Assembly: GCA_026388095.1 (NCBI GenBank)
Contig: JAPLKL010000063.1
Span: forward strand, 1 to 64,000
Direction of reading: 5' to 3'
From: Elusimicrobiota bacterium
Lineage (GTDB): Bacteria; Elusimicrobiota; Elusimicrobia; UBA1565; UBA9628
DNA length: 64,000 nt
A model generated the notes under the pieces. It searched no databases. It was not told the origin of the DNA and saw only the letters and a program-made list of their open reading frames with translations. The stretch's first letter is position 1. Every line of letters begins with the position of its first letter. Shown here piece after piece: positions 1 through 64,000 of this stretch. Both the position numbers and the translations under genes were made by a program.

Positions 1-180
1 CCACAGCCTGGCGGGTCGGGCATGGGCAACAGCGCGACCCAAGAAGGGATTTTAGGACGAGCCGAAGCAAACTGGTGCATCAAGTCGGCCCCTCATTGCG
101 TCGCCAAAGGTCTTCGCACCGAGTTCTTACGAGAGGCTCAATACTTATCTCAAGGCAACGCCGAAGAGGTCGAATGCTGA
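1..180 (+). CDS. C-terminal tail of an unknown protein (partial, enters from the left edge)
   Basis: One frame is open from the first base to a TGA at 178-180 (59 codons). The tail is fairly polar and cysteine-containing (WCIKSAPHC near the middle, ending EEVEC). I do not recognise the family. Codon third positions are less GC-rich than in the genes around it, so it could be acquired DNA or not a gene. It runs towards gmhB, which is on the other strand. An internal ATG at 22 would give a 52-residue protein, so it need not be a fragment. Confidence 0.3.
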   Translation, partial: PQPGGSGMGNSATQEGILGRAEANWCIKSAPHCVAKGLRTEFLREAQYLSQGNAEEVEC

Positions 181-210
181 ATCTCAAGACCCCTTGGTCA
201 CGGCCAGGAG

Positions 211-783
211 TTAAGTCTTGTGTCCCCGAATCCCGATGATCCAGTCCGCGGCCGAGGCGAGGTCTTTGCAGGTTCGGTGGGGCTTGGCGCGGTAGACCCG
301 GTCGCGGCCGGCCTTGCCCGTGCGCACCAGGATGGCCGCGCAGCCGGCGCGCCGGGCCGTCAAGGTGTCCGTGGTGGTGTCGCCCACGAAATAGCTGCGG
401 GGCAGATCCAGTCCGAAGCGCTTCCGCGCTCTCTTGAGCATGCCCAGCTCAGGCTTGCGGCAAGCACAGCCCTTCTTGCCGGCTTTTGCGGGCAGATGCG
501 GGCAGGAATAGATGCCGTCGAGCTTTGCGCCTCCCCGGGCCAGCCTCTTGACCAGGAGCCTGTGGACTTCGCGCAGGGTCTTGAGGGTCAGGTAGCCCCG
601 GGCCACGCCGGATTGGTTGGTCACGACCACGACCTTGAAGCCGGCCCGGCGCAGGCGCGCGATGGCGCGCGCCGAGCCGGGGATGAGGCGGAGCTGGTCC
701 GGATGGCTCAGGTAGTTGACTTCCTCGATGACCACTCCGTCGCGGTCGAGGAAGACGGCGCGATTCTTCTTTTGGCCAGCCAC
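211..783 (-). CDS. gmhB: D-glycero-beta-D-manno-heptose 1,7-bisphosphate 7-phosphatase
   Basis: HAD-superfamily phosphatase that removes the 7-phosphate from heptose bisphosphate on the way to ADP- or GDP-heptose for LPS or surface glycans; cytoplasmic. At 190 residues it is the normal family length. Visible are HAD motif I DRDG (residues 13-16, nucleophile Asp13 and acid Asp15), motif II TNQSG (55-59), the zinc loop with Cys94, His96, Cys106 and Cys108, and the acidic motif GDTTTD (134-139). The start is GTG; no ATG lies in a better place. It follows the GmhA-like gene on the same strand after 59 bases, so the two form a heptose pair. No hldE-type kinase/adenylyltransferase is in the window. 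Confidence 0.93.
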   Translation of the reverse strand: MAGQKKNRAVFLDRDGVVIEEVNYLSHPDQLRLIPGSARAIARLRRAGFKVVVVTNQSGVARGYLTLKTLREVHRLLVKRLARGGAKLDGIYSCPHLPAKAGKKGCACRKPELGMLKRARKRFGLDLPRSYFVGDTTTDTLTARRAGCAAILVRTGKAGRDRVYRAKPHRTCKDLASAADWIIGIRGHKT

Positions 784-833
784 GCCCGAGATTCTAGCTT
801 TTTAGAGCCAGCCCCAGCCGTCACGCCTGGCAA

Positions 834-862
834 TGTCAAATGTCAAGACCTGACCCCCGCCC
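834..862. repeat. Dispersed motif AATGTCAAGACCTGACCCC, copy 1
   Basis: The 19-base string AATGTCAAGACCTGACCCC is preceded by a second AATGTCAA-like half. Read on the minus strand it supplies the last codons and the TGA stop of the GmhA-like gene. The same string recurs at about 7598-7616 upstream of the tyrosine kinase gene, and a degraded form lies near 5593. Such short dispersed motifs are typical of REP-like or transposase-mobilised sequences; the mechanism here is inference. Confidence 0.5.
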
Positions 863-1517
863 CGCGCTGGCGCAGGAAGAAGGTGATGATGTGGCTTATG
901 GAAAGGTGCAGGTCCTCGACCACGCCGTACTGGTCGCTGGGGATCACCACCGGGGCGTCCACCAGCCCTTTGAGCCGGCCCCCGTCGAAGCCCAGCAGGG
1001 CCGCGGTCCTGGCCCGCCGGGACTTGGCGAAGCGCACGGCCTTGACGAGGTTGACCGAGTTGCCGCTGCCGCTGATGACCAGCACCACGTCGCCCGGAGC
1101 CAGCAGGATCTCCAGCTGCTTGACGAAGATGTCGTCGAAGGTGTGGTCGTTGCTCATGGCCGTGATGAAGGCCGCGTTCTCGGAGAGCGAGATGCACTTC
1201 CACGCCTTGCCGCCCTTGGGCGCCGCGGTCTTGGAGAAGTCCACCGCTATGCTCGCCGCCGTCGCGGCCGAGCCGCCGTTGCCCATCACGAAGACGTGCC
1301 GCCCCGCGCGCTGGGCCGCCAGGAGGATGGCGGCGAGCTTCTCCACCGCCGCGAGGTCCAGGGCCTCCCATTGGGCCAGCTCCTGGCCGCGGTACCAGCG
1401 CGCGAACTCCCGGATGCCGAGCCGGCCGGGGCCGGTCTTGTGGAACTGTCCGGGCAAGGTCCCGGCGATCTTCTTTGCCATGGCGGAGAAAAGGATAGCA
1501 AAAACGGCTTCTCCCAT
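843..1517 (-). CDS. GmhA-like SIS-domain sugar-phosphate isomerase
   Basis: A 224-residue SIS-domain protein with the phosphosugar-binding loop GNGGSA (79-84) and a second SIS loop ISGSGNS. Its place just upstream of gmhB suggests it makes D-glycero-D-manno-heptose 7-phosphate from sedoheptulose 7-phosphate. However, the His and Glu after the GNGGS loop that bind zinc in E. coli GmhA are not conserved (the stretch reads AATAASIAVDFSK). It may therefore be a divergent GmhA or have another substrate. Start is uncertain: ATG 1517 or ATG 1481 (MAKKIAG), neither with a clear ribosome site. The C-terminal codons lie in a dispersed repeat motif. Confidence 0.8.
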   Translation of the reverse strand: MGEAVFAILFSAMAKKIAGTLPGQFHKTGPGRLGIREFARWYRGQELAQWEALDLAAVEKLAAILLAAQRAGRHVFVMGNGGSAATAASIAVDFSKTAAPKGGKAWKCISLSENAAFITAMSNDHTFDDIFVKQLEILLAPGDVVLVISGSGNSVNLVKAVRFAKSRRARTAALLGFDGGRLKGLVDAPVVIPSDQYGVVEDLHLSISHIITFFLRQRGAGVRS

Positions 1518-1571
1518 ATAGGCTTTGAGCGCATAGCGCTAAGATTCATGTGCCCCATGCGCGAAAGCCAT

Positions 1572-1600
1572 TTCATAAATACACGCGATTTTTGTATACT
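1572..1600 (+). promoter_or_regulatory. Candidate sigma-70-type promoter for the beta-barrel gene
   Basis: TTCATA at 1572-1577, a 17-base spacer and TATACT at 1595-1600, followed by a 37-base leader with an AAGGA ribosome site at 1626-1630 before ATG 1638. It sits in the divergent gap between the GmhA-like gene and the polysaccharide locus. The -35 box is a weak match, so this is a sequence-only prediction. Confidence 0.45.
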
Positions 1601-1637
1601 TCCGGATGCATTTCCATACCACAATAAGGAACTATTG

Positions 1638-2894
1638 ATGAAATATACCTTGCTTCTCGCCGCCGCAGCCGTCCTGGCGCTTCTAGGCCCCGCCGCCCAA
1701 GCCGCCGATGATGAGCCCTACATCAAGCTCGGGCAGATGGCCGTGCATCCCTCCTACGCGCTCTCGACCGCCTACGACGACAACATCTACCGGGTCCCCG
1801 CCAACGAGAACGGCCAGGCCGTGGCCGGCGGCGGCGTGCGCGGCTCCTGGATCCTGACCAACGACCTGGGCCTGGGCTTGGACCTGCCGGTCGGCGACAT
1901 GCACAAGTTCAACGCGGCCTACGACTTCCGCTCCGACCTCTACACGACCCAGCCCTCGGCCAACAACGCCGTCTCGCAGAGAGTCGACGGCTCCTACGAC
2001 TTCAAGGGCTCGCGCTCCAAGGCCAGGCTCTTCGACAGCTATCTCAACACCGAGGACCCGCAGTTCAACCCCGAGAGCACGGTCGTGGCCGGCGCCCTGG
2101 TCAGCCGCCAGCGGCGCTGGCAGAACACGGCGGGCGCCTCGGCCGAATACTTCCTGGGCGAGAAGTTCTTCGCGGGCGCCGACGCGCAGGACACGGTGAG
2201 CAAATACATCACCGCCCTCATGGGCGCCACGCTCAACCGCTCCGAGACGCTCTTCGGCGTCAAGTCCGGCTACAAGGTCCAGCCCAAGACGCGGGTGTAC
2301 CTGGCCCTGCACCGCCAGCTCGTCCATTACAGCGCGGGCAGCGGCTTGGACCGCGTCGCCAACCACCGCGACTGGCTCGCCGACGCGGGCGTGGAGGGCG
2401 AGTTCACGCCCAAGCTCAAGGGCAAGGTCCAGACCGGCATGGGCTACCGCGAGCACGACCCGGACAACGCCTTCGCGCGGGCGCGCCCCATCACCCGCAA
2501 CTGGACCGTGCTGGTGGCCCTGAACTTCAAGCCCACCGAGTCCGACACGGCCCAACTGCAGGTCAGCCGCGCCCTGGTCGACGCGATCACCAGCGGCAAC
2601 TTCTACATCTCCAACGGCGCCTCGCTCGACTTGTCCCACAAGTGGAACAAGCTCACCACCGGCGTCAACGGCGGCGTGCAGATCGACAAGTACTCCGAGA
2701 CCACCACCATCAACGGCTACACCGCCCAGCGCCGCGACGACACCTACACGGTCGGAGTCAAGGCCGGCTACAACATCCAGAAGTGGCTGACGGCCAGCGC
2801 CTCCTGGGCGCACATGGCCCGCTATTCCATCTTCAGCCGCGAGTATAACTTCGACGACAACAAGACCGGCGTGGAGCTCAAAGTCTCTTTCTAG
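1638..2894 (+). CDS. Outer-membrane beta-barrel protein of the polysaccharide locus
   Basis: A 418-residue secreted protein with a clear signal peptide (MKYTLLL..., cleavage probably after AQA at about residue 22). Many alternating polar/apolar, aromatic-rich strands follow, and it ends in a typical outer-membrane C-terminal Phe (VELKVSF). This resembles the EpsL/BBP2 type of beta-barrel found with Wza-Wzc exopolysaccharide loci, so a role in passing or docking the polymer at the outer membrane is likely (inference). The start is fixed by AAGGA eight bases upstream of ATG 1638. It heads the locus, directly upstream of the Wza-like gene, and is followed by a strong hairpin. Confidence 0.75.
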   Translation: MKYTLLLAAAAVLALLGPAAQAADDEPYIKLGQMAVHPSYALSTAYDDNIYRVPANENGQAVAGGGVRGSWILTNDLGLGLDLPVGDMHKFNAAYDFRSDLYTTQPSANNAVSQRVDGSYDFKGSRSKARLFDSYLNTEDPQFNPESTVVAGALVSRQRRWQNTAGASAEYFLGEKFFAGADAQDTVSKYITALMGATLNRSETLFGVKSGYKVQPKTRVYLALHRQLVHYSAGSGLDRVANHRDWLADAGVEGEFTPKLKGKVQTGMGYREHDPDNAFARARPITRNWTVLVALNFKPTESDTAQLQVSRALVDAITSGNFYISNGASLDLSHKWNKLTTGVNGGVQIDKYSETTTINGYTAQRRDDTYTVGVKAGYNIQKWLTASASWAHMARYSIFSREYNFDDNKTGVELKVSF

Positions 2895-2921
2895 TTCCTC
2901 GAAAGGACCCCGCCGTCACGC

Positions 2922-2947
2922 AAGGCCCGGCTCGCGAGCCGGGCCTT
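2922..2947 (+). terminator. Hairpin terminator after the beta-barrel gene
   Basis: A perfect 26-base palindrome (AAGGCCCGGC stem, TCGCGA loop, GCCGGGCCTT) begins 27 bases after the stop codon. The tail has only a short T run, so termination may be partial. Confidence 0.6.
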
Positions 2948-2973
2948 CCCGTCCCGGGGCGGCCGGACAAATC

Positions 2974-2982
2974 TGATATAAT
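2974..2982 (+). promoter_or_regulatory. Extended -10 promoter for the Wza-like gene
   Basis: TGATATAAT (TG at 2974, TATAAT at 2977-2982) lies 12 bases before the ATG at 2995. No good -35 is present, as is usual for extended -10 promoters. The leader would be only a few bases, so the mRNA may be nearly leaderless. Confidence 0.45.
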
Positions 2983-2994
2983 GCAGCGGCGAAC

Positions 2995-3666
2995 ATGAGC
3001 AAGTATTTCCTTCCCTTCCTCTGCGCGGTCATGGCCTGCGCCGGCCCCCAGACCGCGGCCGGCCCGCAGTCCGCTGCCGCGCCCGCGAAAGTCGCCGCGG
3101 CCAGCCAAGAGCAGGCCGAAGCGGCGGCCTTGGCCTCCATGATGCAGAACTTGCAGTCCTCCAAGACCGACTACAAGATCGGGGGCGCGGACCTGCTCGA
3201 CATCCAGGTCTACCAGCAGCAGGACTTGAGCCGCCTGGTGCGCGTGAGCCAGAACGGGACCATCACCTTCCCGCTCATCGGCACGGTCAAGGTGGGGGGG
3301 CTCTCCGCGGCCCTGGCCGAGGAGGCCATCTCCACCAAGCTCAAGGGCTACCTGATCAGTCCTCAGGTCAGCATCTTCATCAAAGAATACGGCAACAAGA
3401 GGGTCACCGTGCTGGGCGAGGTGAAGAATCCCGGCTCATTCGAGCTTCCCACCGAGGCCAAGCTCACGGTGCTGGAAGCCGTGTCCCGGGCCGGGGGCTT
3501 CACCGGCATCGCCGCGCCCGACCGCACCAAGGTCATCCGCAACGTGGGCGGCAAGAGCCAGACCTTCACCATCACGGTCTCGGACATCACCTCGCGGGGG
3601 CAGAAGGACAAGGACATCCCGCTGGAGCCCGGCGACGTGGTCTGGGTGCCGCAAAGCTTCTTCTGA
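2995..3666 (+). CDS. Short Wza-like polysaccharide export lipoprotein
   Basis: A 223-residue Poly_export/SLBB protein that would form the outer-membrane channel or periplasmic part of a capsule or exopolysaccharide exporter. The signal ends in a plausible lipobox (AVMAC, Cys15), followed by an Ala/Pro/Gln-rich linker. The Poly_export domain starts near residue 58 (YKIGGADLLDIQV) and one SLBB domain follows from about residue 133 (KRVTVLGEVKNPG), ending in the typical GDVVWVP. E. coli Wza is about 380 residues with more SLBB repeats and a membrane helix, so this is a minimal version. Its natural partner, the Wzc-like kinase, lies 4 kb downstream beyond inserted accessory genes. Confidence 0.88.
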   Translation: MSKYFLPFLCAVMACAGPQTAAGPQSAAAPAKVAAASQEQAEAAALASMMQNLQSSKTDYKIGGADLLDIQVYQQQDLSRLVRVSQNGTITFPLIGTVKVGGLSAALAEEAISTKLKGYLISPQVSIFIKEYGNKRVTVLGEVKNPGSFELPTEAKLTVLEAVSRAGGFTGIAAPDRTKVIRNVGGKSQTFTITVSDITSRGQKDKDIPLEPGDVVWVPQSFF

Positions 3667-3677
3667 CCCCGCCCGCC

Positions 3678-3751
3678 CCGCATCTTCCGTAGTCGATCCC
3701 GCGTCGAGCCATTCATAAGGGAACTTTTCCAGCTCGGCCTCGTATGTATAT
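3678..3751 (+). promoter_or_regulatory. Shared upstream element of AlbA_2-type genes, copy A
   Basis: About 70 bases here match 5617-5681 closely: CCCCGCATCTTCCG, then CATAAGGGAACTTTT, then GCTCGGCCTCGTATGTATA. The core AAGGGAACT...CTCG.CTCGTATRTATA is also present at 39136-39166 upstream of the third family member. The TATRTATA end could be a -10 box; the rest may be an operator. Confidence 0.5.
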
Positions 3752-3752
3752 C

Positions 3753-5045
3753 ATGGGGAGATATTCGCCGCCCGCCCCCGCGGAATTCACCCTGGCCCTC
3801 TCCAACGACGCGCGCCATTGCGACCCTCCCGTCACCATCCACATGGCCGTCTTCAAATACCAAGGCCATGACCTGCTCATGGTCGACGTCCCGGAGGGAA
3901 GGCACAAGCCCCATGGCTGCGCTGCCGGATACTTCCTGCGGGCGGGGCCCAACAGCCAGAAGCTCAATCGCGACGAGCTCATCGAATTCGTCCGCGCCCT
4001 CAAGCCCGCGATCCCCGAACGTCAGGACTGCCCTGATTTCAGATATCCCGCGGACTTCGACGGCCGGGGGTTCCGGTCGTTCCTGCGCCTTTCCGGCATC
4101 TCCGCCCCCGGACTTTCCATGGAAAAGCTCCTGGTCAATCTCGGCCTGGCGCGCCGCGAAGGCCGCCGCCTGGCGGTCAACAACGCGGGGGTCCTGTTCT
4201 TCGCCAAGCAGCCCGCGCGCTTCCTGCCGCAGGCCCGGGTCACCTGCGTCCTCTTCCAGACCCCGGAGCGCTCGCGCATCCTGGACCGCCAAGACCTCGA
4301 CGGCGGCCTGCTGGATAACCTGCGGCAGGCCGAGATATTCCTGCTCAAGCACCTGCCGGTACGCTACGAGATCCGGGGCTTCGACCGCATCGAGCATCCG
4401 GAATTGCCCGTGGAAGCCCTGCGCGAAGGGGTGGTCAACGCCCTCATGCACCGAGACTACTCGGTCCGGGGCGGCAACGTCTTCGTCGAGATATTCCCGG
4501 ACCGCGTCGCGCTCGTCAACCCCGGCGGCCTGCCCCCGGGGCTGGCGCCGGAGGATTTTGGGACCAAGAGCGTCCACCGCAACCCGCTCGTTGCCGACCT
4601 CCTTTTCAGGGCGCGCAAGGTCGAGCGCGTCGGCACCGGCATCCGGCGCATCAGGGAGCTGCTCGCGGCCTCCCGATGCCCCGAGCCGCGCTTCGATTTT
4701 ACCTCGTTCTTCGAGCTGAGCCTGCCCCGTTCCGTGTCCGGAGGGGGGCAAGTCGAGGGGGGCAAGTCAGGGGCAAGCACGACGAGAAGGACGACCGCCT
4801 TGGGCAAGGTCACTGTAAAGGTCCTAGAAAAGGTCACTGTAAAGGTCCTAGAAAAGGTCACCGCAAACCAAGCCAGGATACTCTCAGAAGCAACCGCCAA
4901 TCCGCGCATAACAGCCAAAGAGCTGGCGATCATATTGGGGATTTCCGAAAGGAAGGTAAGAGCAAATATCAATAAGCTGAAGGTAAGGGCCTTGATGAAG
5001 CGCGTCGGCCCGGACAAAGGCGGGCATTGGGAGGTCTCCGTTTAG
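3753..5045 (+). CDS. AlbA_2/divergent-HATPase regulator, paralogue 1, with AlbA_2 core deleted
   Basis: A 430-residue relative of the Schlafen/AlbA_2-HATPase_c_4 proteins often mislabelled RecG-like helicases; putative DNA-binding regulator, exact job unknown. It is very similar to the gene at 5935-7344. Compared with it, the segment from WEGQ to QAQDLA (about 55 residues, most of the AlbA_2 domain) is missing in frame, joining ALS directly to NDARHC. The rest is intact: the C-terminal part of AlbA_2, the GHKL-like HATPase_c_4 domain (EALREGVVNALMHRDYS, GTGIRRI) and a C-terminal winged helix (about 375-430). Between them is a tandem-repeat linker. The start was chosen by comparison with the paralogue; ATG 3744, inside the upstream element, is possible. 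Confidence 0.75.
   Translation: MGRYSPPAPAEFTLALSNDARHCDPPVTIHMAVFKYQGHDLLMVDVPEGRHKPHGCAAGYFLRAGPNSQKLNRDELIEFVRALKPAIPERQDCPDFRYPADFDGRGFRSFLRLSGISAPGLSMEKLLVNLGLARREGRRLAVNNAGVLFFAKQPARFLPQARVTCVLFQTPERSRILDRQDLDGGLLDNLRQAEIFLLKHLPVRYEIRGFDRIEHPELPVEALREGVVNALMHRDYSVRGGNVFVEIFPDRVALVNPGGLPPGLAPEDFGTKSVHRNPLVADLLFRARKVERVGTGIRRIRELLAASRCPEPRFDFTSFFELSLPRSVSGGGQVEGGKSGASTTRRTTALGKVTVKVLEKVTVKVLEKVTANQARILSEATANPRITAKELAIILGISERKVRANINKLKVRALMKRVGPDKGGHWEVSV
4806..4869 (+). repeat. In-frame 24-bp tandem repeat in the linker of paralogue 1
   Basis: Two identical 24-base units (4806-4829 and 4830-4853, beginning AAGGTCACTGTAAAG) are followed by a partial third. They encode KVTVKVLE repeated. 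The unit length is a multiple of three, so copy-number change would lengthen or shorten the hinge before the winged helix without breaking the frame. Confidence 0.85.
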
Positions 5046-5081
5046 CCGCCCATCTTCCCCATTGGCACAGTCCCCAGGCCT

Positions 5082-5173
5082 GCCGCCGTTGCGAATTCGG
5101 CGCTGACGGCGCCGAGTCTGCCCGCCTCCAATATGAGGGGGGCGGCTTTGCCCATCGGGGGTGGCCTTGCCGC
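5082..5173. repeat. Duplicated hairpin element, copy 1
   Basis: This stretch after paralogue 1 matches 7494-7588 after paralogue 2. Shared parts are TGCCGCCGT, an imperfect TTCGGCGC/GGCGCCGAGT stem, AGTCTGCCCGCC, a C-run/G-run stem around ATATGA, and GGGGGTGGCCTTGCCGC. It occupies much of the 87-base gap and the false 5' end of the following fragment. Confidence 0.7.
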
Positions 5174-5237
5174 GTCAGCTGACCTTCCGTTGCCATCTAT
5201 CGAACCCGTATCCTTGGGCACACGGATCGTAATCCGC

Positions 5238-5504
5238 TCTGCCGCTGGGTGCCCTGATAAAAATGGGGGAGTAAATGGGGGAGTAAGTGGCGGTGTAAAT
5301 GGCGGTGTAAATGGCGGTGTAAATGAAGGAGTAAAAGTCCTATTGGCCTATATTGGACAAAATCCTGGACAAAGCGTTCCGGACTTGGCACGGAAGATGG
5401 GTTTGCCCCCCAGAACGATTGAGAGATGGTTGCGCCGCCTTAAGACTGAAAATAAAGTCGTATATAGAGGGAGCCCGAAAACAGGGGGCTACCACGCCGT
5501 CTAG
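5238..5504 (+). pseudogene. Orphan winged-helix tail of an AlbA_2-type regulator
   Basis: The coding-like part runs from about 5238 to the TAG at 5502-5504. It encodes a GGVN-repeat linker followed by a winged helix-turn-helix (KVLLAYIGQNPGQSVPDLAR... TIERWLRRLKTENKV, ending GSPKTGGYHAV). This is the usual C-terminus of AlbA_2/HATPase_c_4 proteins, but no AlbA_2 or ATPase domain precedes it. The frame extends back to an ATG at 5133, but that stretch is the duplicated hairpin element, so I read it as a remnant of a lost gene copy. A short real protein of up to 123 residues cannot be excluded. Confidence 0.6.
5262..5333 (+). repeat. Six 12-bp tandem repeats (GGVN linker)
   Basis: Six consecutive 12-base units: AATGGGGGAGTA twice, AGTGGCGGTGTA once, AATGGCGGTGTA twice and AATGAAGGAGTA once. 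They encode the four-residue repeat GGVN with variants (NGGV, SGGV, NEGV). Confidence 0.9.
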
Positions 5505-5922
5505 CCGCAGGATCCGAGGTTTTGGCCAGCAGGGTGTCGATGATGCCTGTCTTGTTCCCGTCGCCGCCCTCGTGCCGCGCGGAGCGGATGTCCAATGCCA
5601 AGACCCCCGACCTTCATCCCCGCATCTTCCGCAGCCGATCCTTTCATAAGGGAACTTTTTCGGCTCGGCCTCGTATGTATAGTAGGCCGCCGACTGATAG
5701 GATTCAAATCACGGGGCGGACTTTATACCAAGTTATAGAGACTTATAGCTCTTTTGTCCTATAAGTCTAAATATCTTGCAAATAGTTGGGCTCATCATCT
5801 AGCGGCTTTCGCTACAAGGAAGCCTCGCCGGGCGTGCTGCGCTGCCTTAATCTTGACGAGGAGGCCCCTCTGCCGTCCGACCTGGCCAAAGGGGCCAAGA
5901 CCTATGACGAGCTCAAAGGCCA
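5505..5922. other. Gap between gene remnants: second upstream element and a hairpin
   Basis: No complete gene is seen. The stretch holds a degraded AATGCCAAGACCC motif near 5593, copy B of the shared upstream element (5617-5681), and a perfect 9-bp hairpin GACTTATAG (5740-5748)/CTATAAGTC (5759-5767). It also contains most of a start-less open frame ending at 5926. Confidence 0.6.
5617..5681 (+). promoter_or_regulatory. Shared upstream element of AlbA_2-type genes, copy B
   Basis: Nearly identical to 3678-3751 apart from a short gap (TTTCATAAGGGAACTTTTT then CGGCTCGGCCTCGTATGTATA). Unlike copy A it is about 250 bases from the next intact gene, which suggests that DNA between element and gene was rearranged. 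Confidence 0.5.
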
Positions 5923-5926
5923 TTGA
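5786..5926 (+). pseudogene. Start-less C-terminal fragment of an unknown protein
   Basis: After a stop at 5783-5785 a frame of 46 codons runs to TGA 5924-5926. It has coding-like composition (KEASPGVLRCLNLDEEAPLPSD, ending DELKGH) but no ATG. It reads into the start region of the next gene with a small overlap, as in an operon. I do not recognise it; it may be the broken tail of a small gene or an antitoxin-like protein. Confidence 0.3.
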
Positions 5927-5934
5927 TTGAGGCC

Positions 5935-7344
5935 ATGTCCCAGTTGAAGAAAGCCAGCCATCCGACCCATGCCGAGTTCGCCCTAGCCCTCTCCAGTTGG
6001 GAGGGTCAATTCCTTGAATTCAAGGAAGCCATTTCAGATTCCCTGGCTCGGGAGCTGGTGGCCTTCGCCAACGCGGAGGGCGGCCGCATCTACATAGGCG
6101 TCGCGGACGACAAGAAGGTCAAGGGGATCGCCGTGACCAACCGCCTGCTTTCCCAGGCGCAGGACCTTGCGCGCCACTGCGAACCCCCCGTGGAGATCCA
6201 TGCGGCGGCCTTCAAGTATGAGGAGCGCGACCTCCTCATGATCGATGTGCCGGAAGGAAACCACAAGCCCTATGGCTGCTCCGCCGGCTACTTCCTTCGC
6301 AGCGGCCCCAACTGCCAGAAGCTTAATCGCAACGAGCTCGTGGAGTTCGTCCGCGCGATCGAGCCGGTCATCGCGGAGCGTCAGGACTGCCCGGCTTTCA
6401 GGCACCCCGAGGATTTCAGCGCGGAGGCATTCCAGGCTTTCCTCCGCATGTCCGGCGCATCATCCGGGGGACTGTCCACGGAGGACCTGCTCGTCAACAT
6501 GGGCTGCGCGCGGCTCGATGGTCCGCGTCTGATCCTGAACAACGCCAGCGTCCTCTTCTTCGCCAAGAACCCGGTGCGACTGCTCCCGCAAGCCCGCGTC
6601 GCCTGCGTGCTTTTCCAGACCCCGGAACGCCTGCACATCCTGGACCGCAAGGACCTGGAGGGCGGCCTGCTGGACAATCTCCAGCAGGCCGAGGTGTTCC
6701 TTTTGCGGCACCTGCCGGTGCGCTATGAGATCCGCGGCTTGGACCGCGTCGAGCACCCGGAGTTCCCGGTGGCGGCTCTCCGCGAGGGGCTGGTCAACGC
6801 TTTTGCGCACCGGGACTACTCGGTCAGGGGCGGGAACATCTCCATCGAGATATTCCCGGACCGGGCGGCCATCGTGAGCCCCGGAGGCCTGCCGCCGGGC
6901 CTGGCGCCGGAGGATTTCGGCAGGCGCAGTCTGCACCGCAACCCGCTCATCGCGGACCTGCTTTTCCGGGCGCAGAAGGTGGAGCGCAGCGGAACCGGCA
7001 TCGGACGCATGCGCGCTCTGCTGGCGCAGAGCAATTGTCTGGAGCCGGCATTTCACTTCACCTCGTTCTTCGAGCTGCTTCTGGCGCGCCGTCCTGCCTC
7101 GGGGGGGAAGTCGGGGCCAAGCGGAGGGCAAGCGGAGGGGCAAGCGACAAGGGAAGTCGCGGTGCTTCAATATGTCCGCGAACATGGCAGTATCACGAGG
7201 CGGCAATTTGTCGGATTGACCGGCAAGAGCGGAGAAACCGCCCGCAGAGAACTTGGGGCGCTGGTTCAGGCTGGCCGGCTCGCGAGGGTGGGACAAGGGC
7301 GCAGCGTGAAGTATGTGGCCGGGATAAAGGAACTTGCTGATTAG
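5935..7344 (+). CDS. AlbA_2/divergent-HATPase transcriptional regulator, paralogue 2 (full length)
   Basis: A 469-residue AlbA_2/HATPase_c_4 protein. The AlbA_2 (Schlafen-type) domain begins near residue 20 (WEGQFLEFKEAISDSLARELVAF, then EGGRIYIGV). A middle region with LFFAKNP and FQTPER follows, then the HATPase_c_4 part (AALREGLVNAFAHRDYSVRGG, GTGIGRM). A Gly/Gln-rich linker and a C-terminal helix-turn-helix (SITRRQFVGLTGKSGETARREL) end the protein. Relatives are putative DNA-binding regulators or defence-associated proteins, and the biochemical role is not established. The start was taken as ATG 5935 by analogy to paralogue 1; TTG 5923 would add four residues. It lies between wza- and wzc-type genes, which it probably does not serve. 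Confidence 0.82.
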   Translation: MSQLKKASHPTHAEFALALSSWEGQFLEFKEAISDSLARELVAFANAEGGRIYIGVADDKKVKGIAVTNRLLSQAQDLARHCEPPVEIHAAAFKYEERDLLMIDVPEGNHKPYGCSAGYFLRSGPNCQKLNRNELVEFVRAIEPVIAERQDCPAFRHPEDFSAEAFQAFLRMSGASSGGLSTEDLLVNMGCARLDGPRLILNNASVLFFAKNPVRLLPQARVACVLFQTPERLHILDRKDLEGGLLDNLQQAEVFLLRHLPVRYEIRGLDRVEHPEFPVAALREGLVNAFAHRDYSVRGGNISIEIFPDRAAIVSPGGLPPGLAPEDFGRRSLHRNPLIADLLFRAQKVERSGTGIGRMRALLAQSNCLEPAFHFTSFFELLLARRPASGGKSGPSGGQAEGQATREVAVLQYVREHGSITRRQFVGLTGKSGETARRELGALVQAGRLARVGQGRSVKYVAGIKELAD

Positions 7345-7493
7345 CTTGTCGATTGCTTGTGGATTAAGTTGTCGATTTGAAACGCTCGCGACTAATCATC
7401 AACCGATTCGCCGCAATCATCAACTGGCGGAAGGGCGACAAGTCGCTCAGGAGATAGCGAGGGCCATGTTTTGTTCCCTCCGCCGCCCCCTTG

Positions 7494-7588
7494 CCGCCGT
7501 CCCGAACTCGGCGCCGAAGGCGCCGAGTCTGCCCGCCCCCCATACGAGGGGGGGCGGGCATTCCGTCGGGGGTGGCCTTGCCGCACCG
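7494..7588. repeat. Duplicated hairpin element, copy 2
   Basis: Two strong stems lie side by side: CTCGGCGCC-GAA-GGCGCCGAG (7508-7528) and CCCGCCCCCC-ATACGA-GGGGGG(G)CGGG (about 7533-7559). GGGGGTGGCCTTGCCGC follows. The same layout is at 5082-5173. Confidence 0.75.
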
Positions 7589-7597
7589 GCCGAATGT

Positions 7598-7616
7598 CCA
7601 ATGTCAAGACCTGACC
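7598..7616. repeat. Dispersed motif AATGTCAAGACCTGACCCC, copy 2
   Basis: Identical over 19 bases to the copy at the gmhA-like 3' end, and again preceded by a partial AATGTC half. Confidence 0.6.
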
Positions 7617-7622
7617 CCCTAA

Positions 7623-7652
7623 TTGGTACAATGTCAATCTAGGACTTATATA
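7623..7652 (+). promoter_or_regulatory. Candidate promoter for the tyrosine kinase gene
   Basis: TTGGTA at 7623-7628, an 18-base spacer and TATATA at 7647-7652 lie 20 bases before ATG 7672. It is directly downstream of the dispersed repeat motif, so the kinase operon may use a promoter delivered or altered by the insertion. Confidence 0.4.
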
Positions 7653-7671
7653 TATTCAATCGCGAGAGATT

Positions 7672-9414
7672 ATGATGAATGGCAATCAAGAAGTCGAAGA
7701 AGAATTGGACCTGACCCATTACCTTGACGTCATCCTGCGCCGGCGCTGGATCGTGCTCTCAGCCCTCGCGATCATCTTCACCTCCACGGCCCTCGTCACC
7801 TTCACCACCCAGCCGGTTTACCAGGCCAGCTCCTTGCTGGTCATCGAGAAGGAGCGCGCCACCGGAGGGGAGGCCTACGCCGGCGGGGCTTTGATCGAGA
7901 GCAGCAACGACGACTACTACCAGACCCAATACAAGCTTCTGCAGAGCGAATCCTTGACCCAGAAGGTCTTCGACGACATCGGCCTGGCCAAGGAGCCCGA
8001 CTTCGCCGGCCCAGGCGGCATCGGCGCGTTCCGCAGGGCCATCACCATCTCGCCGGTTTTGCGCTCCCGCTTGGTCTATGTCCGCGTGCAGTCGCACGAC
8101 GCCAAGCTCGCCGCGCGCGCCACCAACGCGTTGAGCCAGACTTTCGTCAACCAGAACCTCGCCAACCAGCTCTTCATCTCCAAGGACATACTGCAAGCCC
8201 TCCAGATCAACGAGGACTCGCCCAAGGCCCGGCAGGTCTATGAGGCCCTGCCCGCGGTAGTCAGCAACACCTTGATCCAGACCTTGAAGGCCGAGTACGC
8301 CAAGCTCGAGGCCCAAAACGCGGAGATGTCTCAAAGATTCACGCCCCAGTACCCGGCCATGATCTCCTTGAAGTCCAACCTCAACGCCATCAAGGGGCAG
8401 ATCCAGTCCGAGACCGACAAGGTCGTGGCCAGCGTCAAGACCCAGCTCTCGGGCCAACTGCAAGGCAACAACGTGCGCATCGTGGACCCGGCGACCGTCC
8501 CGGGAGGCCCCTTTAAGCCGAAGAAACCCAGAGCCCTGCTCCTGGGCCTTCTGGCCGGCCTGACCATAGGCCTGATTCTGGCCTTCATGGTCGAGACCAT
8601 AGACCAATCCATCCGCACCCAGGAGGACGTGGAGAACAAGCTCCGCCTGCCTTTCCTAGGCCACATCCCCCTGTCTGGGCAGACGGAGGGGCCCGTGTAC
8701 CAAGCTTTGCTGGCCAAGGAGGTCTCGCTCTCCAGCGAAGCCGTCCGCAACCTGCGCACCATGATAGATTTCGCGGGCGTGGCCCAGAAATCCCGGATGA
8801 TGCTGGTCACCAGCGCGGTCAAGGGCGAGGGCAAGAGCTATCTGGCCTCCAACCTGGCCGTGACCTTCAGCCAACTGGGAGAGAAAGTCCTTTTGGTGGA
8901 CGGGGATATGCGGCGGCCCCAGGTCGCCAGGAATTTCAGCGTTGCCTCCCAGCAGGGCCTGAGCAATTTCCTGGCTTCCGGAAACGATGTCTCCGAGTTG
9001 CCCGCCCTTCTGCAAGCCTGCGAGATCCCGAACCTCAAGATCCTGCCTTGCGGCCCGCGGCCGCCCAATCCCGCCGAGCTCTTGAACACGCCGCGGCTGG
9101 CCGCGCTCGCCTCCTGGGCCAAAGCCGCCTTCGACCGCGTCATCGTGGACTGCGCCCCGATGTTCCCCATCAACGACGTGCTCTTGTGGGGCAGGCACGT
9201 CCCGGCCGTGGTCTTCCTGGTGCGCTACGGCCAGACGCGCGCGCCCATCATCCGCAACGCGGCCCAGAAACTGCAGGCCAGCAATATGAGCATACTGGGG
9301 GTGGCGTTGAACGCTTACACGCCCAGCGGCCTGGCCTACTCTCACTACGGATATTATTATCAACAATACTACCGCGCCTATCATCACGACACGGCCTCGG
9401 CAAAGACCTCCTGA
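7672..9414 (+). CDS. Wzc-like chain-length regulator and bacterial tyrosine autokinase
   Basis: A 580-residue inner-membrane protein combining a Wzz chain-length domain and a BY-kinase, controlling assembly and export of the polysaccharide with the Wza-like channel. The Wzz domain starts at the N-terminus (LDLTHYLDVILRRRW), with membrane helix 1 near residues 28-48, a coiled periplasmic region and helix 2 near 290-310 after the PFKPKKPR motif. The cytoplasmic kinase has Walker A KGEGKS (the usual P of PGEGKS is V-K here), Walker A' LLVDGDMRRP and Walker B VIVDCAP. The C-terminus is a tyrosine cluster (YSHYGYYYQQYYRAY), the autophosphorylation site. A phosphatase partner is at 43792-44244. Confidence 0.93.
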   Translation: MMNGNQEVEEELDLTHYLDVILRRRWIVLSALAIIFTSTALVTFTTQPVYQASSLLVIEKERATGGEAYAGGALIESSNDDYYQTQYKLLQSESLTQKVFDDIGLAKEPDFAGPGGIGAFRRAITISPVLRSRLVYVRVQSHDAKLAARATNALSQTFVNQNLANQLFISKDILQALQINEDSPKARQVYEALPAVVSNTLIQTLKAEYAKLEAQNAEMSQRFTPQYPAMISLKSNLNAIKGQIQSETDKVVASVKTQLSGQLQGNNVRIVDPATVPGGPFKPKKPRALLLGLLAGLTIGLILAFMVETIDQSIRTQEDVENKLRLPFLGHIPLSGQTEGPVYQALLAKEVSLSSEAVRNLRTMIDFAGVAQKSRMMLVTSAVKGEGKSYLASNLAVTFSQLGEKVLLVDGDMRRPQVARNFSVASQQGLSNFLASGNDVSELPALLQACEIPNLKILPCGPRPPNPAELLNTPRLAALASWAKAAFDRVIVDCAPMFPINDVLLWGRHVPAVVFLVRYGQTRAPIIRNAAQKLQASNMSILGVALNAYTPSGLAYSHYGYYYQQYYRAYHHDTASAKTS

Positions 9415-9424
9415 CCGGGCCGTG

Positions 9425-10756
9425 ATGCGGGACTCGTCGCGCTGGGCCCCCCCGGAATGGTTGCTCGAAAGCCTCTTGCTTTCAGCGGTCGTGTTCGGGC
9501 CGCTGGCCTTCGGCGCGGTGGAGCCGTGGTCCGTTGCGGTCCTGGAAGGCCTGCTCTTCACTTTGGGCTTGCTTTGCCTATGGCGCGGTTTCAGATCCTG
9601 GGACCACCTGGCCTATAAAACCTTGGTCCCGGCCGCGGCATTCATCCTGCTGATCGGCGTACTGCAGTATCTCAATCCCCGGCCGCTATCGGCGCCGGCG
9701 GGGCTTCTGCCTGCCACCGTTTCCAGGACGGCGACCGGCCGGGAACTGGTGCTCTGGAGCGCCTACGCGGTCCTGCTCTTGTGCGTGCCCCAGGTGCTCA
9801 GTTCCCGCGCCGCGGTCAGGCGCTTCGCCTGGACCGTGCTTTGCCTTGGAACCGCCATCGCGATCATCGGGATCATCCAACGGGGCACTGGCAATACCGC
9901 CTATTTCGGCCTGCGCCCTGTCCGCCACCACGCGGAACCGTTCGGCCCGTACACCAACAAGAACCACGCGGCCTCCATGATGGCAATGTGCGCCTGCCTG
10001 GGCTTTGGAGTCGTCTCGACGCGCCTGCTGCGCCTGCGCCGAGAGGCGGGCATGGGCCGGCTCTTCGATCTGGCGGCTATACAATGCCTGCTCTATTTTC
10101 TGGTCGCGGTGACGCTTTTCGGGGTCATCCGGGCGGGTTCGCGGGGCGGGACCCACGCCTTGGTCGCGGCCGTCTTCGTGACGGGCTTGCTGGCCGCGAG
10201 CTTCGTGGAGAGGCGGTGGTTGCGCTGGCTTTGGCGGGGTGCTTTGCTCTGCGGGGTGGCAGGATTCGGCGCTTTCGTCTGGGCGCATCAGGCCTGGATC
10301 GGCTGGGTTCTGCAGTCACCTGACAACGCTACGGCCTACAGGCTGTCTATGTACGAGTCCGGCTGGCAGATGTTCCGGGATTTCCCGATTTTTGGCGTGG
10401 GGCTGGGAGGGATCAAGGACTCCTTTGTTCCTTACCAGGACAGCCTTATCCCCGGCTTGGTGGACCATATCCACAATGACTGGCTGGAAGTCCTGCTCCA
10501 GACTGGGCTCGCGGGCTTTGCGGTTTTGGCGCTGGGCTTCGGGGCCTTCCTGTGGCGCGGCACCCGAGAGTGGCTGGCATCGCCTTCCAGGGAGGCGCGC
10601 CTGCTTGCCGCTGGTGCGCTGGCTGCGGTAGCCTGCTTTCTGTTCCAGTCTTTGGTCGAGTTCAATTTTCAGATTCCGGCCAACGCGGTCTTGTTCTTGT
10701 CGGTCCTATCGTTGCTGAATGCTCAGGGGCTGGTGGCGAAGACGGGCCATGACTAA
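9425..10756 (+). CDS. O-antigen ligase/polymerase family membrane protein (Wzy_C)
   Basis: A 443-residue protein with about ten hydrophobic membrane segments and a large periplasmic loop. It carries motifs of the Wzy_C/WaaL family: FGPYTNKNHAA, GSRGG, GVGLGGIKDSF and HIHNDWLEVLLQTG, plus a late SLVEFNFQIPAN. Such proteins polymerise or transfer undecaprenyl-linked glycans at the outer face of the inner membrane. ATG 9425 is preceded in frame by GTG 9422. It follows the kinase gene by 10 bases. A second polymerase candidate is at 28562-29950, so one may polymerise and the other ligate. Confidence 0.85.
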   Translation: MRDSSRWAPPEWLLESLLLSAVVFGPLAFGAVEPWSVAVLEGLLFTLGLLCLWRGFRSWDHLAYKTLVPAAAFILLIGVLQYLNPRPLSAPAGLLPATVSRTATGRELVLWSAYAVLLLCVPQVLSSRAAVRRFAWTVLCLGTAIAIIGIIQRGTGNTAYFGLRPVRHHAEPFGPYTNKNHAASMMAMCACLGFGVVSTRLLRLRREAGMGRLFDLAAIQCLLYFLVAVTLFGVIRAGSRGGTHALVAAVFVTGLLAASFVERRWLRWLWRGALLCGVAGFGAFVWAHQAWIGWVLQSPDNATAYRLSMYESGWQMFRDFPIFGVGLGGIKDSFVPYQDSLIPGLVDHIHNDWLEVLLQTGLAGFAVLALGFGAFLWRGTREWLASPSREARLLAAGALAAVACFLFQSLVEFNFQIPANAVLFLSVLSLLNAQGLVAKTGHD

Positions 10757-10771
10757 GCGCGACCCAAAGGG

Positions 10772-11851
10772 ATGCTTGATAAGATGAGGACCAGAAGGGT
10801 TCTCATAAACTTTACGCTTATGGCAGGTTCTTCCCTGCTCGCCTGCGCAATGCTCGAGTTGGGATTGCGAGTGATTTATGGGAATCCGCCGAGCTTTGTG
10901 TATCCACAGGCCAGCCATGTCGTAACCGAATACAATTATCAAAAACTCAAGCCGAATCAGACAGGCACGTATACGCTCAATAAGCCGGTACGTGCGAACT
11001 CCTACGGCTTTAGAGATTTTGAATGGCGCGTGCCAAAACCCGCCGGCATCTTTCGAATTATGGTAGTGGGAGATTCAATGACTTTCGGCGTTGGAGTTCG
11101 AGGCGAGGACAGTTTTCCGAAAATATTAGAAAGGCAGTTGAAGAGAGATTTTGGAAATGTTGAAGTGCTTTCCGCTTCCGTCCAGGGCTGGGACACGTGG
11201 CACGAACTGGAATTTTTCAAGAGAGAAGGCTTTGCCTACGGCGCGGATATCGTGGTCATCGGGCTTTACATGAATGATTTCCGCAAGGGACCCTTGCCTC
11301 CCCCGGAGATGACAAGAGAGGGGCTGATCGAAAATAGGCAGCCCTGGCTGCAATGGCTGCCGTACAAGTACATTTTTCTTTTCAAGCGATCGGCATTGAT
11401 ATTTTACGTGCGCCAACGACTCGAGACTTTCGGCGCCAGGGGCACGAACCGTGGGACGATGCTCCTGCGGAATCAGATTGTCGCTGAGAAGGATGAGGGT
11501 ATTACCGCGGCGTGGTCTTATATTATGGAGATCGCGCGGTTGGCTGAAAGGAACGGCGGCAGGGTGATTTTGGCGCCTATCCCGAGTCTCAGCCTCTTTT
11601 TGCTATCGAGAGGATCTGTAGGGTACTTGGACTATCTTCGGCAGCAGAGCCGAGACAATGGGATTGAATTTCACGATTTGGCAGAGGCCTTTTGGAAACA
11701 TCCGAATCCTGAGAGATTATACCTTTACCCATGGAATATGCATCTGAGCGTGGCTGGCCATGAACTGATCGCCGACCAATTAGTCGATGTGCTTAGGAAA
11801 GCAATCGTGAAACGAGAAAGGAAAGCCGGATCCGCACAACTAATGAGATGA
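10772..11851 (+). CDS. Membrane-anchored SGNH/GDSL hydrolase
   Basis: A 359-residue protein with one N-terminal membrane helix (about 10-30) and an SGNH hydrolase domain outside. Visible are block I GDSMTFG (nucleophile Ser), block III-like YMND (Asn) and the C-terminal His in NMHLSVAGH. Proteins of this kind in polysaccharide loci add or remove acetyl groups on the glycan; that role here is inference. From this gene on, base composition drops in GC. It overlaps rmlC by four bases (ATGA). Confidence 0.78.
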   Translation: MLDKMRTRRVLINFTLMAGSSLLACAMLELGLRVIYGNPPSFVYPQASHVVTEYNYQKLKPNQTGTYTLNKPVRANSYGFRDFEWRVPKPAGIFRIMVVGDSMTFGVGVRGEDSFPKILERQLKRDFGNVEVLSASVQGWDTWHELEFFKREGFAYGADIVVIGLYMNDFRKGPLPPPEMTREGLIENRQPWLQWLPYKYIFLFKRSALIFYVRQRLETFGARGTNRGTMLLRNQIVAEKDEGITAAWSYIMEIARLAERNGGRVILAPIPSLSLFLLSRGSVGYLDYLRQQSRDNGIEFHDLAEAFWKHPNPERLYLYPWNMHLSVAGHELIADQLVDVLRKAIVKRERKAGSAQLMR

Positions 11852-12399
11852 TTTTCAAAGCACTCCCCCTGCAAGGTGCCTTTTTGATTAGGCCGGAAAA
11901 GAAAGGCGATACGAGAGGGCGATTCTTCCGCATTTTCTGCATGAAGGAATTTGCACGAATTGGGCAAAAGAAGCCATTTGCTCAAATCAACCATTCACAG
12001 ACTGCCAAATCCGGAACTGTCCGAGGGCTGCATTTTCAATATCCTCCAGACGCAGAGACGCGGCTTGTCAAATGCATCCGGGGCAAGGTATATGATGTTG
12101 TTGTTGACATCCGAAGAGGTTCGCCGACCTTCCTGAAGTGGCACGGCGAGTTCTTAAGCGCCGCGAATTCATGCATGCTGTACCTGCCGGAAGGTTTTGC
12201 CCATGGCTTCCAGACCATGGAACCCAACACCGAACTCATATATTTTCACACCGGGTTCTATGCGCCCAAGAATGAGGGCGGCATAGGGTGTCAAGATCCG
12301 ATCCTCGGAGTCAAATGGCCACGCCCAATAACGCACCTATCGCGACGGGACCAATCCCACAGGACATTGTCTGCCGATTTCCGGGGGATCAAAATATGA
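11848..12399 (+). CDS. rmlC: dTDP-4-dehydrorhamnose 3,5-epimerase family protein
   Basis: A 183-residue RmlC cupin that epimerises a dTDP-4-keto-6-deoxy sugar at C3 and/or C5. Recognisable are DTRGRFFRIF near the N-terminus, the catalytic His62 in RGLHF, the LVKCIRGKVYDVVVDIR core, the GFAHGFQ segment and the late Tyr in LIYFHTGFY. GVKWP closes the fold. It is followed with a 4-base overlap by a C-methyltransferase and a reductase, so the product is probably a branched or methylated deoxysugar rather than plain rhamnose. No rmlA, rmlB or rmlD is in the window, so the precursor must come from elsewhere. Confidence 0.88.
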   Translation: MIFKALPLQGAFLIRPEKKGDTRGRFFRIFCMKEFARIGQKKPFAQINHSQTAKSGTVRGLHFQYPPDAETRLVKCIRGKVYDVVVDIRRGSPTFLKWHGEFLSAANSCMLYLPEGFAHGFQTMEPNTELIYFHTGFYAPKNEGGIGCQDPILGVKWPRPITHLSRRDQSHRTLSADFRGIKI

Positions 12400-13622
12400 A
12401 ATGCCGTTTTTGCGGCAATGCCCTTTCGCACGTATTCCTGGACCTGGGGACCTGCCCGCTCTCCAACGCCTTTTTGTCCAAAGAGCGTCTCGACCTGCCC
12501 GAAGTGTACTATCCGCTCAAACTGTTTACTTGCGACAAGTGCTTCTTAGTGCAAGTCGCCGAGCAAAAGGCCGCTCGCGACATTTTTTCCGGCGATTATA
12601 TTTACTTCAGCTCCTATTCAAAACTCTGGCTCAACCACGCCCGGAACTATGTTGCAATGATCAGCCGGCGATTGGAGCTCAACCAGTCATCACTCGTAAT
12701 CGAGGTGGCCTCCAATGACGGCTACCTGCTCCAGTTTGTCAAAGAAAAGGGGATACCGTGCCTGGGCATAGAACCCGCCGCCAGCACAGCCGAGGTCGCT
12801 ATTGCCAAGGGCATCGATGTCGTTCAGGATTTCTTCGGTACAAGACTTGCCCTCCAATTACGGCAACAGAACCGACAAGCTGATTTGCTTCTGGGCGCGA
12901 ATGTGCTTGCGCATGTGCCGGACATCAATGATTTTGTGGAGGGAATCAAAATAGCGCTCAAGCCTGGCGGCACAGCCACCATGGAATTTCCACACCTTCT
13001 CCAGCTCATCGAGGACAACCAATTCGACACCATCTATCACGAGCATTTCTCATACCTTTCATTTCAGACCGTGCTCAATGTATTCGCCGCGCATGAGCTC
13101 ACGCTATATGACGTGGAGGAAATGCCCACACATGGCGGCTCGGTGAGGGTCTATGCTCGCCACGCATCGAATCAGGGCCTGCGCGTCTCTCCCGCCGTTG
13201 ATCAGCTGCTCGACAAGGAGAAAGCGCATGGCATGCATCAGATTGAGTATTACTGCGGATTCCAGAAGAAAGTCGACCGAGTGAAGTATGACTTCGTAAG
13301 CTTTTTGATTGCGGAGAAATTGAAAGGACGCAAGATTGCCGCTTACGGCGCCGCCGCAAAAGGGAACACCCTGCTCAATTACGCTGGGCTAAAGAGTGAC
13401 CTAATCGATTTTGTTGCGGATGCGTCGCCTCACAAACAGGGAAAATTCCTGCCAGGGAGCCGAATTCCGGTAGTCAGCGAGGGTTGGATCAGGTCGAACA
13501 GGCCCGACTATATCATCGTCTTTCCCTGGAACATCAAGAACGAGATAATAGACCAACTCAGCTATGTCAGAGATTGGCACGCAAAGTTCATCATCCCAAT
13601 TCCCACTCTTGAAGTCCTATGA
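12396..13622 (+). CDS. Sugar C-methyltransferase (NovU/TylC3-like)
   Basis: A 408-residue SAM-dependent methyltransferase of the type that methylates C3 of dTDP-4-keto sugars. An N-terminal zinc site (Cys3, Cys6, Cys46, Cys49) is followed by the SAM-binding domain (VIEVASNDGYLLQ) and a C-terminal domain with AAYGAAAKGNTLLNY, as in known sugar C-methyltransferases. ATG 12396 overlaps the rmlC stop in ATGA. The gene order RmlC, C-methyltransferase, reductase matches branched-sugar pathways in antibiotic and O-antigen clusters. Confidence 0.87.
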   Translation: MKCRFCGNALSHVFLDLGTCPLSNAFLSKERLDLPEVYYPLKLFTCDKCFLVQVAEQKAARDIFSGDYIYFSSYSKLWLNHARNYVAMISRRLELNQSSLVIEVASNDGYLLQFVKEKGIPCLGIEPAASTAEVAIAKGIDVVQDFFGTRLALQLRQQNRQADLLLGANVLAHVPDINDFVEGIKIALKPGGTATMEFPHLLQLIEDNQFDTIYHEHFSYLSFQTVLNVFAAHELTLYDVEEMPTHGGSVRVYARHASNQGLRVSPAVDQLLDKEKAHGMHQIEYYCGFQKKVDRVKYDFVSFLIAEKLKGRKIAAYGAAAKGNTLLNYAGLKSDLIDFVADASPHKQGKFLPGSRIPVVSEGWIRSNRPDYIIVFPWNIKNEIIDQLSYVRDWHAKFIIPIPTLEVL

Positions 13623-14467
13623 AAGTACTTGTCACAGGCGCCACTGGCTTTGTGGGCAGACATGTGATGAGGTGCCTTATCGAGAAGGATGTCTCCTTGG
13701 TGGCCTCTTCCCTTACAGCGGCTGAGGCAGCGGATTGCCAATGGCCAAGGTCCGTAAATTACCTCGACTGCGATCTTGCAAGACCGCGGGATGATTACTT
13801 CGATTTCTTCGGGCGCCCAGATGTCCTCATTCACCTTGCGTGGGCGGGATTGCCAAACTACAAGGAGCTTTTTCATTTTGAACAGAATCTGTTCAATGAC
13901 TACCGCTTCATCAAGAGCATGATCGGAGCCGGCTTGCAACGCTTGGTGGTCACCGGAACCTGCCTCGAATACGGCCTGCAGGAAGGGATGCTGCAGGAAG
14001 ATGGCATCACGATGCCGTCAACTGCCTATGGAATCGCGAAAGATTCTTTGAGGAAATTCATCGAGCAGTTGAGCGCTCATTCTAAATTCAACTTCAACTG
14101 GGTCCGGCTGTTTTACTTGTACGGCGAGGGGCAGCCCTCACACGCTCTGCTTCCCCAGCTAGATGCAGCCATCAGGCGTGGCGATACGGAATTCAACATG
14201 TCGGCTGGACAGCAACAACGGGATTATCTCCCCGTCGCGGAAGCCGCGGCGAACATTGTCAGGATTGCCTTGCAGGATCGAATTCTCGGCACGATAAACA
14301 ATTGCAGCGGGGTCCCCATCTCCATACTTGATTTTGTAAAAGCGCGTCTTGCTGAGCGGCGAGCCAGCATTCGACTCAATCTGGGCCATCATTGCTGCCC
14401 CGATTACGAACCCATGCGTTTTTGGGGAAGCACGAGAAAGCTGACACAGGTTTTGCACAGCGAGTGA
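13619..14467 (+). CDS. NAD(P)-dependent sugar epimerase/dehydratase or 4-ketoreductase
   Basis: A 282-residue extended SDR with the Rossmann motif GATGFVG (7-13) and the catalytic YGIAK (Tyr137, Lys141). It overlaps the C-methyltransferase by ATGA. Placed after RmlC and a C-methyltransferase, it probably reduces the 4-keto group to finish the dTDP sugar (inference). Length and motifs are ordinary for the family. Confidence 0.82.
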   Translation: MKVLVTGATGFVGRHVMRCLIEKDVSLVASSLTAAEAADCQWPRSVNYLDCDLARPRDDYFDFFGRPDVLIHLAWAGLPNYKELFHFEQNLFNDYRFIKSMIGAGLQRLVVTGTCLEYGLQEGMLQEDGITMPSTAYGIAKDSLRKFIEQLSAHSKFNFNWVRLFYLYGEGQPSHALLPQLDAAIRRGDTEFNMSAGQQQRDYLPVAEAAANIVRIALQDRILGTINNCSGVPISILDFVKARLAERRASIRLNLGHHCCPDYEPMRFWGSTRKLTQVLHSE

Positions 14468-14503
14468 GCTGCAAGGGATTTTGTCGAGTTACCGAGAAAG
14501 CAA

Positions 14504-15286
14504 ATGGCGCGAACAAACAGGAGGCGGGGGACAGAATTGACCAAGAAATTGCCGGACCCCATTGAACAATTCAATCGGGAGCGCGTTGCCAGAATTGCAT
14601 CCTATAAAGACGACAAGCAGCTACAGGAAGCCGCTCACGCCTTCATGAAGGAAATTGTCAGGACCAATTATATTTTCAATTTCTCATGGCTCGGGCGCCC
14701 AGTCATTCAATTGCCGCAGGACCTTTTTGCCATGCAGGAGATCATATGGACAGTCAAGCCTGACTTCATCATTGAAACCGGGATAGCCCATGGCGGCTCA
14801 CTGATTTTTCAAGCCTCCATGCTGGAACTTCTTGGCAAGGGCACAGCCATCGGCATCGATATCGATATTCGCAAACACAATCGCAGGGAGATCGAGCGCC
14901 ATCCTCTCTCCCGCAGAATCAAGATGATTAAAGGTTCCAGCGTGGATGACACGGTGGTCTCCCAGGTCAAGAAGATCACTGCCGGGGCCAAAAGCCTCAT
15001 GGTCACTCTTGATTCGAACCACACCCATGAGCATGTCCTTAAGGAGCTTCAGTTATACACCCCCTTGGTTTCCTTGGGGAGCTACTGCATTGTCGGGGAT
15101 ACCGCTGTCGAAGACTTCTCTAGAGAAATCCCGATAGTGGACCGCGCCTGGGGCCCCGGGGACAATCCCAAGACCGCGGTTCGGGAGTTTCTGAGGACCC
15201 ATGACGAATTTGAAATCGATAAGGACATCGAGTCCAAGCTCTTCCTGACCGGCGCGCCTGATGGTTACCTCAAACGCATCAAGTAA
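14504..15286 (+). CDS. CmcI-like (cephalosporin hydroxylase family) methyltransferase
   Basis: A 260-residue class I methyltransferase-fold protein. The pattern FIIETGIAHGGSLIFQASMLE, then GIDIDIRKHNR, LDSNHTHEHVLKEL and the acid-rich C-terminal half is that of the CmcI/rhamnosyl O-methyltransferase family. In polysaccharide loci such enzymes usually O-methylate a deoxysugar. It starts 36 bases after the SDR gene and precedes three radical SAM genes. Confidence 0.8.
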   Translation: MARTNRRRGTELTKKLPDPIEQFNRERVARIASYKDDKQLQEAAHAFMKEIVRTNYIFNFSWLGRPVIQLPQDLFAMQEIIWTVKPDFIIETGIAHGGSLIFQASMLELLGKGTAIGIDIDIRKHNRREIERHPLSRRIKMIKGSSVDDTVVSQVKKITAGAKSLMVTLDSNHTHEHVLKELQLYTPLVSLGSYCIVGDTAVEDFSREIPIVDRAWGPGDNPKTAVREFLRTHDEFEIDKDIESKLFLTGAPDGYLKRIK

Positions 15287-15295
15287 CGGGCATCC

Positions 15296-16318
15296 ATGAA
15301 AGCCAAGATCAAGCCGCGAATAAACCTGGAGGGGCGCACCGCGCTGCAGACGGTTATCCCGATATCAACACCATTTGTATTATTCGTCGACCCGGCGAGC
15401 ACCTGCAATTTTCGCTGCAAATTCTGCCCCACCGGTGATTCCGACCTCATCAAGAGCACAGGTCGCTGGCAGGGCCTCTTGACTATTGACCTCTACAAAA
15501 AGGTCATTGATGATTTGCGCGAATTCGACCTCCCGCTGAAGGTGTTGCGCCTTTACAAAGAAGGTGAGCCGCTGTTAAATGCACGCTTGCCGGACATGAT
15601 CGACTACGCTAAAAAGAGTGCGCGGGTCAGTTATATTGACACCACGACCAACGGATATCTTCTGACGCCGGAGAAATCACTACGATTAATCGAGGCAGGC
15701 CTCGATCGTCTCAACATCTCGGTCAACGGCCTTTCCGAAGGCCAATTCCACGATTTCACGAGGGTCAAGGTGGATTTTGAGGCATACGTCCGCAATATTC
15801 GTTTTTTCTATGAGCACAAGGGGAACTGCGAGGTATGCATCAAGATGCCCGGCGACCTGCTGAGCACGACTGACAAGCAGTTTTTCTTTGATACCTTCGG
15901 CGATATTTCCGATAGGATTGCATTGGAGAATATTGCTCCCTGTTGGCCAGAATTCGATGTTGAGGACCGGATGTCCGTCGAGATCAAGAAAGGCATTTAT
16001 GATAATCCACTCACCGATGTAAAGACGTGTCCCTACATTTTCTATTCCCTTTCGGTGAATTCTGACGGGACAGTCAGCCTATGCTTCCTCGATTGGGCCA
16101 GGAAGCTGATTGTGGGGGACACACGGAAGCAGAGTCTGATGCAGATTTGGAAGGGTGATGCATTATTTTCCCATCAGATTGCCCACCTATTTGGAAAGCG
16201 ATTTGACAACCCAACTTGCAAGGACTGCGGACAATTAAGCCACTGCCTCCCTGATAATATAGATCCATATGCTCAGGAACTTGCCAAGAAATTACTTGCC
16301 CGTAGAAGAGCAGCATGA
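15296..16318 (+). CDS. Radical SAM/SPASM-type protein
   Basis: A 340-residue radical SAM enzyme with the 4Fe-4S cysteines CNFRCKFC (Cys37, Cys41, Cys44), the GE motif as KEGEPLL, and a C-terminal Cys-rich SPASM-like region (CPYIFYSLSVNSDGTVSLC, then CKDCGQLSHC). Substrate unknown. It is the first of three consecutive radical SAM genes inside a glycan locus, so a sugar or a glycan-linked group may be modified (inference). Confidence 0.82.
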   Translation: MKAKIKPRINLEGRTALQTVIPISTPFVLFVDPASTCNFRCKFCPTGDSDLIKSTGRWQGLLTIDLYKKVIDDLREFDLPLKVLRLYKEGEPLLNARLPDMIDYAKKSARVSYIDTTTNGYLLTPEKSLRLIEAGLDRLNISVNGLSEGQFHDFTRVKVDFEAYVRNIRFFYEHKGNCEVCIKMPGDLLSTTDKQFFFDTFGDISDRIALENIAPCWPEFDVEDRMSVEIKKGIYDNPLTDVKTCPYIFYSLSVNSDGTVSLCFLDWARKLIVGDTRKQSLMQIWKGDALFSHQIAHLFGKRFDNPTCKDCGQLSHCLPDNIDPYAQELAKKLLARRRAA

Positions 16319-17312
16319 ACATCCCGTGATTTACCAAGAAGCGAAGGACATTAATAAAGCCGCGCAAAGACTGCAAAGCCTAATTCAATCTCTCCGCACC
16401 AAAAAGCATATCGCACTCACCGTCGAAGTGTGCTCCTTGTGCAATTTGCATTGTCGCTTTTGCGATCTCCACTCAGGCCGGCTAAAGGATGTTGAGAACC
16501 AGAAAGGGCTGATGCGCGAGGAGCTTTATCAGGCCATCCTCAAAAACATTGCGAACCTGGGGTATAAGCTCAAAGTCATCCATTTTCAGGGTAATGGAGA
16601 ACCCTTACTGCATCGGAATTTCCCCGAGATGGCCCGCATGGCCTGCGACATGGGAATTTCTGAGAGGTATGTGCTGGCAACCAACGGCACCCTAATGAAT
16701 GAGGGTGTCTTCGATCGGCTCTTGAGCAGCGGGTTAAATGAGATACATGTTTCTCTTGATACGGCCGATCCGGCAAAATATCTCAAGGTCAAAGGAAAGG
16801 ATTTATCCCGAAAAGTAATCGCAAACATCGACTACGCAATCCGTCGCATTTCAACCCAGCGACACCTAAAGTTGTTCATCAAGATTCCGGTTCCCACACC
16901 GGAAGGGGATTACGGCCTGACTGATGCGGATGCGAAAAATGCCATTCAGCGGTTTGCCAAGGTCGAAGCGCCCAATGTCGAAATAAAATTAATGCCGCTT
17001 GCACTACAGAATGACGGGCTGTTGCTGAAGAGGAAGGGGCATACACAACCCTGCGAGCAAGTGTTCTATATGGCTTACATTAAGTTCGATGGTCGCGTCT
17101 CAATTTGCTGCGTTGATATTCACGACGATTTGCACATTGGGAGGCTTCCTGACCAGTCTTTGTCAGAAATATTGACAGGTGATGCTTTGCGGAACATCCG
17201 CCAGACTCACATTGAGGGGAGAGTGAAGGGAATCCCTCTCTGCTATTATTGCGGAAGCCGGACCGCCGTTGATCTTAGCTCGCATGCTGACGAAATACGG
17301 AAATACATATGA
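16269..17312 (+). CDS. Second radical SAM/SPASM-type protein
   Basis: A 347-residue radical SAM enzyme with CNLHCRFC (Cys58, Cys62, Cys65 from this start), GNGEPLLH and a SPASM-like tail (GRVSICCVDIHDDLHIGRL... CYYCG). It is related to the preceding gene in layout but clearly different in sequence. The ATG used overlaps the previous gene by 50 bases; GTG 16326, just after that gene's stop, is an alternative. It overlaps the next gene by ATGA. Confidence 0.82.
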   Translation: MLRNLPRNYLPVEEQHEHPVIYQEAKDINKAAQRLQSLIQSLRTKKHIALTVEVCSLCNLHCRFCDLHSGRLKDVENQKGLMREELYQAILKNIANLGYKLKVIHFQGNGEPLLHRNFPEMARMACDMGISERYVLATNGTLMNEGVFDRLLSSGLNEIHVSLDTADPAKYLKVKGKDLSRKVIANIDYAIRRISTQRHLKLFIKIPVPTPEGDYGLTDADAKNAIQRFAKVEAPNVEIKLMPLALQNDGLLLKRKGHTQPCEQVFYMAYIKFDGRVSICCVDIHDDLHIGRLPDQSLSEILTGDALRNIRQTHIEGRVKGIPLCYYCGSRTAVDLSSHADEIRKYI

Positions 17313-18955
17313 AGGGCGCCAGTGAGAAGCCGCTGCGAATCCTTTTCATTGTGCTTCCATACCTTGTTCAGAGCAAAGAGAGGGCGAATAACAATACGCG
17401 GAGTGTCCTGGCCTTCCCGTACGGGGTGCTGTCCATTATTTCTTATCTCAACGCTAATGCGGGCGTCCGCCCGGATATCGCCATTTTGGATCTGAACCTA
17501 TATCCTCCAGAAGACCGGTCCAACATTATTGAGCGACAATTGCGCACACAAAAGCCAAACATCGCCGCCATCTCCATGATGTTTGATCTATCGTATAGGC
17601 ACCTTGCGTCGATATCTAAGCAGGTCAAAGACCATGACCCACAGACCCTGGTCCTCCTTGGAGGCGCGGCAGCCACAGTGTCCTGGAATATGATTCCTCA
17701 GGAGCAAGAGAATGTGGATGCCCTCTGTTACGCTGAGGGAGAATACACCTTGCGCAGGCTGGTGGAAGCTTCCGATTTTGCAGAGACACTGGCAACTGAT
17801 TCTGCGTGGGTCACACGCCAATCATTGGCCGCCCATCAGATTCCACAAGGTCGATATGTTGACAACCTCAATGAGGTCATCAATATCGACTACGGATTGC
17901 TCGATACCAAGTCCTACAGCATGAAGGAGGCGTTCTCTCCGTTTTCATCCATCAGCCGCTCCACAGAGGTCCGGCAATTCTTTCTGGTCACCTCCAGAGG
18001 TTGTCCATTCAAATGTGTCTTTTGCTCTGAACCGTCATTCCATGGCAAGACCATGCGCTACGCGGATGTTGATGTCCTCATTGGGCATGTGAGACATCTC
18101 GTGAAGACCTATGGGATGAATGTTCTCACTATCTATGACGATCAGATCCTCTTGAATCGCCCCCGCGCCAAAGAGTTTTTTCGTCAGCTCGCCCAATTCA
18201 AGATTCGTGTCGAGACTCCCAATGGCTTGTCTGTAGCATTCATTGATTCTGAGATGGCAATGCTCATGCGGCAAGCCGGACTCGATACAGTTCCCCTAGC
18301 CGTTGAATCGGGCTCAGCCCGAATGTTGCATGACGTCATTCATAAGCCCTTGAGGCTCGACCAAGTGAAGCCGGTCGTAGACGCGCTCCATCGCAACGAC
18401 ATTTTTGTCCAAGGGTACTTTGTAGTCGGCTTACCAGGTGAGCGTGAAGAGGACCGCACGGAGACGGTGCGTTTCATTAAGGAAGTAGGCCTGGATTGGA
18501 GCGGCTTCAATCTGGCCACGCCACTGCGAGGAAGCGAGCTATACCGGATTTGCAGAGAGAGGGGGTATATCGACCCGAACTATGGCATCGGCGACCTGGG
18601 CATGCATGACTACGTTATCAGAGTGCCCGGCATCGACCCCGCATATATAAAGAAGCGCAGGTACCTTATGAACCTTGAAGTTAATTTCGTGGACAACTAC
18701 AGAATGAGGGTGCGCGATTACAGGACAGCCGTGTTATGCTTCGAGGATGTCATCGCAAGATATGAGGACCATGCCTTCGCCCACTACTATCTCGCCAAAG
18801 CTTATGAGTCCATGGCGGGGGATGCCGAGTGCGCAAAGATGCACCATCGCCGATTCATCGATTTGGTCAACAAAGACGCCATGTGGCGAGAACACGCACA
18901 AGTGTTCGGTCTGCCCGTAGGAGAACCTCGAATTGGCACGCCCCACTCGAATTAA
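17309..18955 (+). CDS. Cobalamin-binding-type radical SAM enzyme
   Basis: A 548-residue protein with an N-terminal B12-binding-like alpha/beta domain (about 10-200, with LVLLGGAAATVSW), a radical SAM domain with CPFKCVFC (Cys232, Cys236, Cys239), and a C-terminal helical tail resembling a tetratricopeptide repeat (YEDHAFAHYYLAKAYESMAGD). The family includes methyltransferases acting on unactivated carbons and ring-forming enzymes. I see no clear DXHXXG cobalamin motif, so cobalamin use is uncertain. Together with the two preceding genes it suggests unusual carbon chemistry on the glycan. Confidence 0.82.
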   Translation: MKGASEKPLRILFIVLPYLVQSKERANNNTRSVLAFPYGVLSIISYLNANAGVRPDIAILDLNLYPPEDRSNIIERQLRTQKPNIAAISMMFDLSYRHLASISKQVKDHDPQTLVLLGGAAATVSWNMIPQEQENVDALCYAEGEYTLRRLVEASDFAETLATDSAWVTRQSLAAHQIPQGRYVDNLNEVINIDYGLLDTKSYSMKEAFSPFSSISRSTEVRQFFLVTSRGCPFKCVFCSEPSFHGKTMRYADVDVLIGHVRHLVKTYGMNVLTIYDDQILLNRPRAKEFFRQLAQFKIRVETPNGLSVAFIDSEMAMLMRQAGLDTVPLAVESGSARMLHDVIHKPLRLDQVKPVVDALHRNDIFVQGYFVVGLPGEREEDRTETVRFIKEVGLDWSGFNLATPLRGSELYRICRERGYIDPNYGIGDLGMHDYVIRVPGIDPAYIKKRRYLMNLEVNFVDNYRMRVRDYRTAVLCFEDVIARYEDHAFAHYYLAKAYESMAGDAECAKMHHRRFIDLVNKDAMWREHAQVFGLPVGEPRIGTPHSN

Positions 18956-20264
18956 GGTAGTTCACGTCACGGCCCACCTCGGCGGAGGCGTTGGCAGGAT
19001 TCTTTCACGTGTTACTGCGCAGCAAGCAAAGGATAATGCCGGCATAGAGAGCACGGTTGTCTGTCTTGAGCCGACAGAGAAAGGCTACGCTGAGCGTCTC
19101 ATGCTCGAGGCTGGCATCAGACTAGCGGTGTCTCCGAAGCCAGACCAATTCGAAAACCTACTTCGTGAAGCTGACATAGTGCAGATCGATTGGTGGCCGC
19201 ACCCCTTACATGCCAAATGGCTATGCACGAGAAGTGGCCTGCGCGCCCGCTTGATAATTTGGTGCCATACCTTAGGGTTGCATTATCCAGGGATACCTGC
19301 GACCTTGCCATTCTTGCCGCATGCATTCCTTTTCACCACTCCCGTTTCACTCAAGCTGGCGAACCTCAAAAATCCAAGATGCACGCCAGGAAGTGAAAAC
19401 ATTATTGATTTTGTGCATAGTTCCGGAGGGTTCGACGACCTCCCATCCACTTTGAAGAGCGCCCGGCCCAATCGACTTGTGTATGGCTATCTGGGCACGC
19501 TGAACTTTGCGAAATTACATCCCAATATAACGAGTTACCTGAAAGCTGTCAGCGTTCCAGATTTCTCCGTAGATTTTTATGGGGACACATCTTCGAATAT
19601 GCAGCTTAAGGCCCTCGCAGAGGCCGCCGGGATTACAAAACGGGTGAATATGCGCGGCTATACTGACCACCCCTATGAAGCGTTAGCAGGCATGGACATA
19701 TTCGTATATTTGCTGAACCCTTGCCATTATGGGACTACCGAGAACGCATTGTTGGAAGCCATGGCCTCCTCTGTTGTTCCGGTAGTTTTGAACAATCCTG
19801 TCGAATCATCCATTGTCTGTGATGGGAAGACTGGCCTTGTCGTTGATTCTCCAACCTCCTTTTCCAAAGCGATTTCCTTCTTAGCCGACAATCCAACTGA
19901 AAGGCTAAGGCTGGGGGCCGCAGCTCGACTTGAAACATTGTCGCGGTTCTCCCTGAAGTCAACGGCAGAGAAGTTGCGCGCGCATTATTGCCGCGTAATG
20001 GACATGGATAGGAGAGACTTTGAATTTACTCATATTTTTGGAAGCTCTCCATCAGAATGGTTTGCATCTTGCTTGGGAAAATATCGCCCCTTTTTTGATG
20101 ACGCCGACGGTGTTTCTTTACGGGCTCAAAGACTGCAGAATCCTCTGCTTTATGAGAAATCAAAGAGTTCCGCCGCCCACTTCCTTCGCTACTTCCCAGA
20201 TGACGCTCGCCTGAAGGCATGGACTACCATGTTGGAGAATGACCTTGCATCGATTAGCGCCTAA
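18933..20264 (+). CDS. Glycosyltransferase family 4-like protein
   Basis: A 443-residue GT-B glycosyltransferase. The N-terminal half starts IKVVHVTAHLGGGVGR. The C-terminal nucleotide-sugar domain has YGYLGTLNFAKLH, the NMRGYTDHPYEAL loop and the acidic TTENALLEAMA motif. Start is TTG 18933, supported by AGGAG nine bases upstream, and it overlaps the radical SAM gene by 23 bases. A C-terminal extension of about 90 residues follows the usual end of the domain. Confidence 0.8.
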   Translation: MARPTRIKVVHVTAHLGGGVGRILSRVTAQQAKDNAGIESTVVCLEPTEKGYAERLMLEAGIRLAVSPKPDQFENLLREADIVQIDWWPHPLHAKWLCTRSGLRARLIIWCHTLGLHYPGIPATLPFLPHAFLFTTPVSLKLANLKNPRCTPGSENIIDFVHSSGGFDDLPSTLKSARPNRLVYGYLGTLNFAKLHPNITSYLKAVSVPDFSVDFYGDTSSNMQLKALAEAAGITKRVNMRGYTDHPYEALAGMDIFVYLLNPCHYGTTENALLEAMASSVVPVVLNNPVESSIVCDGKTGLVVDSPTSFSKAISFLADNPTERLRLGAAARLETLSRFSLKSTAEKLRAHYCRVMDMDRRDFEFTHIFGSSPSEWFASCLGKYRPFFDDADGVSLRAQRLQNPLLYEKSKSSAAHFLRYFPDDARLKAWTTMLENDLASISA

Positions 20265-21420
20265 TCTCAAACACGCCTTGTCTGCTGTTCAAAGGCTTTC
20301 CAGCAGTCGCCCTGCCAGACCCCCTCTGACAGGCGCCGAGGATGAGGTTGTGCTGTATGGTGCTGGCAAACTAGGCGAATTGGCCCTCAATTTCCTTACA
20401 GCGATCAATGTCCCGGTCAGGTATGCCATCGATCGCGCCGCACAGAAAGGGATGACGCTTGGTCATGGTATCTCTGTCCGCGGGTTAGCCCATAGGCCCA
20501 AGAAAGATCACGCCTTAATCCTGGTCACCACGGCAAGCGCACCATACACCCTCATCAAGAAGGAGCTGAATAGGCTTGGTTGGATGCGCGTCTTACCGTT
20601 CTACGATTTCGCGTTACAGTTCAACCAACAACATCCCCTTAATAACGGCTGGTTTGCCGGACCCCTAACCGCAGAAGACAAACTCGGCATCCGAACTGTC
20701 TTGGCCTCCCTGGCCGATGCGCATTCCCGCGCAGCATATCTGCAGTTTCTCGCATGGCGGCTGTTGCGCGAAGATTGGATTTATGATGGCGCACCCGTCA
20801 TACCGCATGAAAGGTATTTCATTAAGCCGGTCATCAATAGCCTTACGGAGAATGAGGATTTCATCGATGTCGGAGCGTATGACGGCTGTGTGCTGTTCCA
20901 GCTATTGCAGTGTGTCAGGAACAGGCTGTCCTCCGCTCTGATGATAGAGCCGGACAGAAGAAATGTCGCCCGGCTGAGAAATTCGTTGGCTAAGTTGCAT
21001 CCGGCTATCCGATCGAAGGTCACCATATTGCCAGTAGCCCTCTCTAATCTGACAGGTGAAGTCCATTTCAGCCATGGCTTCGGTATGGCATCACGTCTAT
21101 TCGAGTCTGCAAAAGACTTAGTCAAGAGCATCAGATTAGATGATCTGGACGCCCCTGTATCCTTCATCAAATTGCATGTCGAAGGAGGGGAATACGACGC
21201 AATCCTGGGGGGACAAAAAACGCTTCGTCGCTGTCAGCCCATTGTCACAGCCACGGCCTATCATAACCGCAATGGGCTATGGAAGACTCCCCTGCTCTTG
21301 GCCCAGACCCTGCCTGAGCATACCTTCTATTTCAGACTGCATACATGGTGCGGAACGGGTGCCGTCTATTATGCACTCCCCCGGCACCGCTCACAAGCTC
21401 GAGACTACTTGCCTTGCTGA
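20239..21420 (+). CDS. FkbM family methyltransferase
   Basis: A 393-residue protein with an N-terminal Rossmann-like part (VVLYGAGKLGELALNF) and a C-terminal FkbM-type SAM methyltransferase domain (EDFIDVGAYDGCVLFQLL, IEPDRRNVARL, then SFIKLHVEGGEYDAILG). Such proteins in polysaccharide loci O-methylate sugars. It overlaps the upstream glycosyltransferase by 26 bases, so the two are probably coupled. Confidence 0.8.
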   Translation: MTLHRLAPNLKHALSAVQRLSSSRPARPPLTGAEDEVVLYGAGKLGELALNFLTAINVPVRYAIDRAAQKGMTLGHGISVRGLAHRPKKDHALILVTTASAPYTLIKKELNRLGWMRVLPFYDFALQFNQQHPLNNGWFAGPLTAEDKLGIRTVLASLADAHSRAAYLQFLAWRLLREDWIYDGAPVIPHERYFIKPVINSLTENEDFIDVGAYDGCVLFQLLQCVRNRLSSALMIEPDRRNVARLRNSLAKLHPAIRSKVTILPVALSNLTGEVHFSHGFGMASRLFESAKDLVKSIRLDDLDAPVSFIKLHVEGGEYDAILGGQKTLRRCQPIVTATAYHNRNGLWKTPLLLAQTLPEHTFYFRLHTWCGTGAVYYALPRHRSQARDYLPC

Positions 21421-21448
21421 TTTATGTAGCCGATTCCGAGATTCCGCT

Positions 21449-22981
21449 ATGAATACTATCAAAACAAATATATTAGCCAACTTCTGCGGCAGTGTTTGGA
21501 CTGCGCTGATGGGACTGGTCTTTGTGCCGCTCTATATACATTTCTTGGGTATCGAGGCATACGGGCTGATGGGCATCTTTGGCACAGTCTTGGCGCTCTT
21601 TGGATTGCTCGACATGGGGCTGAGCATCACCCTGAACCGGGAAATGGCACGACTGGCGGTGCAAGAAGGAAAGTCCCAGGAGATGAGGGATCTGGTGAGG
21701 ACATTGGAGATTCCCTATTGGCTGATCGGCCTATTCATCAGCATCATCGTCATTGTATTGTCCCCGTTCATTGCCTACCACTGGGTGAACGCTGAAAAGC
21801 TGTCTCCCAAAACAGTGCGAACCGCCATCACGCTAATGGGATTGGCGGTGGCTTTTCAATGGCCGATAAGCTTTTACTCGGGCGGACTCATGGGACTCCA
21901 GCGGCAGGTCTTGCTAAACATCATCAACATTGTGATGGCAACCTTCCGCGGGTTGGGGGCAGTGTTGATCTTGTGGTTAGTTTCTTCCACAGTAGAGGCT
22001 TTTTTCCTATGGCAGATAGTCGTCAGCATCGTCAATATAGGATTGATAGTCTTTTCCCTCTGGCGAAGCCTGCCGCATGCTGCTGAGGCGCCGCGTTTCC
22101 GCCGCGAACTGCTGCTCAATATCTGGCGATTCGCCGCCGGCATGACCGGAGCCACCGTGTTGGTAACCATCCTCATGCAAATGGATAAAGTCATCCTGAG
22201 CCGCATGTTGAGCCTAACAATGTTTGGTTATTATGCCCTAGCCAGTACCGTCGCCATGACCCTAGGTCGTTTCGTCAGCCCGGTTTTCTCAGCCACTTAC
22301 CCCCGATTGACGAATCTGGTCGCGTTGGGCGCCACGGAAGAGATTGTAAGACTGTATCACAAGAGCGCGCAGTTGATGTCAGTGCTCGTACTGCCTGCCG
22401 CCCTCGTGGTAGCGCTCTTCTCTAGGGAGATCCTGATGCTGTGGACCCGGAGCCCCGCAACAGCCGAGCACACCCACCTACTTGTGAGCATTCTTGTCAT
22501 GGGCTCAGCCATAAATGGGATCCTAAACATCCCCTACGCGCTACAATTGGCCTCTGGGTGGACACGGCTTGTCGTTCTTGCCAACGTTGTGTCCGTTCTG
22601 CTCCTAGCGCCGCTCATGATTGTGCTTACAAAATGGTACGGCGCGGCGGGTGCGGCCAGCGTCTGGGTAATCCTGAATGTTGGGTACATGTTCATCAGCC
22701 TCCCGATCATGCACCGGCGCTTGCTGCCTACTGAGCAATGGCGCTGGTACTTCGAGGATGTCGGACGCCCTCTTGTCGCGGCGGTTGTGGTCGCTGTAAT
22801 TGGGCGTTGTATCATCAAATCCGATTGGTCTCCATGGCTGCTCTTGGCAAGCTTGGGTACGGTGAGCGCAGGGACTCTTGTGGCTTCCGCCTGCGCCGCC
22901 AATCAGCTTGATGCGGTAGCGAGAGTAAAGTCGTTTTGGCTGCGTTTCAAATGGGATAGAGGATTCGTCCTGACCGCATGA
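21449..22981 (+). CDS. Wzx-type polysaccharide flippase
   Basis: A 510-residue membrane protein with 12 or more hydrophobic segments of the MOP/MATE flippase superfamily, which moves lipid-linked repeat units across the inner membrane. The N-terminal pattern (ANFCGSVWTALMGLVFVPLYIHFLG, then GLLDMGLSITLNREMAR) and MQMDKVILSRML in the middle are typical of Wzx. The true start is ATG 21449; the frame is open further upstream only by chance inside the preceding gene. It overlaps the next glycosyltransferase by ATGA. Confidence 0.9.
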   Translation: MNTIKTNILANFCGSVWTALMGLVFVPLYIHFLGIEAYGLMGIFGTVLALFGLLDMGLSITLNREMARLAVQEGKSQEMRDLVRTLEIPYWLIGLFISIIVIVLSPFIAYHWVNAEKLSPKTVRTAITLMGLAVAFQWPISFYSGGLMGLQRQVLLNIINIVMATFRGLGAVLILWLVSSTVEAFFLWQIVVSIVNIGLIVFSLWRSLPHAAEAPRFRRELLLNIWRFAAGMTGATVLVTILMQMDKVILSRMLSLTMFGYYALASTVAMTLGRFVSPVFSATYPRLTNLVALGATEEIVRLYHKSAQLMSVLVLPAALVVALFSREILMLWTRSPATAEHTHLLVSILVMGSAINGILNIPYALQLASGWTRLVVLANVVSVLLLAPLMIVLTKWYGAAGAASVWVILNVGYMFISLPIMHRRLLPTEQWRWYFEDVGRPLVAAVVVAVIGRCIIKSDWSPWLLLASLGTVSAGTLVASACAANQLDAVARVKSFWLRFKWDRGFVLTA

Positions 22982-24312
22982 ATAACAATACCAAGAACCA
23001 CCACTTCACCGTTGTAATACCGACGCGCGAGCGCTGCGACACATTAGAACATGCTCTCCATGCTTGCGTAATCCAGGACTACGATAATCTAGAGATCCTC
23101 GTCAGTGATAATTTCAGTCAGGATCGCACGCGTGAAGTAGTCGAATCTTTTAAGGATTCCAGAATCCGCTATATCAACACAGGCAAGCGGCTCAGCATGA
23201 CGGACAACTTCGAGTTCGCGCTGTCGCATGTCCCGCCCAAAGGCTACGTCATATACATCGGTGATGACGATGGGCTTCTGCCCAATGCGATCCGTGCCAT
23301 CAACGCCGTTATTGTTGAGACAGGGACACAGGTTCTGCGGTGGGACTTGGCAACTTATGCATGGCCGAATGCAGAGAACACCTATGCAAATCGACTGATT
23401 ATCCCCTCTGTGGACTCAGGAACCACAATTCGGAATTCGGCGGACACGATTCAGAACGTATTGTCTTTCCAAGAGAACTTCATGTCCCTGCCCATGATGT
23501 ATCTTAATTCGGCAATCGAGTATGGAGTAATAAAAAGGATAAAGGACTCTTCTGGAAGGTTCTATCATTCAATGACGCCTGATGTATACTCCGGATTTGC
23601 CATTGCTGGGACTGTTGTGAATTTTATTAATTCGAGTAGGCCCTACGTGATAGTGGGGATATCACATCATAGCAATGGACAAAGTGCGTCAGGTTTGTCT
23701 TTAACCGGGCCTGCAAAGATATTCTTGGCTGAAGATAATCTTCCCTTTCATCCCAATCTCGTTTTCTGCTTCAGTATGGATCAAGTTGTTATCGAGTGTT
23801 ATTTACAGGCTCGGGATCATCTGCCACTTCCCTGGGGATTTAGGGTGGACATGGAGAAAATGATCTTCTTAATGATGAAGGACGCAGCCCCAAAGTCTCA
23901 AGACCTCTATATGTCAATTAAAAATGCTGTTTTGCAACTTGGGCAAATACATAACATCCCAGACGCTGCGCAACGGGCCATAGCCATCAATCCCATGAGG
24001 AAGCCTGGCTCCGGTCGAGAGCCAACATTCCGTAATTTCGGAAGGGCAGGTTTCCATTTGACACGTCTTTTGATAGAACATCTTCGCAGAGGGACTGTCT
24101 ACATAGACTGCTCTTCTTTGAATGTCAAAAACATCTATGATGCCTCGCTTCTCTGCGGTCATATTCTTAGGCATAAAGATATGAGCATTCTTGGTTACTC
24201 AGTAGTGCTTCGATCCGCATTAGCTAACATTAATAGGCACTTGTTCCATAAGCAGAGCAGTCTTTGGAGACAAGCGTCGATGGAGGCCCTCGCTTGGCAG
24301 ACAACACATTAG
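22978..24312 (+). CDS. Glycosyltransferase family 2 protein
   Basis: A 444-residue GT-A glycosyltransferase with the opening FTVVIPTRERCDTLEHAL, the LVSDNFSQD segment and an acidic GDDDGLL motif (the DXD-like metal site). The N-terminal 120 residues are the catalytic core; the long C-terminal part is unassigned. The third-position GC is clearly lower than in the flanking replication genes, in line with transfer. Confidence 0.8.
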   Translation: MNNNTKNHHFTVVIPTRERCDTLEHALHACVIQDYDNLEILVSDNFSQDRTREVVESFKDSRIRYINTGKRLSMTDNFEFALSHVPPKGYVIYIGDDDGLLPNAIRAINAVIVETGTQVLRWDLATYAWPNAENTYANRLIIPSVDSGTTIRNSADTIQNVLSFQENFMSLPMMYLNSAIEYGVIKRIKDSSGRFYHSMTPDVYSGFAIAGTVVNFINSSRPYVIVGISHHSNGQSASGLSLTGPAKIFLAEDNLPFHPNLVFCFSMDQVVIECYLQARDHLPLPWGFRVDMEKMIFLMMKDAAPKSQDLYMSIKNAVLQLGQIHNIPDAAQRAIAINPMRKPGSGREPTFRNFGRAGFHLTRLLIEHLRRGTVYIDCSSLNVKNIYDASLLCGHILRHKDMSILGYSVVLRSALANINRHLFHKQSSLWRQASMEALAWQTTH

Positions 24313-24376
24313 AGATGGTGTTGAGAGTGCCATTGGGACAATGGCGTGTCCATGATTGCGCCGAAGGATCCCCAAA

Positions 24377-25135
24377 ATGATTGAAGTACTACAAGGGCCG
24401 GCACAGATTCAAGAGGCCGATGAGTTTCTTTCCAGGCACGCCCTGCCCAAGCACGCTTATAACGTTGAAAAGAATTGGGATCTTTTTCAACTTTATTCAA
24501 TTGCAAGGCCCTTACCTTCAGAAATAAAGATTATAGATTTAGGCTGTGGAGGTCTATCAGCCTTAAAATTGTTATGCGCAATGGGATTTAAGAATTTATA
24601 TGGCATAGATTTATATATGCCTCTCAAGAACTACTTCAGCCAATTTTTAATGATGCGGGATAAACGGTCTTTCAAAATGCCTTTCCATCTCCAAAAGGGG
24701 GATTTGACCAAAACCGGATTCCCGGACAAGATGTTTGATATGGCTGTTTGTGTTTCAGTCATAGAACATGGAGTGAACTTGGAGAACTTCTTTGTGGAAG
24801 TGGGCCGCCTGCTGAAACCCGGAGGAACATTATTCATTACTACTGATTATTGGGATCAGAAGATATTAATCAGCAAAAATAAGAAACCATTTGGGCTGGA
24901 CTGGAAGATATTTTCTAAAGAAGAAGTCAAAGAGATGGTGGATGTTGCATATAAATATGGCTTTTCTTCTGACGACTCAACGTTGCCTTGCTCTTCGAAT
25001 AAATGCGTTGCTTGGAATGGCCAGGAATACACATTCATCGTAATGGTGCTCACAAAACATATTTCCAGTGACAGCACGGCCGATGATATGGGCGGTTCAC
25101 CTTCTCAAACCAAAGCACTCAGACGAGCAAAATAA
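24377..25135 (+). CDS. Class I SAM-dependent methyltransferase
   Basis: A 252-residue methyltransferase with the SAM motif IIDLGCGGLSALKLL, a motif-II/III stretch DMAVCVSVIEHGVNLENFF and LLKPGGTLFITTDYW. ATG 24377 follows GAAGGA about ten bases upstream. This is the most AT-rich gene of the window (large runs of A and T in 24480-24940), so it is a strong candidate for recent acquisition. Substrate unknown, probably a sugar of the repeat unit. Confidence 0.8.
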   Translation: MIEVLQGPAQIQEADEFLSRHALPKHAYNVEKNWDLFQLYSIARPLPSEIKIIDLGCGGLSALKLLCAMGFKNLYGIDLYMPLKNYFSQFLMMRDKRSFKMPFHLQKGDLTKTGFPDKMFDMAVCVSVIEHGVNLENFFVEVGRLLKPGGTLFITTDYWDQKILISKNKKPFGLDWKIFSKEEVKEMVDVAYKYGFSSDDSTLPCSSNKCVAWNGQEYTFIVMVLTKHISSDSTADDMGGSPSQTKALRRAK

Positions 25136-25139
25136 TACA

Positions 25140-26456
25140 ATGAAACCGCCCTCGACAACTCAAGTCGCCACTGCGTTCCATCAAGGAATCGACAAAAACA
25201 GCAGGCCGAGGGTACTGACGGTTCTTCCGAGTCACCCATTTCCCACGAACACAGGGCTGCAGCTGCGCATGGTCAACAACCTGGCTCTCCTGCGCCGCCT
25301 AGGCTGTGAGAGCCGGGTCCTGCTGTTCTCGACCGAAGAGCACGCCCTGACGGCCTCCGACAACGGGCAATTGGCCCAATACTGTGACGGATTCATCCAT
25401 GGCGGATGTCGAAAGCCTCAGACCAGCTTTTCCATATCATCGCTCATCGCGCATAAGTTGGATTTTCTCATTGGCGGGGCTCTGGGCTTGCGCGGCCGGC
25501 GATATCCCTTCTCCATGAGGTACGATGCCATCGGGGCAGAAAGGATCATCATTACCGAGGCTCTACGGACCGAAGCGGATTTCGTTGTCTTGCCTTCGTT
25601 CATGCTCCATTACGCCAAGGCCCTAGCTGATAAAGGCTTCAAAGTCATCGCTGATGCGATTGACGTATTGACCGACTTGACCTCGTCCCTGTTGGTCAAC
25701 TATGGCGGCAAAGGCCGCGCCAGCAAGCTCGGGCTGCTAGCAAACCATCTAGCATCCCGCTCTCAGGAGCGGTTGTACTTGCCGGCTTGCGTTGAGATCT
25801 GGGCCACGACTGAAGCGGAGGCTGTTACCCTGCGGAGGATATCACGCGGCGTGAATTCAGTGGTCGTCGGGAACTGCATGGACGAGGATGCGGTCACGCC
25901 GAGTCCCCAGACCGAGTCGCATTCAGTAGGCTTCATCGGGACCTATTCCATGCTCCCGAATGTAGAGGCCGCTCTGTTCCTGGCGGAGAAGGTGTTCCCG
26001 CATGTTCTCAAGCACCGCCCCCAGGCGCGCTTGCGCCTTGCGGGAGCGCACATGCCGAGCGATGCCGCAGCACGGCTGAGCTCTTTCAAGCACGTCGAGC
26101 TCTTGGGCGCAGTCCCCGACTCCAAGGCTTTCTTCGACAGTTGCGCTGTGATCGCCTTGCCTATATTCGTCTATGGCGGCACCCCGCTCAAGCTGGTCGA
26201 AGCCATGGCGCGCGGCAAGGCCGTGGTGGTGAACACCCTTCTAGGAGCCCGCGCGCCCGTATCTGACGGCCAGGACCTCATTATCCGGGACGAACCGAAT
26301 GCTTTTGCCGCAGCGATCGTCAAGCTGCTGAAGGACCCCGCCGAACGCGCTCGCTTGGGCGGCAACGCACGGAACACATTCCTCAAGGTTTGGTCCCGCA
26401 AGCAGGCCGAAGTTCTCTTGCGGCAACAGAGCATCCTGGCACGCCCCCTGACCTGA
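25140..26456 (+). CDS. Glycosyltransferase family 4/1 protein
   Basis: A 438-residue GT-B enzyme. The N-terminus reads VLTVLPSHPFPTNTGLQLR, the acceptor-side loop typical of GT4 enzymes. The donor domain contains VGFIGTYSMLPNVEA, a LLGAVPDSKAFFDSC loop and YGGTPLKLVEAMARGKAVV. GC content rises back to the local norm here, marking the right boundary of the AT-richer stretch. The start is ATG 25140 just after the previous gene; an in-frame upstream ATG lies inside that gene. Confidence 0.83.
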   Translation: MKPPSTTQVATAFHQGIDKNSRPRVLTVLPSHPFPTNTGLQLRMVNNLALLRRLGCESRVLLFSTEEHALTASDNGQLAQYCDGFIHGGCRKPQTSFSISSLIAHKLDFLIGGALGLRGRRYPFSMRYDAIGAERIIITEALRTEADFVVLPSFMLHYAKALADKGFKVIADAIDVLTDLTSSLLVNYGGKGRASKLGLLANHLASRSQERLYLPACVEIWATTEAEAVTLRRISRGVNSVVVGNCMDEDAVTPSPQTESHSVGFIGTYSMLPNVEAALFLAEKVFPHVLKHRPQARLRLAGAHMPSDAAARLSSFKHVELLGAVPDSKAFFDSCAVIALPIFVYGGTPLKLVEAMARGKAVVVNTLLGARAPVSDGQDLIIRDEPNAFAAAIVKLLKDPAERARLGGNARNTFLKVWSRKQAEVLLRQQSILARPLT

Positions 26457-26460
26457 CAAA

Positions 26461-27504
26461 ATGAAGGAAACCACCCAGACCATGCCAAGCGTTCCTCATC
26501 AGGACCAAAAGACGTTGTCCATCGGCATCATCGGCGCCGGAGAGGTCGCGGCCAAGCTCCATCTGCCCGTTCTCACAGCCACGCCGGGCATCGAGGTCGC
26601 TTTTGTCGCCGATACGCGCGCCGAGAGCGCCAAGGCGGTCGGAGAGGTCTATGGGATCGATTGGATCGCTGTTTCAGGGGATGTTTCCTGCCTCCCACAG
26701 ACTGATGTCGCCCTGCTTGCCGTTCCTGTGGGTATTCGCGCGCCCTACTACGACCTCTTTGCGCAGCGCGGTACCGCAGTGCTGGCCGAGAAACCGCTGA
26801 CCGTCTCGTATGACGAAGCCCGGCGGCTGTGCGCGCTTTACCCGGAGCATAAGCTGGGTTGCGGTTTTCAGCGCCGGGCTTATGCCTCCGTGGCCGCGGC
26901 CCGCGCCTGCGTCAGAGAGAAAGCCTTCGGCCCGATCCGCAGTGTCCGAATATCCGAAGGAGCGAGGACGACCAAGACCGGGACCGACGCGCGCTTCTAC
27001 GATAGCTGGTCGGCTGCGTCGGGCGGCATTCTGCGCGACCTGGGCTCCCATTCCTTGGACCTCGCATTCCATATCTCGGGGGCGTCCGAAGCCCGCGCGG
27101 TGAGCCAACAATTCTATTTTGACGACCTAATCGACAGAGAGGTCCACGCCCGCATGGTCTTCCGTGGAGACGGGGGAGAATTCGAGACCGACCTATTTCT
27201 CACATGGCTGGGTAGCGCGGATAACTGCTTGGAATTCCGTTTTGATTCGTGCATCCTTGCGATTCCAACTCGGGCGGAAAAACCAGCCCAACTGCTCGAT
27301 CTCCAAGGCAAACCCCTCGGTGTCACCCTGACCTCGAACTTGCGCCAGGCAACGACCACGTACCAGGCATTCTATCTGGAATGGGAAGCCTTCATTTCTG
27401 GAGTCCGCAGCGGGACACCCTCATCCTTCTGCGCCTCGTCCTGTCTAGCCACGGTCCACATCGCAGAGGAACTCTACGCTGCCGGCAGGAAGAAGAAATT
27501 GTGA
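26461..27504 (+). CDS. Gfo/Idh/MocA family sugar oxidoreductase
   Basis: A 347-residue NAD(P)-dependent oxidoreductase with the Rossmann motif GIIGAGEVAAKLHLP and the family motif AEKPLTV carrying the conserved Lys. The second domain has LRDLGSHSLDLAFHISG, where GSHSLD matches the active-site His region. In polysaccharide loci such enzymes oxidise or reduce nucleotide sugars. It overlaps the next SDR gene by GTGA. Confidence 0.83.
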   Translation: MKETTQTMPSVPHQDQKTLSIGIIGAGEVAAKLHLPVLTATPGIEVAFVADTRAESAKAVGEVYGIDWIAVSGDVSCLPQTDVALLAVPVGIRAPYYDLFAQRGTAVLAEKPLTVSYDEARRLCALYPEHKLGCGFQRRAYASVAAARACVREKAFGPIRSVRISEGARTTKTGTDARFYDSWSAASGGILRDLGSHSLDLAFHISGASEARAVSQQFYFDDLIDREVHARMVFRGDGGEFETDLFLTWLGSADNCLEFRFDSCILAIPTRAEKPAQLLDLQGKPLGVTLTSNLRQATTTYQAFYLEWEAFISGVRSGTPSSFCASSCLATVHIAEELYAAGRKKKL

Positions 27505-28565
27505 GGATCGGGATTACAGGTGCCAACGGCCAGGTGGGCAGCGAGGTCTGCCTGCTGCTCCAGGCCGTCCCAGGAATAGAGCTGGTCCCGGTGGTCCGCA
27601 ACCCTTCGGGGTCGGCTTTCCTGCGGCGCCATGGCTTGGAATGCCGGCACGGCAGGATCGCGCAAGCCGATGAGGCGCAGCGCCTCATCGGCGACTGCGA
27701 CGTGATCGCGAATTTTGCGCTGAGCACGAGCGGGCGCCCCAGCCTGGACCGGGAAATGAACCGCCGAATCACCCGCAACCTCGTCGAGGCAGCCAAGCCC
27801 GGAGCGCGGCTCGTTTTCTTCAGCACGATCATGGTATACGCACCGAACACGACTTTCGGACTCATCCCGGATGCCTATGGGATCGAGAAGCTTCTCAACG
27901 AACGCTTTTTTAAGAAGCTCTGCCGGGCTACGCGACATCAAGCCTATATCCTGCGGCTCGGGCATGTGCTCGGAGAACTTCAGAATATCACTCAGCACAT
28001 CCGGCGTGAGCTTAAAGCGGGGCCGGTCATGCTCCCCGGAGGCGGATATCGAGGTTCAAACACTGTTTTCACGGCCGCGATCGCGGAGGCATTGGTCCGC
28101 ATAGCCCATGGCGAAGTCCCGGCTGGGACGTTCGACCTCGTCTCATGCCCGCAGTGGAGTTGGCGCGATCTATACCTTCATTATGCGGAGCAACTGCATA
28201 TTCCTGCTGATATCCGCTCAGGCGAGGAATCCAGCCGCTCCAAGCTTGCCGTCCCCAGCGCGCTCCTGCGCGGGCTCATGGGTCATTTGAGCCAGAACCA
28301 GTACCTCCGCGAACGGCTCTCATTCCTGCTCGGATTGCTGCCCGACAAGGTCAACCGCAAGGTCCAGATTCGATATCTTCAGAGCCGGGCCTTCAAAGAA
28401 ATCGCCGCGCTGGCGCAGCGAGAGGACAGGATTGTCGCCCTGGATTGGCGGGGTTTGGATGTGCGGCCGGTGCCGGGGTTGGGGAGCACTCAAGATTCTC
28501 TGCATCGGTTCACTTTCCCGGTTCTGGATGCTGGACCGAGGCTATTCTTAGAGGCTAAGTCATGA
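27501..28565 (+). CDS. NAD-dependent epimerase/dehydratase family protein
   Basis: A 354-residue extended SDR with GITGANGQVGSEV at the N-terminus and the active-site region FFSTIMVYAPNT...YGIEKLL (YXXXK). Start is GTG 27501 in a GTGA overlap with the oxidoreductase. The C-terminal 90 residues are basic and helical, beyond the usual SDR end. Together with the upstream oxidoreductase it probably builds one of the sugar nucleotides used by this locus; the substrate is unknown. Confidence 0.8.
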   Translation: MRIGITGANGQVGSEVCLLLQAVPGIELVPVVRNPSGSAFLRRHGLECRHGRIAQADEAQRLIGDCDVIANFALSTSGRPSLDREMNRRITRNLVEAAKPGARLVFFSTIMVYAPNTTFGLIPDAYGIEKLLNERFFKKLCRATRHQAYILRLGHVLGELQNITQHIRRELKAGPVMLPGGGYRGSNTVFTAAIAEALVRIAHGEVPAGTFDLVSCPQWSWRDLYLHYAEQLHIPADIRSGEESSRSKLAVPSALLRGLMGHLSQNQYLRERLSFLLGLLPDKVNRKVQIRYLQSRAFKEIAALAQREDRIVALDWRGLDVRPVPGLGSTQDSLHRFTFPVLDAGPRLFLEAKS

Positions 28566-29950
28566 CCGTGGACCTGGGGCTGACCTTGGACGGCTCTTCG
28601 TGGCCTCTTTATGCCGCCATGCTGGGAATTTGGCTTTGGAGCCTGCGCTTGGTCCCGGACCTCCGCAAGCTCGGCTGGCAGGCCGTGCCCGTGTCGCTTT
28701 TCGGTCTGGTTTGGCTCGGATTCTTCCTTGATTTCGTCATGCGGTTCCCAATCCTCTGTTGGGACAGTTTCACTTTTGGGAACATGACGTCGCGCCTCGC
28801 CGAAGCCGCCCCGGAGAAGGTGAACCTTGCCCTGATCCTCGCCGGACTCTACTGGCTCTGCGTGTCCCTTGGCTTCGCTCTGGCTTCTCGAATAAGGGCG
28901 CCGAGCCCCTTGACTGGCCTTAGTGACTTCGCCGGACAGAACAGCGGCCGGCCCTCGCTTGCGTTGGCCGCGATTGCGACTATATGCATCATCCTCACTT
29001 CGGGGTTCGTCAATATTCCGAAGAGCCTCTTTACCCCCTTGGGCATCATGACGAGTCTCTGGATCATTCCCGCGAGTCTGGCTTGGTGGAACCACTTCCA
29101 CGGCGCATCGGGCCACCTGTCCCGCCACCGATGGGGCCTGCTCTTGCCCGGCATCCTCCATGGGATTCTGAGCCCGTACCGAGAGAATTTCGCCCAAATC
29201 TTCATCGCGATCTGCATCGCGGCCTTCTACGCCGGACGCCGCTACCGACTTGCCCGTGTGGCCGCGTTGGGAGCTTTCCTCTTCCTGGCGGGCACCACAC
29301 TCGTCGGCGCTTATCGGCAGGTCCTCTGGCAGGGCAAGGGCGCAGGCGAAGCCCTCGCCTACGCCGAGGCCGGCCACTCTTTCGAGAAGACCTCCGATGC
29401 CAAATGGGCCGAAGCGCTGCGGCGATTCCATGCCTTCGACTCGCTGCTTCTTACGACGCGTTTCGTGCCGGCGATTTTCCCATTCTCAGGACGGCCCATC
29501 TTCTTAGATTCATTGGTCCGCGGCCTCGTGCCGCGCGTGTTCTACGCGAACAAGGCCGGAAGCGTGCGGGGGACGGAATTCTCAATGACCATCTGGGGAG
29601 TCGGTGATGATACAAGTTCCCCGGCAGCAATCGCTCCCAGTATGCCCGGGGATCTCTTCGAAGCCGGCGGCGCTGTCTATGTCCTCCTGGGAGGTCTTGG
29701 CTGGGGGCTTTGCCTGGGCTTTCTGGAGGGCTGGAAGCTCAAGCTCCCTTCCCGGGCGGCCGCGGCCTTCACCGCATTGCTGGCAACACACTGCGCCGCG
29801 AGCGTAGAGCGAGACTTCGGCCATATGATTGCGGCGACCCTGCAATTGCTGATCGTGCTCTTCCTGGTCACAAAATTCCTGGCGCCCAAGCGGCTGCCGC
29901 GGTTTGTTCAGCCAAACATATCGGAGATGCCCCCCCGGCCCATCGCATGA
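28562..29950 (+). CDS. Wzy-like polysaccharide polymerase (multi-pass membrane protein)
   Basis: A 462-residue protein with roughly ten to twelve membrane segments. The late motif IAPSMPGDLFEAGGAVYVLLGGLGWG resembles the conserved end of Wzy O-antigen polymerases. An earlier basic loop (GILSPYRENF, LVGAYRQ) fits too. It would join lipid-linked repeat units after the Wzx flippase. Wzy proteins are poorly conserved, so the call rests on topology and setting. It overlaps its neighbours at both ends (ATGA). Confidence 0.7.
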   Translation: MTVDLGLTLDGSSWPLYAAMLGIWLWSLRLVPDLRKLGWQAVPVSLFGLVWLGFFLDFVMRFPILCWDSFTFGNMTSRLAEAAPEKVNLALILAGLYWLCVSLGFALASRIRAPSPLTGLSDFAGQNSGRPSLALAAIATICIILTSGFVNIPKSLFTPLGIMTSLWIIPASLAWWNHFHGASGHLSRHRWGLLLPGILHGILSPYRENFAQIFIAICIAAFYAGRRYRLARVAALGAFLFLAGTTLVGAYRQVLWQGKGAGEALAYAEAGHSFEKTSDAKWAEALRRFHAFDSLLLTTRFVPAIFPFSGRPIFLDSLVRGLVPRVFYANKAGSVRGTEFSMTIWGVGDDTSSPAAIAPSMPGDLFEAGGAVYVLLGGLGWGLCLGFLEGWKLKLPSRAAAAFTALLATHCAASVERDFGHMIAATLQLLIVLFLVTKFLAPKRLPRFVQPNISEMPPRPIA

Positions 29951-31035
29951 AAGTCGCCATATTGCTCAATCGCAGTCATTCTTTGCTGCGCGCAGTCGGC
30001 AAGAGAATATTGACCACGGCTTTTCAGGCGGCCTCTCTCAAGAGCCTCAAGAGGTTCGTCTTGCCCGAGTACTACAGCTTCGCGGGGCTTCTGGACCCCG
30101 CCCCGCTCATCCTGGGCACCGGAGACCCCATCGACTGGGCCGCCTTGAAGGACCGCGAACTGCTCATCTGGGAGTGGGGCTGGACCGCGACGCCGGCGCG
30201 GACCATGCTTGAAATCAAGAACCGCACGGGGATCGCCGCGCTCATGTTCCCAGGGCCGCTGGACCGCTTCTGGCGGGAATTGAAACCGGAAGACCTGGAA
30301 CTGCAATTCGAGGCCGCACAGGCCTGCGAAGCGATTGGCGCGATGCTCGAAGACACGGTCTCCTTCTATAAGACCCTCGTTCCGACCGCGCACGTCTTCC
30401 ACCTCCCTGTTCCCATAGACACGGAAGCTCTCCGCGACTTTGCGGCCCCTACCGCTCAACGGGACCGCAAGCGAATACTCCTGACGGCTCCGACCCGATT
30501 CACGGGCCCTGCCAGCCAGCTGCCGATCGCTACTTTCGTCGCCTTCCGGCGGATCCTCCGACTCAAACCCGCGCTGGAAGGCCTCTGCTTTGTTTACGAT
30601 GACGAGGAAAAAGAAGGCGCCCAGCGCGCCCTGCGCGCGCTGGGACTTTCCGGAAAGGTCGAGGTCAAACCCTACCTCCGACCGATACAGCGCTATCTCC
30701 AGACCGTGGCTCCTTGCTGGGCAGGGCTCTCCTTGCCCCACGGCCTTCTGCAGGGCCGCACGGCCATGACCTCGGCCTGCATCGGCATCCCCATGGTATT
30801 GAGCGAGGAGATCGAGACCCACCGCCGCCTATACCCAAAGACCTGCGTGCGCTGGCACGACACCGAAGCGGCCGCGAACTTGTGCTTGCGACTGCTGGAA
30901 GATGATACTTTCCGCAAGGATGTCGTTAAAGAGGCCGCGCATGGTATCGAATACTATTCAGTCGAGAACTGCCGCCGCCGGCTTGAAGCTGGCGCAAAGA
31001 CGGCCCTGCAGCGGCGCTCCGGAAGACCCGCTTGA
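29947..31035 (+). CDS. Glycosyltransferase-like protein
   Basis: A 362-residue protein with a weak GT-B pattern. The C-terminal half holds a nucleotide-sugar-type domain (RILLTAPTRFTGPASQ, a VKPYLRPIQRYLQ loop, GLLQGRTAMTSACIGIPMVLSEE). The N-terminal half is unusual (LLIWEWGWTATPARTM). It lies between two clear glycan genes with overlaps on both sides, so it is very likely a glycosyltransferase of this pathway, but no close family is recognised. Confidence 0.65.
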   Translation: MKVAILLNRSHSLLRAVGKRILTTAFQAASLKSLKRFVLPEYYSFAGLLDPAPLILGTGDPIDWAALKDRELLIWEWGWTATPARTMLEIKNRTGIAALMFPGPLDRFWRELKPEDLELQFEAAQACEAIGAMLEDTVSFYKTLVPTAHVFHLPVPIDTEALRDFAAPTAQRDRKRILLTAPTRFTGPASQLPIATFVAFRRILRLKPALEGLCFVYDDEEKEGAQRALRALGLSGKVEVKPYLRPIQRYLQTVAPCWAGLSLPHGLLQGRTAMTSACIGIPMVLSEEIETHRRLYPKTCVRWHDTEAAANLCLRLLEDDTFRKDVVKEAAHGIEYYSVENCRRRLEAGAKTALQRRSGRPA

Positions 31036-32036
31036 GGATCCTTTACACCGGCCCGCTCACACCGGCAGGACAGACCTGCGAGATGCGTCGCCGCGCTCTC
31101 GAACGGCTCGGCCATCAGACCATCCCAGTGGACTATGTGTCGTTGACGCGCGATTTGCCCGCGCTTTGGCGCAAGCTCCAGTGGCGACTGCGCGCCGGGC
31201 CGATGGTATCGCGCTATAATGACCAGCTCCTGGGCAAACTCGCTGAGCGTCCCGATGTCCTGTGGATAGACAAGGGGATGTTCGTCTTTCCCAAGGTGCT
31301 CTTGGCTGCCAAGCAAACCGGCAGCCGCATCGTGCATTATTCTCCAGACAACTACTTTCTCGGCCAGAACTCCTCCCGCCATTTCTGGAACGCGCTCAAG
31401 CTTTATGATCTCGTCGTTACGACCAAATCCGACAACACAGAGCGGCTGAAGGCCCGCGGGGCCCGATCCGTGGTGTTATCCGGCAATGCGTTCGCCCCCG
31501 AGGTCCACAAGCCGGTCGCTGATTGCGTGCCGACTTGCGACGTATCTTTCGTCGGCCGCTGGGAGCCGGAACGCGAGGATTGGCTGGCGCAGATTGCCGC
31601 GCTGGGAGTAAAACTCTCCGTCCGCGGGCCGCATTGGGAAAAAAGCCGAGTCGCGACCGTGCGCGTTGCGATCCAGCCGGCGTCGGCTTGGGGAGAAGAC
31701 TACGCCCGCGCCATCTGTGAGGCCAAGGTCAACCTGTGCTTTCTTTCGCGGCTGGCCCAGGACCGCATCACCCAGCGCTCGGTCGAGATCCCAGCCTGCG
31801 GCGGCTTCATGCTGGCGGAGCGCACCGAAGAACACCTGGCTCATTTCAGGGAAGGAGCGGAAGCGGCCTATTTCGACGGGCCTGCCGAACTCTGCGACAA
31901 GGTCCTCTACTACCTCGCGCATAACGAGGAACGCCGCAAGATCGCCGCGGCCGGAAGGGCGCGGTGCCTGGCCTCCGACTACTCTTACGACGCCCGCCTC
32001 AAGCAGATCTTCGAGGCTCTAGAGGACGCGCCTTGA
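31032..32036 (+). CDS. CgeB/DUF3880-like glycosyltransferase
   Basis: A 334-residue protein of the CgeB-like GT-B type: MRILYTGPLTPAGQTC at the N-terminus, VHYSPDNYF in the middle, CDVSFVGRWEPERE starting the donor domain, and the end motif SVEIPACGGFMLAERTEEH followed by the F.G..E.A pattern. Start is TTG 31032 in a TTGA overlap with the previous stop. The family occurs in spore-coat and exopolysaccharide glycan synthesis. Confidence 0.75.
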   Translation: MRILYTGPLTPAGQTCEMRRRALERLGHQTIPVDYVSLTRDLPALWRKLQWRLRAGPMVSRYNDQLLGKLAERPDVLWIDKGMFVFPKVLLAAKQTGSRIVHYSPDNYFLGQNSSRHFWNALKLYDLVVTTKSDNTERLKARGARSVVLSGNAFAPEVHKPVADCVPTCDVSFVGRWEPEREDWLAQIAALGVKLSVRGPHWEKSRVATVRVAIQPASAWGEDYARAICEAKVNLCFLSRLAQDRITQRSVEIPACGGFMLAERTEEHLAHFREGAEAAYFDGPAELCDKVLYYLAHNEERRKIAAAGRARCLASDYSYDARLKQIFEALEDAP

Positions 32037-33097
32037 CCGGGCCAGAACACGTCCTCATCTACCGCTGCGGCGCGATCGGCGACACCATCGTGGCCATCCC
32101 GGCGATACGCGCCATCCGTGAGCACTATCCCGGAGCGCGCTTCCTGCTCATGACCGCAAGCGGCGGCGAAGGAATCGTCTGGACCGACCGGGTCCTGCGC
32201 GAATTCAACTGGTTCGACGACGTCATCACCTACGAAACCAGCGAAATCTCCAACCCGCTTAGGATCTGGGGCGTCTTGGGGCGCGTGCGCCGCGGCGCCC
32301 CGGACATCGTCTTCTATCTGGCCAGCGAGAAGAACTCCCGATTCAAGATCCTGCGCGACCGCTTTTTCTTTCATCTCGCGGGAGCGCGCCGCTTCATCCC
32401 AGCCTATTCCGGAAAAGTCACCCTTTGGGGCCGCCTGAACAGGGCCCCGCGCCTGTACGTCAAAGAGACCGACCGCCTGCTGGCCGAACTTGCCCGGCAA
32501 GGCATCCCGGCCCCGACGGCCATGTTCGACCTGCCCATCACCCCGCGACATTCAGAACGGGTGACTGCGCTTCTCAAAGAGAGCGGCCTCGATCCCTCCC
32601 GGCCCTTGGTCGGCATGTGTCCGGGCTCCAAGCAGCCCATCAAGGTCTGGCCCGCCGAACGCTTCGTCGAGGTGGGGCTCCGCTTGATCCAGGAAGAAGG
32701 GGTGAACATCGTCATCGTGGGCGGCTCAGACGAAGCCGCCGTAGGCGCGCAATTGATGGACTTCTGGCCTGCCGGAAGGGCGGCCAACCTGGCGCAGAAG
32801 CTCTCGATTCTGGAGTCGGCCGAACTGCTGCGCCGATGCCTCTTCTATCTCGGCAACGACACCGGGGCCATGCACTTGGCCGCGGCCGTAGGAACCCGCT
32901 GCGTGGCCATCTTCGCCGCGCGAGAGCCCGCGCGCAGTTGGGATCCCTATGGGGACAACCATGCCATCCTGCGCAAGAGCGTCCCCTGCCAGAACTGCTA
33001 CCTGCGCGAGTGCGTCAAGCAGGGCCTGCGCTGTCTAAAGGACATCACCGTGGAGGAAGTCTGGGCCGCTTGCCGCCGGATGCTGATCTACCGATGA
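32033..33097 (+). CDS. Heptosyltransferase family (GT9) glycosyltransferase
   Basis: A 354-residue GT9 protein with the N-terminal loop YRCGAIGDTIVAIPAIRAIR and the donor-binding region VGMCPGSKQPIKVWP followed by GNDTGAMHLAAAVGT, as in ADP-heptose:LPS heptosyltransferases. Start is TTG 32033 in a TTGA overlap. Since heptose genes sit at the left end of the locus, heptose could be part of this glycan; other GT9 donors are possible. A Cys-rich tail (CQNCYLREC) is common in the family. Confidence 0.88.
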   Translation: MTGPEHVLIYRCGAIGDTIVAIPAIRAIREHYPGARFLLMTASGGEGIVWTDRVLREFNWFDDVITYETSEISNPLRIWGVLGRVRRGAPDIVFYLASEKNSRFKILRDRFFFHLAGARRFIPAYSGKVTLWGRLNRAPRLYVKETDRLLAELARQGIPAPTAMFDLPITPRHSERVTALLKESGLDPSRPLVGMCPGSKQPIKVWPAERFVEVGLRLIQEEGVNIVIVGGSDEAAVGAQLMDFWPAGRAANLAQKLSILESAELLRRCLFYLGNDTGAMHLAAAVGTRCVAIFAAREPARSWDPYGDNHAILRKSVPCQNCYLRECVKQGLRCLKDITVEEVWAACRRMLIYR

Positions 33098-33107
33098 GGA
33101 ACATCCC

Positions 33108-35018
33108 ATGTGCGGCATAGCCGGCATCCTGGGCCCGCAGGACAGGCAGGAGGGCCTGCGCGCTGTGACGGAGATGACCCGCGCCATGCGCCACCGCGGC
33201 CCGGACGGCTTCGGCGCCGAATGCGTGCCCACCTCAGAAGGCCGCAGCCTGTTCCTCGGACACGCGCGCCTCTCCATCCTGGACCTCTCCGAACACGCGG
33301 CCCAGCCCATGCGCGACCCCGCCACCGGCTCCTGGCTGGTGTATAACGGTGAGGTCTACAACTTCGCGGCCCTGCGCGGCGAGCTGCAGGCCATGGGCCG
33401 CAGCTTCGAGTCCACCGGCGACACCGAAGTCGTGCTCAAGTCTTTGCTGGAGTGGGGCCCCCAAGCCCTGCTGCGCCTGCGGGGCATGTACGCTTTCGCC
33501 TTCTGGGACGCCCGCAACCGCCGCCTCATCCTCGGCCGGGACCCCGTCGGCATCAAGCCCCTGCTTCTGGCGCGGATCGGAGATTCGCTATTGTTCGCCT
33601 CCGAGCTGCGCGGCCTGGCCGCCTCGGGCCTAGCCAAGTTCACCCTGGACCCCCTGGGGGTCCAATCGTTCCTGACCTTCGGCACGGTCATCGAGCCCGC
33701 GACCATCATCGAGGAGGTCGTCCATGTGCCGCCCGGCCACGTTGTGGTCGTAGACGCCCAAGGCCGCGCCGCCCCGCCGCGGCGCATCCTCGGCCTCGAC
33801 GACCTGCTGGCGCGCCACGGCCGGGCCGACCGGGTTGGCCGCCCGGAGGCGGTCGCGCGGGTCCGGGGCGAGCTTACGCGTTCGGTACGCGAGCATCTGG
33901 TCAGCGACGTGCCGACCGGAGTGCTGCTCTCGGGAGGCGTCGATTCCTCCATCCTGGCGACCTTGGCCGACAGCGCGCAGGACGGCCGGGACATCCATTT
34001 CCTGACCGTGTGCTTCCCGGAGCGGGAGTTCTCCGAGCTAGGCTACGCCAAGCAGGTCGCGCGCGGCCTGCGCGGCCGCCATCACGCCGTGCACATGGAC
34101 GCCGAAGACCTGCTCCGCCGCCTGCCCCCGGCCCTGGCAGCCATGGACCAGCCGACCGTGGACGGCATCAACACCTTCATCATCTCGAAGATCGCGGCCG
34201 AGCAGGGCATCAAGGTCCTGCTCTCCGGCCTGGGCGGCGACGAGCTATTCGGCGGCTACACCACTTTCTGGAAGGCCCCGCTGCTTTGGCGTCACCGCGG
34301 CCTGCTGTCGCGCCTGGCTCGCCATCTGCCCTGTGGCTTTTTGGGCAGCGAGACCGAATGGCTCAAGATGCGGCGGGCCTCGGAAGGCTTCGACCTGCGG
34401 GACGCCTATCTTCTCCAGCGCTCGATCCGCTGGAGCCCGCGGTCCTCGCGCATCTCCATCCTGGGGACCCTGCCGGACAACGCCGCGATCCCGCCCGAGG
34501 CCTGGGACCTCCTGGCCACGGACCACCGCCTCGATGATTTCCGCCGCATCTCGTACTTGGAATCCGTGTTCTACATGCGCAACCAACTCCTGCGCGACGC
34601 CGACGTGTTCAGCTCCGCCAACTCGGTCGAAATGCGAGTGCCCTTCCTGGATCTCGACTTGGTGGAGACCGCCTGGAGCCTGCCGGCAACGCTCCACTCC
34701 TCAGCCCTGCGGGGGGGCAAGCTCCTGCTCAAAAGCATCCTGGGCGAGATGCACCCTGGCCTGCCTTTGTCCCGCCGCAAAATGGGCTTCATGCTGCCGT
34801 GGGAGAAATGGCTGCGCGGCATGCTTTACGAAAGGGTTGCCGACACGATCCACACCACAAGCGCCTATCCGGGCGTTGGGGTGGAGCCCGGCGAAGGGCG
34901 CGAGATCCTGCAGGCCTTCATGGCGAACGACCCCGCGATAACTTGGTCGCAGGTGTGGTCCCTCTTTGTCCTGCTGGATTGGCACTCCCGCGTCCGTTCG
35001 AGCCTGCGCTCCTCATGA
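33108..35018 (+). CDS. asnB: Asparagine synthase (glutamine-hydrolysing) family protein
   Basis: A 636-residue class II glutamine amidotransferase. Cys2 (MCGIAGILG) is the glutaminase nucleophile, with RGPDGFG and the YNGEVYN motif following. The synthetase domain has the ATP-pyrophosphatase loop LLSGGVDSSILA and the GLGGDELFGGY motif. Within glycan loci AsnB-like enzymes often amidate uronic acids or other acidic groups of the polymer rather than make asparagine; that role here is inference. It lies 10 bases after the GT9 gene and overlaps the next by ATGA. Confidence 0.9.
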   Translation: MCGIAGILGPQDRQEGLRAVTEMTRAMRHRGPDGFGAECVPTSEGRSLFLGHARLSILDLSEHAAQPMRDPATGSWLVYNGEVYNFAALRGELQAMGRSFESTGDTEVVLKSLLEWGPQALLRLRGMYAFAFWDARNRRLILGRDPVGIKPLLLARIGDSLLFASELRGLAASGLAKFTLDPLGVQSFLTFGTVIEPATIIEEVVHVPPGHVVVVDAQGRAAPPRRILGLDDLLARHGRADRVGRPEAVARVRGELTRSVREHLVSDVPTGVLLSGGVDSSILATLADSAQDGRDIHFLTVCFPEREFSELGYAKQVARGLRGRHHAVHMDAEDLLRRLPPALAAMDQPTVDGINTFIISKIAAEQGIKVLLSGLGGDELFGGYTTFWKAPLLWRHRGLLSRLARHLPCGFLGSETEWLKMRRASEGFDLRDAYLLQRSIRWSPRSSRISILGTLPDNAAIPPEAWDLLATDHRLDDFRRISYLESVFYMRNQLLRDADVFSSANSVEMRVPFLDLDLVETAWSLPATLHSSALRGGKLLLKSILGEMHPGLPLSRRKMGFMLPWEKWLRGMLYERVADTIHTTSAYPGVGVEPGEGREILQAFMANDPAITWSQVWSLFVLLDWHSRVRSSLRSS

Positions 35019-36205
35019 AGCCAAGGAAGATAGCGGTCTTGGAGGCCATCTCGCATTTGGGCGGGGCTGAGATCAGCCTCCTTGAGCTCGTGCGCAAGCT
35101 GAAGGGCGATTTCGCGTTCACCTTGATACTGCCCGAGGACGGCCCCTTGCGCCAAAAGGCGCTCGCGGCCGGGGCCGAGGTCCGGATCCTGGCCTGGCCT
35201 GACCGCCTCATGCGCCTGGGCGAACGGGCGTGCCGCTTCTCCGCGATGACGCTGGGCCGAGCCGCTTTGGCTGTGGGCGCCATCCCAGGTTTCGCCCGAG
35301 GCCTGAGCGCTTTGCTCGATGAGATAGGGGCCGACGTCCTGCTCACCAATGGGATCAAATCTCACATCCTCGGCGCCGCGGCAACGCGGGGCTCGCGCCG
35401 GCCTCTGATCTGGTATCTGCGCGATGGGCTGGAGGGCCGGACCCTCTCCCAACTGGCCCTGCGCGTCTGCGCCCGCCGCTGTGCGGGCGGGGTGGCCATC
35501 TCGCGCTATGTCGAGGGTGAGGCCCGCCGCGTCTTGCCGGCGGCTGTCCCGATACGCGTCCTTTACAACATCGTAGACCTCGAGAGGTTCCAGCCCAATG
35601 CCGCGCCGGCCACTGACCTGCGCAAAGCCCCTGGCGAGGTATGGTTCGGAGTGGTGGGCGCCCTGACTCCGCTCAAGGGCCAGGACCTGTTCCTGGAAGC
35701 GGCCGCCAGGGTTACGCGGGAGCTACCACAGGCGCGCTTTGTGATTGTTGGCGCGAATTTCTACCGCACCGAAGCCACTCTCGGCTTTGAGGCTGATCTG
35801 CGGCGCCGGGCCGAACAGCCCGATTTGAGCGGCCGCGTGCTGTTCTTGGGCCAGCGCGAGCATATGCCGGGGGTCCTGAGACGCCTGGATGTCCTCGTCC
35901 AGCCCAACCGGGGGCCTGAAGGGCTCGGCCGTTCGGTGCTAGAGGCCATGGCTTGCGGAGTCCCGGTCATCGCGGTGGACCGCTGGGGCCCGGCTGAGCT
36001 TATCTCGGACGGCCGGACCGGCCTGCTGACGCCCTGGCTGGACGTGCCGGCTTTGGCCAAGCGGATGCTTGAGCTGGGTGCCAATCGCGCGCGTTGCGCC
36101 GAGCTGGGCGCTGCGGGTCGGAACTGGGCTGCTAGCGAGTTGGAGCCCAAGCGCCTCGTAAATGCATTCCGTCAGTTCATGCAGGAGCGGATGAATGGCC
36201 GCTGA
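35015..36205 (+). CDS. Glycosyltransferase family 4 protein
   Basis: A 396-residue GT-B enzyme starting KIAVLEAISHLGGAEISLLEL, with WFGVVGALTPLKGQDLFLEA opening the donor domain and GPEGLGRSVLEAMACGVPVIAVDRWGP containing the E-X7-E motif. ATG 35015 overlaps the asnB stop. It overlaps the next glycosyltransferase by 11 bases. Confidence 0.9.
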   Translation: MKPRKIAVLEAISHLGGAEISLLELVRKLKGDFAFTLILPEDGPLRQKALAAGAEVRILAWPDRLMRLGERACRFSAMTLGRAALAVGAIPGFARGLSALLDEIGADVLLTNGIKSHILGAAATRGSRRPLIWYLRDGLEGRTLSQLALRVCARRCAGGVAISRYVEGEARRVLPAAVPIRVLYNIVDLERFQPNAAPATDLRKAPGEVWFGVVGALTPLKGQDLFLEAAARVTRELPQARFVIVGANFYRTEATLGFEADLRRRAEQPDLSGRVLFLGQREHMPGVLRRLDVLVQPNRGPEGLGRSVLEAMACGVPVIAVDRWGPAELISDGRTGLLTPWLDVPALAKRMLELGANRARCAELGAAGRNWAASELEPKRLVNAFRQFMQERMNGR

Positions 36206-37325
36206 AACCTCGGCAGGGACACGCCGGCTGCGAGTTCTGCACATCGGCAAGTACTACCCGCCGCATTGGGGCGGGATAGAGAGCTACACGGAGTCCTTGT
36301 GCCTGGCGCTGCAAGACCGAGTGGACTTCGAGGTCTTGGTCGCCAACGATGGCCGAGTTGACTGTGATGAGAAACTGGGGGGTGTCCATGTCCAGCGATT
36401 GGCGACTTGGCTAAAACTGGCCTCGGCGCCGATTTGTCCGGGCTTGGCGTGGCGCATCCGAAAGACTCCCGCGGACATCGTCCACCTTCATCATCCGAAT
36501 CCTTTTGCCGTCCTTGCCTATCTAGCCAGCGGCCATCCGGGGAAGCTGGTGATTTCTTATCACAGCGACATAGTGAGGCAGAAGATTCTGGGGGCGTTCT
36601 TTATGCCGATTCTGGGCATCGCTCTACGCAGGGCCTCAGCCATCATCGCCACGTCGCGGCAATATGTCGATTCATCTGCGGTCCTCCGAAAATATTCTGC
36701 CCGCTGTGTGGTGATTCCGCTCTCAATAGACCCGCGACGATTCGAAGAACGCGATGAAGGGGAGGTATCAAGAATCCGCGAGCGCTTCGGCCCACGGCTG
36801 CTCCTTGCGGTGGGACGTCTTGTCTCTTACAAGGGTTTTGGCTATCTGATCGAGGCGATGTCACGGGTGAATGGGCGGCTCCTTCTGATCGGAGACGGGC
36901 CATTGCGCCAGGAGCTGGAAACGCTGGTGCTGGTGCGAGGCCTGCGAGACCGAGTAAGCTTCCTCAGCAACGTCTCCGATTTGCGGCCGTATTACCAGGC
37001 AGCCGACGTTTTCGTCCTGCCTTCGATCACGAGAGCCGAGGCTTTTGGCATCGTCCAACTCGAGGCCATGGCCTGCGGAGTGCCGGTCGTCAATACGGCG
37101 CTGGCTACGGGGGTCCAATTCGTCTCCCCAGACGGACTGACTGGTATGACTGTGCCGCCCGGGGACTCAGCGGCCTTGGCTGGAGCCATCAACCGGCTGG
37201 TGGACGACCGCGGCTTGTGTGACCGCTTGGGCTCGGCTGGGAGACAACGGGTATTCCGGGAGTTCAGCTTGGGGGATACGGCTCGACGGACCCTGGACCT
37301 TTACGCCCGTGTCGCCAGAGGCTGA
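36195..37325 (+). CDS. Glycosyltransferase family 4 protein, last gene of the plus-strand locus
   Basis: A 376-residue GT4 enzyme (VLHIGKYYPPHWGGIESYTE at the N-terminus, LLAVGRLVSYKGFGYLIEAM, and SITRAEAFGIVQLEAMACGVPVV with the E-X7-E motif). This pattern is common among mannosyl- and glucosyltransferases of O-antigen loci. Its 3' end overlaps the convergent phosphoglycosyltransferase gene by 25 bases, so the two transcripts would be antisense at their ends. Confidence 0.9.
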   Translation: MAAETSAGTRRLRVLHIGKYYPPHWGGIESYTESLCLALQDRVDFEVLVANDGRVDCDEKLGGVHVQRLATWLKLASAPICPGLAWRIRKTPADIVHLHHPNPFAVLAYLASGHPGKLVISYHSDIVRQKILGAFFMPILGIALRRASAIIATSRQYVDSSAVLRKYSARCVVIPLSIDPRRFEERDEGEVSRIRERFGPRLLLAVGRLVSYKGFGYLIEAMSRVNGRLLLIGDGPLRQELETLVLVRGLRDRVSFLSNVSDLRPYYQAADVFVLPSITRAEAFGIVQLEAMACGVPVVNTALATGVQFVSPDGLTGMTVPPGDSAALAGAINRLVDDRGLCDRLGSAGRQRVFREFSLGDTARRTLDLYARVARG

Positions 37326-38746
37326 TCAGTTTTATCGGAAGAGTCAGACGTGAGCACCGGCGCCGATTGCGCACGGTCGTGGCCAACGGCAAGGTCATGC
37401 ACGCAAACCCGCTTGACCGTCTTGAGCAGGATCCCCATGTCCAACGCAAAAGAGATGTTCTTCACGTAGTACAGGTCGTAATGAAGTTTCTCAAGCGAAT
37501 CGGCCGCGTTGCTCGTGGCGCGGAAGTTGACCTGGGCCCACCCCGTGATGCCCGGCTTGACCAGATGCCGCAGATGGTAGTGCGGGACCTGTTCCTCCAA
37601 GATGCTCACCTCGTGCACCCATTCCGGGCGGGGGCCCACCAAGGACATCTCTCCCTTGAGCACGTTCCACAATTGGGGCAGCTCATCCAGCCGATAACGC
37701 CTGAGGAATCGTCCGAGCCGCGTGATCCGGGAATCAGCCGAGCCCCCGTCGTGCAGGGGCCCCTTCTGGTCGGCGCCAGGCACCATGGTCCGCAGCTTCC
37801 AGACGAGGAATTCCTCTCCATGATAGCCAAGGCGCTTCTGCGTGTAGAAGGGAGACCCCAAGTAGATGAGGGCGGTCAAAGCGAACAGCGGCAGGCTCAG
37901 CAAAAGGCCGGCCAAAGACAGCGCCAGGTCCAAGGCCCGCTTGACGAACATGTAGGGCTCTTTGCCCTTATGCAGGACATTGGTCAAGAGCCATCTGGAT
38001 TTGGCCGCGGATTCGGGCGGCACCCTGTGGAAGGTCTCCTCATAGAAATCCAGGAGAGTCCGCACCGGGATGTCTTTCGCCGTCGCGATCGACAGTATGG
38101 CGCGCCCCAACGAGGGCATCTTCTCCACCTCCTCGGCGACCACCACCAAGACATCGACGTCGCATTTCTTCTGCGTCGCGCAGGCGTCCGGATGCCAATA
38201 ATCCGAGAGGCGTGCGCCTATTTCAAGCGCCCGCAGGTCCGGGCAAGGGACGCAGCGCATGCCGTAGAAGCCGCAGCGCGCCAACTCGTCGCGGATGATG
38301 GGGATGAGAGGATCGGAGCCCACGAACGCCACCCTCTGAACGGCGACCTTCTTCGAGAGCTGCCTGACCCAAACATGACGCCAGAAGGCGAAACCGCAGT
38401 GGCTCAAGCACAGGAGCAGGAGAAGGTGGGTCTTGGGGGCCAGCCCGAACAAGCCCGGCAACATGTAAAGCCAGCACATGGAGACCATGAAGTTGATCGC
38501 CATGGCCAAAGCGCTATCATTGACCAGCTTTGTGAGCGTCTGCATCCGCCGGAAATCATAAAGCCCCAACACATAGAAAACGACGATCCAGGAGGGGAAC
38601 AAGATCGTGAAAGCGATGGCGTGCCGCAAGTAGAAGTCGGAGGGCACTGCTCCCATATGACGCAGCGCGAGCGCGAAGGCCAGCGCGAGATAGAGCAGCA
38701 CGAAGTCGCCGGCGACCAGGATGGCGTGCCGCCAGAATAGCCGCAT
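37301..38746 (-). CDS. Undecaprenyl-phosphate sugar phosphotransferase (WbaP/WcaJ type)
   Basis: A 481-residue polyprenyl-phosphate phosphoglycosyltransferase that starts repeat-unit synthesis by moving a sugar-1-phosphate onto undecaprenyl phosphate in the inner membrane. Four membrane helices lie in the first 130 residues, then a Rossmann-like CoA-binding-type domain (FVGSDPLIPII). The catalytic domain (from about 285) has KRALDLALSLAGLLLSLP, FLVWKLRTM and RLDELPQLWNVLKGEMSLVGPRPE. It is the only gene of the pathway on the minus strand, tail-to-tail with the last glycosyltransferase. Confidence 0.92.
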   Translation of the reverse strand: MRLFWRHAILVAGDFVLLYLALAFALALRHMGAVPSDFYLRHAIAFTILFPSWIVVFYVLGLYDFRRMQTLTKLVNDSALAMAINFMVSMCWLYMLPGLFGLAPKTHLLLLLCLSHCGFAFWRHVWVRQLSKKVAVQRVAFVGSDPLIPIIRDELARCGFYGMRCVPCPDLRALEIGARLSDYWHPDACATQKKCDVDVLVVVAEEVEKMPSLGRAILSIATAKDIPVRTLLDFYEETFHRVPPESAAKSRWLLTNVLHKGKEPYMFVKRALDLALSLAGLLLSLPLFALTALIYLGSPFYTQKRLGYHGEEFLVWKLRTMVPGADQKGPLHDGGSADSRITRLGRFLRRYRLDELPQLWNVLKGEMSLVGPRPEWVHEVSILEEQVPHYHLRHLVKPGITGWAQVNFRATSNAADSLEKLHYDLYYVKNISFALDMGILLKTVKRVCVHDLAVGHDRAQSAPVLTSDSSDKTDQPLATRA

Positions 38747-38914
38747 TTCTCAATTATAGCATTCCGACAGCATCCTGGACCGCAAATGCGACTTACCGCG
38801 CAAAACTCCTCGCCGGTTCCCTCCGCCTTGCGCCAATGCCTCGGCCGCCGGACCTTTCTTCAAGGCCTTTCCCAGCTCCTCCACCGCACCGGAAGCGGAC
38901 AGGTCCACCCTGAG

Positions 38915-38985
38915 CCGGTAGCTGCCGATGCCCGAGCGCGAGCGGGTCCAGGAAGCCTCCTGGACCGTCCCTTCCACGAAAAGCC
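38915..38985. repeat. 71-bp direct repeat, left copy
   Basis: It begins CCGGTAGCTGCCG and ends CCACGAAAAGCC, and contains a small hairpin CCAGGA-AGCC-TCCTGG. It matches 41162-41232 in the same orientation with about five mismatches. The two copies flank the AlbA_2-type gene at 39212-40855. Confidence 0.85.
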
Positions 38986-39030
38986 GGCCGCAGGCCGGCG
39001 GCAGAACCGCTTCGCATGGGCCGCACGGCC

Positions 39031-39082
39031 CCATCCAGACACTCACGAGATATCCAGCGCGCAGGCCCTCGTGTCTGGATGG
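39031..39082. repeat. Perfect 12-bp inverted repeat
   Basis: CCATCCAGACAC at 39031-39042 pairs with GTGTCTGGATGG at 39071-39082 across a 28-base loop. It abuts the 41-bp hairpin repeat and could act as a terminator or recombination site. Confidence 0.6.
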
Positions 39083-39121
39083 TTGCGCCCGGCAAAGTGC
39101 CGCCGGGCGCTCGTTCAACGG
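39081..39121. repeat. 41-bp REP-like hairpin repeat, copy 1
   Basis: Begins GGTTGCGCCCGGC, holds the stem GCGCCCGGC.../GCCGGGCGC, and ends CAACGG. A second copy is at 43734-43774 with about six differences, most of them in the loop and tail. Confidence 0.7.
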
Positions 39122-39135
39122 CTCAGCGGCCAGCG

Positions 39136-39166
39136 CAAGGGAACTATTTCGCGACTCGCTCGTATA
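39136..39166 (+). promoter_or_regulatory. Shared upstream element of AlbA_2-type genes, copy C
   Basis: AAGGGAACTATTTCG, then ACTCGCTCGTATATATA, about 46 bases before ATG 39212. The order and spacing of AAGGGAACT and CTCGTATRTATA match copies A and B although the gene behind is only distantly related. Conservation in the gap suggests a promoter/operator for the family. Confidence 0.5.
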
Positions 39167-39211
39167 TATACCAAGGAGCCATTGCCCACTCAGAATCAGC
39201 GAAACAGCCCC

Positions 39212-40855
39212 ATGCCGGATGAAAACCAAACCTTCGAGCGGAAATCCCTCCGCTACGCCCTCGGCAAGCAAGACGAGGCGGACGGCCTCGCCTGCGATTG
39301 CGTCGGCCTCGCCAATGCCCGCGGCGGCCTCATCCTCCTCGGCCTGGAAAACGACCAAGACCAGCCACCGGCCGCTCAGCGGGTCCCCGACGACCTGCCC
39401 GAGTTCCTGCGCAAGCGCATCCCGCAGATAACCGTCAACGTCGGCCTCGAAGTCCGCAAGGCCCGGGCGGACAACGGCGGCGAATTCATCGCAATCCAAG
39501 TTTGCCGCAACCAGCAGACCATCGCGTCCACCACGGACGGCCGCTACTTCCTTCGCGTCTGCGACCAAACCCGCCGGCTGCTGCCCGATGATCTGGGCCG
39601 CCTCATGGCGGACAAGAACTCCTTCGTCTGGGAATTGCAGGCCTCCAAGGCCCGTCAGTCCGCCATCGACAGGACCAAGCTCGACGACTTCCTCGGCCGC
39701 GTGCACGCCTCGGACCGGGTCTCGGCTTTCGTAACGAAAAAGTCCGAAGCGGAGCTGCTGGAATACTACCTCTTCGCCAAGAACGGCCTGCTGACCAACC
39801 TCGGGGTCCTTTGGATCGGCCGCCGGGAAGACCGGGCCTCTTTGCTCCACGCCCCGGCCATCCAATTCATCAAGTTCGACGAACGCGAGCGCAAGGTGCG
39901 CAAGCTGGTCTGGGACGACTTCTCCCTCAACCCCCTGGAGCTCATCGAGGCCGTATGGCGCGATGTTCCGGACTGGCAGGAGTCCTACGAATTCCCCGAC
40001 GGTCTGTTCCGCAAGACCGTGCCGCACTTCGAAGAAGCGGTCGTCCGCGAGCTCTTGGCCAACGCCCTCGTCCACCGGCCTTATACGCAACGGGGAGACA
40101 TCTTCCTCAACCTCTACCCCGACCGCCTTGAAGTACACAGCCCCGGCCTCCTGCCCATCGGAGTAACGCCGCGGAACATACTCCACGCCTCCAGCAAGAG
40201 AAACCCCCACCTGGCCAAGGTCTGCTTCGACTTGAAGCTCATGGAAGGCGAAGGAAGCGGATTCGACCGCATGTACGAGCTGCTGCTTCGCAGCGGCCGG
40301 CGCGTCCCTGAGGTGCGCGAGGGCGACAACCGAGTCGTCGTCACCGTGTGGAAGAAGATCCTCGATCCCACGATATTGGATTTCATGTTCAAGGCGGACC
40401 AAGCCTTCCAATTGACCCAGAAGGAACTCATCGCGCTCGGCCTGCTGGCGCAATGCGAGGCCTTGACCGCCAGCGAGCTGGCCAAGCGGCTGGAGCTGTC
40501 CCGGACGGAAGAGCTGGCCCGATGGATCGGCAGGCTCAAGGGTTTGAAGGTGGTCAAGACCCGCGGCAGGACCAAGGCCACCGAGTATCTGGTCGACCCC
40601 CACGCCCTGAGGAAGTTGGAGTTAAAGGGCGAGACGAGCTTAAGGGGCATTGAAACGCATCGCCTGCGGGAATTGATACTCCGAGATTTGGGAATCTACC
40701 GGAAAGCCGGCATCAGTGAGATTCATAAGAGGATTGGGCAAGAGATACCTCGGCGCAAGTTGCAGCATCAACTTCAGGCGCTCCTGTTGGAAGGGATGAT
40801 TGGAAGGCGGGGTGTTCGAAAGGGCGCTGTGTATTTATGGACAAAAACACCCTGA
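39212..40855 (+). CDS. AlbA_2/divergent-HATPase regulator, third family member
   Basis: A 547-residue protein. The AlbA_2 domain is near the N-terminus (ENQTFERKSLRYALG, CVGLANARGGLILLGLE). A middle domain follows, then the HATPase_c_4 part (EEAVVRELLANALVHRPYTQRGDIFLNLYPDRLEVHSPG, GEGSGFDRMYELL). Two C-terminal helix-turn-helix units follow (about 415-455 and 500-545). It differs strongly from the paralogues at 3753 and 5935 and has no short tandem-repeat linker. Start ATG 39212 fits the AlbA_2 beginning; a longer frame upstream is chance. It stands alone between 71-bp direct repeats, divergent from the phosphoglycosyltransferase. Confidence 0.82.
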   Translation: MPDENQTFERKSLRYALGKQDEADGLACDCVGLANARGGLILLGLENDQDQPPAAQRVPDDLPEFLRKRIPQITVNVGLEVRKARADNGGEFIAIQVCRNQQTIASTTDGRYFLRVCDQTRRLLPDDLGRLMADKNSFVWELQASKARQSAIDRTKLDDFLGRVHASDRVSAFVTKKSEAELLEYYLFAKNGLLTNLGVLWIGRREDRASLLHAPAIQFIKFDERERKVRKLVWDDFSLNPLELIEAVWRDVPDWQESYEFPDGLFRKTVPHFEEAVVRELLANALVHRPYTQRGDIFLNLYPDRLEVHSPGLLPIGVTPRNILHASSKRNPHLAKVCFDLKLMEGEGSGFDRMYELLLRSGRRVPEVREGDNRVVVTVWKKILDPTILDFMFKADQAFQLTQKELIALGLLAQCEALTASELAKRLELSRTEELARWIGRLKGLKVVKTRGRTKATEYLVDPHALRKLELKGETSLRGIETHRLRELILRDLGIYRKAGISEIHKRIGQEIPRRKLQHQLQALLLEGMIGRRGVRKGAVYLWTKTP

Positions 40856-41032
40856 ATCAACCGGGGATTTCAACAATAATCCATCCCGGTATTGTTCATA
40901 AACTCAATTATTGATTATAAAACAAGGATATTTATTTATCCGAAAACTGCCGAATAAACGCCAACCTGTCAATAAAATGTCTAATAAAGCAAGATAGCTT
41001 CCTCCGTCCATGAAACGACTCCTCATACAGGT

Positions 41033-41110
41033 ATGAAGGTCCTCCACGTCGTCGGCGCCAGGCCCAACTTCATGAAGGCCGCGCCCGTGCACCGCGCCCT
41101 GGCCGACCTT
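41033..41110 (+). pseudogene. N-terminal remnant of a UDP-GlcNAc 2-epimerase (WecB/MnaA-like) gene
   Basis: ATG 41033 opens the sequence MKVLHVVGARPNFMKAAPVH followed by RALADL, the almost invariant N-terminus of WecB/MnaA epimerases (the GARPNFMK nucleotide-binding loop). After about 26 codons the match ends abruptly and the 71-bp repeat follows in another context. The rest of the roughly 370-residue enzyme is absent from the window, so the gene was truncated here. Confidence 0.85.
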
Positions 41111-41161
41111 CATCGTGCGCCACTAGTTGCGCGCCACCTCCTTATTGGCCTCTTCCTTGAT

Positions 41162-41232
41162 CCGGTAGCTGCCGCGGCCCGAGCGCGAGCGCGTCCAGGA
41201 AGCCTCCTGGATCGTCCCTACCACGAAAAGCC
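41162..41232. repeat. 71-bp direct repeat, right copy
   Basis: The same 71-base segment as at 38915-38985 with about five substitutions, in the same orientation, 2.2 kb away. It lies just after the truncated wecB start. Confidence 0.85.
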
Positions 41233-41321
41233 TGGCTCCTTTGGCCTCTTCCTCTAATATGGGTTAGGTTCCGACAGTAGGCTCCACCACCCCGGCCGAT
41301 TGCGTCAATTTTGAGCTTTTG

Positions 41322-41480
41322 ACTTGACCTGTGATTACCCGCGTCATGACCTGTGTCATGCCCTGTGGCTCTATCATGACCTGTCTCATGACCTGTGAGG
41401 TGAGAATGGTAATAAATCATTTTACTTGACGCCCCGATTGCACCGAGGATTGCACCAAGGGAGCTGTTTCCGGTGCAATG
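41322..41480. repeat. 12-base-periodic tandem repeat zone
   Basis: TGACCTGT-type units recur (ttgacctgt at 41324, then tcatgacctgt-like units at 41344, 41356, 41374 and 41386), and GATTGCACC-type units recur near 41437-41456. On the minus strand the first set reads as TGHE-TGHD-...-TGHD-TGHD, similar to the low-complexity linkers of AlbA_2/HATPase proteins. No winged helix or ATPase domain adjoins it, so it may be what is left of another family copy. Confidence 0.55.
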
Positions 41481-41644
41481 GTCCACGATAAATATTCTTA
41501 TAAATACAGAATCTATTTGTCGTATTGTTCCATATTGCGCCGGGCCACGAGCGGCCAAGGGACCAATAGAAGGCCCCTCCTCTACATCTCCACGGACAAG
41601 GCCGTGCGCCCACTCTGAAGTCCCTTGTTTGTACAATCAGAGGC

Positions 41645-42733
41645 ATGCACCGGACAGCTCCTGCCGGACGCCGGCTGATCCTCCTGCCCCTTCTGCTGGC
41701 GGCCCTCTGCGCCTGCCGCGGCCCGCGCAATCCGCCCTTCATCATCGGGATGTACGGCGCCAACGACCCCGCGGCCCTGGCCAAGCTCAAGCGCGAGGGA
41801 TTCAACGCGGCCCAGACCAACGCTCAGGATCCGGTCGGCCTGGCCGCTATGGCCACGGCTGCGAAAAAAACCGGGATGACGCTCCTGGCTTGGCCGCAGG
41901 GGCTCATGAAGTCCAACGTCTCAGCCAACGGCTTTCCCATGGCCGTCTGGTACCTGGCGGACGAGCCCGACGTGGCCAAGCTGCCTTTGTCCGAGCTCCA
42001 GGCGCTGGAAGGGCGCGTCAAGCGCTGGTCCCCCAAGCTCCCCACCGCGTTCGTGCTCGGCGACGGCCGCAGAGCCCCGGCCTACGCCGCGGCCGGCGAC
42101 ATCATGATGGTGGACTGGTACCCCGTCCCGCACCTGCCCCTGGAGTCCGCGGGCGAGCACGTGTCCATGACGGTCGGGGCCGCCGGGCGCAAGCCCGTCT
42201 GGGCCGTGCTCCAGGCCATGGACTGGAAAGACTACCCCCAGCGCAATTCAAAAAAGCCCCGGATCGGAAGGTTCCCGGACGCCCACGAGATCCGGTTCAT
42301 GACCTATCACTCCATACTTTCCTGGGCCAAGGGCATCTGGTACTTCACCTACACCAAGCCGGACCAGACCACCTTGCCCGACACCCCCGAAGAATGGATC
42401 GCGGTGACCGGCGTGGTGCACGAGCTCGCCGCCCTGCGCCCCATATTCGAGGACGGCAAGCCCGCCTACCTGCCTTTCCCGCCCGAGCCGGACGGCGCGC
42501 TGGCCCGGGCCTGGCGCTATCACTGGCGCGACTACGTCATCATCGCCAACCCCTGGCCCAAGACCATGGTGCGCGTGCCCCCCGAGCTCCTCAAGATGGA
42601 CTGGCGCCCCCTCTTCGAGATGCGCCGCTACCAGAAGGAGCTGCTCCAGAAGTCCGGCGAGGACTACTACCTGCCGCCCTACCGAGTCATGGTCTTCGAG
42701 AGCCGCTGGCGCTGGCGAAAAATCGCACCGTGA
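41645..42733 (+). CDS. Lipoprotein with TIM-barrel glycoside-hydrolase-like fold
   Basis: A 362-residue secreted protein with a lipobox (LLAALCAC, Cys24). The mature part starts FIIGMYGANDPAALAKLKREGFNAAQT and continues with alternating strand/helix segments and an acidic YLADEPD at a barrel-strand end. Further barrel segments are MMVDWYPVP and FMTYHSILSWAKGIWYFTY. This is the look of putative glycoside hydrolases of the GH42/GH2-like TIM-barrel group, with a small beta domain at the end. Substrate unknown; near a polysaccharide locus it might trim the polymer (inference). Confidence 0.65.
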   Translation: MHRTAPAGRRLILLPLLLAALCACRGPRNPPFIIGMYGANDPAALAKLKREGFNAAQTNAQDPVGLAAMATAAKKTGMTLLAWPQGLMKSNVSANGFPMAVWYLADEPDVAKLPLSELQALEGRVKRWSPKLPTAFVLGDGRRAPAYAAAGDIMMVDWYPVPHLPLESAGEHVSMTVGAAGRKPVWAVLQAMDWKDYPQRNSKKPRIGRFPDAHEIRFMTYHSILSWAKGIWYFTYTKPDQTTLPDTPEEWIAVTGVVHELAALRPIFEDGKPAYLPFPPEPDGALARAWRYHWRDYVIIANPWPKTMVRVPPELLKMDWRPLFEMRRYQKELLQKSGEDYYLPPYRVMVFESRWRWRKIAP

Positions 42734-42836
42734 AAATCTAAGGCCTGAGTTTCCTTTTTCATGGTACAAGCCGAATCGGTGCGTTGTTCTGTATACTTGA
42801 CTATATGGCACGGCCCGCTGAATCGCGGCTAGAATC

Positions 42837-43091
42837 ATGAGCCGACATCCCCTGCACCGCCTCCTCGACGCCCTCCAGTACGAGTACCGCTACGTGGGCA
42901 TGGAGGAGAAGGACGGACGGCCGTACAAGAAGTTCATCAAGGTGCCGCGCTTGCGCTCCCGCCACAAGCAGGCGCTCCTGCTCGCGGCCCTGGCCGCGGT
43001 CCTGCTGGTCTGCGGGGTCTGGCTGGTGCGCAGGATCACCGACCGCTTGGAGGCTCCCCCCGAAGCGGCGCCGCTGGTGCAGCCGCAGTAA
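42837..43091 (+). CDS. Small single-pass membrane protein
   Basis: An 84-residue protein with a charged N-terminal half (HRLLDALQYEYRYVGMEEKDGRPYKKF), one membrane helix (about 46-66, ALLLAALAAVLLVCGVWLV) and a Pro/Ala-rich tail. Composition and third-position GC are like real genes nearby. I do not recognise a family. It ends 10 bases before the 690-bp inverted-repeat element. Confidence 0.6.
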   Translation: MSRHPLHRLLDALQYEYRYVGMEEKDGRPYKKFIKVPRLRSRHKQALLLAALAAVLLVCGVWLVRRITDRLEAPPEAAPLVQPQ

Positions 43092-43097
43092 GGCGCA

Positions 43098-43795
43098 CTA
43101 GCAGGCTGCTGATAAACCCTCCCGCGGAAAGGACTCTGTCCGGACTACTCCTGTCCGGAGAAAATCCGTCGCGCGACGCAACAAGCCCTGATGAAACAGC
43201 TCCCGGTCAGGATTGTCCGACGGAAAATCGGCAGCAGGCCTCGCTGAATCGGCTTGCGCGGCCCTAGAGCCCGTTCAGCGACATCATCCCGGCGTTGGCC
43301 CGCGCCGGCGATGCCGGCGGTGGTCGTTGACAACCCCGATGGGTCCTGCGAGCCGCGGCGGGGCGCACTGTGTCCGGACACAGTTGCTCCGGAATCTTAA
43401 GATTCCTCGACCAGACCTGCCCCGGACAGCATCGCACAGGGAACCCTGTCGGGCCCGGGATCGTCGCAGGTCGGTTCCGCTCCGAGAGACTCAGAGACCG
43501 TCCGGGCAAGCTTCTTTGACTTTCCCCGGACAGCTCTGGTCCGGACACAGTCCTTTCGGCAGCGGGCAACAGTCCCTCCCCGAACTGGCCCAGACAGGCG
43601 CAGCCTGTCTGGGCCGGTCGCGCCGAAGGCGCCATCCTTCGTGCAACCTATCGGCTGGGTTCTGCCGCCCCGCTTCCGTGCGCTATTGCCGTAAGGCGCC
43701 TGCCCGCCTTCCTTGCGGGCAGGTGCGCGGGTCGGTTGCGCCCGGCAGACGGCCGCCGGGCGCTCGCAGAACGGACTTTATCAGCAGCCTCCTAG
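43098..43795. mobile_element. 690-bp MITE-like element with terminal inverted repeats and CTAG flanks
   Basis: The left end CAGGCTGCTGATAAA (43102-43116) and the right end TTTATCAGCAGCCTC (43777-43791) are inverted repeats matching at 14 of 15 positions. Each is bordered outside by CTAG (43098-43101 and 43792-43795), a likely 4-bp target duplication. Inside there is no convincing gene, but there are many TCCGGA-centred repeats and strong hairpins: 43367-43384 (18-base palindrome around TGTCCGGACA), 43587-43615 (13-bp stem, 3-base loop) and 43699-43723 (9-bp stem). This is the structure of a non-autonomous transposable element. The right CTAG forms the stop codon of the phosphatase gene. Confidence 0.75.
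43734..43774. repeat. 41-bp REP-like hairpin repeat, copy 2
   Basis: The second copy of the GGTTGCGCCCGGC...GCCGGGCGCTCG...ACGG segment, here inside the 690-bp element, just before its right terminal repeat. Confidence 0.7.
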
Positions 43796-44244
43796 CCGGC
43801 GCGGCCCAGCAGCGACTCCAGGCAGTCCCGGATCTCCTGGCAGCAGGCCGCAAAGACCGCCTCCGGCTTGCCGATAGGGTCGGCGACATCCTCCGGACCG
43901 GGCCGGCCCGCGAAGCTCTTGAGCACCTGGACCTTGCCGCGGAACTCGGGGAAGCGCTCCAGGATCGCGTCGTGCTGGCCGCGTTCCATGACCAGGACCA
44001 GCTCGGCCCAAGCCAGCAGTTCCCAGGTGAGCAGCTTGGGCGCGTGCTCGACCTCCAGGACGCCCTGGCCGCGCAAAGCGGCGCGCACCCCGGCCGGGAC
44101 CTGGAAATAGGCCTCGGCCGCCAGGCCCGCCGAGCGCACGCTCAGGCTCAGGCCGCGCTCGCGCGCCAGCTTGCCAAGCAGGAACTCGGCCATGACGCTG
44201 CGGCAGGCGTTGCCCGTGCAGACGAACAGTATCTTTTTCCGCAT
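43792..44244 (-). CDS. Low-molecular-weight protein-tyrosine phosphatase (Wzb type)
   Basis: A 150-residue cytoplasmic LMW-PTP. The P-loop C-X5-R is CTGNACR (Cys9 to Arg15) followed by S, and the general acid is Asp122 in ADPIG. Such enzymes dephosphorylate Wzc-type kinases and set polysaccharide chain length and export. The matching kinase is at 7672-9414, far from it, so it would act in trans. Arsenate reductase of the same fold is less likely. The stop codon TAG is contributed by the CTAG next to the inserted element, so the natural C-terminus may have been altered. Confidence 0.88.
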   Translation of the reverse strand: MRKKILFVCTGNACRSVMAEFLLGKLARERGLSLSVRSAGLAAEAYFQVPAGVRAALRGQGVLEVEHAPKLLTWELLAWAELVLVMERGQHDAILERFPEFRGKVQVLKSFAGRPGPEDVADPIGKPEAVFAACCQEIRDCLESLLGRAG

Positions 44245-44250
44245 CTAAAG

Positions 44251-44285
44251 AAGGAACCGGGGCGAATGCGGGCCCCCGGTTCCTT
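44251..44285 (-). terminator. Hairpin terminator between the FecR-domain and phosphatase genes
   Basis: AAGGAACCGGGG (44251-44262) pairs with CCCCGGTTCCTT (44274-44285), with T-rich tails on both sides (TTTTGT on plus; CTTCTTTAG on minus). It is downstream of the FecR-domain gene on the minus strand, so it probably ends that transcript. Confidence 0.65.
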
Positions 44286-44303
44286 TTGTCCGAGCCTGCC
44301 GCG

Positions 44304-45203
44304 TCAGGGCGTCGACGGGCTGACCGGAGTCTGTTGCTCCTGCTGAGGGTTGTTCTGGTTCGTGTCGGTGGTGCCCGTTCCGGTGCCGGTGCCCGTTCCG
44401 GTCCCGGTGCCGGTGCCGGTGCCCGTTCCGGTGCCGGTGCCCGTTCCGGTCCCGGTCGGCGGCGGCGGCAACTGGATGATGATGACCGGCTCCTGCAGGG
44501 CCTGGATGTTCTCCGGAGTCAAAGTGACGGCCATTTCGACGACAGGCGCTCCAGGCGTTCCGGGCGTCCCGGGCGCGCCGGGGGTGCCGCCGGTCGTGCC
44601 GATGACGCCGGGCGCGGCTTGCACCGTGATGGTCTGGCCCGCGTGGGCGGTGAGGATCTGTCCAAGCTGGTTCTGCGAGACGACCACGCCGTCGAAGACG
44701 TAGGTCCTGGTGCCGCTGGCGTCGGTCTCTATGCGCAGAGTGGTGCCGCGGACCGCGGCCACGGCGGTCGGGGTGTGGATCTCGAAGGCGCGGCCGGCCA
44801 GCTTCTTGACCCAGGCGTCCATCCGGCCCACCCCGAGGAACAGCGAGACCTTGGAGGTAGACACGGAATCCAGCCGGAGGGTCGCATTGCCGTCAAGGCG
44901 CACCTGGCTGCGGTCGGAGAAGACCACGATGCAGGAGGCGTTCGTCGCGGTCTTCACCGTGGTGCCGGGCGGCAGCGCCTCGCCCTGCTTGGCCCGTCTC
45001 CAGACGTCGGTGCCGCCCATCTGCACCTCCACGGCGCCCGACATCTCGCCCAGGAAGGTGACCAGGCCCACCGGCGCCGGCGCCTGGGCCCCGGCCGGCG
45101 CTGCGGCCGGCACTGGGACCTGCACTGGGGCGGCCGCCGGGGCCGCCGTCGTAGCGACCGGAAGCGCGGCAGCCAGCAAAGCAAGGCAAAGTAATTTTCT
45201 CAT
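44304..45203 (-). CDS. Secreted FecR-domain protein with a Gly-Thr repeat tail
   Basis: A 299-residue exported protein. A signal peptide (RKLLCLALLAAALPVATTAAP) and an Ala/Pro-rich linker are followed by a FecR domain (about 45-185: GEALPPGTTVKTATNASCIVVF, LRLDSVS, HTPTAVAAVRGTTLRI). The C-terminal part holds a collagen-like GTPGAPGTPG stretch, a proline run and then about 15 Gly-Thr pairs. Start ATG 45203 has GGAG six bases upstream; ATG 45224 would add seven residues. FecR-domain proteins of this kind may bind peptidoglycan or act at the surface; there is no FecI sigma factor here, so iron signalling is unlikely. Confidence 0.78.
   Translation of the reverse strand: MRKLLCLALLAAALPVATTAAPAAAPVQVPVPAAAPAGAQAPAPVGLVTFLGEMSGAVEVQMGGTDVWRRAKQGEALPPGTTVKTATNASCIVVFSDRSQVRLDGNATLRLDSVSTSKVSLFLGVGRMDAWVKKLAGRAFEIHTPTAVAAVRGTTLRIETDASGTRTYVFDGVVVSQNQLGQILTAHAGQTITVQAAPGVIGTTGGTPGAPGTPGTPGAPVVEMAVTLTPENIQALQEPVIIIQLPPPPTGTGTGTGTGTGTGTGTGTGTGTGTGTGTTDTNQNNPQQEQQTPVSPSTP
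44368..44458. repeat. GC-rich 6/18-bp tandem repeat encoding poly(Gly-Thr)
   Basis: Units of GGTGCC, CGTTCC, GGTCCC and GGTGCCGGTGCCCGTTCC repeat about 15 times. On the minus strand they read Gly-Thr pairs. The period is a multiple of three, so the count can vary without frameshift. Confidence 0.9.
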
Positions 45204-45274
45204 GTTTTCTCCGCTAGAGAGCATATCATAGTATACCCATTCCGGTATGCCTGCCGCAATCGTGCCCCGCTGGC

Positions 45275-45748
45275 TCAGGCCCGCCTGCGCCGCGCCAGGT
45301 CCCGGCTCCGCGCCAGGCGCTCCCGGCGCTTGATCTCGGGCCAGCTGTCCAGGACCTCGCCGGCCGTGCGCAGCTTGCGGCGTCCGAACACGTGCGGGTG
45401 CCGGCGCTTCAGCTTGCGGTATTGGCTCAGGGCCACGTCCTGGATGTCGAAAAGGCCCTTTTCCCCGGCGATCTGGGAGTGCAGAAGCACCTGCAGGAGC
45501 AGGTCTCCCAACTCGTCCTCGATCTCATGCCAGCGGCCGCGGCGCAGGGCCTTCTCCAGCTCCCGGGATTCCTCGCGAAGGAACTTGATGAGCGACAGAT
45601 GGGTCTGCTTGCGGTCCCAGGGGCAGCCCCCGGGAGAACGCAAGCGGGCAACTAGCGCGATCAGCCGGTCTAGTGCCGTAGAATGGACTCGCGGCCTTCG
45701 GCCGCGAGTCGACTTCCCGACGCCTGCGGCGTCGGGAAGTCCATTCAT
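45275..45748 (-). CDS. mazG: MazG-family nucleotide pyrophosphohydrolase
   Basis: A 157-residue single-domain MazG protein that hydrolyses non-canonical or excess NTPs to NMP and pyrophosphate. The body begins LDRLIALVARLRSPGGCPWD and carries the metal-binding EESRELEKAL and EIEDELGDLLLQV motifs. ATG 45748 overlaps the serS stop in ATGA. The first 22 residues are encoded by a double palindrome and do not resemble other MazG N-termini, so they look like an added extension. E. coli MazG has two such domains; the one-domain form is common elsewhere. Confidence 0.88.
   Translation of the reverse strand: MNGLPDAAGVGKSTRGRRPRVHSTALDRLIALVARLRSPGGCPWDRKQTHLSLIKFLREESRELEKALRRGRWHEIEDELGDLLLQVLLHSQIAGEKGLFDIQDVALSQYRKLKRRHPHVFGRRKLRTAGEVLDSWPEIKRRERLARSRDLARRRRA
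45682..45745. repeat. 64-bp double-hairpin palindrome at the mazG 5' end
   Basis: An outer pair AATGGACT (45682-45689)/AGTCCATT (45738-45745) encloses two perfect hairpins. They are GACTCGCGGCC-TTCG-GGCCGCGAGTC (45686-45710) and GACTTCCCGACGCC-TGC-GGCGTCGGGAAGTC (45711-45741). It lies inside the mazG reading frame just after the start codon and resembles a BIME/REP-type insertion. Confidence 0.85.
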
Positions 45749-47052
45749 GATGCTGGCGGAGCTATCCGTTCCGCTCCGAAATACGGGACCAGCGCCTTGG
45801 GGATGAGCAGGCTCCCGTCCTTCTGCTGGCAGTATTCGAGGATGGCGGCGAAGAGCCGCCCCACGGCCACGCCGCTGCCGTTGAGGGTGTGCGCGAGCTC
45901 AACGGACTTGTCGGCGCGGCGCAGGCGCGTGTTCATGCGGCGGGCCTGGAAGTCCCAGCAGTCCGAGCACGAGGATATCTCGCGGAAGCGGCCCTCGGCC
46001 GCCATCCAGACCTCCAGGTCATAGGTCTTGCAGGCGGAAAAGCCGATGTCCGCGGTGCACAACTCGATGACCCGGTAGGGCAGTTCCAGGCGCTTCAAGA
46101 CCTCTTCGGCATGGCCGGTCAAGGTCTCCAGAGCGGCCAAGGAGTCCTCGGGCTTGGTCACCCAGACCAGCTCCACCTTGTCGAACTGATGGTTGCGGAT
46201 GAGGCCCCGCACGTCTTTGCCGTAGGAGCCCGCCTCCTGGCGGAAGCAGGGCGTGTAGGCGGTCAGCTTGATGGGCAAGGACGCCTCGGGCAGGATCTGG
46301 TCGCGCACCAGGTTCGTCAGGGGCACCTCGGCCGTCGGGACGAGGTAGAGCGTCTCGGTCTTCCCGCCTTCGACGGCCGTCAGCTTGTAGAGGTCGGCCT
46401 CGAACTTGGGCAGCTGGCCGGTGCCTTCCAGCATCTCCGGCCGGACCAAGGACGGGACCCAGGCTTCCTGGTAGCCGTGCTCTCGGGTGTGCAGGTCGAG
46501 CTGGAAGGAGATGATGGAGCGCATGAGGCGCGCGCCCGCCCCGCGCCACAGGGCGAAGCGCGAGCCGGAGAGCTTGGTGGCCGCGGCCATGTCGAGGATG
46601 CCCAGCTTCTCGCCCAGGGCCTGATGGTCCAAAGGCTTGAAATCCAAGGGCCGGGGCGCCGGGCTGGAGCGCACCACCGGGTTGTCGGCTTCGCCGGCGC
46701 CCTTGGGCGCGGACGGGTGGGGAAGGTTGGGCAGGCCCAAGGCCGCTTCCTTGAACTTGGCCGTCAGGGACGTCAGGGCCGCTTCCTGGCCGGACATCTC
46801 GGCTTTGAGCGCGATGACCTCGGCCATGAGCTTGGCGGCTTCGGCCTCGTTCTTCTGCGCCTTGGCCTTGCCCACGGCCTGGGAGGAGGCGTTGCGCTTG
46901 GCGCGCAGGTCTTCGACCTTCTTGAGCAGGCCCCGGTGCTCCAGGTCCAGAGTGATGAGCTCCTCCAAGGCGGGCAGGTAGCGTCCGCCCCGGTCCTTGA
47001 TGCCGCCGCGGGCCCGGTCCGGCTCCTTGCGGATGATGTTGATGTCGTTCAT
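45745..47052 (-). CDS. serS: Seryl-tRNA synthetase
   Basis: A 435-residue class II aminoacyl-tRNA synthetase charging tRNA-Ser (and tRNA-Sec). The N-terminal coiled-coil arm spans about 30-105 (LLKKVEDLRAKRNASSQAV). Motif 2 appears in TPCFRQEAGSYGKDVRGLIRNHQF, with ISSCSDCWDFQARRMNTR before motif 3 in HTLNGSGVAVGRLFAAILE. Normal length. It is part of the replication operon, with mazG following by ATGA overlap. Confidence 0.96.
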   Translation of the reverse strand: MNDINIIRKEPDRARGGIKDRGGRYLPALEELITLDLEHRGLLKKVEDLRAKRNASSQAVGKAKAQKNEAEAAKLMAEVIALKAEMSGQEAALTSLTAKFKEAALGLPNLPHPSAPKGAGEADNPVVRSSPAPRPLDFKPLDHQALGEKLGILDMAAATKLSGSRFALWRGAGARLMRSIISFQLDLHTREHGYQEAWVPSLVRPEMLEGTGQLPKFEADLYKLTAVEGGKTETLYLVPTAEVPLTNLVRDQILPEASLPIKLTAYTPCFRQEAGSYGKDVRGLIRNHQFDKVELVWVTKPEDSLAALETLTGHAEEVLKRLELPYRVIELCTADIGFSACKTYDLEVWMAAEGRFREISSCSDCWDFQARRMNTRLRRADKSVELAHTLNGSGVAVGRLFAAILEYCQQKDGSLLIPKALVPYFGAERIAPPAS

Positions 47053-47597
47053 CTATGGTTTCTTGACCGGCAGGATGGTCTCGTGGGTCTCGACCGTTTC
47101 CACGACTCCGCGCCGGGGGCTGAGCATGACCTGCAGCTTGAGCTGGTCCGGCCAGAACCCGGAATCGAAGGTCCGCTTGAGGTAATGGGCGAGCGGCATG
47201 TCCACGGACAGGGACGGGTCCAAGGTGACTTCCAGCAGCCGGTTGGGACCCACCTTGGGGATGCGCCTCTCGCCGATCAGGAAGGGCACGGCCCAGACCC
47301 CCTCGCCGCTCTGCCCGATCGCGATGAGCCGGGCGCTCAGGCAGTAGCGCAGGAGCAGGCTCTCCGCCGGCCTCGGGCCGCGGTTCTTGAGCACCACGCG
47401 CAGGCGCAGCTTGCCGTCTATGAGCGGGGGCAGGGTGGGCAGGCTCGTGATGCCCTGGTACACGGCTTTCTCCCCGGGCGCGGCCTTGGCCAGCTGCCAG
47501 CCCACGCTCTCGATCATGCCTTCGGCGTGCAGGGGGCCCGCCAAACAAACGAGCGCCGCGGCTACGCCGCGGCGCCATTTAATGCCCGAAGCCAAGC

Positions 47598-47601
<4 letters not shown>
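47053..47601 (-). CDS. Secreted protein of unknown function between gyrA and serS
   Basis: A 182-residue protein with a signal peptide ([20 protein letters not shown], cleavage after about residue 26). The mature domain is beta-rich ([28 protein letters not shown], then [13 protein letters not shown]), suggestive of an immunoglobulin-like fold. I do not recognise the family. ATGA overlap with gyrA and 0-base spacing to serS show it is expressed with them, although a secreted product is odd in a replication operon. Confidence 0.7.
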
Positions 47602-50144
<2,543 letters not shown>

Positions 50145-50154
50145 TGATTATCCT

Positions 50155-53083
<2,929 letters not shown>

Positions 53084-53087
<4 letters not shown>

Positions 53088-54199
53088 ATCCTCATGGGCA
53101 TGATGACGAAGCGGCTGTCCGATCCGTCCACCGGCTCTATGAGGACCGGGTTGACGGGGCTGGTGAAGCCCAAAGACACCTTCTCGCAATCGATGTGCTT
53201 CAGGGCGTCCACCATGAAATGGGGGTTGAAGGCGACCTGGAAATCGGCGCCCGCGTACGCCACCTCCAGCTCGTCGTTGAACTCCAGGTTCGGGGATGAG
53301 GCCGAGATGTGCAGGCTTCCCTTCTGCAGGGCGAACTTGACCGAGCCCCCGCGATCCAGGGCGCAGAGCGCCGCCCTTCTGGTGACGGCCAGCAGCTCCC
53401 CGGCGCCCAGGACGACCGAGATGTCCTTCTTCTTCGGGATGACCTGCTCGTAGTTCGGGAAGGTGCCGCCGATCAGGCGCGAGAGCAAGGTCGTCTCCTT
53501 GGCCTGGAAGACGATCTGGTTATCGGTCACGCCGACCTGCAGCTTCTCCTGGCAATCCGGCTTGACGTCGAGGGCGCCCAGCAGGCGCAGCAACTCGCCC
53601 AGGATCTTGGTGGGCACGATGATCTGGAACTCCCGGTCCTTCAGCGCGCCCTTGCGCCCCACGATGGCCAGGCGGCGGCCGTCGGTGGCCACCATCTCCA
53701 GGGTCCCCTTCTTGGCGGACCAGTACACGCCGTTGAGCACGTGCCGGGTCTCGTCGGAGGAGGCGGCGAAGATGGTCTTGCGCACCATGTCCGCGACCAG
53801 GCCCATGGGCAGAGAGAACGCCTCTTTCCAGTCGAATTCGGGCAGGACGGGATATTCGGACTTCGGGGCCCCGATGATGGAGAAGCGCGAGCGCCCGCAT
53901 TTGATCTGGACCTTGTCGCCGGCGTCCACCATGAGCTCCACCTCGTGGCCGTCCGGCAGGCTGTGCAGGATGTCCGAGAATTTCTTGGCCGGGATGGTGA
54001 TGCTCCCGTCCGATTCCACCTCCGCGGGGAGGTAGTGCTTGACGCCCATCTCCAGGTCCGTGGAGACGACCTTGATCTTGGAGCTCTCCGTCTCCATCAT
54101 GAAGTTGAGCAGGATGGGCAGAGTGGTCCGGGAGGACAGGGCGGATTGTATGGTTTGGATGCCTTTCGCCAGGTCTTCTTTATGACAGTGTATCTTCAT
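53084..54199 (-). CDS. dnaN: DNA polymerase III beta sliding clamp
   Basis: A 371-residue ring-forming processivity clamp with three repeated domains. Signature stretches are KIHCHKEDLAKGIQTIQSALSSRTTLPIL at the start, FDWKEAFSLP in the linker, TDGRRLAI in the middle domain and the terminal SRFVIMPMR that forms part of the partner-binding pocket. Normal length. The gap to dnaA is 152 bases. Confidence 0.96.
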
Positions 54200-54351
54200 T
54201 TTATCATCATCCTCTTAATAGGGTCGGAAAAGAGCCTCTTCGGGGGACGCCCCGTCTCAGCCGGGCCGCGCGCCGCTGGTGATAATCAGGGGAAGTTATC
54301 CACCCTTTGCACAGCGCGCCCGCCCCGGCCGAGTTCGCGGTCATCATCCCC
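54200..54351. other. dnaA-dnaN intergenic gap
   Basis: 152 bases without a gene. A near-consensus DnaA box TTATCCACC lies at 54296-54304 on the plus strand. The left part is a GC-rich imperfect hairpin zone. It may belong to the origin region or carry a dnaN promoter, but I see no clear -35/-10 pair. Confidence 0.4.
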
Positions 54352-55698
<1,347 letters not shown>

Positions 55699-55701
55699 AA
55701 G

Positions 55702-55721
55702 TTATCCACAGGTGTGCATAA
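55702..55721. promoter_or_regulatory. Pair of DnaA boxes in the dnaA leader
   Basis: TTATCCACA (55702-55710) and, on the other strand, TTATGCACA (55713-55721) face each other two bases apart, just upstream of the dnaA start codon and downstream of its predicted promoter. That position suits autorepression by DnaA. Confidence 0.65.
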
Positions 55722-55819
55722 GTCCCACGGCTTCGAATATCTGTTCAAAAACAATCATATTTGGACGGCCGCCGAGCGCCGAAGCCAAAGTCGACGCGCC
55801 CTGATTTGACACGGGCAAT

Positions 55820-55848
55820 ATGCTAGCTCTTTTTGAAGAAGCAGTCAA
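55820..55848 (-). promoter_or_regulatory. dnaA: dnaA promoter
   Basis: On the minus strand TTGACT (55848-55843), a 17-base spacer and TAGCAT (55825-55820) give a good sigma-70-type promoter. The leader to the dnaA ATG would be about 115 bases and includes the two DnaA boxes. Confidence 0.6.
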
Positions 55849-56001
55849 ACGTAACAATTGAGATATAGTCTCGCTATATTACACGCGATTGACAGCTAAA
55901 CGCCTTTAGTGCTTCAATACACCCTCGGCGCCCGGCTCTTTGTGTCCGCGCAGGAGCTGATAAGGCGCTATCGGCTATTCTCATCTGAGCAAGGAGCGGC
56001 T

Positions 56002-56550
56002 GTGGAGATACAACTGACGGCGAAGCAACTCAAGATCACCGACGCCATCCGCGGCTATGTGAACGAAAGGATGGAGCGCGCCCAGAAATACTTCGAGCAT
56101 ATCGTCTGGAGCCAGGTCTTCATCTTCATCGAGAAACGGGCGCACAAGTGCGAAGTGCTCATCCACGCGCCGGGCCAGACCTTCCGGGCGCTGGCCGAGG
56201 CGAGCGACCTCTACTCCGCCGTGGACCTGGCCTCCGCCAAGATGGACGCCCAGCTCAAGAAGTTCAAGGAGAAGACGCGGACCCGCTTCAAGACGCGCGC
56301 CGGCAAGGGCTCGGTGCGCGCGGTGCGCGGGGAGCCCATCTTCGACCCGCCGCCGGCGCCCGTCCAGTTCTCGGTCGTCCGGCAGGCCATGGCGCCCATG
56401 TCCGCCGGCGAGGCGGTCCGGGAGATGGAGCGCCTGGGCCACTCCTTCCGCCTGTTCCAGGACCGGGACTCCAAGCAGATCCGGCTGGTCTTCCGCCGCG
56501 ACGACGAGTCCTACGCCGTCGTGCAGCCGGTGAAGAAGTCCGAGCGCTAG
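56002..56550 (+). CDS. hpf: Long-form ribosome hibernation promoting factor (HPF/RaiA)
   Basis: A 182-residue ribosome-binding stress protein. The N-terminal S30AE/RaiA domain (about 1-100) begins EIQLTAKQLKITDAIRGYV with AQKYFEHIVWSQVF. The C-terminal dimerisation domain (about 125-180) has MSAGEAVREMERLGHSFRLFQD and ends VVQPVKKSER, so it is the long type that pairs 70S ribosomes into 100S. Start GTG 56002 is fixed by AAGGAG five bases upstream; an ATG-less extension further 5' is not needed. It opens the hprK-rapZ-PTS operon. Confidence 0.92.
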   Translation: MEIQLTAKQLKITDAIRGYVNERMERAQKYFEHIVWSQVFIFIEKRAHKCEVLIHAPGQTFRALAEASDLYSAVDLASAKMDAQLKKFKEKTRTRFKTRAGKGSVRAVRGEPIFDPPPAPVQFSVVRQAMAPMSAGEAVREMERLGHSFRLFQDRDSKQIRLVFRRDDESYAVVQPVKKSER

Positions 56551-56555
56551 ACCGC

Positions 56556-57509
56556 ATGGCGCGACGCCCGGGAGCCGTGGATTTCACCGTCAGCGACCTG
56601 CTGCGGGAGCAGAGGGACAACCTCAAGCTGGAGCTCATCGCGGGGGAGAAATCGCTGGGCCGGGGAATCAGGGTCATGGACCTCAACCGTCCGGGCCTGG
56701 CCCTCAGCGGCTTCTTGGAGCACTTCCGGCCGGAGCGCATCCAGATCATCGGCTTCGGGGAGCAGGCCTACTGCCTGAAGGCGCCGCGGGCGCGCTTGAC
56801 CGCCGCGCTGGCGGCCATGTGCCGGCCGCGGGAGCTGCCCTGCCTGATCCTGACCCACAACCTCAAGACCCCGGGGGTCCTGGTGTCCGTCTGCCGCCAG
56901 AACGGGGTGCCGCTTCTGCGCTCGAGCCTGGACACCGCCACCTTGGTCGCCGAGCTGGGCGACGTCCTGGAGGAGAAGCTCGCGCCCAAGACCACGGTGC
57001 ACGGGGTGCTGGTGGACATCTACGGCCTGGGCGTGCTCATCCAGGGCGAACCGGGCATCGGCAAATCCGAGTGCGCCCTGGAACTGCTCAAGCGCGGGCA
57101 CATCCTGGTCGCCGACGACGCCGTGGAGATCCGGCACCACCGCGGCGGGGTCCTGCGCGGCTCCTGCCCGGAGCCGCTCAAGCACTACCTGGAGGTGCGC
57201 GGCCTGGGGATCATCGACGTCAAGCTCCTCTTCGGCATCGGCGCCATCCTGGACCACACGCGCATCGAGCTCTCCATCCACCTGTCGGCCTGGAGCGCGC
57301 AGACCACCTACGACCGCACCGGGCTGGACAACAAGAAGACCAACATCCTGGACGTGGATATCCCGCAGATCCGCATCCCGGTCAGCCCGGGCCGCAACCT
57401 GGCGGTCATCATCGAGGTGGCGGCCCTGAACCAGCGCCTGCGCAACCAGGGATATTTCGCGGCCGAGACCTTCAACCAGAGGCTCATCGAGAGGATGCGC
57501 GCGCAATGA
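56556..57509 (+). CDS. hprK: HPr kinase/phosphorylase
   Basis: A 317-residue bifunctional enzyme that phosphorylates and dephosphorylates Ser46 of HPr. The N-terminal domain spans about 1-135. His150 precedes the P-loop GEPGIGKS (164-171), and the family signature LEVRGLGIIDVK (212-223) is intact. Start ATG 56556 lies five bases after the hpf stop. The partner HPr at 60685 keeps both His15 and Ser46. It overlaps rapZ by ATGA. Confidence 0.95.
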   Translation: MARRPGAVDFTVSDLLREQRDNLKLELIAGEKSLGRGIRVMDLNRPGLALSGFLEHFRPERIQIIGFGEQAYCLKAPRARLTAALAAMCRPRELPCLILTHNLKTPGVLVSVCRQNGVPLLRSSLDTATLVAELGDVLEEKLAPKTTVHGVLVDIYGLGVLIQGEPGIGKSECALELLKRGHILVADDAVEIRHHRGGVLRGSCPEPLKHYLEVRGLGIIDVKLLFGIGAILDHTRIELSIHLSAWSAQTTYDRTGLDNKKTNILDVDIPQIRIPVSPGRNLAVIIEVAALNQRLRNQGYFAAETFNQRLIERMRAQ

Positions 57510-58372
57510 GGAAGGCGGCCGCGGCGGCCCGAAAGGTCTACATCATCACCGGCATCTCCGGGGCCGGCAAGAGCCAGGCCCTGAAGTGCTTCGAGGACTT
57601 CGGCTTCTCCTGCATCGACAATCTGCCCATCGCCTTGCTGGACCATTTCGCGGACCTGCTGGCGCGCTCCGAGCACCTCAAGCGCGTGGCCCTGGGCATG
57701 GACATCCGCGAGGGGCGCTTCCTCGCGGGGCTGCCCGCCATCCTGGAGCGCCTCAAGAGCCGCGGCGTGGACCACCGCACCATCTTCCTGGACGCCTCGG
57801 ACCCGGTCGTCATCCAGCGCTTCTCGGAGACCCGGCACCGCCACCCCCTGGGAAAGCGGGTGGACCAGGCGGTCCGCGAGGAGCGGCGGCGCCTGCTGCC
57901 CATAAAGGAGATCGCCGACCAGGTCATCGACACCAGCGCCATGACCTTGGGCGAGCTCAAGGAGCGGCTCTCCGAGACTTTGGAGCTCACCCGCGCCCGG
58001 GAGATGGCCCTGAACATCGTCTCCTTCGGCTACAAGTTCGGCCTGCCCATGGACGCGGACATCGTGCTGGACATGCGCTTCTTGCCCAACCCGCATTACG
58101 TGGCCGGGCTGCGGCGGCTGACCGGGCTGGACCCGCGCGTGCAGCGCTACATCCTGGCCCAGCCCATCGCGCGCAAGTTCCTCGAGGAGCTGGTCCCCAT
58201 GCTCAGCGGCCTGCTGCCCCACTACGTCCGGGAGGGCAAGTCCTACCTGACCATCGCGGTGGGCTGCACGGGGGGGCATCACCGCAGCGTCTTCGTGACG
58301 CGCTACCTGGCGCAGAAACTGCGCTCCTCCGGCCACTCCATCCAGGAATTCCATCGCGACATCAGCCATTGA
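57506..58372 (+). CDS. rapZ: RapZ/YvcJ-type nucleotide-binding RNase adaptor
   Basis: A 288-residue P-loop protein. Walker A is GISGAGKS (16-23), followed by the family motif CIDNLP (36-41). The C-terminal domain ends with AVGCTGGHHRSVFVTRYLA, the conserved RapZ phosphosugar/RNA region. In E. coli RapZ guides RNase E to the GlmZ/GlmY sRNAs; outside enterics its role is less clear, but linkage to hprK and PTS genes is widespread. Confidence 0.94.
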   Translation: MRKAAAAARKVYIITGISGAGKSQALKCFEDFGFSCIDNLPIALLDHFADLLARSEHLKRVALGMDIREGRFLAGLPAILERLKSRGVDHRTIFLDASDPVVIQRFSETRHRHPLGKRVDQAVREERRRLLPIKEIADQVIDTSAMTLGELKERLSETLELTRAREMALNIVSFGYKFGLPMDADIVLDMRFLPNPHYVAGLRRLTGLDPRVQRYILAQPIARKFLEELVPMLSGLLPHYVREGKSYLTIAVGCTGGHHRSVFVTRYLAQKLRSSGHSIQEFHRDISH

Positions 58373-58385
58373 GGGCACCCAGACA

Positions 58386-58799
58386 GTGATCAACTTCCTC
58401 ATCGTCACCCACGGCGAGTTCGGGGCCTACCTGGCCGAGGCCGCCGAGTCCATCGTGGGGCGCCAGGAGGAGGGGGTGAAGGTCCTCTCCATCTCCCCGC
58501 GGGTCTCGGTGGCAGAGCTGCGCGAGCGCATCCGCCGCGCCGTCGCGGAGCTCGGCGGCGCCGACGGCCTCATCCTGTTCACGGACATGCCCGGGGGCAC
58601 CCCCAGCAACCTGGCCTTCCCCCTGGTGCGCAGCCTCCCGGGCGTGGAGATGGTCACCGGGGTCAACCTCTACATGCTGGTCTCGGCCTTCAGCCACCGG
58701 GCGGACACCGCCCTGCCGGCCCTGGTGGAGAAGGTCCTGTCCGACGGGCAGAAATCGGTCTGCGACGTGCGCCGGCGCTTCCTGGCGCGGGCGGGCTGA
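58386..58799 (+). CDS. PTS mannose-family enzyme IIA
   Basis: A 137-residue EIIA-Man domain that takes phosphate from HPr on His9 (NFLIVTHGEFG) and gives it to EIIB. LFTDMPGGTPSNLAF, the conserved loop near the active site, follows. Start is GTG 58386, with a GAGGG-like sequence about ten bases upstream. It opens the IIA-IIB-IIC-IID set. Confidence 0.92.
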   Translation: MINFLIVTHGEFGAYLAEAAESIVGRQEEGVKVLSISPRVSVAELRERIRRAVAELGGADGLILFTDMPGGTPSNLAFPLVRSLPGVEMVTGVNLYMLVSAFSHRADTALPALVEKVLSDGQKSVCDVRRRFLARAG

Positions 58800-58803
58800 C
58801 GCC

Positions 58804-59286
58804 ATGGACATCGCGCTGCTGCGGATCGACGACCGGCTCGTCCACGGGCAGGTGGTCATCGGCTGGATCCCGCACCTCAAGGCGCAGGCCGTGGTGGTGG
58901 CCTGCGACGCGGCCGCCGCCGACGAGACCCAGACCATGCTCATGGAGATGGCCATGCCCGAAGGCGTCGCGCTGCTGGTCCTGCCCGTGGAGCGGGCCGC
59001 CCAACGGCTGCTCGACGCCGCCGACCCGCGCCGCGCCTTGGCCCTGGTGCCCGGGCCCCGCGAGGCCCTGCGCCTGCTGGAGCTGGGCGTGGCCTGCGCC
59101 GCGGTCAACGTGGGCGGGCTGCACTACACCGCGGGACGGGTGCAGCTGGGCAAGGCGATCTTCCTGGGAGACGAGGACCGCGCGGCCCTGGGCGCCATCT
59201 CGGGGCGCGGCGTGGCGCTGGAGGGGCGGGCCCTGCCCGGGGACCCGGCCCTGGACATCGCGGCGCTGCTGGGGGGGCGCGCATGA
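58804..59286 (+). CDS. PTS mannose/fructose/sorbose-family enzyme IIB
   Basis: A 160-residue EIIB with the phosphorylation site His14 in RIDDRLVHGQVVIGW and the tail pattern VNVGGLHYTAGRVQLGKAIFL. It receives phosphate from EIIA and phosphorylates the incoming sugar. Family length and motifs are normal. Overlaps EIIC by ATGA. Confidence 0.92.
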   Translation: MDIALLRIDDRLVHGQVVIGWIPHLKAQAVVVACDAAAADETQTMLMEMAMPEGVALLVLPVERAAQRLLDAADPRRALALVPGPREALRLLELGVACAAVNVGGLHYTAGRVQLGKAIFLGDEDRAALGAISGRGVALEGRALPGDPALDIAALLGGRA

Positions 59287-59909
59287 GCCCCTGGGCTGGG
59301 TGGCTGGCGCCCGTGGGCGGCGCGGCCCTCGTCGCTTTGGTGGAGCTCGACGTGGTCCAGGTCGGCCAGTTCATGCTCTCCCGCCCGCTGGTGCTCGGGC
59401 CCCTGCTGGGGCTGCTGCTGGGGGCGCCGCAGGCCGGCCTGGCCCTGGGCCTGTGCTGCGAGCTGCTGAGCCTCGACGACGTGCCCGTGGGCGACCGCCT
59501 GCCGCTGAGCGCCTCGGTGGCCGCGGCCGCCGCCGTGCTCATGGCCTGCGGCCCGCGCCCCCTGCCGGCCGCCGCGGCGTTGCCCGCGGGCCTGGCCGCG
59601 GGCTGGGCGCACCAGAAGATCGAGACGGGCCTGCGCTACCGCCGCGGGGCCCTCTGCGGGGCCGCGGAGAGGCTCCTGCGGGACGGCGGAACGCCGCCCT
59701 GGGGCGGCATGCTGGGGCGGGCCCTGGCCGAGCAGGCGGCCGCCACCTTCGCGGTCCTGCTCGTCTGCGTCTGCGTGGCCGGCCCGTCCCTGGGCGCCCT
59801 CTGGTTCCGCGCCCCGCGCGTCCTGCTCGCCGGCCTGGAGTCGGGCTGGAGGCTGGCCCCCTGGCTCGGCCTGGGCGTGGCGCTGTACGCCCTTAGGTTG
59901 AGAGCATGA
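59283..59909 (+). CDS. PTS mannose-family enzyme IIC (short)
   Basis: A 208-residue hydrophobic protein with about six membrane segments, in the place and with the N-terminal pattern of EIIC-Man ([33 protein letters not shown], then GLCCELLSLDDVPVGDRLP). EIIC-Man is usually about 250-270 residues, so this form is short and rich in Ala/Gly/Leu. Transport competence is uncertain. Overlaps EIID by ATGA. Confidence 0.8.
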   Translation: MSPWAGWLAPVGGAALVALVELDVVQVGQFMLSRPLVLGPLLGLLLGAPQAGLALGLCCELLSLDDVPVGDRLPLSASVAAAAAVLMACGPRPLPAAAALPAGLAAGWAHQKIETGLRYRRGALCGAAERLLRDGGTPPWGGMLGRALAEQAAATFAVLLVCVCVAGPSLGALWFRAPRVLLAGLESGWRLAPWLGLGVALYALRLRA

Positions 59910-60685
59910 CCGGGATGAGCGCCGGCATGCAGGGCCGCCTGTTCGGACGCAGCCTGCTGATCCAGTGGGGCTGGAACTTCGAGCGCATGCAGAGCCTGGG
60001 CCTGGCCTTCTGCCTGGAGCCCTGGCTGGCGCGCTGCTGGGCCGGACAGGACGCGGCGGCCCGCGCGGCGCGCCTGCGGCACCACGAGTTCTTCAACACC
60101 CAGCCCTACATGGCCTCCTTGGTCGTGGGCATGGTCTGCGCCCTGGAGGAGGAAGCGGCCGCGGCGCCGGCCGGGGAGCGCCGCGATCTGCTGGTCCAGC
60201 GGCTGAAGACCCTGAAGACGGCGGCGGCCTCGGCCTTGGCCGGGGTGGGCGACGCCCTGTTCTGGGGGGCCCTGCGGCCGCTCTGCGCGGGCCTGGCCGC
60301 GGCGGTGGCGCTGGCGCTTTGGGACCGGCCCCCGTGGGCGGCCGCGTGGGCGGTGGTGGCCTACCTGCTCGTGCACAACGCTTTGGCCCTGACCATGCGC
60401 TGGGGCCTGCTGCGGCTCGGCTACGATTGGCGCGACCAGATCGCGGCGCGCCTGAAGGGCTGGCCCGTGCAGCGGGTGATCCGGATCCTGCGCGCGGCGG
60501 GCTTGGTCCTGGTCCTGGCCGCGGCGGCCCTGCTGCTGCGTGCCGCGCCGCCGCCGCAGCGGCTGGTGGGCGCCTGCGCGCTGGCGGCGGCCCTGCTGCT
60601 GCGCGCGGCCCGGGTCTCGCCTTACCGCCTCTACGCGGCGGCGGTCCTGGCCGGGGGCGCCGCATCCTGGGCGGGGTGGCTGTGA
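59906..60685 (+). CDS. PTS mannose-family enzyme IID
   Basis: A 259-residue EIID-Man: RSLLIQWGWNFERMQSLGLAFCLEPWL at the N-terminus, HHEFFNTQPYMASLVVGMVCALEEE and GVGDALFWGALRPL are family hallmarks. C-terminal membrane segments follow. With EIIC it forms the membrane part of a mannose-type permease. The stop TGA shares bases with the ptsH start (TGATG). Confidence 0.88.
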   Translation: MTGMSAGMQGRLFGRSLLIQWGWNFERMQSLGLAFCLEPWLARCWAGQDAAARAARLRHHEFFNTQPYMASLVVGMVCALEEEAAAAPAGERRDLLVQRLKTLKTAAASALAGVGDALFWGALRPLCAGLAAAVALALWDRPPWAAAWAVVAYLLVHNALALTMRWGLLRLGYDWRDQIAARLKGWPVQRVIRILRAAGLVLVLAAAALLLRAAPPPQRLVGACALAAALLLRAARVSPYRLYAAAVLAGGAASWAGWL

Positions 60686-61011
60686 TGGTCAAGAAGACCC
60701 TGACCGTGACGCCGAAGCTGGGGCTGCACGCGCGGCCGGCCGGCAAGATCGTGACCACGGCGTCGAAGTTCAAGAGCGAGATCATGGTCTGCAAGGACGG
60801 GACCGAGGTGAACGGCAAGAGCGTCATGCAGATGCTGCTGCTGGGGGCGGAGTGCGGCTCCCAGATCACCCTGCGCATCACCGGCCCGGACGAGAAGGAG
60901 GCCCTGGAGAGCATCGAGATGCTCTTCGCGGCGTATCGGGAGATCGAGGACGAACAGGCGGCCGAGAAAGTCTTCGAGGAGCGCATGCGCAGGAAGGCGG
61001 GCGGGCGATGA
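60685..61011 (+). CDS. ptsH: Phosphocarrier protein HPr with C-terminal extension
   Basis: A 108-residue HPr. His15 (GLHARPAG) is phosphorylated by enzyme I, and Ser46 (VNGKSVMQML) is the HprK target; both keep their canonical numbers. About 20 extra charged residues (EDEQAAEKVFEERMRRKAGGR) follow the usual end at about 88. It overlaps ptsI by ATGA. The pair of His and Ser sites with HprK in the same operon indicates Ser-phosphorylation control of PTS flux. Confidence 0.94.
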   Translation: MVKKTLTVTPKLGLHARPAGKIVTTASKFKSEIMVCKDGTEVNGKSVMQMLLLGAECGSQITLRITGPDEKEALESIEMLFAAYREIEDEQAAEKVFEERMRRKAGGR

Positions 61012-62732
61012 TCATCATCAAGGGCATCGGAGCCAGCCCGGGCATCGCCATCGGCAAGGCCTACATCCTCGAAGACGAGGAGATCGTGGTCACGCGCACG
61101 GAGATCTCCCGCGACCGCCTGCGCTCGGAGGTGGCGCGCTTCAAGGCGGCCCAGAAGGCCACGCACCGGGACCTCGACGCGGCCGAGGCCAAGGTGCTCA
61201 AGCTCCTGGGCAAGAACCACGCCCGGCTCATCGACGCCCACCGCCTCATCCTGCGCGACACCCTGATCACCCACGACGTGCCCAAGCGCATCCTGGGCGA
61301 AGGCGTCAACGCGGAGTTCGCCCTCTCCGAGGCCTTGGAGGCCGTCAACCAGCAGTTCGAGAAGCTCGAGGACGAGTTCTTCCGGGAGCGGCGCCACGAC
61401 CTCTTCGACGTGGGCAAGCGCCTGCTGGCGCATCTCATGAAGCGCGTCCGCCGCAGCCTGGGAGACATCGACCACCCGTGCGTCCTGATCGCGCGCAACC
61501 TGCTGCCCTCCGACACCATCAACCTCAAGGAGAGCCGCATCCTGGGCTTCGCCACGGACCTGGGCGGCAAGACCAGCCACACCGCCATCCTGGCCCAGAG
61601 CCTGGAGATCCCGGCGGTGGTGGGGCTCTCGGACGTGAGCCGCCGGATCAAGGCCGGCGACACGGTGATCCTCGACGGCGAGCAGGGGCTGGTGATCATC
61701 AGCCCCACCCCCGAGGCCGTGGCCAAGTACGAGAAGGCCAAGACGGCGGAGCACGAAGCGGAGCGGGCGCTGGAGGCCCTCAAGGGCCTGCCCGCGGTCA
61801 CTTTGGACGACAAGCGCTTCCGGCTCGAGATCAACCTGGACAACCCGGAGGAGATGAAGAGCGTCCTGGCCCTGCAGGCCGACGGCATCGGCCTGTTCCG
61901 CACCGAGTACCTCTTCATGAACCGGCCCGCCGCGCCGCCGGAGGATGAGCAGGCCAAGGCCTACGCCGCGGTGGCCAAGGCCATGGCCCCGCATCCCGTG
62001 GTCATCCGCACCGCGGACATCGGCGGCGACCGCCTCACCCAGATGGGCCTCGAGGGGCCCCAGAACGAGACCAACCCGTTCATGGGGCTGCGCGGGGTGC
62101 GCCTGTTCCTGCGCCATCTCGACCTCTTCAAGACCCAGCTGCGCGCCATCCTGCGGGCCACGGCCAAGGGCAACGTCAAGATCCTGATCCCCATGGTCTC
62201 CGCGGTGTCCGAGGTCCAGGCCGTGCGCCGCCTGCTGGCGCAGGCGGTCGCGGAGCTCCAGGCCGAGGGGGTCGAGACGCCCAAGAGCGTGGAGCTGGGC
62301 ATCATGGTGGAGATCCCCGCCGCGGCCGTGCTCCTCGACGCCTTCCTGCCGCACTGCGACTTCGTCTCCGTGGGCACCAACGACCTCATCCAGTACACCC
62401 TGGCCGTGGACCGCGTCAACGAGCACGTGACCCATCTCTACGACCCGTTCCACCCCGCGGTCCTGCGCCTCATCCAGAACGTGGTGACCGTGGCGCACCG
62501 GGCCGGCAAATGGGTCAGCGTCTGCGGGGAGATGACCTCGGACCCGCACGCGGTGCCGCTCCTGGTGGGCATGGGCTGCGACTGCCTCTCGATCTCGCCG
62601 CGGATGTACCTGCGCGTCAAGGAGACCGTGCGCGGCCTGCGCGCCGCGGCCATGGCCAAGCTTGTGGCCAAGGCGGTGACCTGCTCGGATTCCGAGGAGA
62701 TCCGCCGCCTCATGCGCGAGCAAGGGCTCTGA
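61008..62732 (+). CDS. ptsI: PTS enzyme I (phosphoenolpyruvate-protein phosphotransferase)
   Basis: A 574-residue enzyme I that transfers phosphate from PEP to HPr. The N-terminal swivelling domain has His191 in GGKTSHTAILA. The PEP-binding barrel has GIGLFRTEYLFM and the active-site Cys506 in SVCGEM, with GTNDLIQYTLAVDR. No GAF domain, so it is the sugar-type PtsI rather than PtsP. Confidence 0.95.
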   Translation: MIIIKGIGASPGIAIGKAYILEDEEIVVTRTEISRDRLRSEVARFKAAQKATHRDLDAAEAKVLKLLGKNHARLIDAHRLILRDTLITHDVPKRILGEGVNAEFALSEALEAVNQQFEKLEDEFFRERRHDLFDVGKRLLAHLMKRVRRSLGDIDHPCVLIARNLLPSDTINLKESRILGFATDLGGKTSHTAILAQSLEIPAVVGLSDVSRRIKAGDTVILDGEQGLVIISPTPEAVAKYEKAKTAEHEAERALEALKGLPAVTLDDKRFRLEINLDNPEEMKSVLALQADGIGLFRTEYLFMNRPAAPPEDEQAKAYAAVAKAMAPHPVVIRTADIGGDRLTQMGLEGPQNETNPFMGLRGVRLFLRHLDLFKTQLRAILRATAKGNVKILIPMVSAVSEVQAVRRLLAQAVAELQAEGVETPKSVELGIMVEIPAAAVLLDAFLPHCDFVSVGTNDLIQYTLAVDRVNEHVTHLYDPFHPAVLRLIQNVVTVAHRAGKWVSVCGEMTSDPHAVPLLVGMGCDCLSISPRMYLRVKETVRGLRAAAMAKLVAKAVTCSDSEEIRRLMREQGL

Positions 62733-62737
62733 GACAG

Positions 62738-64000
<1,263 letters not shown>

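What the first reader, a model, noticed from the sequence alone, without database searches (positions are those of the whole stretch)
43098..43795. 690-bp MITE-like element with CTAG target sites
The 15-bp terminal inverted repeats (CAGGCTGCTGATAAA and its near-complement), CTAG on both sides, no gene inside and dense hairpins make this a convincing non-autonomous transposon. It is long for a MITE, and it supplies the stop codon of the phosphatase gene.
Basis: seen in the sequence. Interest (0 to 1): 0.6.

Follow-up and report, generated by a model that had tools for sequence, protein, structure and literature searches.

The report
Nested MITE parked on stop codon
The 690-base stretch is a short, gene-less jumping element with a second, unrelated one inserted exactly in its middle; the outer element has about 30 sister copies in this genome, most of them sitting right on the stop codon of a neighbouring gene, where they do no harm to the protein.

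Summary
The 15-bp ends with CTAG on both sides are present, and the end sequence occurs 25+25 times in the genome at up to one mismatch, against 0 and 1 for the reversed control. There are 19 complete copies and 13 one-sided ones.

The interpretation needs one correction. It is not one long MITE. The common form is about 230-290 bp (MITE-A). The window copy, and some others, carry a second 393-bp MITE (MITE-B, 43146-43538) in the dyad centre of MITE-A's palindrome, flanked by an 8-bp duplication GTCCGGAC.

MITE-A's probable parent is an IS1182-type element: an IS with nearly the same ends exists in a same-family relative, and a congeneric CTAG-flanked derivative keeps a transposase piece. MITE-B's probable parent is an IS4-family IS, high-copy in a congener. 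The assembly holds neither transposase.

The stop-codon remark generalises: in 16 of 19 complete MITE-A copies a coding frame ends exactly at the TAG of CTAG, against 52 of 207 control CTAG sites (P=5e-7). The stop predates the insertion; the element does not supply it. New member of a known kind, with an unusual stop-codon-preserving landing pattern.

The parts
43098..43101 (.). left CTAG (target site copy)
   Evidence: CTAG or a one-base variant on both sides of nearly all copies
43102..43116 (+). left terminal inverted repeat of MITE-A
43102..43145 (+). left part of MITE-A (outer element)
   Evidence: aligns with the left part of the ~230-bp copies
43138..43145 (.). 8-bp duplication GTCCGGAC, left copy
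   Evidence: short MITE-A copies have it once, as the centre of a palindrome
43146..43538 (+). MITE-B, nested 393-bp element
   Evidence: stand-alone at C40 and C62 with other duplications
43146..43166 (+). left end of MITE-B, TACTCCTGTCCGGAGAAAATC
43367..43384 (.). palindrome ACTGTGTCCGGACACAGT inside MITE-B; also a free dispersed repeat in two species of the genus
43518..43538 (+). right end of MITE-B, GACTTTCCCCGGACAGCTCTG
43539..43546 (.). 8-bp duplication GTCCGGAC, right copy
43539..43791 (+). right part of MITE-A, 94% identical to the copy in contig C66
43777..43791 (-). right terminal inverted repeat of MITE-A (one mismatch, GAGGCTG)
43792..43795 (.). right CTAG; contains the phosphatase stop codon TAG (43794-43792, minus strand)
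43792..44244 (-). low-molecular-weight phosphotyrosine phosphatase gene ending in the CTAG
   Evidence: Pfam PF01451, 83 bits; length normal
42837..43091 (+). 84-aa ORF ending 6 bp before the left CTAG (convergent with the phosphatase); no Pfam family

Best explanation
The feature is two nested miniature inverted-repeat transposable elements. The outer one (MITE-A) is a deletion-type derivative of an IS1182-type insertion sequence. That transposase is inferred to recognise the CAGGCTGCTGAWAAA ends and to insert the element at the palindromic tetranucleotide CTAG, leaving CTAG on both sides. CTAG is about six times rarer here than base composition predicts and is often (C)TAG at a gene end. A copy that lands there, with CTAG on both sides, keeps the stop codon of the gene, or of both genes when two convergent genes meet. 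Such insertions are harmless and have accumulated. The inner one (MITE-B) is a derivative of an IS4-family IS that makes 8-9-bp duplications and has repeatedly inserted in the dyad centre of palindromes, including MITE-A's. SHOWN: ends, copy number, nesting with an 8-bp duplication, both orientations of MITE-B at the same palindrome centre, stop-codon coincidence, relatives with transposases and matching ends. INFERRED: that those transposases moved these copies, that CTAG is a true duplication, and that neutral landing plus selection rather than active stop-codon targeting explains the pattern.
For: Copies and ends; 14 of the 15 short copies average 94.8% pairwise identity (the divergent C39a was left out). 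Nesting: short copies have the palindrome AAAGGACTGTGTCCGGACACAGTCCTTT uninterrupted, and the window has 393 bp inside it between two GTCCGGAC. MITE-B lies at that centre forward in WIN, C34, C32 and C10 and reversed in C22, C23 and C46; also at GGCCGGCC centres and a CCCTGGGA hairpin, and stand-alone at C40 and C62. IS1182 link: G025 1.36-kb IS with CAGGCTGCTGAAAAA ends and TTAA flanks encodes P0001 (DUF772 + DDE_Tnp_1; best NCBIfam hit IS1182); G001 626-bp CTAG-flanked element retains transposase residues 63-130 at 62% identity, and G024 269-bp MITE retains residues 351-382; congeneric G006 shares 72 bp of MITE-A body at 92%. IS4 link: G051 IS with matching ends encodes an IS4-family transposase, 264 bits; G004 carries many copies of an IS4 element whose left end is identical to MITE-B's. 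Stop codons: 16/19 vs 52/207, P=5e-7; 10/13 one-sided copies; in 8 of 10 such genes a Pfam domain runs to within 2-17 aa of that stop, most of them to the end or nearly the end of the profile, including both convergent genes at C44.
Against: No related transposase for either MITE in the window's own assembly; its only intact IS1182 element (C46) has CTAG flanks but different ends, GAGCCTGTCCGAGTAAT. P0001 scores 241 bits against NCBIfam's 270 cut-off for IS1182, and its IS differs from MITE-A by one base in the end and has TTAA, not CTAG. No orthologous empty site was found: homologues of the phosphatase in relatives lie in other neighbourhoods. In G016, another CTAG MITE family, only 3 of 21 flanks end a gene, so stop-codon landing is not universal. 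Two of five reconstructed MITE-B sites are not palindromic at the centre.
Confidence: 0.85

Rival explanations
1. A single long MITE: the 690-bp form is the original transposing unit, and the ~230-bp copies are deletion products of it.
For: C34 has the same composite layout and orientation at 92% identity, so a composite may also have transposed as a unit.
Against: Short copies carry the palindrome uninterrupted with one GTCCGGAC; MITE-B occurs alone elsewhere with its own duplications and in both orientations inside MITE-A. The window's MITE-A right part is closest to a short copy, C66, 94%.
Confidence: 0.05
2. Active targeting: the MITE-A transposition machinery prefers CTAG at gene ends (for example because of hairpins, transcription end or local structure), not just any CTAG followed by selection.
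For: 16 of 19 is above the stop share among non-intragenic control CTAGs (52 of 100; binomial P=0.004). IS1182-family IS1272 is reported to target hairpins, several of them confirmed terminators (PMC4923244, PMC5678879).
Against: The non-intragenic control rests on a home-made coding model, 76% sensitive on training genes. Purifying selection against insertions in genes and promoters would also enrich gene ends. The G016 family shows no such pattern.
Confidence: 0.2
3. A domesticated regulatory element: the hairpin-rich element is kept at gene 3' ends as a bidirectional terminator or small RNA.
For: Gene-end location and very stable folding (z=-9.1); a weak sub-threshold Rfam hit, CC3664, 33 of 60 bits.
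Against: The terminator scan finds only one hairpin with a T tail inside the element, on the minus strand; copies vary greatly in length and hairpin content; no expression data.
Confidence: 0.08

Closest known systems
MITEPsy1 (Pseudomonas syringae; PMC3189936)
   Same: MITE with a 4-nt duplicated target CTAG or YTAA; seen to transpose in vivo
   Different: 100 bp, other ends, thought to come from ISPsy2; stop-codon landing not described in the passages read
IS1182-family elements, e.g. IS1272 and ISPsy36 (PMC5678879, PMC4923244, PMC8027508)
   Same: DUF772/DDE transposase relatives; palindromic targets (hairpins; GGCC); IS1272 often in terminators
   Different: Autonomous; IS1272 replaces the hairpin without duplication, whereas MITE-A has CTAG on both sides
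IS4-family IS with DUF4372 transposase
   Same: MITE-B ends and 8-9-bp duplications fit the elements in G051 and G004
   Different: MITE-B has no gene; its repeated dyad-centre insertion is a feature of this genome's copies
IS elements that insert in REP palindromes (PMC1525189)
   Same: Insertion into dispersed palindromes
   Different: Here a MITE inserts in the palindrome of another MITE

Membership tests
MITE | short, no transposase gene, terminal inverted repeats | tested here: met
   no transposase similarity in the window element
MITE | multiple dispersed copies with the same ends in different flanks | tested here: met
MITE | target-site duplication shown by an empty site | tested here: inconclusive
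   Met for MITE-B within MITE-A. For MITE-A the CTAG on both sides fits, but no empty orthologous site was found
IS1182-derived (MITE-A) | ends match an IS1182 element | tested here: met
   14 of 15 bases with the G025 IS
IS1182-derived (MITE-A) | that IS's transposase passes the curated IS1182 cut-off | tested here: not met
   241 bits against 270, although IS1182 is the best hit; DUF772 and DDE_Tnp_1 pass Pfam's cut-offs. MITE-A is therefore called IS1182-type, not filed as a strict member
IS1182-derived (MITE-A) | deletion intermediates with a transposase remnant | tested here: met
   G001 C453 and G024 C77
IS1182-derived (MITE-A) | mobilised in trans by that transposase | not testable with these tools
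   needs an assay
IS4-derived (MITE-B) | ends match an IS4 element and its transposase passes the cut-off | tested here: met
   G051 IS, 264 bits against 115; G004 left end identical over 19 nt
IS4-derived (MITE-B) | 8-9-bp target duplication | tested here: met
   GTCCGGAC, GATGCGGC, TACTGATCT, CCCTGGGA
REP/REPIN | 20-40-bp palindromes moved by a REP-associated tyrosine transposase | not tested
   considered only for the 18-bp palindrome; no RAYT search was made

The most novel reading that the evidence does not exclude
MITE-A is a mobile element whose transposition machinery actively selects CTAG sites that are gene stop codons, so that with CTAG on both sides every insertion, even between overlapping convergent genes, preserves the stop.
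Probability: 0.18. Interest if true: 0.65.

Novelty: new member of a known kind. Interest (0 to 1): 0.45.

Why it matters
It gives a clear, quantified case of how a CTAG-targeting mobile element can multiply without damage: the rare tetranucleotide that it uses is often a stop codon, and CTAG on both sides keeps the stop intact. It also documents repeated dyad-centre insertion of one MITE family into another. Related MITEs with the same ends occur in Rhizobiales, Gammaproteobacteria, Chloroflexota and Binataceae, so the rule can be tested widely.

Tried and rejected
Orthologous empty site through the phosphatase gene: relatives have it in other neighbourhoods. Autonomous copy in the own genome: none for either MITE, and the C46 IS1182 element has other ends. 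Plasmids and viral contigs: no match to the element or to its exact end with CTAG. Structured RNA: one weak sub-threshold Rfam hit only. 'Element truncated the phosphatase' was rejected by homologue lengths. 'One long MITE' was rejected by nesting evidence.

Full report
OBSERVATION. The window holds CTAG-CAGGCTGCTGATAAA ... TTTATCAGCAGCCTC-CTAG at 43098-43795, as described. The end sequence is far from chance: 25 forward and 25 reverse hits at up to one mismatch in the 4.6-Mb genome, with 0 and 1 for the reversed control.

ANATOMY. A search with the element found 83 matching stretches. I extracted 19 complete copies of 228-690 bp and 13 one-sided copies, many of them at contig ends; two one-sided copies can be halves of one element. 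Most complete copies are 230-290 bp; the short ones average 94.8% pairwise identity with C39a left out, and small hairpin modules account for much of the length difference. In the short copies the left part has an uninterrupted palindrome AAAGGACTGTGTCCGGACACAGTCCTTT (C39a has another one). In the window this palindrome is split: 43146-43538 is a 393-bp insert between two GTCCGGAC. The same insert stands alone at contigs C40 (duplication TACTGATCT) and C62 (GATGCGGC), so it is a second element, MITE-B. Its ends, YACTCCTGTCCGGRGAAA and CAGAGCTGTCCGGGGAAAG, occur with no mismatch 16 times in the genome.

MITE-B AND PALINDROMES. MITE-B sits at the same palindrome centre in one orientation in the window, C34, C32 and C10 and in the other in C22, C23 and C46, so at least two independent events occurred there. 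Other copies lie at the centre of ACCAACTGTGGCCGGCCACAGTTGGT (C16, C18, C65, C72), and C61/C66 flanks join at CCCTGGGA in a hairpin. Of five reconstructed sites three have 14-15 of 16 dyad pairs (P at or below 5e-5 each against random positions), and two (C40, C62) do not. The preference is strong but not absolute.

PARENTS. In the same taxonomic family, G025 has a 1.36-kb IS with CAGGCTGCTGAAAAA ends (one base different) and TTAA flanks, with a 386-aa transposase carrying DUF772 and DDE_Tnp_1; its best NCBIfam hit is IS1182, 241 bits, below the curated 270. Within the same genus, G001 has a 626-bp CTAG-flanked derivative that retains 68 residues of that transposase, G003 has a decayed transposase copy, and G006 has CTAG MITEs sharing MITE-A body. 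This chain supports an IS1182-type origin without proving mobilisation. For MITE-B, G051 has a matching IS with an IS4-family transposase (264 bits, cut-off 115), and the congener G004 has many copies of an IS4 element whose left end is identical to MITE-B's. The window's genome has neither transposase; it is fragmented (79 contigs), so a collapsed copy could be missing.

STOP CODONS. The phosphatase stop TAG is inside the right CTAG. I scored every complete copy for a coding frame (at least 60 open codons, positive frame score) ending exactly at that TAG: 16 of 19, against 52 of 207 CTAG sites in 480 kb of the same genome (Fisher P = 5e-7); CTAG itself is 234 observed against 1482 expected. 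One-sided copies add 10 of 13. Pfam confirms real genes in 8 of 10 tested, with the last domain running to within 2-17 residues of the stop; at C44 a GH30 gene and a GtrA gene converge and each has its own CTAG stop. The phosphatase has normal length, so the stop predates the insertion. Among non-intragenic control CTAGs the stop share is 52%, which leaves a smaller excess (P = 0.004) that selection could explain. Another CTAG MITE family, in G016, does not show it (3 of 21, scored with the G000 coding model).

COMPARISON. MITEPsy1 also uses CTAG or YTAA with a 4-nt duplication (PMC3189936). IS1182-family elements are reported to target palindromes: IS1272 hairpins and terminators (PMC5678879, PMC4923244) and ISPsy36 GGCC (PMC8027508). 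IS insertion in REP palindromes is known (PMC1525189). Nine paper searches found no description of stop-codon landing for such MITEs (searches are the relevant ones); the library lacks most subscription papers.

VERDICT. Confirmed mobile element; two nested MITEs, not one; probable IS1182-type and IS4-family origins; a notable stop-codon-preserving distribution. New member of a known kind, interest 0.45.

Noticed in passing
L067:1095-1545 (contig C39): A third MITE type (ends AAGCTGTGAAAAAAT, TSD CGAAG) is nested inside another MITE-A copy; the copy at C12 is the empty version.
   Followed up: partly
window 43367-43384; L093:4081 and 11263: The 18-bp palindrome ACTGTGTCCGGACACAGT is a dispersed repeat: 41 sites in this genome and 39 in congener G005, but none in four other congeners. 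It could be a REP-like repeat or an operator.
   Followed up: partly
L120:299-1834 (contig C46): IS1182-family IS with CTAG flanks and different ends (GAGCCTGTCCGAGTAAT); a reverse-transcriptase-like ORF of group II intron type follows directly.
   Followed up: partly
L199:1106-1221 and L266-L284: Genome G016 has about 20 copies of a 116-bp CTAG MITE with CAGGCTGCTGAAAAA ends, without the stop-codon pattern.
   Followed up: partly
L135, L137, L138, L133, L134, L132: MITEs with one CTAGCAGGCTGCTGATAAA end and one variant end (mostly GAAAAA) in Rhizobiales, Gammaproteobacteria, Binataceae and Chloroflexota; several have a coding frame ending at the CTAG.
   Followed up: partly
window 44304-45224, minus strand: FecR-like protein with a long threonine-glycine repeat tail.
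   Followed up: no
L127, L128, L090: Another repeat, CGGGGACACAATACT, near two IS1182 fragments and next to the stand-alone MITE-B.
   Followed up: no
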